Positions 1 to 31,442 of a stretch of DNA of 31,442 bases are shown here, one piece after another. Source of the DNA: a virus; IMG/VR virus record IMGVR_UViG_3300042559_000589, positions 1 to 31,442 of that record, one strand, 5' to 3'. Numbering within the stretch: position 1 is the first letter of the stretch; each line of letters starts with the position of its first letter. Below the pieces are notes generated by a model. The model did no database searches, was not told the DNA's origin, and saw nothing but the letters and a program-made list of their open reading frames with translations. Made by a program: the position numbers and the translations under genes.

Positions 1-247
1 TCACAATTGTAACCGAGCCAAACGACATTTGCCCGGTTTATTCCGATATTTCCTATGTTTTAAGTTCAACAAACTACACGCAGAGCAACTTCAAGTTTGT
101 GGCGGTGGTAAAAGATAGCGGTGGCAACACCATTGCAAAGCTAAAAGCACCTATTTTTTACGGAACAACGGACAAAGGGGTGTTCAATATCAGCCGGATA
201 TTGCAGAACTATGTAACGTACGACTTCAATACAGCCACCACAACCAC
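1..247. repeat. Terminal overlap, copy 1 (matches window end)
   Basis: These bases are repeated at 31196-31442. The only difference I see is C128 against T31323, a third-position change in an Asn codon. The reading frame of the tail gene runs through the junction, so the repeat most simply marks a circular or circularly permuted genome assembled past its own start, giving a unit of about 31,195 bp. A true direct terminal repeat is less likely because the edge falls inside a gene. Confidence 0.9.
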
Positions 248-1193
248 AGCAAAGTGCGCCAACAGCCTTGTGCTTTACTCGGTTGAATTTGGTGAGGAGT
301 ATGGCGGTGCAGAATATTTGAACTTGACATCCGATACTGGCAAGTTTGCATGGAACGGATTATTTGGGTTGTATGCAGGCGAAACCATCAACGATTACAA
401 AATCAGTTTTCCATCCACTTCCGTTAAGTTCCTGACAAGGGTACGCCAACGCAGGGTGACATTGGTGCAAAATGACTACCTTTATTTTCTAAGGGCAGCG
501 AACAACGTTGATGTGCGGATTTTGGCCTACAATGCCAGTGGCACTTTGATTGCTACCAGCGTGATAGCAAACACATTCACCGACACAGCAGACAAAACAC
601 AATTCCTGCTCCGGGTTGGTGCCGGGCCTGCCAACCTAAACGCACTGACAGCCGGGCAACTTGCATCGGGTACAGCAGGCAGCGTGGTTCCTGCAAACAC
701 AAGTTACTACACCATGCAAATTATCAGCGACCCCGGAAGCAACCCCGGAAGCGAAGCCTACCGATTTGATGTGGTCGAGGAATGCAGCAAATATTCACCG
801 CAGTATTTGTACTTCCTAAATCCATTGGGCGGCTTTGAAAGCGTGCGGTGTAGCATGGCATCAACCGACCGTTACAACATCAGCAGGAAGCAATTTAAGC
901 GCAACAATTACACGCTCACTGGCGGCAGCACCTATGGCTACGATACGAGCAAACATGGCCTGACCAATTACGCTACCGAAAAAACCAAAGAGGTAATACT
1001 TAACACCAACTTTTTGAACGAAACGGAATTTGAATGGCTGCAAGATTTAATTGCCAGTCCGGTTGTGTTCCTCGGCAGCATTCCCGTAAACATCGTGGAA
1101 ACTTCCTATGAGGTGTTCGATGACATCGCAGGGCCAAACAACCTAAAAATAACCGTGCAATACACTGAACCTGAAAGGCTACAAAACGCATGA
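1..1193 (+). CDS. Putative tail (distal tail/baseplate-like) protein, 3' part
   Basis: This is the 3' part of a gene whose true start is the ATG at 31189, continued across the circle junction; the joined product is 399 residues. A GTG at 99 is an internal codon, not the start. I do not recognise the family by motif. It ends in a TGA that overlaps the ATG of the next tail gene (ATGA at 1190-1193), so the two are translationally coupled. Position between a tail-completion-like gene and two more tail genes ending in the tape measure suggests a structural tail or tail-tip protein. That role is inferred from context only. Confidence 0.6.
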   Translation, partial: TIVTEPNDICPVYSDISYVLSSTNYTQSNFKFVAVVKDSGGNTIAKLKAPIFYGTTDKGVFNISRILQNYVTYDFNTATTTTAKCANSLVLYSVEFGEEYGGAEYLNLTSDTGKFAWNGLFGLYAGETINDYKISFPSTSVKFLTRVRQRRVTLVQNDYLYFLRAANNVDVRILAYNASGTLIATSVIANTFTDTADKTQFLLRVGAGPANLNALTAGQLASGTAGSVVPANTSYYTMQIISDPGSNPGSEAYRFDVVEECSKYSPQYLYFLNPLGGFESVRCSMASTDRYNISRKQFKRNNYTLTGGSTYGYDTSKHGLTNYATEKTKEVILNTNFLNETEFEWLQDLIASPVVFLGSIPVNIVETSYEVFDDIAGPNNLKITVQYTEPERLQNA

Positions 1194-3925
1194 ACAACGT
1201 AAGATTAGTGTGCGGCAATGTGAGCGTTGATTTGCCGAGTGACTTTGGTATATTAATAAACAAATCCATTGCCGACATCCGGGAGCCGGAAAGCCGTAGT
1301 TCGGATTGGTCAAAGTCATTCACGCTGCCCGGCACAAAGACAAACAATAGGCTGTTTACCCACTTGTTTGACTTGAATTTGAGCATCCGCAACACCAGCG
1401 CAACCAATTTCAGCCCTGATTTCAACCCTAACTTGAAAGCCGATGCCATTCTGCAAGTGGATGAGGTGACACAAATCGAAGGTTTTATCCGGCTGCTGTC
1501 AATCAAGGTCAACGACCTGAACCAAATCGAGTACGAATGCTCCATGCACGGGCAACTTGCCGACCTATTTGCAACGATTGCCGATGGTAAATTAAGTGAT
1601 TTGGACTTCACCGAGTACAACCATGTTTTAAATGCTACAAATGTGTTCAATTCTTGGGACACTTCCATAATCAAAAACAGCAGTGGATTTGTAAATTTCA
1701 GCGGTGGCGCACCGATTGGAGATGGTTATGTCTATGGGTGGATGGATAATGGAACCTACAAGGACTACACCAAATTAGACATGGACAAAATGACCGTTAA
1801 TCTATACGCTAAAACGGTTGTCGATAAGATTTTCAGTGGTGCTGGGTACACATACACATCGGATAGCTTTTTTAATTCAGCACAATTCAGGCGGCTTGTA
1901 ATTCCATGCCCAACACGCTACCCGATTTTGGGTGAAGACGATGTTGCCATTCGCCAATTCGATGCTCAAAGGTCAACGGATTTGACTATCGCAAAAGGTG
2001 GAACTTTGATTTTCAACAATGAAATCAACGACCCATCAAACCAGTACAATCCCACTACTGGAGTTTATACTTGCCAGTATTCGGGAGATTACAATTTGTT
2101 TATTGACAACAATGCAACGGTTTCCGGGTTAAGTGCAGGGCAACCATTTTTTGCAGTGTATGCCCTTTATGTAAATGGTATTTTCATAACCGATGGTATA
2201 AGTGAAACAGCGGTTGCAAACAGCAGCGGTGTTGGTACTTTGAACAGGCCAGTAGATTTTCATAATTTGTCACTGAACCGAAATGACACGGTGATAATAA
2301 AGTTGTTGGATATTTACAATTCAACCAGCGTTGCCGCATTAACCGGATGGACATATACGCAAAAAATTGGCAGCGCAATTTACAACGACATACACCTGAC
2401 CACATGGGGCTATGACGAAACGATTGATTTCGGTGGGTTTTTCCAAGGCGAAACCAAACAGCGTGAGTTGCTGAAATGGATTTTTACAATCTTCAATCTT
2501 TACATTGAGCCAACGGACATGACCAAGCAATTATTGGTTTTGCCCCGTGAAAGTTTTTACACTACAAATGTGCGTGATTGGACAGCTAAACGAGATTTGT
2601 CGCAGGCATTGGATATTACCCCAATGGGAGAACTTGATGCAGGCAAGTATCTATTCACTTATGCGGAAGGTGACGATGAAGATAACAAGGCATACAAGCA
2701 GGATTATAATAGGATTTATGGGGATAGACCAATCGTAATTGATAATGACTTTATCAAAGAGGAAAAGAAAATCGAGGTTAATTTTCAGCCTACCACAATG
2801 ATAAATGTGGGCAACGATGACAAATATCTCCCCGGTAATTCAACCGACAATCAGGATGGGAAGGCTGGCAAGTTGAGGTTGTTGCAGTATAAGTACAAAA
2901 CCTGCAAAAGCTACACGGTAAGCTATGGCAAACTGACCCCGGTATCAACCCCGACCAGCATAAGCAAAACAATTTATCCTTTTATGGGGCACTTGGATGA
3001 CCCAACGGCATCCACAACGGATATAAATTTCGGACTTCCAAGATACATCGGCCTTCCCGGTGGCACAGCAATCACAAACAACAATGCTTTTAACGCATAT
3101 TGGAGCAAGTATATCAGCGAAATAACGGATAAGGACAGCAAGATTGTCAAGGGTAATTTCTATTTGACCCCTGCTGACATGGAAAAATTGTCGTTTCGTG
3201 ACTTGTATTATTTTGACAACAATTATTTTAGGCTGAATAAGGTTGAAGATTACGACCCAATCAACCCATCAGTAAATATCTGCGAGTTTTTGTTCCTTAA
3301 AACCGGGCCAACATTTACAGCCAGCAGTGGAAGCATTGGCGGTGGTGGAAGCCAAAGCAGTGGCAGGAATGAAGAATATGACCCGTACGATGGCACAACG
3401 CTACCGGGCAGGGTTATTCAAAACAAAGGCTTTTCTTTGGGGCAATTCAACGAAGCAGGCGAAGGTGTAATGGTCGGCAACGGCCTCAGTAATTTTGGTG
3501 ACCGCAATGCAGCGTTTGCAACCAGTGGAGTGACTTTTCTTTGCGATGATAGTATTGTGATTGGTGTGGCTCCGGCTGTTCCGGTTGCCTGCAACGAGGT
3601 GTGGATACAAGGGCAGTTGATACAGCCAAACAATTTTGGGTCAAACCGATTTGTTTACCCAACTGCAAACTACACAGCCGAATTGCAGTACGACATCATT
3701 ATCTTTTCAGCAAATGGCAACCACACAATAACTCTACCCCCGGCAGCAACAAGCACATCCAAGGCATTTTGGGTGGTGAAAAAAGGAGCAGGCGGCACAT
3801 TACGCATCGAACCCAGCACCGGGGATTTAATAGACAATCACGACCACTACAACATCAACAACCAATATGGTACAGCATACCTTGTCAGCGATGGCATTGA
3901 GTGGTACGCATTAACAAACAAATAA
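1190..3925 (+). CDS. Large putative tail/baseplate protein (911 aa)
   Basis: The second largest tail-module protein by role and the largest ORF in the window. The N-terminal part (about 1-120) contains a pattern of the type 'IADIREPESRSSDWSKSFTLPGT', which I associate with large tail proteins of Bacteroidota siphoviruses. A Gly/Ser-rich linker lies near residues 705-725, and the C-terminal 150 residues look like beta-rich repeat structure of the kind found in tail tips. No enzymatic motif was seen. It starts by ATGA overlap with the preceding gene and ends 1 nt before the tape-measure start, so it belongs to one tail operon. A baseplate hub or receptor-binding role is possible but not shown. 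Confidence 0.6.
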   Translation: MNNVRLVCGNVSVDLPSDFGILINKSIADIREPESRSSDWSKSFTLPGTKTNNRLFTHLFDLNLSIRNTSATNFSPDFNPNLKADAILQVDEVTQIEGFIRLLSIKVNDLNQIEYECSMHGQLADLFATIADGKLSDLDFTEYNHVLNATNVFNSWDTSIIKNSSGFVNFSGGAPIGDGYVYGWMDNGTYKDYTKLDMDKMTVNLYAKTVVDKIFSGAGYTYTSDSFFNSAQFRRLVIPCPTRYPILGEDDVAIRQFDAQRSTDLTIAKGGTLIFNNEINDPSNQYNPTTGVYTCQYSGDYNLFIDNNATVSGLSAGQPFFAVYALYVNGIFITDGISETAVANSSGVGTLNRPVDFHNLSLNRNDTVIIKLLDIYNSTSVAALTGWTYTQKIGSAIYNDIHLTTWGYDETIDFGGFFQGETKQRELLKWIFTIFNLYIEPTDMTKQLLVLPRESFYTTNVRDWTAKRDLSQALDITPMGELDAGKYLFTYAEGDDEDNKAYKQDYNRIYGDRPIVIDNDFIKEEKKIEVNFQPTTMINVGNDDKYLPGNSTDNQDGKAGKLRLLQYKYKTCKSYTVSYGKLTPVSTPTSISKTIYPFMGHLDDPTASTTDINFGLPRYIGLPGGTAITNNNAFNAYWSKYISEITDKDSKIVKGNFYLTPADMEKLSFRDLYYFDNNYFRLNKVEDYDPINPSVNICEFLFLKTGPTFTASSGSIGGGGSQSSGRNEEYDPYDGTTLPGRVIQNKGFSLGQFNEAGEGVMVGNGLSNFGDRNAAFATSGVTFLCDDSIVIGVAPAVPVACNEVWIQGQLIQPNNFGSNRFVYPTANYTAELQYDIIIFSANGNHTITLPPAATSTSKAFWVVKKGAGGTLRIEPSTGDLIDNHDHYNINNQYGTAYLVSDGIEWYALTNK

Positions 3926-3926
3926 A

Positions 3927-5789
3927 ATGGCAACGACAACGGTAGCAATAAATTTAGAGGCCAAAACCAAAGGCACTGACAGCGTTAAATCGCTAAAAAC
4001 CCAAATCAGGGAAGCAACGCAGGAAGCGATTGCAATGTCGCAGAAGTTTGGCGAGTTTTCAACTGAAGCACTTGCAGCAGCTAAAAGAGTTGCAGGGCTA
4101 AAAGACGAAATGCAGGATTTTCAGCAGCGTGTTCAGGCATTAAATCCTGATAAGTTTGAAGCAATCGGTAAACTTGTTGGCGGTCTTGCAAGCGGAGTAA
4201 GTGCAGCGCAGGGCGCAATGGCTTTATTTGGTAGTGAAAGTGAAGAATTGCAAAAGGCATTACTAAAAGTGCAAGGTGCAATGGCATTATCGCAAGGCAT
4301 TAACGGAGTTATTGAAGCACGAAAACAATTTGTTGATTTTGGGAAAGATGCTATTTCTGCATTCAAAGGAATGACCACTGCATCCAAAGCATTTTTGGCT
4401 ACCGGGATTGGTTTGCTGGTTACTGCCATTGCTTATGTGGCTACCAATTTTGATGAACTTGCACAATCAATGGGCTTTGCTGAAAGCGAAATGACTAAAA
4501 TGAACAAGGCCATGAATATGGCAGCGGCAGAAACCAAACAACAAGCCGCTGATTTGCAATACTACAATAGCATAGTTCAGGACACAAAGAAATCCGAGGG
4601 TGAACGTGAATTCGCATTGCAGAAATTAAAAGAAGCAGGAGTTGCCACTGACGATGTAAATATAGCAAATGCAAATTCTTTAGGTGCTTTGAATGACCGT
4701 ATTGCTAAACAAATTCTTTTGATTGCTCAACGTGCAAGAACGGAAGCAGCAGCGCAAATCCTGCAAGAAAAAACAAAGAAATTGCTTGAAATGCAGAATG
4801 GTGACTTAGATGATGCAACCACGTTTTGGGATAATTTTTATGCCTCAGCAAAGGGTGCTTTGTTAGGTATTGATGTAGGGGCGCAAGAATTAGTCAGTAG
4901 GGGTTTAAATAATTTGAAAAAAGCACAGCAAGATGTTAACGATGCTACTAAAGGATACAATGGTGAACTGCAAAAAAACTCAAAATTACAAGGAGAGCAT
5001 ACCGCTATTTCCAAACAAGTTACATCAACCATACAAAAACAAAAAGAAGCGCAAAAGGAATTAAACAAGGAACACGAAAAAAGAACACAAAAAACCCTTA
5101 CCCGTGAGCAGCAGTTGTTTTTGAATATTCGTGCAGGTTTGCAGGCGGGTGAAAAATTTGATATTGAGCAGAAAGAAAAGCAGGCAAAACGTGACCAAGT
5201 TTTTAGACAAATCAGGATTGACAATGCGCTGGAAGATTTGGAAGCCAACAAAAAAAGGGCAGAAGAAGAAATCGAACTTGAAAAAAGAAAGCAAGATGCC
5301 ATTCAGGCTGCAAGGCTTGGTGGGTTGCAAGGTGCTGCCGATGCTTTTAACGCTTTATCCGGATTGATGAAGGAAGGCAGCGATGCACAAAAGGCATTTG
5401 CATTGGCAGGAATTGCAGCAGACAGCGCAAAAGCTATTTCAGCTACAATCGCAGAAGCGAGAAATAGTGCTGCAACAATGACAGCAATGGGCATTCCACC
5501 ACCATTTCCGCAGATAGCGGCAGGTGGTATTTACGCATCCGGTGTGGCAATGATTTTAAACAACGTAAAAAGGGCAAAGGATATATTGAAAGGTGGCAAT
5601 GTTTCCGGTGGTGGCGGTGGTGGAACTGGTGGGGCTGTACCAATGGCTCCATCGTTCACCCCGACCGCAGGCGGTTCATTACCTGAAGAAGCCCAATTCG
5701 GTGGCATGGGCCGGGTGTATGTTCTTGAAGGTGATATTACCAAAACGCAGACCCGTGTTCGTAGGTTAAGAAATACAAGTGTTGTTTAA
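3927..5789 (+). CDS. Tail tape measure protein (620 aa)
   Basis: Tape measure proteins set tail length and are carried in the tail lumen. The sequence shows the expected character: a long Ala/Lys/Gln/Glu-rich helical N-terminal half, a hydrophobic segment around residues 150-175 (rich in Ala, Gly, Ile, Leu, Val), extended coiled coil around 380-470 with many charged residues, a second hydrophobic region about 505-560, and a Gly-rich stretch near 555-570. At roughly 1.5 angstroms per residue, 620 residues would fit a tail near 90 nm, a siphovirus size. It follows the 911-aa tail gene by 1 nt. A stop at 5787-5789 directly precedes a GTACTATT motif serving the next gene. Confidence 0.8.
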   Translation: MATTTVAINLEAKTKGTDSVKSLKTQIREATQEAIAMSQKFGEFSTEALAAAKRVAGLKDEMQDFQQRVQALNPDKFEAIGKLVGGLASGVSAAQGAMALFGSESEELQKALLKVQGAMALSQGINGVIEARKQFVDFGKDAISAFKGMTTASKAFLATGIGLLVTAIAYVATNFDELAQSMGFAESEMTKMNKAMNMAAAETKQQAADLQYYNSIVQDTKKSEGEREFALQKLKEAGVATDDVNIANANSLGALNDRIAKQILLIAQRARTEAAAQILQEKTKKLLEMQNGDLDDATTFWDNFYASAKGALLGIDVGAQELVSRGLNNLKKAQQDVNDATKGYNGELQKNSKLQGEHTAISKQVTSTIQKQKEAQKELNKEHEKRTQKTLTREQQLFLNIRAGLQAGEKFDIEQKEKQAKRDQVFRQIRIDNALEDLEANKKRAEEEIELEKRKQDAIQAARLGGLQGAADAFNALSGLMKEGSDAQKAFALAGIAADSAKAISATIAEARNSAATMTAMGIPPPFPQIAAGGIYASGVAMILNNVKRAKDILKGGNVSGGGGGGTGGAVPMAPSFTPTAGGSLPEEAQFGGMGRVYVLEGDITKTQTRVRRLRNTSVV

Positions 5790-5808
5790 TTGTACTATTC
5801 AAATTATG
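5790..5808 (+). promoter_or_regulatory. GTACTATT late motif, site 1
   Basis: GTACTATT at 5792-5799 is followed by 6 nt and the ATG at 5806. It is one of five near-identical copies (others at 8994, 16546 minus, 30566, 31175), each directly before a start codon. I propose a late-promoter element; function is inferred from repetition and position. Confidence 0.55.
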
Positions 5809-6819
5809 GATTACCCAGTGTATAAAATAGTAGTCAATGAGGATGATGAAACCGGAGTGGAATTTGTTTCACTTGTTGACAAGCCAGCGATAAAAAAGGA
5901 CTTTCTGCTTTTCCAAGAATTTGTTGAACCGGGTGCAAAGGAAAGCGAGGAAGAATTTATCAGCCGTTGCATCCCCGTAATGATTGGCGAAGGAATGGAG
6001 CAAGACCAAGCCGCAGCCGTATGTTATTCAAAATGGGGCAGCAAGCAGAAATTTGAAAGCTATGAAGATTATCCGGAAGCGGCCAAAGAAAATGCAAAGG
6101 TGGCTTTGAGATGGGCAGAGGAAAATGGATGGGGAGATTGTGGCACAGCAGTTGGCAAAATCAGGGCAAACCAGTTGGCCAATGGTGAAGCCATCAGCCG
6201 TGACACGATTGCACGGATGGCAGGCTTTGAAAGGCACCGCCAAAACAGCGACAAAGAACTTGGGGATGGTTGTGGCCGCCTGATGTGGCTGGCATGGGGT
6301 GGCGATGAAGGTGTCGAATGGGCACAAAGGAAGTTGTCACAAATTGACAAGTCAAAATTTGCCATACAATCCGAAGAAAAGCGCATTATATCAGGCCCTA
6401 TTATGTTGGCAAATGTGCCAATCTACCGATACGATGACATCCGGGGTGAGTATTATGTGACGTTTCCACCCGATACCATTTTCAGCATCGTAAAAAAGAT
6501 GGCCCGGAAAGGGTTGTATAAGGCAGTCAATACCGACCATACCAATCCGGTGGATGATGGTGTGCACATGATTGAAATGTACCTGATTAACCGGGAGCGT
6601 GGTGTCATGCCGCCAAAAGGTTATGAGGATGCAGAGGATGGAAGCGCATTTGCAAGTTACCTGATTGATAACGAGGAAATATGGACTAAGGTAAAAGCAG
6701 GCGAATGGAAAGGCTTTTCAGTCGAGGGTATGTTTGACATGGAGCAGCAGGATGATATTGCCGTAGCCATGCGTGAAATCGCTGCCATGCTCAAAAATTT
6801 TGCAGAGGAAATCAAATAA
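5806..6819 (+). CDS. XkdF-like prohead protease with extra N-terminal domain
   Basis: The C-terminal half (about residues 195-325) resembles the XkdF-type putative phage serine protease: an opening ISGPIMLAN-type strand, a YYVTFPPDTI segment, then 'VNTDHTNPVDDGVHMIEMYLI', with the His typical of this protease superfamily. Such enzymes cleave scaffold and capsid precursors during head maturation. Residues 40-180 hold an additional domain with the repeated form 'EEFISRCIPVMIGEGM' and a cysteine/tryptophan-rich region, which I recognise only as common in phage head genes. ATG at 5806 was preferred over the longer upstream frame because it follows the GTACTATT motif. The scaffold-like gene and the capsid gene follow within a few bases. 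Confidence 0.7.
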   Translation: MDYPVYKIVVNEDDETGVEFVSLVDKPAIKKDFLLFQEFVEPGAKESEEEFISRCIPVMIGEGMEQDQAAAVCYSKWGSKQKFESYEDYPEAAKENAKVALRWAEENGWGDCGTAVGKIRANQLANGEAISRDTIARMAGFERHRQNSDKELGDGCGRLMWLAWGGDEGVEWAQRKLSQIDKSKFAIQSEEKRIISGPIMLANVPIYRYDDIRGEYYVTFPPDTIFSIVKKMARKGLYKAVNTDHTNPVDDGVHMIEMYLINRERGVMPPKGYEDAEDGSAFASYLIDNEEIWTKVKAGEWKGFSVEGMFDMEQQDDIAVAMREIAAMLKNFAEEIK

Positions 6820-6829
6820 CTATTATTCT

Positions 6830-7387
6830 ATGCGTATGGACATCAAAATTGAACTTTCCGAAATGAAAAGCGGACTTTCTGCATTTATGGCAGAGGTGCG
6901 CCAGCGTTTTGAAAGTGCCGAGCCCAAGATGAAATTTGCTGAATTGACTTTAGTAGATGGTACAATCGTATCATTTGAAGGTGAGGAAGCAGTTGTCGGA
7001 ACGGCTTTAAATGTAGTTGGGTTGGAAGGCGTTGTGCCTGCTCCCGATGGCACTCACGAAACCACAGAAGGTTTGCTGATTACTACCGTGAATGGCATTA
7101 TCACCAACATTGAAACCAAAAAAATGGAAACTCCCGAAGTTGAAGTTGAAATTGAAACCAATGAATTTGCCAGCAAGGAAGAATTTGCAGCCCTGAACGA
7201 CCGCATCGCAAAACTTGAAGAAATGCTCGTTTCCCTTGGCAGCAAGGTTGAAGACACATTCAGCGTTTTTGAAAAGTTTGCATCACAAACCCCGGAGCCT
7301 GTTGCTAAACCTTTCGGCCCGGTTAAAATAGAAAAAAACGAAGCATTGAAAGGTTTTGCTTCTGCACTTAACAACAACAAAAAATAA
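6830..7387 (+). CDS. Putative capsid scaffold / head assembly protein (185 aa)
   Basis: A small acidic protein lying between the prohead protease and the major capsid gene, the standard position for a scaffold. Residues 30-100 form a short beta-rich stretch with Val/Gly/Glu pattern; residues about 110-160 look like an acidic coiled coil (LNDRIAKLEEMLVSLGSKVED), and the C-terminus is Lys/Asn-rich. Those features suit a scaffold that is cleaved and removed, but no family is recognised with confidence. Start ATG 6830 lies 10 nt after the preceding stop; ATG 6836 is an equally possible start. The upstream in-frame extension overlaps the protease gene and was rejected. Confidence 0.55.
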   Translation: MRMDIKIELSEMKSGLSAFMAEVRQRFESAEPKMKFAELTLVDGTIVSFEGEEAVVGTALNVVGLEGVVPAPDGTHETTEGLLITTVNGIITNIETKKMETPEVEVEIETNEFASKEEFAALNDRIAKLEEMLVSLGSKVEDTFSVFEKFASQTPEPVAKPFGPVKIEKNEALKGFASALNNNKK

Positions 7388-7394
7388 ATAAAAC

Positions 7395-8339
7395 ATGGCA
7401 TTTGTAGTATCAGGGTTGACTAATTACACCAAGGAAACCCAACTCGAGCTTTTAGTAAAAGCAATGTTCAGCTCTAAAACCGCAACTTTGTTGCAGGGTG
7501 CTGGACAAGTTATTCCCGGCATCAAATCTGCCGAGGCACTTCCTCTTTTGAGCAGTGATGTATTCTTTCAGGCCGATGGTTGCGGTTATGCACCATCAGG
7601 TAACACCACCATCAGTCAGCGTGTGTTGACGGTTGGAAAGGTTAAGGTTGAAGAAACTCTTTGCCCAAAAACTTTGGAAACCAAATTCACACAGCAAGGC
7701 TTGGCCGCTGGTGCGCCCGTTGATTTGGGTGTGTTCCAAGACCAAATCGGTTCGGAAAAAGCTAGCCTAATTGCCGAAGCTATCGAAACCGCTATTTGGC
7801 AGGGTTCACTTTCCGGTAGCGGAAACAACGCAAGGTGGGATGGTTTCTTGACTATCTTGACCGCCCTTGGTTTTGGTGGTGCTGGTGACCCTATCCGTGG
7901 AAACGTGGGTGGTGCTTACTCATCTATCACTTCCTCAAACATTGACGACATTATTGCTACCATTTACAGCGTAATTCCTGCCGCTTTGTTGGGCAAGCCT
8001 GACCTGATGATTGCAATGGGTACTGACACCTTCCGACTTTACCGCACTTGGTTGGTTGGTGCTAACCTTTTCCACTATGCCGCTACCGAAACAGCAGAGA
8101 TGGAAATTGTTGACCCTATCACCGGCATTAAAATCTACGGCTTGAACGGAATGAACGGAACAAACAAAATCGTTTGTGGTCTTTGGAGCAACTTGTTTAT
8201 CGGTACTGACATGATGAATGAAGAGGAAGATTTTAAATTTTGGTTCTCACAAGACGCAGACGAAGTTAGATTTAGGTCTACTTTTAAATACGGAACGCAA
8301 ATCGCATTCCCTGAGCAAATCGTTTATTTCTCATTGTAA
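7395..8339 (+). CDS. Major capsid protein (314 aa)
   Basis: A 314-residue protein immediately after the protease and scaffold-like genes and followed by a strong terminator, as expected of the major head subunit. Composition is typical: few Cys, many Gly/Ala/Thr, no signal peptide. Features that suit HK97-fold capsid proteins include a helical N-arm, a Thr/Val-rich P-loop-like region around residues 70-95, and a C-terminal strand ending in 'QIAFPEQIVYF'. Codon use is the most regular of the late genes, suggesting high expression. A related family name such as XkdG-like is possible. Assignment is by position plus overall character, not by an invariant motif. Confidence 0.75.
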   Translation: MAFVVSGLTNYTKETQLELLVKAMFSSKTATLLQGAGQVIPGIKSAEALPLLSSDVFFQADGCGYAPSGNTTISQRVLTVGKVKVEETLCPKTLETKFTQQGLAAGAPVDLGVFQDQIGSEKASLIAEAIETAIWQGSLSGSGNNARWDGFLTILTALGFGGAGDPIRGNVGGAYSSITSSNIDDIIATIYSVIPAALLGKPDLMIAMGTDTFRLYRTWLVGANLFHYAATETAEMEIVDPITGIKIYGLNGMNGTNKIVCGLWSNLFIGTDMMNEEEDFKFWFSQDADEVRFRSTFKYGTQIAFPEQIVYFSL

Positions 8340-8363
8340 TTCACTGAACTAAAGTTTAACCCG

Positions 8364-8395
8364 GGGGGTGGGGCACAACCCTACCCCCTTTTTAA
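8364..8395 (+). terminator. Intrinsic terminator after capsid gene
   Basis: A 10-bp stem (GGGGGTGGGG with CCCTACCCCC, one G-U pair) around a CACAA loop at 8364-8388 is followed by TTTTT. It sits 25 nt after the capsid stop and before the next gene, so it probably sets a high capsid to downstream ratio with partial readthrough. Confidence 0.85.
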
Positions 8396-8408
8396 TTAAA
8401 AAAAAAAT

Positions 8409-8924
8409 ATGTGTGTATTAACCACCGGATTTACCTTGGATTGCAAAACCGCATCCGCAGGTATTAAAACAATTTGGCTCGTTGAATTTTCTGCGAAGTC
8501 AACCCTCACCAAATCAAGCGGAGAAGTTTCCGCATTAACCCTTTCAGGTGCAAAAGTATTTTTCAAGTACGAACTTGAAAAAGAAACTGCTTCAATGACT
8601 TGGAGAACTATCCCAAGCAGCGAGAACGGCACCGTATTTTACGAAGCCGACTTGGTTGCACGTCTGCACAAAGTGACCACTGCCCAGCGTAACGAAATAA
8701 AATTGCTTGCTCAAAACCGTATGTTAGCCATTGCCTTAGATGCAAGTGGTGACTACTGGCTTTTGGGTGCCGATTATGGCGCACAATTACAGCAGAGCGA
8801 AAGCAATTTCGGTCAAGCGTTTGGTGACTTCAAAGGTCATGTGCTAAACTTTTTGCACAAAGAAACCGATTTACCTTTGAAAGTTCAAAGCGGTGTTGTA
8901 ACTTCGCTTGCTCTTGGTTCCTGA
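8409..8924 (+). CDS. Putative major tail tube protein (171 aa)
   Basis: A compact 171-residue protein bracketed by two strong terminators, which suggests a separately dosed, abundant virion protein. The sequence is beta-rich with few charged clusters and contains 'CVLTTGFTLDCKTASAGIKTIWL' at the start, a form I associate with tail tube proteins of Bacteroidota phages, including the pair of N-terminal cysteines. The start is preceded by an A10 run (about 8399-8408) in place of a Shine-Dalgarno sequence. No GTACTATT motif precedes it, so it likely depends on readthrough of the capsid terminator. Tail tube is the best guess; a head decoration protein is the alternative. Confidence 0.55.
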   Translation: MCVLTTGFTLDCKTASAGIKTIWLVEFSAKSTLTKSSGEVSALTLSGAKVFFKYELEKETASMTWRTIPSSENGTVFYEADLVARLHKVTTAQRNEIKLLAQNRMLAIALDASGDYWLLGADYGAQLQQSESNFGQAFGDFKGHVLNFLHKETDLPLKVQSGVVTSLALGS

Positions 8925-8949
8925 TTTTAGTTTTTCATAGTTTGCAAAG

Positions 8950-8976
8950 AAGGTCGGCATTTGTCGGCCTTTTTTG
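8950..8976 (+). terminator. Intrinsic terminator after tail-tube-like gene
   Basis: AAGGTCGGC pairs with GTCGGCCTT (two G-U pairs) around an ATTT loop, followed by a T6 run. It is followed 18 nt later by a GTACTATT motif and a new gene, an arrangement that implies transcription restarts there. Confidence 0.85.
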
Positions 8977-8991
8977 TTATGCTTCCAAAAA

Positions 8992-9012
8992 GTGTACTAT
9001 TTGAATTAGATG
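8992..9012 (+). promoter_or_regulatory. GTACTATT late motif, site 2
   Basis: GTACTATT at 8994-9001, then 8 nt to ATG 9010. It lies just after the terminator at 8950-8976, so a promoter is needed here and this is the only candidate seen. Confidence 0.6.
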
Positions 9013-9387
9013 CTGTACATTACCAAAGCAGGAAGCCCCGAATTAATAATCACCGGAAAGGAAAAGGTCACAATTTCCCCGGTTTATTATTTGTTGGTCT
9101 TTGAAAGCGAAATGTCGCAGGAGCGCAAGGCATTTTTAGTCACAGACACAAGCACTGCACCCAATAGATACCAACTTTTTACATTTACCGAGGGCAGCAC
9201 CACAGCCAAAACGCTTGCAATCGGAACGCATTACTGGTCATTGTATGCACAAACTTCATCGAGCAACACCAATTATTTGTTGGCCAATGAAGAAATAGAC
9301 CGGGGATTGGCTTATGTAAGCACCAGCCACACCCCATTCAATGACCACGATGTAAACCTAACCATTAAACAACACAACGTAGGATGA
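9010..9387 (+). CDS. Hypothetical phage structural-module protein (125 aa)
   Basis: No catalytic motif is visible. The protein is beta-rich, without signal peptide or membrane segment, and includes a run of 'EMSQERKAFLVTDTSTAPNR' near residues 38-57 and an aromatic-rich strand later. I have the impression that this arrangement is common in Bacteroidota phage structural operons, but the function is unknown. Its stop overlaps the portal start (ATGA at 9384-9387), so it is co-translated with the portal protein and may be a head or connector component. Expression is probably from the GTACTATT element directly upstream. Confidence 0.6.
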   Translation: MLYITKAGSPELIITGKEKVTISPVYYLLVFESEMSQERKAFLVTDTSTAPNRYQLFTFTEGSTTAKTLAIGTHYWSLYAQTSSSNTNYLLANEEIDRGLAYVSTSHTPFNDHDVNLTIKQHNVG

Positions 9388-11129
9388 GCTTTGAGCTTTT
9401 AAAAATAGATTTTGCCGAAACCAAACTGCCCAAATTTAAGGAGCAGAAAAGCAAGGGTTTTGTTTCATACGGGGAGAAAAACGACTTTCCGCAATCCCTG
9501 CTTGAATTTTACATGAGGGCACCAAAGCATGGAGCCATCGTGCGTACAAAAGCACGTTTTGTGTCCGGTGATGAATGTGTGATTGAAGGCAGCGATGAGG
9601 CGCAAAAGGTTCTTGAATATGTGAACCCATACGAAGGGCTGCACGAATTAAAGGCCAAATTAGCATTGGACTTTGAAATCTTCAACGGCTTATGCTTTGA
9701 GGTACATTACAACCGGATTGGTCAAATTTCTTCTTTATACCATGTGGATTTTTCAAAGGTGCGTACACTTGACCACAAAAGCTATCAGTATGTCGAGGAC
9801 TGGCAGAAATACAAGGCAGAAGATGTAAAGCATTATCCGGCTTTTAACCCGGTTACAGCACAGCCATACAGCGTACAACTTTACTATGCACGGGAATATC
9901 AGGCAGGACTTGGGGTTTACCCATTGCCACCATACCAGCATGGGTTGCAGTACGTTGAAATTGAAGTGGAAATCGCAAACTTCCACAACAACAACATCCG
10001 CAACGGGTTTTCAAATGGTACATTGGTGCAGTTATTCAAAGGGCAACCAAGCCCGGAGCAGGCACGGATATTTGAGCGCAAGTTTAAGGAGCGCACAATC
10101 GGCACTGACAATGCAGGCGGTGTACTAATTCAGTTCAACGAGAACAACGAGCAGCCAGCCACCATTAACCACTTGCAGCCATCAAATATGGATGAGCAGT
10201 TTTTGATGTTGAATGAAACGGTGCAAAGTGAAATCGTAATTGCCCATGCTATTCCACCCGTGTTGGCAGGATTGAGAACGGAAGGCGCACTCGGTCAAAG
10301 AAATGAACTGATTGAAGCATACGAGATATTCCACAAGCAATATGTCAACCACCGCCAGCGTAAAATTGATTACTGCTTGCAAAGCGTTTTAAGGCAACAA
10401 TACCCCGGCATCACCATCGAAACCCGTTCTGCTGAATTTATTGGCTTGGATTACGTTGAGTTGTATCAGGCAGGCATCGTGACAAAGGATGAAGCAAGGG
10501 AAGCGTTGGGAATGAAAGCCGCCCCGGTTGCTGCATCTTTTAACACACAAAATGAATGCACCCGTTGGAATGAGCAGGACATTGATACCTTCATGCAATT
10601 TGGTGAGCCTGCCAGCAATTTTGAGGATGTCAGCATGAAATTTGCTGAACTTGGCAAGGATGAAATGAAAGTTTTATCCGTTGTTTCTGCTGATGACCAG
10701 ACCAGCATTGACGAAATTAGCGAGATAACCAAAATAGATACGGATGAGGTGACCAAAATCTTGAAGAAATTGCAGGACACTGGCAAAATCAAGTGGACAA
10801 ACAACGCAATCCGCATTACCGACATAGGCAAAAAGGACATAAACGACACCGGAAAGCTGCCAAAATTGGAACTGCGTTGGAAATACACACTTGACCCTGA
10901 TGCGTTACCGCTTCAACCTGGTGGAAAAAGCCGTGAATTTTGCAAGAAAATGGTGGATGCTTCAAGGTTATACAGCAGGCAGGACATCGAAACACTGACT
11001 GCCCGATTGGGTTATGATGTTTGGACAAGGCGTGGCGGTTGGTACACCGTACCTGACAGCGAACCACCTCTGCATATTCCGCATTGCAGGCACTATTGGA
11101 AACAACAAGTTGTAAGGAGGAAAAACTGA
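9384..11129 (+). CDS. Portal protein with winged-helix and minor-head-like C-terminal domains
   Basis: Residues about 1-380 are portal-like: an opening capsid-facing region, a clip/stem region with 'HNNNIRNGFSNGTLVQLF' (about 201-218), and a helical segment 'AIPPVLAGLRTEGALGQRNE' (289-308) typical of phage portals that retain template-like residues. Residues 425-483 read as a winged-helix: 'SIDEISEITKIDTDEVTKIL' followed by a short wing. Residues 496-576 resemble the C-terminal part of SPP1 gp7/MuF-type minor head proteins, with 'GGKSREFCKKMV' and the closing 'CRHYW'. Portals form the 12-mer through which DNA is packaged. The long C-terminal extension is unusual and is described in the findings. 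Confidence 0.8.
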   Translation: MSFELLKIDFAETKLPKFKEQKSKGFVSYGEKNDFPQSLLEFYMRAPKHGAIVRTKARFVSGDECVIEGSDEAQKVLEYVNPYEGLHELKAKLALDFEIFNGLCFEVHYNRIGQISSLYHVDFSKVRTLDHKSYQYVEDWQKYKAEDVKHYPAFNPVTAQPYSVQLYYAREYQAGLGVYPLPPYQHGLQYVEIEVEIANFHNNNIRNGFSNGTLVQLFKGQPSPEQARIFERKFKERTIGTDNAGGVLIQFNENNEQPATINHLQPSNMDEQFLMLNETVQSEIVIAHAIPPVLAGLRTEGALGQRNELIEAYEIFHKQYVNHRQRKIDYCLQSVLRQQYPGITIETRSAEFIGLDYVELYQAGIVTKDEAREALGMKAAPVAASFNTQNECTRWNEQDIDTFMQFGEPASNFEDVSMKFAELGKDEMKVLSVVSADDQTSIDEISEITKIDTDEVTKILKKLQDTGKIKWTNNAIRITDIGKKDINDTGKLPKLELRWKYTLDPDALPLQPGGKSREFCKKMVDASRLYSRQDIETLTARLGYDVWTRRGGWYTVPDSEPPLHIPHCRHYWKQQVVRRKN

Positions 11130-11683
11130 TGGCAAACTTTGCATTTTTCGTAAGCGAACAAGACGTAAAAAAGAACACACCTATCGATGAGAATGTCGAT
11201 AGCAAGATTTTACAAACCGCCATGCGTACAGCGCAGGACATCCAAATCCGTGACATCATTGGCAGTGGCCTTTATGACAAGATTTGTGATGACATCAATG
11301 GTGCCGGACTTGCAGGCAATTACCTGACACTTGTCAACAAATACATTGCACCTTGTTTGTATCATTTCATTGTTACCGAAAGTATGTTGCCCATGACTTT
11401 CAAAATGATGAACAAAAGCGTGTCAACAAGGGGTGCCGAAAACAGCAATGCCATTGACCTTGACCAACTGACAAGGGTTGAGCAAAGCTATTTGAATAAA
11501 GCGCAATATTACAGCGAAAGATTGCGTGATTATTTGTGCGAGAACAATACGCTGTTCCCGGAGTTCTTAAACCCCGGCAGTGGCATCGACACAATTCATC
11601 CACAAAATCAGGCTTTGTTTGGTGGCTTCATTTTAGATAGTGACGATAACTGCTTTTACAATTACGACTTTCCAAAAGGATGA
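11129..11683 (+). CDS. Putative head-tail connector protein (184 aa)
   Basis: A mainly helical protein directly after the portal, where head-tail connectors (gp6/gp15-like) are expected. The start ATG at 11129 overlaps the portal stop and is preceded by one of the few clear Shine-Dalgarno sequences in the window (AAGGAGG at 11114-11120). Residues 25-60 contain 'KILQTAMRTAQDIQIRDIIG', a helix pattern typical of this adaptor class, and a later helix-rich stretch to 150. The upstream in-frame extension in the portal gene was rejected. No motif proves the family; position and secondary-structure character carry the call. Confidence 0.55.
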   Translation: MANFAFFVSEQDVKKNTPIDENVDSKILQTAMRTAQDIQIRDIIGSGLYDKICDDINGAGLAGNYLTLVNKYIAPCLYHFIVTESMLPMTFKMMNKSVSTRGAENSNAIDLDQLTRVEQSYLNKAQYYSERLRDYLCENNTLFPEFLNPGSGIDTIHPQNQALFGGFILDSDDNCFYNYDFPKG

Positions 11684-11728
11684 GCAAGGTCAGGGAAAAA
11701 AACGAAAATAAGCTAAAGATATTTTTAA

Positions 11729-12193
11729 ATGGTAACGATAAACCAACTACTGGAAGCACTGGACACAGCAGGCCAAAACCACAAGCAAATAAAGGCAACG
11801 CTCATAAATGTTGACCCCAATATTAATACAAGTGGTGAGCAGCTATATCCGTTGATGCGGATTTTTCCTGATGGTAGTCAGGTGACCGTTGACCAAGTGC
11901 GCTATCGTTTTGCGGTTGCCATTATGGATAGGCACCGGGAAGATTTTACCGATGCCGTTGAACGTATCAGCGACATGCACACGGTAATGTTGGATATTTA
12001 CTCCATGCTTCGTTACGTTTATCGTGGCAACATTGCAGGCAGTTGGAATATCAACGATGCAATCACCCCTTTTTATGATGACAAAACCGACATCGTTGCC
12101 GGAGTAGCTGCCGTGATTGAATTTGTCTGCCCTAACCTTCGTGATTATTGCGACACACCCAACAACAATTTAACTTTTCCAAATATTAATTAA
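11729..12193 (+). CDS. Putative neck / tail-terminator protein (154 aa)
   Basis: A 154-residue protein with a mixed alpha/beta pattern: helix at 3-25, then 'RFAVAIMDRHREDFTDAVER' (57-76), an order seen in tail terminator or tail completion proteins that cap the tail tube. It starts 45 nt after the connector gene with an A/T-rich leader rather than a Shine-Dalgarno site. No enzymatic residues are seen. Its location just after the head-tail connector supports a role joining head and tail. Function is inferred. Confidence 0.5.
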   Translation: MVTINQLLEALDTAGQNHKQIKATLINVDPNINTSGEQLYPLMRIFPDGSQVTVDQVRYRFAVAIMDRHREDFTDAVERISDMHTVMLDIYSMLRYVYRGNIAGSWNINDAITPFYDDKTDIVAGVAAVIEFVCPNLRDYCDTPNNNLTFPNIN

Positions 12194-12200
12194 TAAAAAA

Positions 12201-12470
12201 ATGAGTACAGCATTAGAATTTATGAGCGGCTTCACTGGCTGCAAGGTTATTTCAAACACAAGCGCAAACACTGGCTGTTTTCAAGGTTTTGTAGTGAACG
12301 CAGATGCCGTTGTGTCTGCTTGCCTTGACGAAGCAGGAGCCAGCCTTATGACATCAATCGGTTTGACCGGAGTAACTTTAAAGCAAGGCACATTCATCAG
12401 CGTAAGCGAAGATAAATTCATCAGCAGCATTACGCTTGCAAGTGGCAGCATTGTAGCTTACAACGTATGA
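12201..12470 (+). CDS. Small structural-module protein (89 aa)
   Basis: An 89-residue Ser/Ala/Thr/Val-rich protein with no membrane segment or signal. Its composition (repeated small residues, three Cys) suits a small beta-structured virion or fibre-base protein. The start is preceded by an A7 run. The stop overlaps the next start (ATGA at 12467-12470), coupling it to the lectin-like adhesin; it may therefore form the attachment base or an accessory of that adhesin. I do not recognise the family. Confidence 0.6.
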   Translation: MSTALEFMSGFTGCKVISNTSANTGCFQGFVVNADAVVSACLDEAGASLMTSIGLTGVTLKQGTFISVSEDKFISSITLASGSIVAYNV

Positions 12471-13330
12471 TTAGGCGAGGTATTGGTGTTCAAAGCTATG
12501 TTGCGGTATTACCGCCAGTTTTGGATATTTATCCAAGTGCTTATGCTGCTTATTCTATTCGTAAACTAAGAAAAAATTATACTGGTAGCTGTTTAAGAGT
12601 TAGGCGCAGCACAGACAATGCTGAAACTGATATTGGTTTTGTGGGTGATGACTTTGATAGTTCTTCACTTTTAACTTTTTGTGGAGCAGGAAATGGCTTT
12701 GTAACAACTTGGTATGACCAATCCGGCAATAGTAGAAATTCAACTCAAACAACTGCTATAAATCAACCGCAAATTGTAAGTTCTGGTAGTTTATTGCAGA
12801 GAAACAATAAACTTAGTTTGCAGTTTGATGGTAGCAACGATTGCTTGATTGCTAATTCAACAAGCGGTATAACGATTGGGCCAACTACTTATTATTCCGT
12901 TTCATCAAGAAATAATACCTCTGTTGTAAACCGTGCAATTTTTGCCACTGGTATTTTATCCGGTGATAGTGGTTATGGTATTTATTATGATACAAGTGAT
13001 TTAATAAAGTCACAAGTGAGGTATAATATTTCAAATATTTCAACCAGTTCGGGTTATAGTAATGTTTTACAAAAAATTAATTTGATGTTATCTACAACAA
13101 ATACAACTTTTTTAAATACATGGTATAACGCAGGGGCAACAGATTTAGTTACTCATAGTTATGCAAATTCAACAACAACAAGAAATTTGTGCATAGGTGC
13201 AAGGATTGACAGCATTGCTCCGGGTTTTCATTTAAATGGTAGTGTTAGTGAGGTAATTGTATGGCAGTTGGATTATACATCTACAAAGTCGGGAATAGAA
13301 AGTAATGTTAAATCTTATTTTAATATATAA
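12467..13330 (+). CDS. Lectin-like (LamG/arabinofuranosidase-type fold) adhesin
   Basis: Residues 28-60 ('YSIRKLRKNYTGSCLRVRRS...') and 76-95 ('GNGFVTTWYDQSGNSRNSTQ') match a pattern I know from the concanavalin-A-like domain of alpha-L-arabinofuranosidase B-type proteins and from phage tail fibres of Bacteroidota. The remainder continues as a jelly-roll-like beta protein. No catalytic triad was identified, so carbohydrate binding rather than cleavage is the likely activity, which would make it a host-receptor-binding protein. The DNA is visibly AT-richer and uses different codons from flanking structural genes, a usual sign of a swapped receptor-binding module. It is coupled to the preceding gene and followed after 2 nt by a small partner. 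Confidence 0.7.
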   Translation: MIRRGIGVQSYVAVLPPVLDIYPSAYAAYSIRKLRKNYTGSCLRVRRSTDNAETDIGFVGDDFDSSSLLTFCGAGNGFVTTWYDQSGNSRNSTQTTAINQPQIVSSGSLLQRNNKLSLQFDGSNDCLIANSTSGITIGPTTYYSVSSRNNTSVVNRAIFATGILSGDSGYGIYYDTSDLIKSQVRYNISNISTSSGYSNVLQKINLMLSTTNTTFLNTWYNAGATDLVTHSYANSTTTRNLCIGARIDSIAPGFHLNGSVSEVIVWQLDYTSTKSGIESNVKSYFNI

Positions 13331-13332
13331 AA

Positions 13333-13581
13333 ATGCAGGTTTTAGGATATAAATATACAAAAGAGCAAGAAGCAATTAATGCTCGTGAAGCGTGTGATGC
13401 TTTTTACGGCATCCCGGTTAGTCCTGATGATGTTACCCAAAATTGGGTTGAGTATCAATTTGCACAACTTAATATACCATCTTTTTGGTACATTGTTTTT
13501 GATGAAAGTTTATTGCCAGTATTAGGTGAACCAGCAGAATTTATCGTAATTGAACCACCTTTTAATGAAACACGAAACTGA
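13333..13581 (+). CDS. Small adhesin-associated protein (82 aa)
   Basis: An 82-residue acidic, aromatic-rich protein beginning with 'MQVLGYKYTKEQEAINAREA' and containing 'GIPVSPDDVTQNWVEYQFA'. It has the same AT-rich composition as the adhesin and lies 2 nt after it, so the two probably move together. A role as fibre-assembly chaperone or tip accessory is plausible from position and size but not demonstrated. The 3' end overlaps the next small gene by 17 nt. Confidence 0.6.
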   Translation: MQVLGYKYTKEQEAINAREACDAFYGIPVSPDDVTQNWVEYQFAQLNIPSFWYIVFDESLLPVLGEPAEFIVIEPPFNETRN

Positions 13582-13723
13582 AACCATCGTAGGTAGTTGG
13601 CTTTTATGGCTGGCCGGGGCTGCTGCAAATTTGCTGCCGTTAATTCAGTTTTTGTCTTTCACTGCTGCACTCGTTTTATCCTGCATCGGGATTTACAAGT
13701 TTTTCAAACATGGCAAAAAGTAA
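13565..13723 (+). CDS. Putative holin (52-aa membrane protein)
   Basis: This gene is below the usual size cutoff. ATG 13565 opens a 52-residue frame: a short N-terminal stretch, a long hydrophobic segment about residues 11-47 (SWLLWLAGAAANLLPLIQFL then further Ala/Leu/Val-rich sequence) and a basic tail ending KHGKK. Size, one or two membrane segments and a positively charged C-terminus suit a small holin, which would perforate the inner membrane before endolysin release. It overlaps the preceding gene by 17 nt and the following one by 14 nt, and the lysis genes lie just downstream. Holin is an inference from topology and position. Confidence 0.55.
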   Translation: MKHETETIVGSWLLWLAGAAANLLPLIQFLSFTAALVLSCIGIYKFFKHGKK

Positions 13724-13829
13724 AGAGGTAACCAAATGGCAGCCAAAAAGCAAACGGAAATTGGGCAGGCACACGAAGTCAGCAAACAAACACAAGTCAG
13801 AAAAGCCGTATCAAGGTCAGGGAAGATGA
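13710..13829 (+). CDS. Very basic 39-aa phage protein
   Basis: A 39-codon gene in the frame used by the first part of a longer, wrongly extended ORF. The product begins MAKSKEVTKWQPKSKRKLGR and is more than one third Lys/Arg, with no membrane segment. I have the impression that similarly basic small proteins recur in Bacteroidota phages, with no known function; nucleic-acid binding is a fair guess. Its stop overlaps the start of the next gene (ATGA at 13826-13829), which strongly supports it as real and sets the downstream start. Confidence 0.6.
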   Translation: MAKSKEVTKWQPKSKRKLGRHTKSANKHKSEKPYQGQGR

Positions 13830-14005
13830 AATTGAAAAACTATTTTGCACCAACACCCAAGCGGTTTCGTGTAATTGGTGACAGCATTGCGGCTGCATCG
13901 TTGTTTATTGCCGGGCTCAACATTGACCATCCCAAACTTATGCTCATTATCGGGGTGTCCGGAGCCGTTGGCAAATTCATTACTAACTTTTTCGCAGAGG
14001 AATGA
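13826..14005 (+). CDS. Small membrane protein, possible second holin/antiholin (59 aa)
   Basis: The start was placed at ATG 13826, not at 13736, because the longer frame overlaps a well-supported basic gene and 13826 forms an exact ATGA junction with it. The 59-residue product has hydrophobic segments at about 18-31 and 37-52 joined by 'NIDHPK', and an acidic end. Two short membrane segments and position ahead of the spanin and endolysin suggest a holin or antiholin working with the 52-aa gene. This is inference from topology. It overlaps the next gene (ATGA at 14002). Confidence 0.6.
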   Translation: MKLKNYFAPTPKRFRVIGDSIAAASLFIAGLNIDHPKLMLIIGVSGAVGKFITNFFAEE

Positions 14006-14514
14006 GGTATGTCGGTATTATTCTTTTTTTGCTTTTTCTCCTTATGTTTAGCAATAGGGGCTGTGAAAGCACACCACAAGTTGTAAACAATAGCGACAGC
14101 ATGGCCAACATAGTGGACAAATACAAGGCAGACATTGACAGCATCAAGGCCGAGTATCTTTCACTCCTGAACAGCCGTGCCAAAAAGACAAAAATCCTAC
14201 GAGATTTCAGGACAAAATATGTCCACGACACCATCACGCTGGACAAACTTGTTGGTGATACCGCCAAACTTGAAATTATCCTATCCGAAAACAAACTCAT
14301 GCAGGACATACTTTTTGATGACAGCATTGTAATCTCAAATCAAGAGCAGGTGATTATCATGCAGGATAGCGTTATTTCCTATTTAGAAGCCATTACAGCC
14401 AACCAAATCAAAGAAATAAACCAATGTACCAAAGAGGTTGCAAAACAGCGTAAAAAGGCAAATAAATGGAAAGCTATTGCGATTATCTTTGGATTAGTGG
14501 CAGCCGTAAAATAA
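14002..14514 (+). CDS. Putative spanin-like envelope protein (170 aa)
   Basis: The N-terminus is a signal-like membrane segment (residues 4-17, very Leu/Phe/Ile-rich) followed by Cys21 in the context SNRGC. That is not a canonical lipobox, but it might be lipidated. Residues 30-140 are long charged helices with many Lys/Asp/Glu, likely coiled coil. The C-terminal 15 residues (WKAIAIIFGLVAAVK) form a second short hydrophobic segment. An N-terminal lipid anchor plus C-terminal membrane segment is the topology of unimolecular spanins, which fuse inner and outer membranes at the last step of lysis. Location between holin candidates and endolysin supports this. An Rz-like i-spanin is the alternative. 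Confidence 0.5.
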   Translation: MRYVGIILFLLFLLMFSNRGCESTPQVVNNSDSMANIVDKYKADIDSIKAEYLSLLNSRAKKTKILRDFRTKYVHDTITLDKLVGDTAKLEIILSENKLMQDILFDDSIVISNQEQVIIMQDSVISYLEAITANQIKEINQCTKEVAKQRKKANKWKAIAIIFGLVAAVK

Positions 14515-14526
14515 ATTTGCTTTATG
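14488..14526 (+). promoter_or_regulatory. Bacteroidota promoter ahead of endolysin operon
   Basis: TTTG at 14488-14491, 20 bp, then TAAATTTG at 14512-14519, 4 nt before ATG 14524. It matches the Bacteroidota TTTG/TAnnTTTG consensus and predicts a leaderless mRNA for the 69-aa gene and endolysin. The -33 element lies inside the spanin-like gene. Confidence 0.6.
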
Positions 14527-14733
14527 TTCACACTGATTAAGCAACAAGGGGTACAAGATTTTTACCTTTGCCGGGATGGCAAATGGCATCCATCGGCCGA
14601 ACTTAACGCAGCTATTCGCCCGGTGTCTTTCCGCAACCAAACAGAAGCCAAAAAGGGGTGGGAGAAAATAGGCAAGCCAGCAATGGTGTTTATGCAGGAA
14701 ATTTACACCCGTGATAAAACGCTATTACAATGA
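14524..14733 (+). CDS. Hypothetical protein before the endolysin (69 aa)
   Basis: A soluble 69-residue protein with 'CRDGKWHPSAELNAAIRP' and later 'WEKIGKPAMVFMQEIY'. No membrane segment or known domain is seen. It starts exactly 4 nt after a TAAATTTG promoter element and overlaps the endolysin start (ATGA at 14730), so it is probably co-expressed with lysis and could regulate the endolysin. Function unknown. Confidence 0.6.
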   Translation: MFTLIKQQGVQDFYLCRDGKWHPSAELNAAIRPVSFRNQTEAKKGWEKIGKPAMVFMQEIYTRDKTLLQ

Positions 14734-15359
14734 AAAACTTGCAGGAATTTTTAAACTCAAAGGGTGAAAACCTGAAAGTGGATGGAGTGGTTGGCCGCTA
14801 TACTTTGGATGCCTTAGACCGCTACATTCAAGCCGAGTGCATCAAACGCAAATGGTACACGCACGGCAACGGGTTGGTGTGGATTAGAACCGACAACACA
14901 TTCAGCAACAAGTTCGATGATTTTGTCGCAGTTTACAAAGGGCACCGGATTGTCTATGCGGCTCCGGCTTCCACAACTGCCGGGGATTTTTATGTTTACA
15001 ACCCATTGACCGTTGGTGGCATAACTGGCACAGCCGTTGCCGTTGAACAGCAAGTAAACAACAGCCATAAATTTGTAAGCGGTGCGAATTGGGCCAATCT
15101 TTGGCTTGGTGCGCCATACTTTCAGCAAGTTTTACCCATTGAAATCTACCGGGATGGCAACAAAAACAACCAAGTGGACAAATTGATTAAGCAGAAAGGG
15201 CTTTATGGTATCAACTTTCACCGTGCTGGGGTGGGTAATTTAGTCAATAAGTGGTCAGCAGGCTGTCAAACGGTGCCGGATGCACATTGGTTTGAGATTG
15301 TCAAACGATTTAACCCCGGTGACATTATTGCTTTTACCCTATTTTGCACATCCGGATAA
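14730..15359 (+). CDS. Endolysin: PG-binding motif plus L,D-transpeptidase-like catalytic domain
   Basis: Residues 16-33 (LKVDGVVGRYTLDALDRYI-like) match the helical peptidoglycan-binding module with its DGxxGxxT pattern. The C-terminal part contains 'GINFHRAGVGNLVNKW' followed by 'SAGCQTVP', giving His164 and Cys179 in the spacing of an L,D-transpeptidase/YkuD-like active site, a fold I associate with some Bacteroidota phage lysins. The enzyme should cleave or remodel peptidoglycan peptide bonds in the periplasm. No signal peptide is seen, so release through a holin is expected, in agreement with the membrane genes upstream. The catalytic assignment is by motif only. Confidence 0.7.
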   Translation: MKNLQEFLNSKGENLKVDGVVGRYTLDALDRYIQAECIKRKWYTHGNGLVWIRTDNTFSNKFDDFVAVYKGHRIVYAAPASTTAGDFYVYNPLTVGGITGTAVAVEQQVNNSHKFVSGANWANLWLGAPYFQQVLPIEIYRDGNKNNQVDKLIKQKGLYGINFHRAGVGNLVNKWSAGCQTVPDAHWFEIVKRFNPGDIIAFTLFCTSG

Positions 15360-15375
15360 GCAAAATTTGCAAAAA

Positions 15376-15395
15376 TTGCTCAATGGAATGAGCAA
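15376..15395. terminator. Possible bidirectional terminator between convergent units
   Basis: TTGCTCA and TGAGCAA form a 7-bp stem with a 6-nt loop in the short gap between the endolysin and the convergent minus-strand operon. Runs of A lie on its left and T nearby on its right, but no clear U-tract follows directly. Weak candidate. Confidence 0.35.
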
Positions 15396-15410
15396 AATTG
15401 CAAAATGCTT

Positions 15411-15671
15411 TTACGATACAGCACTAATTCTTTCGACCAATGTTGCCATGTCCATTTTGACAAGGTACATCAGCTCACCACAAACAACGCAGGTAATAGG
15501 TTTCTTTTTGGTGCTGCGTAAATCCGGCATAATAGCATCTATTTTGTAAAAACAAACCGGGAATGTTTCTGCTTCATAAAGGTCATCATTTGGTTCGATG
15601 CCCATATTTTCCAGCATGGTGCTGTGGTCATCGGATGCCACAACTTCAAGACACAATGCTATCTTAAACAT
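15411..15671 (-). CDS. Hypothetical protein at end of minus operon (86 aa)
   Basis: The start was set at ATG 15671 (MFKIALCLEVVASDD), which overlaps the phosphoesterase stop by 8 nt, rather than the longer form that runs into that gene. The product has 'CVVCGELMYLV' near its C-terminal third, a possible metal-binding Cys pair, and an acidic middle. No family recognised. It is the last gene of the minus-strand block, coupled to the phosphoesterase. Confidence 0.6.
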   Translation of the reverse strand: MFKIALCLEVVASDDHSTMLENMGIEPNDDLYEAETFPVCFYKIDAIMPDLRSTKKKPITCVVCGELMYLVKMDMATLVERISAVS

Positions 15672-16530
15672 ACATTTTTTGGCAAAAGGAAAATTCAGGA
15701 ATGACTTTGGTATCTGCAAATGATGTGCTAAGTGTCAGCCACATGGCTCCCAGTGGTTTGGGGGGCCTGCCACGTTCAATGTGGAACCCTGCAAAGCCAT
15801 CCTCGTATTCTTCCTTATAACTCGATGTCCTAATTTGGTGAACATCCCTGATTTTTATCTTTTTTTGGTGGCTGTCATAAACTTCCACCGGGTTGATGTG
15901 GTGATACAATTCGTGAACGTGGCCTTGCCAAATGCAATCGTAGCCTTCCATGAAGCTCATCATGCGCTGGTCTTGGATTACTCCTTTTGTAACAATACCA
16001 CCACCGCCAAAGCCGTGGTAATATCGGAGTGTCCACTTCCTGCGATGGCCCTCTGCGCTTAATTGGAATTTAAAATCAACCACCCCACCATAACCGCCAG
16101 CGTGAATTTCAGCCCCGTGCGTTGTGTTGAATAGGTCAACAAATCTTTGAATGGGGTCGGTTTCCAAAGCCTTCAAAATAGCTGTTTCGTGATTGCCGTA
16201 ACCCACAACGAGAATGTGGTCTTTGTACGGGGCAAACCAGTTCACCGCATCTTGAATAACCGCATCGATGTAGTTTGCTTTGTTATGCTCCGGCAGGATG
16301 TCTTTCTTGCTTCGCCTTGGGTCGTACTTTCCCTGCATCATGCAGAAGGTGTCCCCGTTTAGGATGATTTTTGCATCACGTTTTACGGCTTCATCGAGGT
16401 GGTTTTTCAGCAGCACCCGGTCGCACTTTGGGTTATCCCAGTGCAAATCGGAAAGCAGCAATAATTTGATTTCTTTTTCGCAATATACAGCATGCACGTT
16501 GCGAGATACACGAGTTATTTGTTTGGGCAT
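15664..16530 (-). CDS. Calcineurin-like metallophosphoesterase (288 aa)
   Basis: The metal-binding motifs are all present in order: SDLHW (D28, H30), NGDT (G59, D60), GNHE (112-115), a YYHG His (about 172) and GHVH (203-206). This is the two-metal phosphoesterase signature, as in Mre11/SbcD, LpxH and many phage enzymes; which phosphate ester is cut cannot be told. Start was set at ATG 16530 because it follows the GTACTATT motif; a TTG inside that motif would add six residues. It lies after a minus-strand terminator, so it forms its own unit with the 86-aa gene, apart from the early block upstream. Confidence 0.8.
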   Translation of the reverse strand: MPKQITRVSRNVHAVYCEKEIKLLLLSDLHWDNPKCDRVLLKNHLDEAVKRDAKIILNGDTFCMMQGKYDPRRSKKDILPEHNKANYIDAVIQDAVNWFAPYKDHILVVGYGNHETAILKALETDPIQRFVDLFNTTHGAEIHAGGYGGVVDFKFQLSAEGHRRKWTLRYYHGFGGGGIVTKGVIQDQRMMSFMEGYDCIWQGHVHELYHHINPVEVYDSHQKKIKIRDVHQIRTSSYKEEYEDGFAGFHIERGRPPKPLGAMWLTLSTSFADTKVIPEFSFCQKMYV

Positions 16531-16548
16531 CTTATTTGAATAGTACAA
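16528..16548 (-). promoter_or_regulatory. GTACTATT late motif, site 3 (minus strand)
   Basis: On the minus strand GTACTATT occupies 16546-16539 and lies 8 nt before ATG 16530. It follows directly on the U-run of the terminator at 16553-16572. Restart of transcription right after termination supports promoter function. Confidence 0.6.
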
Positions 16549-16572
16549 AAAAAGGGGATGAAATCATCCCCT
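16547..16572 (-). terminator. Minus-strand intrinsic terminator
   Basis: On the minus strand AGGGGATG pairs with CATCCCCT around a short loop, followed by T7 (16553-16547). It closes the early minus-strand operon. The hairpin is symmetrical, but the T-run is only on the minus strand. Confidence 0.85.
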
Positions 16573-16656
16573 ATTTGAAAAATGTGTCAAAAAGTCAATC
16601 AAAGCCAATAGGCACGGCAATAAATAAAGTGAAATTCCTATGATATTTAAGGCATC

Positions 16657-16736
16657 GGATAACAAAGTGCAAGCGCAATTAAGTGTTGATTGTGTGAAAT
16701 AACTGCGCCTGCACGACTGTTAGCCGCAAGCCTAAC
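16657..16736 (-). repeat. Imperfect hairpin resembling an integron attC site
   Basis: Arms GGATAAC (16657-16663) and GTTAGCC (16719-16725) pair 6 of 7; inner arms GTGCAAGCGCA (16667-16677) and TGCGCCTGCAC (16704-16714) pair 11 bp with one G-U; unequal unpaired spacers (3 nt on each side, differing in sequence) separate the blocks. A second small inverted repeat (GTTAG/CTAAC, 16719-16736) runs over the stop of the 82-aa gene. The order outer AAC/GTT box, unpaired spacer, inner stem, long loop directly after an ORF is that of attC sites, but the boxes do not fit RYYYAAC/GTTRRRY exactly. Confidence 0.4.
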
Positions 16737-16980
16737 GACCACGTTTACGAGCTTGTTTTGCACGTTTAGACGCAGCCCTTGCTTTTTTCTGCTTATTAGT
16801 CATTGGACTTTTACGATTTGGTTTTAAACCTGAATATTTCATTTCAGGTAAATCTGCATAAGGATTTGTGTAATCCATCATTGTTGCTGCTAATCCCAAA
16901 ACGTTATCCGCAATCACATTATGCTGTGGTTTTAACATTATTCCAAAAAGATACGGTTGTTTTTTATCGGTAATCCACAT
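16732..16980 (-). CDS. Small protein with very basic C-terminus (82 aa)
   Basis: The N-terminal half has mixed composition with 'WITDKKQPYLFGIMLKP', and the last 25 residues are almost all Lys, Arg and Ala (KKARAASKRAKQARKRGR), suggesting nucleic-acid or ribosome contact. No family recognised. The gene is followed immediately by an attC-like hairpin overlapping the stop and then by a terminator. It lies 10 nt after the 60-aa gene and is the last gene of the early operon. There is no other gene between it and 16549. Confidence 0.6.
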   Translation of the reverse strand: MWITDKKQPYLFGIMLKPQHNVIADNVLGLAATMMDYTNPYADLPEMKYSGLKPNRKSPMTNKQKKARAASKRAKQARKRGR

Positions 16981-16990
16981 TTTGATGTGA

Positions 16991-17173
16991 TTATCCGGTT
17001 AACGCAACCCCATTCAACTCATCCTGCCAAACCCGGATGCGGAACCAATCATCAACGCTTGGCATATCGTCTGCCATTTGGCTGTAATCGTATGGCTGTG
17101 CCTCGATAACTTCCGGCTCAACGGGTTGCTGCCAGTTCTCAACGGATTTGGGTGTTTCACGTTTAGTCAGCAT
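16991..17173 (-). CDS. Hypothetical acidic protein (60 aa)
   Basis: A 60-residue protein rich in Asp, Glu, Pro and Gln (VENWQQPVEPEVIEAQPYDY then a Trp-containing C-terminal stretch). No membrane segment or known motif. It starts within the end of the preceding gene (11-nt overlap), so it is translated in the same operon as the Rad52-like protein and could be an accessory of that recombination module. Function unknown. Confidence 0.55.
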   Translation of the reverse strand: MLTKRETPKSVENWQQPVEPEVIEAQPYDYSQMADDMPSVDDWFRIRVWQDELNGVALTG

Positions 17174-17564
17174 GGCTAATCTCCTTCAATGCAATGGTTT
17201 CACTTCCTGCAATGTACTCCGCAGGCTTTACAATCTCACCGCCATCGGTTACGGGCATGATGTTTTTCTGCTCACTTTGATACGACCACTTTGCAAGGTG
17301 CTCAACTTGCAGCATTTTTTGTTTGAGTTCTGCCCATTCGTCAAGGTGGTCAAATTTCCACCGCCCGGCACCGGCCCGGCATTGGATTTCAAACCCCATG
17401 TGCTGAAACGTTTTTCCGTGCTTTTGCGCTTCGTTAATTGCCTGCTGCTGTATTTGTTCTTTGGCTGCTTTTATTTGCTTCTCCAAGCGTGAGAGGTGGC
17501 AGAACGCATCCAAAGCGGATGCGTTGCCTTCCTCAACATCAAATAAAACTTTTACAATGTCCAT
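17163..17564 (-). CDS. Recombination-associated coiled-coil protein (133 aa)
   Basis: Residues 20-55 are predicted coiled coil (SRLEKQIKAAKEQIQQQAIN), followed by 'GRWKFDHLDEWAELKQKML' and a loosely structured C-terminus. This combination of coiled coil, aromatic patch and position next to a Rad52/ERF-type gene is common in phage recombination operons, where partners act as nuclease inhibitors or annealing accessories (Gam-like). I do not recognise the exact family. Its start overlaps the stop of the Rad52-like gene by 1 nt. Confidence 0.55.
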   Translation of the reverse strand: MDIVKVLFDVEEGNASALDAFCHLSRLEKQIKAAKEQIQQQAINEAQKHGKTFQHMGFEIQCRAGAGRWKFDHLDEWAELKQKMLQVEHLAKWSYQSEQKNIMPVTDGGEIVKPAEYIAGSETIALKEISHAD

Positions 17565-18025
17565 TATGGCTTTAAAATTATTACTTCTTTGTAATTACCA
17601 GCGTTTACCCACTCCACCAGTTTGCCGAGCTTGTCGTGTGCCCAATCAGGAATAAACTTGCCTTCGCATTCAACCATTACTTTGGGGTAGTCATAAAGGC
17701 ATCGGCCCAAACCGAACTGAACGGCAGCCCGTTTCATTGCATCACTGATGCCACCCTTTTCAGGTTCGATATTGGTCTTGCTGGCACCATCTTCCCGGTA
17801 GATTGTGCGCTTGTCAATGGTGACTGATAAGCGGCAAATGAAGCCGTTGGTTATCTCCCGGAACTCACTTGTCCAATTAGCTGCTCCAAAGGCTGCATCA
17901 AAGCGTTGCATAACACAACGGTTATTAATGTACGGCACGACAATTAACTTGCCCGTGCTTGTCTGCGATTGCACTCGCCATTCGATTTCCGATGGCAGAA
18001 TAGGTGCGGTTAGAATTTCGTTCAT
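17564..18025 (-). CDS. Rad52-family single-strand annealing protein (153 aa)
   Basis: The core 'GGISDAMKRAAVQFGLGRCL' (about residues 91-110) is the hallmark of the Rad52/Rad22 fold of phage annealing proteins, preceded by 'QRFDAAFGAANWTSEF' and by a strand-rich region to residue 85. These proteins form rings on single-stranded DNA and anneal complementary strands during phage recombination and genome circularisation. At 153 residues the protein is essentially the annealing domain alone, lacking the longer C-terminal region of eukaryotic Rad52. The start overlaps the stop of the 73-aa gene by 4 nt. The nearby SSB-like and nuclease-like genes complete a recombination set. Confidence 0.8.
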   Translation of the reverse strand: MNEILTAPILPSEIEWRVQSQTSTGKLIVVPYINNRCVMQRFDAAFGAANWTSEFREITNGFICRLSVTIDKRTIYREDGASKTNIEPEKGGISDAMKRAAVQFGLGRCLYDYPKVMVECEGKFIPDWAHDKLGKLVEWVNAGNYKEVIILKP

Positions 18026-18243
18026 TTTTTGCTCTCCTCGATTGTGTTAAAAATTCCTACAAGTGTCGGCAAAATTTCAGCAGGGATGCTTAGGACTTTT
18101 AAGCCTTCGGTTGTCGGGCTCCATTGCTGAAATAAATAAACGGTGTCGCTGTCATCTTCCCAGTCAATGCGGTAAATGACATCATCGTGTTCAAAATTAG
18201 CAGAGTGGCTGCCGGTGTGTGTTACTTTTATCTTGGTTTCCAT
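18022..18243 (-). CDS. Small early protein (73 aa) with its own promoter
   Basis: Residues 1-73 are acidic/beta-rich with 'VIYRIDWEDDSDTVYLFQQW'; no known family. It begins 4 nt after a TATATTTG element and is thus predicted to be leaderless. It heads the recombination operon, its stop overlapping the Rad52-like start. A DNA-mimic or regulatory role for such a small early acidic protein is possible but not shown. Confidence 0.65.
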   Translation of the reverse strand: METKIKVTHTGSHSANFEHDDVIYRIDWEDDSDTVYLFQQWSPTTEGLKVLSIPAEILPTLVGIFNTIEESKK

Positions 18244-18278
18244 GTTGCAAATATAGTATAGTTTTTTATATTAACAAA
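18241..18278 (-). promoter_or_regulatory. Early promoter, recombination operon (predicted leaderless)
   Basis: On the minus strand TTTG (18278-18275), 19 bp, TATATTTG (18255-18248), 4 nt, ATG (18243). This is a complete match to the Bacteroidota consensus. Confidence 0.8.
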
Positions 18279-18450
18279 GTTTTTGTGATATTTTTTTTAT
18301 CAGGTCATCGGTCAGCAGTTGCGCCTTGTAACCTTGCTTCGTGTATTTTTTGATAATCTTATCCACTGCAATATCCGGCACTGGCTCAAAGGAGAGCATT
18401 TGTTCCTGCCAATAGACAACCGTTTTAAATCCACGTTCTTCCGTTGTCAT
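18271..18450 (-). CDS. Hypothetical 59-aa early protein
   Basis: A gene just under the usual 60-codon cutoff. ATG 18450 overlaps the preceding TGA (ATGA at 18450-18447), and the 59-residue product begins MTTEERGFKTVVYWQEQMLS and continues with a Lys-rich helical end. No family recognised. Its 3' end overlaps the -33 element of the next promoter. The exact overlap and steady frame support coding; function unknown. Confidence 0.65.
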   Translation of the reverse strand: MTTEERGFKTVVYWQEQMLSFEPVPDIAVDKIIKKYTKQGYKAQLLTDDLIKKISQKLC

Positions 18451-18632
18451 AGCAACGCAAAGGCCACATCAATAACTTGCTGCTCCTTTTTGCTTTTGTA
18501 GGTGCTTTCTTTGTTCAAGGATTTAATCACGGTGGCATAGCTGGCCATTCCTTTGCAGGCATTCACCACTTGCATCTTCATCCCTTTACGGCTATTTGCA
18601 ATAAAGTGTTTTCGTTTTTCCTCGTGTGTCAT
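18447..18632 (-). CDS. Hypothetical Lys-rich protein (61 aa)
   Basis: A 61-residue protein with a Lys/Met-rich N-terminal half (EEKRKHFIANSRKGMKMQVV) and a helical C-terminus. No membrane segment. Start overlaps the DUF1599-like gene stop by 4 nt and its stop overlaps the 59-aa gene start, so it lies in a fully coupled operon. Function unknown. Confidence 0.6.
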   Translation of the reverse strand: MTHEEKRKHFIANSRKGMKMQVVNACKGMASYATVIKSLNKESTYKSKKEQQVIDVAFALL

Positions 18633-18910
18633 AACTTGTGCTTGTAATCAGGGTTAATTTCTTTTTTCGTTGCGATTTTCAGCAGGATAAGATATCCGAT
18701 TAGGTCATTCAGCGTATCTTCATCAGGTGCTTCCAGCCCGGTTGTTTTAATCCGGCTCAATTTATCATCAATCCTTACCAACAACTGCTCGGTTGTGGAT
18801 GCCTTACTGAAAACTCGCACCGGTTCCAGTGCGGAGTTTCCATATTTGACATTCTTTTGAACGAGCAACGTGCAGATTTCATCGCAGGCTTTTAATATTT
18901 GGTTCTGCAT
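18629..18910 (-). CDS. DUF1599/Nmad1-like protein (93 aa)
   Basis: The stretch 'KNVKYGNSALEPVRVFSKAS' followed by 'EQLLVRIDDKLSRIK' matches the core of DUF1599, also described as nucleotide modification associated domain 1 (Nmad1). The fold is MazG-like and has been linked to base-modification gene neighbourhoods. The protein is 93 residues, close to the domain alone. Whether it acts on nucleotides here is unknown, but two glycosyltransferases and a C5 methyltransferase elsewhere in the genome make a modification role worth testing. It overlaps the SSB-like gene by 1 nt. Confidence 0.7.
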   Translation of the reverse strand: MQNQILKACDEICTLLVQKNVKYGNSALEPVRVFSKASTTEQLLVRIDDKLSRIKTTGLEAPDEDTLNDLIGYLILLKIATKKEINPDYKHKL

Positions 18911-19227
18911 TAGAAAGGCAAATCGTCTTGTTCGTTGTGCATTGAGTTCGCATACTCATCTTTAACCACATCAGGGATGCCGCTTTTGGTTAGTGCTGCA
19001 CTGACTTTTTTCTCAAATTTGTAAGCCTTGCCACTGCCAACATACACCGGGGATGCTTTCGCTTCTCGCTGTTCTTTGCTTTGGCTTAGCTGCAAGGTGT
19101 GAGTTTCGCCATATTTGCCCTCGCTTTTGCGTTCATTTAGCACCAATTTCAGGTACTTTTTTCCGTTTTTGCCCTCGCTGATTGCATCCTTTGGGATGTC
19201 GGAGAGGCAGATGTCAATTACTATCAT
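18910..19227 (-). CDS. Probable single-stranded DNA-binding protein (105 aa)
   Basis: The last residues, NEQDDLPF, form the acidic tail with terminal Pro-Phe typical of bacterial SSB proteins, which recruits replication and repair partners. The N-terminal 90 residues are Lys-rich and beta-like ('ISEGKNGKKYLKLVLNERKS'), compatible with an OB fold. The length (105 aa) is short for SSB but seen in phage versions. Location in the replication/recombination block agrees. The OB fold was not shown by a motif, so the tail carries most of the weight. Confidence 0.65.
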   Translation of the reverse strand: MIVIDICLSDIPKDAISEGKNGKKYLKLVLNERKSEGKYGETHTLQLSQSKEQREAKASPVYVGSGKAYKFEKKVSAALTKSGIPDVVKDEYANSMHNEQDDLPF

Positions 19228-19448
19228 ATTGCTTTTGCTTTGTTTAATTGTTTGCGTTTGTAGGTCAGTATATCCAAGTGTATTTTGGCTTCGTTGTGGT
19301 ACTTAAAAATTAGCAGATTGTCCACGCAATCCGTATATGTTCCAAATTCGGTAAGAAACTGCCAGCGAAAGTTGCGCCACTCCCGGATTGCAAAGCCACC
19401 ATCGGGCAGCCGGGCAACGTGGGGTTGAAATGGATTGATGAGTTTCAT
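19224..19448 (-). CDS. Hypothetical early protein (74 aa)
   Basis: A 74-residue protein starting 4 nt after a TATATTTG element, with 'GGFAIREWRNFRWQFLTEFG' and a basic C-terminus. No known domain recognised. It opens the operon containing the SSB-like and DUF1599-like genes. Function unknown. Confidence 0.65.
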   Translation of the reverse strand: MKLINPFQPHVARLPDGGFAIREWRNFRWQFLTEFGTYTDCVDNLLIFKYHNEAKIHLDILTYKRKQLNKAKAI

Positions 19449-19483
19449 GCTTCAAATATAATTAATTAAATCTTATTTCCAAA
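19446..19483 (-). promoter_or_regulatory. Early promoter, SSB operon (predicted leaderless)
   Basis: On the minus strand TTTG (19483-19480), 19 bp, TATATTTG (19460-19453), 4 nt, ATG (19448). The -33 element lies within the 3' end of the nuclease gene. Confidence 0.75.
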
Positions 19484-19952
19484 TATCAGTATCTTTTTTT
19501 ATACTGAATGTAGAATAATATTTTTTGCATAAATTTCTATTCAAAATATAACCTTCGGTTCTTTCACCATCTCCACATAATTCTGCGATATTAATTTTTT
19601 CTTTCAATAGAAAAAGGCGAAATTCAGGCAATGGCATCAAATAAAATACTTCCAAATCCGGATAATAGTAGACAAAATAATCTGCTTTTGAAGCATTAAT
19701 GCCGCTTGGTTTTTGATTGCATGAAATTTCAATAAACATATTGCCAGTGGTAATACCTTTTTTAAATTCGTAGCGGTCGGTCTTAACTTCAAATGTGATT
19801 ATTTTGCCATTAACATCTTGGCAGATGAAATCCCATTCTTTACCCTTCCCCATAAATTCTATTTTTTTGATTGCTCGCCTTAGCAAAAAATAATTGGCAA
19901 TAACTCTTTCGCCCATTTCGCCCTGATTTAAATCATTCTTGAATTTTTCCAT
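19473..19952 (-). CDS. PD-(D/E)XK-type nuclease-like protein (159 aa)
   Basis: The core is Glu16 in 'GEMGERVIANYF', then 'EWDFICQD' (Asp about 41) and 'TFEVKTD' (about 53-59), giving the E...D...ExK arrangement of PD-(D/E)XK nucleases, followed by 'NMFIEISCN'. Such enzymes include phage Holliday-junction resolvases and restriction-like nucleases. The DNA is visibly AT-richer than its neighbours (Lys AAA, Ile ATA, Tyr TAT frequent), suggesting recent acquisition. It begins just downstream of the DnaA-like gene. Substrate cannot be told; homing-type or resolvase are both possible. Confidence 0.65.
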   Translation of the reverse strand: MEKFKNDLNQGEMGERVIANYFLLRRAIKKIEFMGKGKEWDFICQDVNGKIITFEVKTDRYEFKKGITTGNMFIEISCNQKPSGINASKADYFVYYYPDLEVFYLMPLPEFRLFLLKEKINIAELCGDGERTEGYILNRNLCKKYYSTFSIKKDTDIWK

Positions 19953-19959
19953 TTGATTT

Positions 19960-20412
19960 TTAGATTACAAAGTTTTCAAATGCCAGTTTGATTTTGTCCA
20001 AATCTTCCCGGTACTTTTTGTTGGTATCTGCAAGGTCATTGACCAGCCGGGTGCTGTGCATCACCGTTGTATGGTGCCGGTTGCCACACATTCTGCCAAT
20101 AGCCTTTAATGGCATCGTGGTTTTGTTTCGCAGCAGCCAAAGGAAGATTTGTCGCAGTTCCACTATTTCACGCTTCCGAGTGTGCAGCTTTACATATTCC
20201 GCCTGATAGTATGGGAAAACCGATTTGATTGCAAGGTGAGCCGCTTTTGCATACTCGTTGCTGGCATTCATGTTATCAAGTTTCAGCATCCTTTCAAGTT
20301 CGGCAATTCGCACCGCTTGGTGCTTGATTGTTTCTTTCAGCGTGTCAATTTCCGACATGCGGAATGATGTCCTGATGTTGTTCTTTTTAGGTGGTTTGAT
20401 TTTTACTCTCAT
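19960..20412 (-). CDS. DnaA domain IV-like DNA-binding protein (150 aa)
   Basis: Residues 79-88 (RKREIVELRQ) and 109-120 (CGNRHHTTVMHS) match the C-terminal helix-turn-helix of bacterial DnaA, where a GxRDHTTVxH signature contacts the DnaA box; here the usual Asp is His. No AAA+ domain is present: the N-terminal 75 residues are coiled-coil-like. A stand-alone DnaA-domain-IV protein may bind the phage origin or block host DnaA. Two starts are possible: 20412 (26-nt overlap with the methyltransferase) or 20358. Its place between helicase and SSB genes supports a replication role. Confidence 0.7.
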   Translation of the reverse strand: MRVKIKPPKKNNIRTSFRMSEIDTLKETIKHQAVRIAELERMLKLDNMNASNEYAKAAHLAIKSVFPYYQAEYVKLHTRKREIVELRQIFLWLLRNKTTMPLKAIGRMCGNRHHTTVMHSTRLVNDLADTNKKYREDLDKIKLAFENFVI

Positions 20413-21394
20413 GTTCTATTATTTTAAAAAGTTGATATGCTATTTGTGGCACGATTGCGTTGCCATAGCCCTTTATGCTTTCGTTTCTCCACTTAGAAAA
20501 GGTAATTCCGTCCAGTTCGGTGGGAAGCCCATCATCTCCGCTACAAATCGGGGATTGAGTTGGGAAGTTGTGCCAGTCATTTCTTTGGCTATTTTTGCAA
20601 TGCTGCCCTGTTTCCTGGTTCCTGTGTTTTTTTCCGGGCTGTCCGTTGCCATCGGTGTTGGTAGCATTCCCATTGATGCCATTTGTTTCAAAGGGTTTTG
20701 TAAATTTACTCCTTTCTCTTTGTGTTTTTGTTTTGCCTTCTCGAATGTTTCCGGCTTCCTTGCTGTGTTCCAATCGAATGCATTTGGTGTCGGTAGCATT
20801 CCCCTTTGGTAAACATAACCGCTCATTATTTCCTGCGCAAGTGTTCCCGAATTTCCCGATGTTGGGTTTTTCTTTCCGCTGGTGACTTCTCCATCCATTT
20901 TGGTTGGTGTTTTGAGCAATGAACCAACACCTATCTCTCCGATGTGGTGCGTTTTTGGCCGCAGCTGGAATAACAAACGGTTGAACTTCGTACCCTTCAG
21001 CTTCCAAGTCAAGGCACACCTGCTCGAAAACCAGTCCGCCATCAATATTCGTGATACCAAAGACATTTTCTGCGATGACCCATGTGGGTTTAATCTCTTG
21101 TATTGCTCGTAGCATTTCGCCCCACAAGTAGCGTTCATCATCTGTCCCTTTTCGCTTTCCTGCAAGGGAGAATGGTTGGCAGGGAAATCCCCCGGTGAGA
21201 ATATCAATTGTGTTTGCATATTTTTTGAAATCAGTTTTACAAATGTCAATGTGGCTGTCGGCTTGCGGCCAGTAGTATTCCAATACCTTTCGTGGAAACT
21301 CCATCCATTCGCAATGAAATACATTTTCCCATCCCATCCATTCGGATGCAAGGTCAAAACCGCCTATGCCTGAAAATAAACTGCCGTGTCGCAT
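20387..21394 (-). CDS. DNA (cytosine-5) methyltransferase (335 aa)
   Basis: All main C5-methyltransferase motifs are visible: motif I FSGIGG (7-12), motif IV GGFPCQPFS (68-76) with catalytic Cys72, motif VI ENV (109-111), motif VIII HRRDRCW (151-157) and motif X GYGNAIVPQIA (309-319). Residues about 165-275 form a low-complexity Asn/Lys/Gly-rich region in place of a normal target-recognition domain. The enzyme would methylate cytosine in DNA to escape host restriction. It has its own leaderless-type promoter (TATATTTG, 4 nt before ATG). The same region carries a second long frame, described separately. Confidence 0.85.
   Translation of the reverse strand: MRHGSLFSGIGGFDLASEWMGWENVFHCEWMEFPRKVLEYYWPQADSHIDICKTDFKKYANTIDILTGGFPCQPFSLAGKRKGTDDERYLWGEMLRAIQEIKPTWVIAENVFGITNIDGGLVFEQVCLDLEAEGYEVQPFVIPAAAKNAPHRRDRCWFIAQNTNQNGWRSHQRKEKPNIGKFGNTCAGNNERLCLPKGNATDTKCIRLEHSKEAGNIREGKTKTQRERSKFTKPFETNGINGNATNTDGNGQPGKKHRNQETGQHCKNSQRNDWHNFPTQSPICSGDDGLPTELDGITFSKWRNESIKGYGNAIVPQIAYQLFKIIEHESKNQTT
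20473..21357 (-). CDS. Overlapping +1-frame ORF within the methyltransferase gene (294 aa)
   Basis: An uninterrupted 294-codon frame, shifted +1, lies within the methyltransferase gene on the same strand. Such length without a stop is unlikely by chance in a gene of this composition. It ends with 'LNPRFVAEMMGFPPNWTE' (about 267-284), a form I associate with phage methyltransferase-linked proteins (LNPxWVExLMGxPxGWT), and repeats 'MLPTPN'/'MLPTPM' in the middle. It may be a real overprinted gene, or the trace of frame exchange between families. No independent start signal was found at 21357, so expression is uncertain. Confidence 0.4.
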   Translation of the reverse strand: MTLHPNGWDGKMYFIANGWSFHERYWNTTGRKPTATLTFVKLISKNMQTQLIFSPGDFPANHSPLQESEKGQMMNATCGAKCYEQYKRLNPHGSSQKMSLVSRILMADWFSSRCALTWKLKGTKFNRLLFQLRPKTHHIGEIGVGSLLKTPTKMDGEVTSGKKNPTSGNSGTLAQEIMSGYVYQRGMLPTPNAFDWNTARKPETFEKAKQKHKEKGVNLQNPLKQMASMGMLPTPMATDSPEKNTGTRKQGSIAKIAKEMTGTTSQLNPRFVAEMMGFPPNWTELPFLSGETKA

Positions 21395-21429
21395 GGTGCA
21401 AATATAGTTTAATTTATTATATTAGAAAA
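21392..21429 (-). promoter_or_regulatory. Early promoter, methyltransferase (predicted leaderless)
   Basis: On the minus strand TATATTTG (21406-21399) lies 4 nt before ATG 21394; the -33 position reads TTTT rather than TTTG, so it may be weaker than its relatives. Confidence 0.65.
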
Positions 21430-22657
21430 GATATTCAACGGTATTTCCTTTGAATTGGCATTTCAGCGTTCCGGTCATTCCATTTCTGCACTTGCCGATA
21501 ATTAACTCCGCATCTTCAATGGGGTTGGTGTTTCCACCATTCTTTTGGGCTTCGTAATACTCCGGGCGGTACGGGAAAAGAACGGTGTCTGCATCCTGCT
21601 CAATGGCTCCGCTTTCACGAAGGTTTGATAACTTCGGCCTGCTATTACCTTCCTCAGTTCCCCGGTTAAGTTGCGATAATGGCATCACCGTGCAATTGCA
21701 TTCCTTTGCCATCAACTTGCATTGTCTGCTGATATATGCAATCTCCTGCTCACGATTTTTGCCCCCAGTTGCCTTTATCAATTGCATATAGTCAATGATT
21801 ACCAGCGTTGGTTTGTTTTTCATTGTCTTAAGGCGCATTTTGATTTGGTCAATGTTCAATGTGGTGCTGTCTTCGATAGTAAAATTGATTTTTAACTCCA
21901 TCAATCCATCTGCCATGCGTTCAAGTTCGTAGTCGCTGACATCGGCATTGCGCACTTTTAGGTTATCAACGTTTCCAAGTGAAGAAAGTATGCGGTCTGC
22001 AAGTTGTTCCTTAGACATTTCCATGCTGAACATTACAACCCGGCCACCACGTTTTGCATGGGCTATTCCGATACTGACTGCAAATGCTGTTTTTCCCATA
22101 CCGGGCCTGCCAGCGACAACCACATTTTCACCCGGAACAAATCCGCCAATATATTTATCCAAAAAGGTGTAGCCAGTTGGGTGGCCGATTGTCTTTATTT
22201 CGGCCTTGCTGCGTTTTTCTAAGCTGTCCAAACGCTCACCGAGTAGTGGTAACAATTCAACCGCTTTGCCGCTTTCAACGAGCTGCAATTCATCAATCAT
22301 TTTTTGGGTGGTGCTGATGGTGTCCATGATATCGCCACCATCCTGCATGAATTTAACTTGATTTACCATGCAGTCAATCATTGTCCTGCGTACAAATTCC
22401 TGATGCAGATATTGCACGTGCCGGGTTAAATCTTCAAACACTGCAAACTGATTGCAAGTTGCGATTGCCACAGCCAATTTTTTGTTTTTTCGCAGCACAG
22501 CCATATTGTCAATGTATTCGTTTTCAACGTACATGGATTGGATAATTAGGCAAAGTGCTTTTAGGTCGTTATCAATAAACCATTCTGCCCTTGTTGTGGC
22601 TGTATGTTGTAGCTGTTTACCTTGCAGCCATGTTCCTATAATAGTTTGTTCAGTCAT
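21422..22657 (-). CDS. dnaB: Replicative DNA helicase, DnaB family (411 aa)
   Basis: The RecA-like core is complete: Walker A GRPGMGKT (183-190), Walker B VIIDY (286-290), the 'MSKEQLADRILSS' helicase stretch and the C-terminal 'SNLRESGAIEQDADTVLF' segment. The N-terminal 130 residues fit the DnaB N-domain. The enzyme unwinds the fork as a hexamer in complex with a primase. At 411 residues it is shorter than bacterial DnaB (around 470), mostly at the N-terminus. Its start overlaps the loader-like gene by 8 nt, which agrees with a helicase/loader pair. No phage DNA polymerase or primase is seen, so host enzymes must serve. Confidence 0.9.
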   Translation of the reverse strand: MTEQTIIGTWLQGKQLQHTATTRAEWFIDNDLKALCLIIQSMYVENEYIDNMAVLRKNKKLAVAIATCNQFAVFEDLTRHVQYLHQEFVRRTMIDCMVNQVKFMQDGGDIMDTISTTQKMIDELQLVESGKAVELLPLLGERLDSLEKRSKAEIKTIGHPTGYTFLDKYIGGFVPGENVVVAGRPGMGKTAFAVSIGIAHAKRGGRVVMFSMEMSKEQLADRILSSLGNVDNLKVRNADVSDYELERMADGLMELKINFTIEDSTTLNIDQIKMRLKTMKNKPTLVIIDYMQLIKATGGKNREQEIAYISRQCKLMAKECNCTVMPLSQLNRGTEEGNSRPKLSNLRESGAIEQDADTVLFPYRPEYYEAQKNGGNTNPIEDAELIIGKCRNGMTGTLKCQFKGNTVEYLF

Positions 22658-23231
22658 TGAGATAGTTTATTTTTTGGGGTTGCTCTTGTTTGAAGGGGCG
22701 AAGGTATGGAATGGTGCTTTTAAGTTTGGTTTTCCAATTCTTAATTTTCTTTCCGTTGCCATCCATCCATCCATCGGATTTCCATTGCTCGTATTTGGCG
22801 GTAAGGGTAAATTCGTAATCAGGTGAAAGATTGGCATAAGCAATAAATTCTTGAAGCGTTGGTACTTTATTCTTAATTACATTTCTATTTACATTTTCAT
22901 TTTCCATATGTGGGACATATGAATTAGATATGTTATTCATATCTTTTTTTGTTCTATTCTGCCTACGGCTTTCGCTGTATGCTTTCCGTTTTTCAACTTC
23001 CTGATGCAAACGGGCATTGAAATACAATCCGTTTTCATCCTTTTCAAATTTGCTGAAAATATCTTCATCATATGTTTTACATATCTTCAACATATCACGT
23101 TCCGACAAATGCCCCATTTGATGCTGGTAGCAAAGCAACTTAATGTATTTACCGATTTGTTCATCACTCATTAAAGCGGTTCCGGTTAAAAAATCGGATG
23201 AGTAGAATAGGAATGCAGGGTCTTTGCTCAT
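22650..23231 (-). CDS. Replication initiator / helicase-loader-like protein (193 aa)
   Basis: The N-terminal 80 residues ('SKDPAFLFYSSDFLTGTALM' then 'EQIGKYIKLLCYQHQMGHLSE') match the DUF1376-type winged-helix domain found in phage replication initiators and loaders. A variable linker rich in Asn/Lys follows, and the C-terminal part contains 'YEQWKSDGWMDGNGKKIKNW', a DnaB/DnaC-binding-like patch seen in such proteins. ATG 23231 was chosen over an upstream GTG because it forms an exact ATGA junction with the preceding gene. It probably recruits the helicase encoded next to it. Confidence 0.7.
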   Translation of the reverse strand: MSKDPAFLFYSSDFLTGTALMSDEQIGKYIKLLCYQHQMGHLSERDMLKICKTYDEDIFSKFEKDENGLYFNARLHQEVEKRKAYSESRRQNRTKKDMNNISNSYVPHMENENVNRNVIKNKVPTLQEFIAYANLSPDYEFTLTAKYEQWKSDGWMDGNGKKIKNWKTKLKSTIPYLRPFKQEQPQKINYLND

Positions 23232-23437
23232 GGCTTCAATGTTAATTTTTTGCACTGCTGGTAATAAATGACTTTCATTTTGTGTTCATCTTTTAAAAAG
23301 TCACGTTGAGCATCGGTAATTTCACCACGTTGGCAGCGATAATCTTCGTACTCCTGACGAATTTCAAAATCTTCAATTTGGTAATCGCATTCAGCGACTG
23401 GTAATTTGGTTGGTTTGTAGAGGTTTATTTTTTCCAT
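23228..23437 (-). CDS. Early protein behind a structured leader (69 aa)
   Basis: A 69-residue protein beginning MEKINLYKPTKLPVAECDYQ, with an acidic/aromatic middle and no known domain. ATG 23437 was preferred over 23527 because the upstream codons are occupied by an RNA hairpin and U-run ending at the start codon. It is the first gene of the helicase operon, so the leader would control loader and helicase as well. Translation from the longer frame (an apparent 99-aa protein) cannot be excluded. Confidence 0.65.
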   Translation of the reverse strand: MEKINLYKPTKLPVAECDYQIEDFEIRQEYEDYRCQRGEITDAQRDFLKDEHKMKVIYYQQCKKLTLKP

Positions 23438-23572
23438 AAAAAAAACACCCACACTTTCAAAGGTTAGACCCGGCACAAAGGAAGCCGACCTTTTACTCGT
23501 ATGGGTGTTGTTTTGGGGGTTATTCATTTTGCCTTTGTAATTCCGGTAGGGGGTCTAATCCTATTGTTCCGA
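23438..23572 (-). ncRNA. Structured leader RNA with terminator-like end and loop-junction pairing
   Basis: Downstream of the promoter at 23577-23608 lies a 135-nt leader. (1) 5' hairpin: CGG/CCG and UAGG/CCUA enclose a loop carrying UUAGACCC (23558-23551). (2) A nested stem-loop at 23509-23444: AACACCCAUAC pairs GUGUGGGUGUU (11 bp, one G-U), then AAAGGU/ACCUUU, then CGGC/GCCG. (3) The unpaired GGGUCUAA in the 3' side of that structure (23471-23464) is perfectly complementary to the 5' loop. (4) A U8 run at 23445-23438 ends at the ATG of the next gene. Terminator plus alternative pairing suggests attenuation or ligand sensing. Inference from base pairing only. Confidence 0.55.
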
Positions 23573-23576
23573 TATG

Positions 23577-23608
23577 CAAACTTAAAAAATAATTTTCAAA
23601 TATCCAAA
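23577..23608 (-). promoter_or_regulatory. Early promoter for the structured leader / helicase operon
   Basis: On the minus strand TTTG (23608-23605), 20 bp, TAAGTTTG (23584-23577). With the same geometry as the leaderless promoters, the RNA would begin near 23572, i.e. at the first stem of the leader. Confidence 0.7.
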
Positions 23609-23824
23609 TTAGTCGTTAGAATAATCGGTTCTATCAGCCATGTCACGCAAATCAATGGCTTCATCTTCCTGCCAGCGGATTTTGCATTCAAGGTACCATG
23701 ACCATCCCTTTTCCCATTGGTTGAACTCCTCGCTGCGCAATGGGTATGGGTTAGTTCCATCGTGCTGCTGCCACTGATAACGCTTACAAGCGTGGTAGCC
23801 TTGGTCAAATATTGTGTTTTCCAT
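23609..23824 (-). CDS. Rmf/CrpP-like small protein (71 aa)
   Basis: The start is ATG 23824, 4 nt after TATGTTTG; the longer upstream frame and the neighbouring overlapping frame were rejected. The sequence 'GYHACKRYQWQQHDGTNPYP' followed by 'EEFNQWEKGWSWYLECKI' has the spacing of the ribosome modulation factor/CrpP-type family (G..A....NPY....W..GW). Members bind ribosomes or modify antibiotics; a phage version acting on host translation is conceivable. Acidic C-terminus. It is the first gene of the minus-strand early block and probably among the earliest expressed. Confidence 0.6.
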   Translation of the reverse strand: MENTIFDQGYHACKRYQWQQHDGTNPYPLRSEEFNQWEKGWSWYLECKIRWQEDEAIDLRDMADRTDYSND

Positions 23825-23859
23825 GTCGCAAACATAGTATAAAAAATTATATCTGCAAC
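23822..23859 (-). promoter_or_regulatory. Early promoter, Rmf-like gene (predicted leaderless)
   Basis: On the minus strand TTG about 19 bp upstream of TATGTTTG (23836-23829), then 4 nt and ATG 23824. Good Bacteroidota match. Confidence 0.7.
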
Positions 23860-23927
23860 AATTTAAGTAAAATATTTTTATTGAAGTTATCCACATTCAC
23901 ACCAAATAGAACATTTACGAATAAACT

Positions 23928-24176
23928 TTGTGCATCAAAGCGCACACGAAAGCATATTTGAAAGGCATGGGTTACGATGTGGCCGATTTCATTGCGTGTG
24001 AAGTGTGCCATACGCAGGCGGTGGACATTCACCACATCGAAGCACGGGGCATGGGTGGCACCAAAAAGGTTGACACCATTGACAACCTGATTGCGCTTTG
24101 CCGGGAATGCCATATTAAGTTGGGTGACAAAAAGGAATACAAGGAATTTCTGCAAGATATTGTCAGCTCGAGATAA
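23928..24176 (+). CDS. HNH endonuclease (82 aa)
   Basis: A small HNH protein with two CxxC-type zinc pairs: C24/C27 and C58/C61, the central HH (35-36) in 'AVDIHHIEARGMGG', Asn53 and the closing CRECH. Phage HNH proteins of this size assist terminase cutting or act as homing nucleases; in many phages they lie near terminase genes, here about 3 kb away. The start is uncertain: TTG 23928 gives the N-terminal 'KAHTKAYLKGMGYD' that aligns with relatives, while ATG 23967 would be shorter. The promoter for this divergent unit was not identified. Confidence 0.8.
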   Translation: MCIKAHTKAYLKGMGYDVADFIACEVCHTQAVDIHHIEARGMGGTKKVDTIDNLIALCRECHIKLGDKKEYKEFLQDIVSSR

Positions 24177-24180
24177 GATA

Positions 24181-24690
24181 TTGACGGAAATTGCAACAAG
24201 CGACTGGATTAATCAAGTGGCCAAAAATATTGGCGGCAAACACAGCCCGGAGATGGTGCAGGAATTTATGTTGTATCTTTGCCAGCTGCCTGACCACAAA
24301 CTTGAGGAACTGACAACCAAATATAATATCAAGTGGTATGCCATACGCTCCTTTGTCAACATGATACACGGCAACACCAGAACCCAGTTTTTTAAAAACA
24401 ACCTACGCATATCCGAAACCCTACCCGATAATGTTGATACAATACCTGATGAAAGCAGACCCGACAAAGAGGTCATGTATAGTTTATTCGACACCATTAA
24501 CTTTCAAAGCGTGGCAGTCAAATTTGACCGGGCCGAGTGGTATGTGGTACGACTTTGGGAACTCTATCAGCAGCATATCTCAATGGCCGCAATGGCAAAG
24601 ATGACAAAAATCAATTACCGGGAAATTCAGCAGATAATCAACGAAATAAAAAAACAACTAAATGATAATTACAATGCCATTATCGACTAA
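24181..24690 (+). CDS. Sigma-factor-like transcription regulator (169 aa)
   Basis: The N-terminal half ('SPEMVQEFMLYLCQLPDHKL' then 'YAIRSFVNMIHGNTRTQFFK') resembles sigma-70 region 2 as seen in Bacteroidota phage proteins, and the C-terminal half ends with a helix-turn-helix-like 'LYQQHISMAAMAKMTKINYR' plus 'EIQQIINEIKKQL' (region 4-like). The start is probably TTG 24181, 4 nt after the HNH stop; no ATG fits. Because it would direct RNA polymerase to phage promoters, it is the natural candidate reader of the GTACTATT motif. Family assignment is moderate and rests on pattern, not on an invariant motif. Confidence 0.55.
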   Translation: MTEIATSDWINQVAKNIGGKHSPEMVQEFMLYLCQLPDHKLEELTTKYNIKWYAIRSFVNMIHGNTRTQFFKNNLRISETLPDNVDTIPDESRPDKEVMYSLFDTINFQSVAVKFDRAEWYVVRLWELYQQHISMAAMAKMTKINYREIQQIINEIKKQLNDNYNAIID

Positions 24691-24928
24691 CATTATAGCA
24701 CTGGCCTGCTTATGCGTAATCATGAGCCGGTACGTTTACCCACCGATTGTTAGTTTTATACTGAAAGTGGACAGCCGCAACCGGGATGCAGTCAAACCTT
24801 GGGAGTGCGGTTTCTGCTTGTCTTGGTGGATGGGTTGCGCTGTTTGGATTTATGAGTTTGGAATATGGGGTGTGGCCTATGCAGCCATGACCGCAGTATG
24901 TGGGGCATTTATTGACCGCTACCTATGA
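24662..24928 (+). CDS. Small membrane protein (88 aa)
   Basis: Two or three membrane segments are visible: about residues 5-20, 51-66 and 68-84, with a Cys/Trp-rich loop 'KPWECGFCLSWWMGC' between them. ATG 24662 overlaps the end of the sigma-like gene; ATG 24674 is an alternative. Function unknown; the CxxC-type loop hints at metal binding or a folding role. Its stop overlaps the next start (ATGA at 24925). Confidence 0.6.
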   Translation: MIITMPLSTNIIALACLCVIMSRYVYPPIVSFILKVDSRNRDAVKPWECGFCLSWWMGCAVWIYEFGIWGVAYAAMTAVCGAFIDRYL

Positions 24929-25128
24929 CCGAACAAGACAAAGCCATCTGCCTGCAATTAAAAGCGCACGTTGACCAAGTGAACCGCACCGGAACGCTGT
25001 CAATCCCACCGGATTTGTATGGCAAGGTCAATGAAATATACAAGCGCAAGCATGGCCGACATATTCCGGCCTGCCGTTCCTGCATGGTTGATGCAATAAA
25101 GTCACTCTACAATGAAGCAAATGGTTAA
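24925..25128 (+). CDS. Hypothetical protein with CxxC pair (67 aa)
   Basis: A 67-residue soluble protein containing 'IYKRKHGRHIPACRSCMVDA' with a CxxC pair and a basic patch. The pattern is common in small Bacteroidota phage genes without known role. Start by ATGA overlap with the membrane gene; end overlaps the glycosyltransferase start. Function unknown. Confidence 0.6.
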   Translation: MTEQDKAICLQLKAHVDQVNRTGTLSIPPDLYGKVNEIYKRKHGRHIPACRSCMVDAIKSLYNEANG

Positions 25129-25876
25129 AATCATACACTCCGGGAACGCAGGCGACTTGATATACAGCCTGCCAGCCATGCGCAAGGCAGCAGAAATCCA
25201 CAATAACCCGGTGCATTTGTATCTTCGCATCAATGTAGCTGGTCAGTATGCCGGAATGAACCATCCTTTGGGTAATGTGCAGATGAACCAAACCATCGCA
25301 GAAATGCTCACACCCTTGCTGCTGTCAACTAAATTCATCGGCAAAGTAGAAATCACGGATGAAGCCGCAAAATGCGACTACAACTTTGACCTATTCCGTA
25401 AAATCCATAACTACACCGGGCATATCAGCCAGTGGTATTTTCACGTTTACCCGGAACTGACGTGCGACCTTTCACGGCCGATTGATTTCAACCTTAAAAA
25501 ATCCACCGCTGAATTTGACATTGTGCTGAACCGCACTTCCCGGTATCACAACCCCACTTTTGATTACAGCATCCTGAAACCATACCAAGACCGCATTACC
25601 TTTGTAGGGTTGCCGCAGGAATTTAAAATCATCAGCGCAAAACTGCCGGATATTAAATACCACCCGGTGCAGGATTTTTACGAGCTGGCGCAAGTGATTG
25701 CCAGTTCAAACCTTTTTATTGGCAACCAATCAATGGCTTACGCAATCGCAGAGCAAATGAAGCACCACCGCATTTTAGAAATATGCCCAAGTGCTCACAA
25801 TGTAATTCCAACCGGGGCAAACGGCTACGGAGCGTGGACTGTATTAAACCTTATACAATTACTCAAAAATGGCTGA
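25121..25876 (+). CDS. GT-B glycosyltransferase-like protein (GT9-type)
   Basis: The N-terminal 'KIIHSGNAGDLIYSLPAMRK' matches the GxxGDxxxxxP opening of ADP-heptose-type (GT9) glycosyltransferases, and the C-terminal half with 'FIGNQSMAYAIAEQM' and 'YHPVQDFYELAQVIASS' fits the GT-B nucleotide-sugar domain. Such an enzyme could glycosylate virion proteins, host surface glycans or phage DNA bases. Start is ATG 25121 (MVKIIHS) or 25112, both overlapping the preceding gene. It stands with a methyltransferase and, 1.5 kb on, a second glycosyltransferase, so a modification cluster is likely. Confidence 0.65.
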   Translation: MVKIIHSGNAGDLIYSLPAMRKAAEIHNNPVHLYLRINVAGQYAGMNHPLGNVQMNQTIAEMLTPLLLSTKFIGKVEITDEAAKCDYNFDLFRKIHNYTGHISQWYFHVYPELTCDLSRPIDFNLKKSTAEFDIVLNRTSRYHNPTFDYSILKPYQDRITFVGLPQEFKIISAKLPDIKYHPVQDFYELAQVIASSNLFIGNQSMAYAIAEQMKHHRILEICPSAHNVIPTGANGYGAWTVLNLIQLLKNG

Positions 25877-26465
25877 AACAAGAAAAGCACACCAACGCAG
25901 ATTGGCATCCGGATTTTACGACCTTTATATCAAAGGGCAAGGCATTGACATCGGCTGCGGCAGAATAGACACCCACGATGGAGTGGACACAATTAGCCTG
26001 ACCGATTGCATCCACCATGACAAAGACGACTGCGATGCAACCACGATGGACAAATACGCTGACAATACATTTGACTACGTTTACGCTTCCCATGTGTTGG
26101 AGCATTTGGATAACCCGGTGACCGCCATTCAAAATTGGCACCGCATTTGCAAACCGGGGGGGCACATCATTATCAGCATTCCACATCGTGACTTGTACGA
26201 GCGCAAAAAGACGCTACCAAGCCGATGGAACCTTGACCACCGATATTTCTACCTGCCGTATTCCTGCGAACCGCCACACACTTTTTCAGTTGAGGGTATA
26301 TTGCTGCAAACGGGTATCAAAGAGAATTGGGACATAGAGGTAATCGACACGGCCACCAACCATGACAAGCCGGAAGAACATAGCAACGGTGAATTTTCAA
26401 TCGAAGTAATAATCAAAAAATATGCAGTGGGTAAAACTAAGCGAAGTAAAAGCAAACCCAAATAA
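25869..26465 (+). CDS. Class I SAM-dependent methyltransferase (198 aa)
   Basis: SAM-binding motif I is 'GQGIDIGCGR' (about 25-34), motif II-like 'DATTMDKYADNTFDYVYASH' (about 58-77) and 'VLEHLDNPVTAIQNWHRICK' with 'PGGHIIISIPH' follow, the signature of Methyltransferase type 11. The substrate is not indicated; a glycan, small molecule or modified base are all possible. The gene overlaps both neighbours, placing it in a single operon with the GT9-like enzyme and the ParB-like protein. Confidence 0.75.
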   Translation: MAETRKAHQRRLASGFYDLYIKGQGIDIGCGRIDTHDGVDTISLTDCIHHDKDDCDATTMDKYADNTFDYVYASHVLEHLDNPVTAIQNWHRICKPGGHIIISIPHRDLYERKKTLPSRWNLDHRYFYLPYSCEPPHTFSVEGILLQTGIKENWDIEVIDTATNHDKPEEHSNGEFSIEVIIKKYAVGKTKRSKSKPK

Positions 26466-26850
26466 TCCAAGGGTTATCCGGGATGAAGATTTCGCCAAGT
26501 TGAAGCGGAGCATTATCGAGTTTCCCGAAATGTTGGAAGCCCGGCCCATTGTTTGCTTCACAGATGAGCATGGCAAATATGTGGCATTGGGTGGCAATAT
26601 GCGCCTGAAAGCCTTATCGGATATTGGAGCCAAAGAAGTACCCATTATCCTTGCAGACAAATGGACAGCCCAACAGCGTGACGAATTTCTAATCAAAGAC
26701 AATCTTTCTTTCGGTGAATGGAATTATGACGAACTTGCTAACGAATGGGATGCTGACTTGCTCGAACATTGGGGGATGAAAATACCAACCGAAGATGAGA
26801 AGGAAAAGCCGGAACGTGATAGCTGCCCGACTTGTGGCAAAGAAGTATAA
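26422..26850 (+). CDS. ParB-like nuclease-domain protein with C-terminal zinc ribbon
   Basis: The N-terminal 100 residues carry ParB N-domain features: 'VKLSEVKANPNNPRVIRDED' and 'YVALGGNMRLKALSDIGAKE', with the GGNxRxKAL box that in this superfamily binds or hydrolyses nucleotides (CTP in ParB). The end is a single CPTCGKEV zinc-knuckle-like pair. Phages often carry such proteins next to DNA methyltransferases or terminase, where they may act in DNA binding or anti-restriction. It overlaps the methyltransferase gene by 44 nt in another frame. Confidence 0.75.
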   Translation: MQWVKLSEVKANPNNPRVIRDEDFAKLKRSIIEFPEMLEARPIVCFTDEHGKYVALGGNMRLKALSDIGAKEVPIILADKWTAQQRDEFLIKDNLSFGEWNYDELANEWDADLLEHWGMKIPTEDEKEKPERDSCPTCGKEV

Positions 26851-26870
26851 AATAGTGAATAAATAGTGAA
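26850..26870 (+). repeat. Tandem 10-bp repeat before small-terminase-like gene
   Basis: AAATAGTGAA occurs twice, at 26850-26859 and 26861-26870, 11 bp apart and immediately before the ATG at 26872. A spacing of one helical turn suits a protein-binding site, possibly for the small terminase (packaging recognition). Purely positional inference. Confidence 0.4.
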
Positions 26871-26871
26871 C

Positions 26872-27234
26872 ATGGCAAACGAACAAAATTTAAAACCATT
26901 CAAAAAAGGCGAGGTGGCAAACCCCAATGGCAGACCCAAAAAGTTTGTCACACTCCTGAAAGAAAACGGCTACAAAGTAAGCGAGGTAAACGACACCGTG
27001 CAGGCGATGCTATCAATGACACTGGATGAGCTGAAAGACGTATGGCAAGACCCCAAGGCCACCATCCTTGAAAAGACCATTGCCAATGCTATGCGGAAGT
27101 CGTTGGAGAAAGGTAGCTTGTACTCCATTGAAACGCTGCTTTCCCGTGTTTTTGGCAAACCGAAAGAAACAGCCGATGTAAACCAAACGGTGCAGGGCGA
27201 AATAAAAATTACTTTAGATTTAGGCGACAAATGA
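26872..27234 (+). CDS. Putative terminase small subunit-like protein (120 aa)
   Basis: Opens with 'FKKGEVANPNGRPKKFVTLL', the basic GxxxNPxGRPK motif typical of DUF5681-type proteins found upstream of large terminases, and continues with helices to residue 100 and an acidic end. Small terminases recognise the packaging site and stimulate the large subunit. ATG 26872 was preferred to GTG 26866 on start-codon grounds. Only a 45-aa gene and a glycosyltransferase separate it from terL. The family link is moderate. Confidence 0.6.
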   Translation: MANEQNLKPFKKGEVANPNGRPKKFVTLLKENGYKVSEVNDTVQAMLSMTLDELKDVWQDPKATILEKTIANAMRKSLEKGSLYSIETLLSRVFGKPKETADVNQTVQGEIKITLDLGDK

Positions 27235-27368
27235 GACACTACACCAAGCGCAACAAAAGGTATCGCAGCCGACATAAAAAAATGACACTGCTGGACACAG
27301 CCTATCTTAAAATCAATTACCCTCAAATCCGGGAATTGTTTCAGCAGATAAAGGAAATAAAGCTATGA
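27231..27368 (+). CDS. Small basic protein (45 aa)
   Basis: A 45-codon gene below the usual cutoff, with exact ATGA junctions on both sides (27231-27234 and 27365-27368). The product begins MRHYTKRNKRYRSRHKKMTL, strongly Lys/Arg/His-rich, then a helical end. It could bind DNA or RNA in the packaging operon. Function unknown; the double coupling makes it very probably real. Confidence 0.65.
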   Translation: MRHYTKRNKRYRSRHKKMTLLDTAYLKINYPQIRELFQQIKEIKL

Positions 27369-28396
27369 AGGTGCTGGCACTTTGGCAAGGTATGGGTGGT
27401 GTTGAATACCACCGCCTTTATACTCCCTTAAAACGGCTGCAAATAGACCATGCAGAAGAAATAGAGGTGAATGTATCGCAGGAGTTCGTTAAATCAGGTA
27501 TTCCCGAACTTAAGCAATACGACCTTGTTTTGTTCAACCGGGATTTGGGGGAACTGCACTATGAAATTCTGCACTACCTTGCCAAGCATGAAATCCCCTA
27601 CATCGTGGATATTGACGATTACTGGGTGCTTCCAAAGTTCCACCCGATTTACAAATACTACCGGAGCAACAAAATCAAGCAGCGCATCATTGATGCCATC
27701 CGTTATGCCGATGGTGTGACCACAACCACCGATTTTTTAGCCAACGAAATCCGGCAGTACAATCAAAATGTGCAAGTTCTCCCCAATGCCCTTGACCTGA
27801 CCGATGAACAATGGCTGGCGGAACCACAGCAGCGTGATGTAATTACATTTGGCTGGGTGGGTGGCATTACCCACAGCAACGACATTATGCTGATTTCCGA
27901 TGCGATTGCCAAAATGTGCGATTACTACGGGGACAAGGTGCGATTTGTGCTGTGCGGATATCAACCGGGCAGCATGTGGGAAAGCATCCTATACAAGTTC
28001 AACGGGTGCAGCGAAAGATTACGGCCGCAAGTGGTGATTGCACCGAGCCAAAACGTAAACGAGTACGGCAATTTCTACCGCTTGTTTGACATCGCACTGG
28101 CACCATTGGAAGATAACAAATGGAACAACTGCAAATCCGAACTGAAAATAATCGAAGCGGCTGCATACGGCCTACCAGTTATCGCATCGGAAGTGGCTCC
28201 ATATCTTTCTACCAACCCCGGTGTAAAGTTCACGCAGAACACCCCGGAAGCGTGGTTCGCTGCCATGCGCCAAATGTACGAACTTGCCGACCTCAAAATG
28301 GTGGGCAACAATAACCGGAAGCAAACCAACAAAATCCACGATTTGCCGACCATCAACCAAAAGCGGTTAGCCTTTTACAAACAGCTATGCAAATAA
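27365..28396 (+). CDS. GT4-like glycosyltransferase between terminase genes
   Basis: A 343-residue GT-B enzyme. The N-terminal 'VLALWQGMGGVEYHRLYTPL' has the GGxxxHR-type opening; the C-terminal part contains 'VITFGWVGGITHSNDIMLIS' and 'CKSELKIIEAAAYGLPVIAS', where the ExxxxG motif (E..AAYGLPVIAS) is the nucleotide-sugar contact typical of group 1 (GT4). Placing a glycosyltransferase between a small-terminase-like gene and terL is unusual and suggests function during packaging or assembly, such as modifying the genome or virion. It overlaps both neighbours. Confidence 0.75.
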   Translation: MKVLALWQGMGGVEYHRLYTPLKRLQIDHAEEIEVNVSQEFVKSGIPELKQYDLVLFNRDLGELHYEILHYLAKHEIPYIVDIDDYWVLPKFHPIYKYYRSNKIKQRIIDAIRYADGVTTTTDFLANEIRQYNQNVQVLPNALDLTDEQWLAEPQQRDVITFGWVGGITHSNDIMLISDAIAKMCDYYGDKVRFVLCGYQPGSMWESILYKFNGCSERLRPQVVIAPSQNVNEYGNFYRLFDIALAPLEDNKWNNCKSELKIIEAAAYGLPVIASEVAPYLSTNPGVKFTQNTPEAWFAAMRQMYELADLKMVGNNNRKQTNKIHDLPTINQKRLAFYKQLCK

Positions 28397-29574
28397 CCTA
28401 CACCCGGCCATTCGTAACTGATTACCAACGCAGGATTTTGGATAGTCCGGCACGTTATACAATTACGGCAGCGGCCACCAAGGTAGGTAAAACAGCCAGC
28501 CATATCATTTGGCTATTTGAGCAGGCACTGGCACTCAAAGAAAATCAAAGCGTTTGGTGGGTGGCCCCGGTGTACGGGCAGGCAAAGATTGCATTCAGGC
28601 GTATGCGCACCCAAGTCACTGATAAAAGTTTCTTCAAGGTCAACGAAAGCGAACTGCGACTGATTACCCCAATGGGCGGTGTCATACAATTTAAGTCCGC
28701 AGAAAAGCCGGATAACCTATATGGTGATGATGTCTATGCTGCGGTGTTTGATGAGTTCACACGAGCCCGTGAGGATGCTTGGTTTGCGCTACGTTCCACC
28801 TTGACCAAGACACAAGGCAAATGCAAGCTAATTGGCAACGTAAAAGGCAAAAAGAACTGGGGTTACAAGATGGCAGAACGTGCCCGGATGGGTGAGCCTG
28901 ATTACGAGTTCCACAAGATTACGGCCTACGATGGTGTGAACGCTGGCATCTTGGCCTTTGAGGAAGTGGAGCAGGCCAAACGTGACTTGCCACCGCACAT
29001 ATTTTCGGAGCTGTATTTGGCCGAACCTACCGAGGATGGCAGCAACCCATTTGGTTTGTCGTTTATCAACCAGTGCATTGCGCCATTGTCCACCAAGCCA
29101 GTGGAGTGGTACGGCATCGACCTTGCAAAATATACTGATTGGAGTGTAATTATCGGATTGGATGCGGAATATCGGGTAGCGCACTTTGACCGCTTCCAAA
29201 TGGATTGGGCGCAAACGGAGCAGCGCATTATCAAAACGGTTGGCAGCAGCCCGGCAGCAGTGGACAGCACTGGTGTAGGTGACCCGATTGTGGAGAATAT
29301 CCAACGGCAATGCCCTAAGATTTTAGGGGTGAAGTTCACATCCGTAAGCAAACAGCAATTGATGGAGCAACTGACAGCCGATGTCCATGCCGGGGCGATT
29401 GGTTTCCCTGAAGGGATAATCGCAGACGAGATGCGGAACTTTGAATTTGAACACAGCCAAACGGGGATGAAGTATTCTGCACCATCCGGGCTGCACGATG
29501 ATGCGGTGGTTGCGCTTGCCCTTGCCCGGCATTGTTCCATCAAAAACAAAAAAGGAATATTTGTATTGCTATGA
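28387..29574 (+). CDS. terL: Terminase large subunit (395 aa)
   Basis: Walker A-like 'AATKVGKT' (29-36) and Walker B 'VYAAVFDE' (116-123) form the packaging ATPase; the C-terminal RNase-H-fold nuclease shows its acidic residues in 'YGIDLAKYTDW' (D245), 'AVDSTGVGD' (D293) and 'GLHDDAVVALALA' (D371/D372). The enzyme cuts concatemers and drives DNA into the head through the portal. Length is at the short end of the family. It overlaps the glycosyltransferase by 10 nt. Assignment is firm. Confidence 0.9.
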   Translation: MQITYTRPFVTDYQRRILDSPARYTITAAATKVGKTASHIIWLFEQALALKENQSVWWVAPVYGQAKIAFRRMRTQVTDKSFFKVNESELRLITPMGGVIQFKSAEKPDNLYGDDVYAAVFDEFTRAREDAWFALRSTLTKTQGKCKLIGNVKGKKNWGYKMAERARMGEPDYEFHKITAYDGVNAGILAFEEVEQAKRDLPPHIFSELYLAEPTEDGSNPFGLSFINQCIAPLSTKPVEWYGIDLAKYTDWSVIIGLDAEYRVAHFDRFQMDWAQTEQRIIKTVGSSPAAVDSTGVGDPIVENIQRQCPKILGVKFTSVSKQQLMEQLTADVHAGAIGFPEGIIADEMRNFEFEHSQTGMKYSAPSGLHDDAVVALALARHCSIKNKKGIFVLL

Positions 29575-29648
29575 TAATAAAAACACTTATACTTTGGGAA
29601 ATTATTAGATTTGGTATTTGTTGGTTATGGTTTAAATTTGTAAAATGA
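29571..29648 (+). CDS. Possible 25-aa membrane peptide gene
   Basis: ATG 29571 overlaps the terL stop (ATGA) and the frame ends at a TGA overlapping the ATG of the next gene (29645). The 25-residue product MIIKTLILWEIIRFGICWLW continues with FKFVK, a single hydrophobic helix. Coupling at both ends supports coding, but the same DNA also contains a promoter (29610-29640), so this may be chance. Confidence 0.35.
   Translation: MIIKTLILWEIIRFGICWLWFKFVK
29610..29647 (+). promoter_or_regulatory. Bacteroidota promoter before tail-chaperone gene
   Basis: TTTG (29610-29613), 19 bp, TAAATTTG (29633-29640), 4 nt, ATG 29645. Predicts a leaderless transcript for the tail module, similar to the early promoters on the minus strand. 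Confidence 0.65.
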
Positions 29649-30238
29649 AACTACCGAAGAACTGGAGCCAAATAACCATTGGGCAATTCCAAGAACTGCA
29701 ACTGCTGACCGAGCCATCGTTTGACAATCAAATCAAAACGCTGGCAATTCTATCCGGCAAAAAGGTTGAGGAGATTGAGGAGATGCGGATTGCTGACATC
29801 ACGGCTGCAATAAGCAAGCTGGCATTTATGGCAGAACTACCCACCGCAAAGAACTTGGGTGGCTTCAGGATTGGAAACACGCTCTATAAGTTTGCTGCTA
29901 ACCAGCACGATTTGCAGGCGCACCAATTCATCACCGTGCAGGACTTGTTTGCAGAAAAGGATAAATGGGTTCACAACCTGCACCTAATAATGGCTTCGCT
30001 GTGTGTTCCTTACCGCATCTTTCCACCCAAGCGCATGGAAGTAAAGCCAACCGAATTTGAAAAGATTGCAGCGCAGTTCCGGGATAAGATGCCGATTTCA
30101 TTTGCATACGCTTACACGCTTTTTTTTTCTCTATGCTTGCCGGAGTTACTCGAAACTACCCAAGCATATTTAAAGCAGGAAGTGGAGAACCTGAGGAAGA
30201 TGGCAGACGAAAAGAACGGCCAGCCATTGCATGGTTAA
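29645..30238 (+). CDS. Tail assembly chaperone, short form (gpG-like, 197 aa)
   Basis: A helical 197-residue protein two positions before the tail genes, overlapping a second frame downstream, the classic G/GT arrangement of long-tailed phages where the shorter and frameshifted forms coat the tape measure during tail assembly. Residues 1-60 are helical; the segment 135-175 (KIAAQFRDKMPISFAYAYTL) precedes the slippery region. No sequence family is recognised, as is usual for these chaperones. The start follows a promoter by 4 nt. Confidence 0.6.
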   Translation: MKLPKNWSQITIGQFQELQLLTEPSFDNQIKTLAILSGKKVEEIEEMRIADITAAISKLAFMAELPTAKNLGGFRIGNTLYKFAANQHDLQAHQFITVQDLFAEKDKWVHNLHLIMASLCVPYRIFPPKRMEVKPTEFEKIAAQFRDKMPISFAYAYTLFFSLCLPELLETTQAYLKQEVENLRKMADEKNGQPLHG

Positions 30239-30444
30239 GAACGATTGATGGAATAGCAAAACAAGACAGAACAAAATGGGATTATTTTCTAAACATGAGC
30301 CTCATCGAGTTTCTGAATGCAGTCAGCTTTCACAACGAGAAGCAACGGGCGAGGGCCGAAAGGTTAAACCAAGCCGCCCAAAGCGCAAAAAGTTCAAAGG
30401 ATAGTATGGTGTACAAAATCGCATTGTTGCAAGAAATGATATAA
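30088..30444 (+). CDS. -1 frame of tail assembly chaperone (gpT-like extension)
   Basis: Open in the -1 frame from 30088 to the stop at 30442-30444, overlapping the upstream gene. The heptamer TTTAAAG at 30169-30175 lies in the right phase (T TTA AAG, zero-frame codons TTA AAG) for a canonical X XXY YYZ -1 shift. Shifting there would fuse 177 zero-frame codons to 89 residues beginning AGSGEPEEDGRRKE, giving a protein of about 266 residues. A T9 run at 30120-30128 is a second candidate site. An internal ATG at 30133 exists but is not needed. Known behaviour of tail chaperone pairs supports the reading. Confidence 0.6.
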   Translation, partial: DADFICIRLHAFFFSMLAGVTRNYPSIFKAGSGEPEEDGRRKERPAIAWLRTIDGIAKQDRTKWDYFLNMSLIEFLNAVSFHNEKQRARAERLNQAAQSAKSSKDSMVYKIALLQEMI

Positions 30445-30446
30445 AT

Positions 30447-30557
30447 GCCGGGTTGGTCATAATAGTAAGATTTCCATGTCGACTAACGGGTAGCAGCCAG
30501 CAGGCTCAATGCTGTTATTCAAAGGTGGAGGATGGGGGTGCAAATCCCCCACCCGGA
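30447..30557 (+). ncRNA. tRNA-like / three-way-junction structured element
   Basis: Outer stem CCGGGT (30448-30453) with ACCCGG (30551-30556) encloses two hairpins: TAGCAGC/GCTGTTA (7 bp, one G-U, centred near 30505) and GGGGGTGCAAATCCCCC (30534-30550), which sits directly against the 3' outer strand as a T-arm would. The T-arm-like loop TGCAAAT and anticodon-like CAGCA/TGCTG arm recall a tRNA, but U33 and a convincing T-loop are missing and 111 nt is too long, so this is not called a tRNA. It fills the 135-nt gap between chaperone and tail genes and could be a regulatory or degenerate tRNA-like RNA. Confidence 0.4.
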
Positions 30558-30563
30558 GCTAAA

Positions 30564-30582
30564 TTGTACTATTCCAATTATG
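30564..30582 (+). promoter_or_regulatory. GTACTATT late motif, site 4
   Basis: GTACTATT at 30566-30573, then 6 nt to ATG 30580, 8 nt after the structured element. Same spacing as site 1. Confidence 0.55.
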
Positions 30583-31173
30583 AGCATAACAAAAGCGCAA
30601 TTGGATGCAATAAACAGCGGAATATTGGATAGGCTGGGAATAAGTCAATCCGAAGCCGATGCAGTAATGGGTGGCTCCGTATTGGGTGAAGCCTTGGCAA
30701 ATACAGCCACCGCAATAATCAAAGAACTTGAAAAAGACATCCGGGCAAAAAAACTGACCGCATCCAAAAGCCTGCTGCAAAATATTGACCCCACCAACTA
30801 TGTAGAAACTGCCAACGGGGTGACACTGGCAATCACGATGGTAAATTATTACCAATGGGTTGAGGATGGCAGGAAACGTGGTAAGCGGCCACCGATTGCA
30901 TCAATCGAGGAATGGATAACAAGAAAGGGCATTCAAGTTCGCAAAAGCAAAGGTGAAAGCAAGCAATCGGTTTTGGAACGCAGGCGGTCAATGGCCATAG
31001 CTATTGCCAACAAGATTGCTGCAAAGGGCACCATAAAGCGGTTTGGCTACAAAGGTGGGGATTTCATCAAGGATGTATTGACACCGCAGACGATTGAAGC
31101 CATTGCCGGAAGCATTGGGGATGTAATTGGCAGACAAGTTCAGGTGTTTGTGACTACCGAGGTTACCCAATAA
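30580..31173 (+). CDS. Putative tail-completion / neck protein (197 aa)
   Basis: Residues 100-125 ('NYYQWVEDGRKRGKRPPIAS' then 'IEEWITRKG') match the pattern of HK97 gp10-like/minor tail proteins, in which a strand reads 'Y...vE.G' before a proline-containing turn and a helix. The N-terminal 90 residues and the C-terminal 60 are helical. These proteins join tail tube and head or cap the tail. ATG 30580 was chosen because it directly follows the GTACTATT motif; the upstream in-frame extension runs into the structured element. Function inferred. Confidence 0.6.
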   Translation: MSITKAQLDAINSGILDRLGISQSEADAVMGGSVLGEALANTATAIIKELEKDIRAKKLTASKSLLQNIDPTNYVETANGVTLAITMVNYYQWVEDGRKRGKRPPIASIEEWITRKGIQVRKSKGESKQSVLERRRSMAIAIANKIAAKGTIKRFGYKGGDFIKDVLTPQTIEAIAGSIGDVIGRQVQVFVTTEVTQ

Positions 31174-31191
31174 CGTACTATTTTAGTTATG
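31173..31191 (+). promoter_or_regulatory. GTACTATT late motif, site 5
   Basis: GTACTATT at 31175-31182, then 6 nt to ATG 31189. It drives the 399-aa tail gene that continues at window position 1. Confidence 0.55.
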
Positions 31192-31442
31192 GCAATCACA
31201 ATTGTAACCGAGCCAAACGACATTTGCCCGGTTTATTCCGATATTTCCTATGTTTTAAGTTCAACAAACTACACGCAGAGCAACTTCAAGTTTGTGGCGG
31301 TGGTAAAAGATAGCGGTGGCAATACCATTGCAAAGCTAAAAGCACCTATTTTTTACGGAACAACGGACAAAGGGGTGTTCAATATCAGCCGGATATTGCA
31401 GAACTATGTAACGTACGACTTCAATACAGCCACCACAACCAC
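31189..31442 (+). CDS. Putative tail protein, 5' part (continues at position 1)
   Basis: The true start of the tail gene whose remainder is at 1-1193. The N-terminus reads MAITIVTEPNDICPVYSDIS, and after the repeat boundary the frame is identical to the opening of the window. The joined product is 399 residues. The GTACTATT motif 6 nt upstream supports this start. Description of the full protein is given with the other part. Confidence 0.65.
   Translation, partial: MAITIVTEPNDICPVYSDISYVLSSTNYTQSNFKFVAVVKDSGGNTIAKLKAPIFYGTTDKGVFNISRILQNYVTYDFNTATTT
31196..31442. repeat. Terminal overlap, copy 2 (matches window start)
   Basis: Second copy of the 247-bp overlap with 1-247, one synonymous difference at 31323. 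It shows that the molecule closes on itself; unit length about 31,195 bp. Confidence 0.9.

Follow-up and report, generated by a model that had tools for sequence, protein, structure and literature searches.

We found that a 31,442-nucleotide stretch of viral DNA (hereafter the window) carries on its minus strand, at positions 23575–23438, a leader RNA that heads the replication operon of a virus of Bacteroidota-type bacteria and represents a new conserved structured RNA family, with compensatory changes exceeding those in related-sequence controls. Promoter, U-tract, AUG and reading frame are conserved together with the covarying fold and the position before the operon. An earlier note on this DNA had described a structured leader with pairing between a loop and a junction, and this observation is real; the promoter, 5′ hairpin (23571–23544), loop, complement, outer helix, U8 and AUG that it listed were all found in place. 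Its interpretation stood as regards the conserved leader, the loop-junction pairing, the operon position and the terminator-like hairpin, but it had missed a second pseudoknot and requires revision at the start codon. The leader is a new family of a known general kind, namely leaders that control termination or translation, and we read it as a structured leader that attenuates the phage replication operon in cis, a reading that on balance we consider probable. Gene order suggests that the leader controls the onset of replication. If so, replication onset in Bacteroidota-type phages would be under the control of a structured RNA family that is new and probably constitutes a class of its own; to our knowledge, hardly any RNA regulators have been described for these phages.

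Conservation and fold of the leader

Protein searches of viral contigs with the loader-like protein and the helicase returned leaders of about 70–91% identity, and the set was widened by a pattern scan of viral contigs and by covariance models to 48 distinct RNAs (full-length model matches, 97–157 bits). All 14 long records tested carried one copy per phage. Two further model matches (L370 and L348) were judged to be chance by inspection or position. Base pairs were counted on 26 and then on 47 leaders (alignment A2). Standard pairs filled 98.6% of cells in A2, compared with 31–42% when partners were slid by 1–3 columns. Double changes occurred in 19 of 33 pairs (11.1 in shuffles) and in 183 cells (42.5 ± 5.7 in shuffles; 0/500 shuffles as high). 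The earlier note had held that paired positions varying without compensation would speak against the RNA; we observed compensation. Since folding energy by itself was uninformative (z = −0.97 relative to shuffled sequence), the leader was judged by comparison and the energy score was rejected as evidence. This unexceptional energy, along with an open frame, would suit plain coding sequence or an ordinary terminator whose complementarity arose by chance, but that explanation is refuted by the base-pair counts (covariation unmatched by shuffles, failure of the slid controls) and by a peptide that is not conserved across phases, which leaves it with practically no chance of being correct.

The TTTG and TAnnWTYG boxes of the promoter match the Bacteroidota consensus and were kept in almost all homologues at a short, near-fixed distance from the 5′ hairpin, whose conserved CGG begins 5 nt past the −7 box. 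Consistent with the earlier note's suggestion of an undescribed RNA, the leader is phylogenetically conserved in the 48 homologues and lacks an Rfam match. Rfam 15, with C4 (RF01695), glnA, Downstream-peptide and Bacteroidales-1 included, gave 0 matches on the window, chance-level matches only on the leader at E values up to 10, and 0 matches on 20 divergent loci. We found no description of this RNA in the open-access literature searched. Neither near nor distant DNA relatives were detected among annotated phages; a tblastn search with the loader returned one unannotated gut contig, and helicase matches were all below 60% identity. Among bacterial genome contigs the pattern scan gave 24 matches, none above 21 bits with the model. 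A search centred on a Kapabacteria genome sampled 395 genomes from a single phylum and found the RNA in none; it says little, because the set included no positive control. A cellular origin of the leader was rejected on these two results.

Table 1. Coordinates of leader and operon features in the window
Feature	Position	Strand	Sequence or basis
Promoter, Bacteroidota-type	23577–23608	−	TTTG 23608–23605, 20-nt spacer, TAAGTTTG 23584–23577; from sequence and homologues
P1, 5′-terminal hairpin	23544–23571	−	CGG/CCG and UAGG/CCUA, 5-nt bulge AACAA, loop AUUAGACCC
PK1 5′ strand, P1 loop	23551–23558	−	UUAGACCC
PK2 5′ strand	23532–23538	−	ACAAAGG, ends 4 nt upstream of internal AUG
99-codon frame	23228–23527	−	AUG 23527 through the RNA hairpin into the operon's first protein
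P2 5′ strand, outer helix	23499–23508	−	ACACCCAUAC; 11 bp if A23509 is counted
AGUA, 5′ side of sarcin-ricin/loop-E-like internal loop	23494–23497	−	near-invariant
P3 5′ strand	23489–23493	−	AAAGG, partner CCUUU 23463–23459
P4 hairpin	23471–23487	−	CGGC 23487–23484 / GCCG 23474–23471
PK2 3′ strand, apical loop of P4	23475–23481	−	CCUUUGU
PK1 3′ strand, 3′ bulge between P4 and P3	23464–23471	−	GGGUCUAA
P3 3′ strand	23459–23463	−	CCUUU
GAA, 3′ side of loop-E-like internal loop	23456–23458	−	invariant in alignment A2
P2 3′ strand	23445–23454	−	GUGUGGGUGU; outer helix 10–11 bp, ends at 23445
U8 tract after P2	23438–23445	−	intrinsic-terminator-like; first four U invariant; adjoins AUG 23437
69-codon frame	23228–23437	−	starts at AUG directly after U8; ORF list
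Helicase-loader-like/primosomal protein (DUF1376-like)	22650–23255	−	Pfam and PHROGs, weak
DnaB-type replicative helicase	21422–22657	−	Pfam DnaB_C E = 2.3e-76, PHROG 19 E = 1e-85

Six helices showed compensatory changes or full conservation, with PK2 in addition. The pairs of P1 were kept in 100% of cases, with double changes at two stem pairs (UAGG/CCUA, CAGG/CCUG, CACG/CGUG). Pairing was likewise 100% in P2 (double changes in 7 of 10 pairs) and P4 (one pair), and 98.3% in P3, where all 5 pairs showed double changes. Between P2 and P3 lies AGUA/GAA, a pattern that we take to be a sarcin-ricin or loop-E signature. The 8-bp complementarity between loop and junction (PK1) that the earlier note had pointed out covaries, with double changes at 4 of 7 counted pairs, and occurs in six matched versions (UAGACC, UGAACC, UGACUC, UGGAAC, UCAACC and UAGAGC), each with its complement. 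Two leaders, L156 and L167, are 98.3% identical outside P1 and PK1, and yet PK1 is switched on both strands, ~85 nt apart.

The second long-range pairing, PK2, joins bases just before the internal AUG to the apical loop, is absent from the earlier note and is as well supported as PK1. Its 5/5 core pairs were Watson-Crick in every RNA (48/48), nine matched versions being represented, and pairing was full in 29/29 unique pairs as opposed to 7.2 ± 2.2 after loops were dealt among the RNAs. Since the MAFFT alignment misaligns the linker, PK2 was counted by register from the apical loop. In all RNAs it sits close to the AUG, at most a few bases away, and in L138, L200 and L212 (GAAGAU/AUCUUC) it extends into the start codon itself. 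No G-U pairs were present in PK1 or PK2. All of the computed helices are mutually compatible, and no mutually exclusive antiterminator fold was found, which speaks against attenuation. The overall shape is predicted to be one compact double-pseudoknot fold held by the loop-E-like motif. At the 3′ end, the terminator-like hairpin that had been proposed was kept in the homologues: P2 was 100% paired and a U-rich tract followed it directly in all of them, interrupted in some (UUUUGUUU, UUUUGUAU, UUUUACUU), an irregularity that also weighs against attenuation. A pistol-like ribozyme, with its loop-junction pseudoknot, was rejected because Rfam gave no match and because the internal loop has the 3′ strand of PK1 on its opposite side. 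We also rejected a type III toxin-antitoxin RNA, as no toxin was recognised downstream.

The placement of the leader before a loader-helicase operon held up, with a strong Pfam match for DnaB and a weak one for the loader, which is weakly similar to a phage primosomal protein. Several different first ORFs were joined to the RNA exactly at the point between U-tract and AUG (L142, L154, L174, L190 and L213), so the leader behaves as a portable module. In L005 and L015, blast matched the bases immediately preceding the window promoter a second time, at a site ~650 nt before the leader, which points to an insertion of genes ahead of the leader in these relatives. Elsewhere in the window, the helicase is directly followed by a C-5 cytosine DNA methyltransferase (20387–21394), and also downstream of it is a small protein with a Bac_DnaA_C domain (19960–20412; E = 1e-15), possibly an origin-binding protein. 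A virion-associated protein (12467–13330) matched an alpha-L-arabinofuranosidase catalytic domain and is possibly a host-polysaccharide enzyme, and methyltransferase, ParB-like and glycosyltransferase genes lie between the early and packaging genes (25869–28396).

An open frame through the terminator-like hairpin

The U8 tract runs straight into AUG 23437, as the earlier note had it, but this is probably not the first start codon, since an upstream in-frame AUG at 23527 was kept in every homologue. Frame 0 from 23527 was open and in phase in 48/48 RNAs, and frames +1 and +2 were open in 0/48. The RNAs formed six length classes with totals of 90, 93, 96, 93, 90 and 99, all multiples of 3; single segments varied by 1 or 2 nt between classes while the sums stayed multiples of 3. 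Across phages, AGUA was read in phase 0 or 2, and GAA likewise, so that the same RNA motifs gave different peptides (..TFESVGVFFM vs ..VEHRKVWGVLFM). Conservation of the 99-codon frame at the protein level, which had been named as an argument against the RNA, was thus found in part: the frame was open and in phase in all 48, but the peptide was not kept because indels put the same RNA motifs in different phases. Selection appears to act on the frame and not on the peptide, a rare case in which one stretch would be selected as RNA in several reading phases with its frame kept. Something seems to require that ribosomes starting at 23527 cross the hairpin into the gene, which is the best hint of mechanism that we have. 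With the hairpin inside an open frame, a placement absent from the earlier note, the likely mechanism therefore shifts towards translation-coupled attenuation. The leader's own promoter, terminator-like end and compact fold would befit a free-standing sRNA with targets in host or phage, read-through being incidental, but the strict phase coupling to the downstream gene (48/48) and the constant position before the same operon make this very improbable.

We infer a two-state switch, comprising termination itself, masking of the start, a signal and a stable short RNA, that would operate as follows. Transcription would start at the base of P1. During synthesis of the leader, PK1 would form between the P1 loop and the 3′ bulge of the terminator hairpin, and PK2 between the apical loop of this hairpin and the bases that immediately precede the internal AUG, masking the start codon at 23527. 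In this folded state the P2 hairpin and U-tract would release RNA polymerase, giving a stable RNA of ~135 nt. Alternatively, a ribosome or bound factor could open PK2 so that translation begins at 23527; a ribosome crossing P2–P4 would keep the terminator from forming, the loader-helicase operon would be transcribed, and the first protein of the read-through product would gain an N-terminal extension of ~30 residues. The signal is perhaps a phage protein or ribosome supply. We found no direct support for reading the leader as a ligand-binding riboswitch.

Probable attenuation in cis and its rivals, action in trans or an autogenous operator

The strongest rival to attenuation in cis is a trans-acting immunity or timing RNA like P4 CI or P1 C4, which we consider unlikely. 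A terminated or processed 5′ RNA would then base-pair with the leader being transcribed from a second copy of the genome and stop the replication operon of that copy, with the pairing sequences serving as specificity tags. Mean difference per site was lowest in loop E (0.6%) and rose through P4 (4%), P1 (7%), P2 (25%), PK1 (26%) and P3 (36%) to PK2 (48%). The pairing segments thus diversify faster than most of the scaffold with pairing always kept, as expected of tags, but the ordinary stems P3 and P2 change fast too, and the compactness of the fold, together with a loop-E motif that hardly varies, points to structure in cis. Near-identical scaffolds that differ in their pairing sequences, namely L156/L167 with the PK1 switch and L284/L286 with different loop pairs, also favor tags; against this, the same strands would pair in cis at far higher effective concentration. 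The paired leaders before anti-repressor genes in Riemerella phage RAP44 (see below) and the precedent of P4, in which CI RNA controls replication genes and pairing within the leader provokes premature termination (PMC4825925), speak for action in trans. Speaking against it, the window proteins that were scanned included no recognisable integrase or repressor, and the RNA was not found in the bacterial genomes scanned, so lysogens carrying it were not seen. The fast-changing matched loops make the choice between cis and trans, that is, between attenuation and immunity, directly testable.

The likeness to P4 CI and to P1 and P7 C4 (RF01695) is that of a phage leader with complementarity between its 5′ part and a part further downstream, an arrangement found in PK1, in PK2 and in the loop-loop pairs of relatives. 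P4 CI governs replication genes and P1 C4 governs anti-repressor genes; the window leader heads a replication operon. It differs in that Rfam gave no C4 match, and in that its pairing belongs to a double-pseudoknot terminator hairpin that contains a loop-E motif and lies inside an open frame.

Less likely still is an autogenous operator, in which a protein of the operon (the loader, the helicase or the small first protein) binds the RNA and blocks AUG 23527. Loop-E motifs are common protein-binding sites, the leader stands at the head of a replication operon, and its pseudoknot adjoins a start codon, all of which would suit such an operator, but no RNA-binding protein was identified, and because the first ORF behind this RNA differs between phages, the first protein is an unlikely ligand. 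There is a precedent in T4 gp32, which acts on a 5′-terminal pseudoknot of its own mRNA as an autogenous operator (PMC535899). Like the window leader, the T4 structure is a 5′-terminal pseudoknot on a phage replication-protein mRNA near the translation start; unlike it, the T4 structure consists of one small pseudoknot, placed ahead of the coding region and lacking a terminator, whereas the window leader combines two long-range pairings with an internal start and a terminator-like end.

Three other systems bear comparison. Leaders of cellular ribosomal-protein operons such as alpha/S4 place a nested pseudoknot around the start codon and control translation; they differ in sequence and fold, and the window leader has a terminator-like end inside a frame. 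Glutamine riboswitches (glnA, Downstream-peptide) have a loop-E-type motif and/or a pseudoknot, the latter near a start codon, whereas the window leader has no Rfam match, no three-way junction and a replication context. In trp and tna leader-peptide attenuators, translation of a frame overlapping the terminator hairpin decides termination; in the window leader the frame runs on into the structural gene, and its peptide sequence is not conserved. We know of no earlier description of a double-pseudoknot terminator leader.

Leaders of the same plan in distant and cultured phages

Weak model matches lay directly upstream of distant loaders in L026, L045, L274, L299 and L302. In these the same plan recurs with other sequences: a promoter and 5′ hairpin come first, a loop or linker then pairs with a terminator-like hairpin at its loop or bulge, and the U-tract and first AUG follow. 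A descriptor scan found this plan in 29 of 139 regions upstream of loaders and in 0 of 417 shuffled regions, with few other matches across all loci on both strands (5.7 Mb). The U-tract of distant relatives usually lies just before the first AUG, and translation coupling cannot be general for the wider class because most of them have no internal start in frame through the hairpin. L045 keeps AGUA/GAAC, PK2 (UGGAAC/GUUCCA) and a possible PK1 (GCUUAC/GUAAGC), and has a 35-codon leader frame overlapping the loader start. In both L045 and L255 the leader frame MEQLIKTLSLSKVSASFQGVSQIFERALFFGGNNG crosses the RNA, passes a Shine-Dalgarno-like GGAGG and overlaps the loader start; translational coupling is possible in this pair, and the phage may use a Shine-Dalgarno host. 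A variant leader in L026 (4704–4832) and L024 has the same promoter and P1 start and a linker-to-apical-loop pairing (CCUAAAC/GUUUAGG), with neither internal AUG nor loop-E motif. The leaders of L284 and L286, ~250 nt upstream of the loader, are nearly identical and differ mainly in the kissing sequences and surrounding stem tips.

Tentatively, and with a good deal of doubt, we propose a widespread, unnamed class of RNA control in Bacteroidota phages, in which a 5′ loop would pair as a tag with the loop of a start-proximal terminator and tags would diversify so that co-infecting relatives avoid cross-reaction. Such leaders could give replication and anti-repressor operons a means of self-recognition or immunity, and the window family would be the double-pseudoknot version of the class, with the start codon moved inside.

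Cultured carriers of the plan are Flavobacterium phages 11b and FCL-2, Polaribacter phage P12002L and Riemerella phage RAP44, so experiments can start. Eight cultured genomes gave 6 matches with at least 7 pairs compared with 1.3 per shuffled set, and the shorter matches therefore need caution, while the RAP44 pairs do not. Phage 11b (L385; 33620, plus strand) has a kissing-loop terminator leader, unannotated in its record, before a probable replication gene, and P12002L (L389; 34477, minus strand) has an unannotated one just before a gene annotated as a primosomal protein. RAP44 (L390) carries two leaders (13711, plus strand; 30567, minus strand) that are self-complementary over 14 and 15 nt and have a terminator-like hairpin; both precede anti-repressor genes, a C4/ant-like layout in a Bacteroidota phage.
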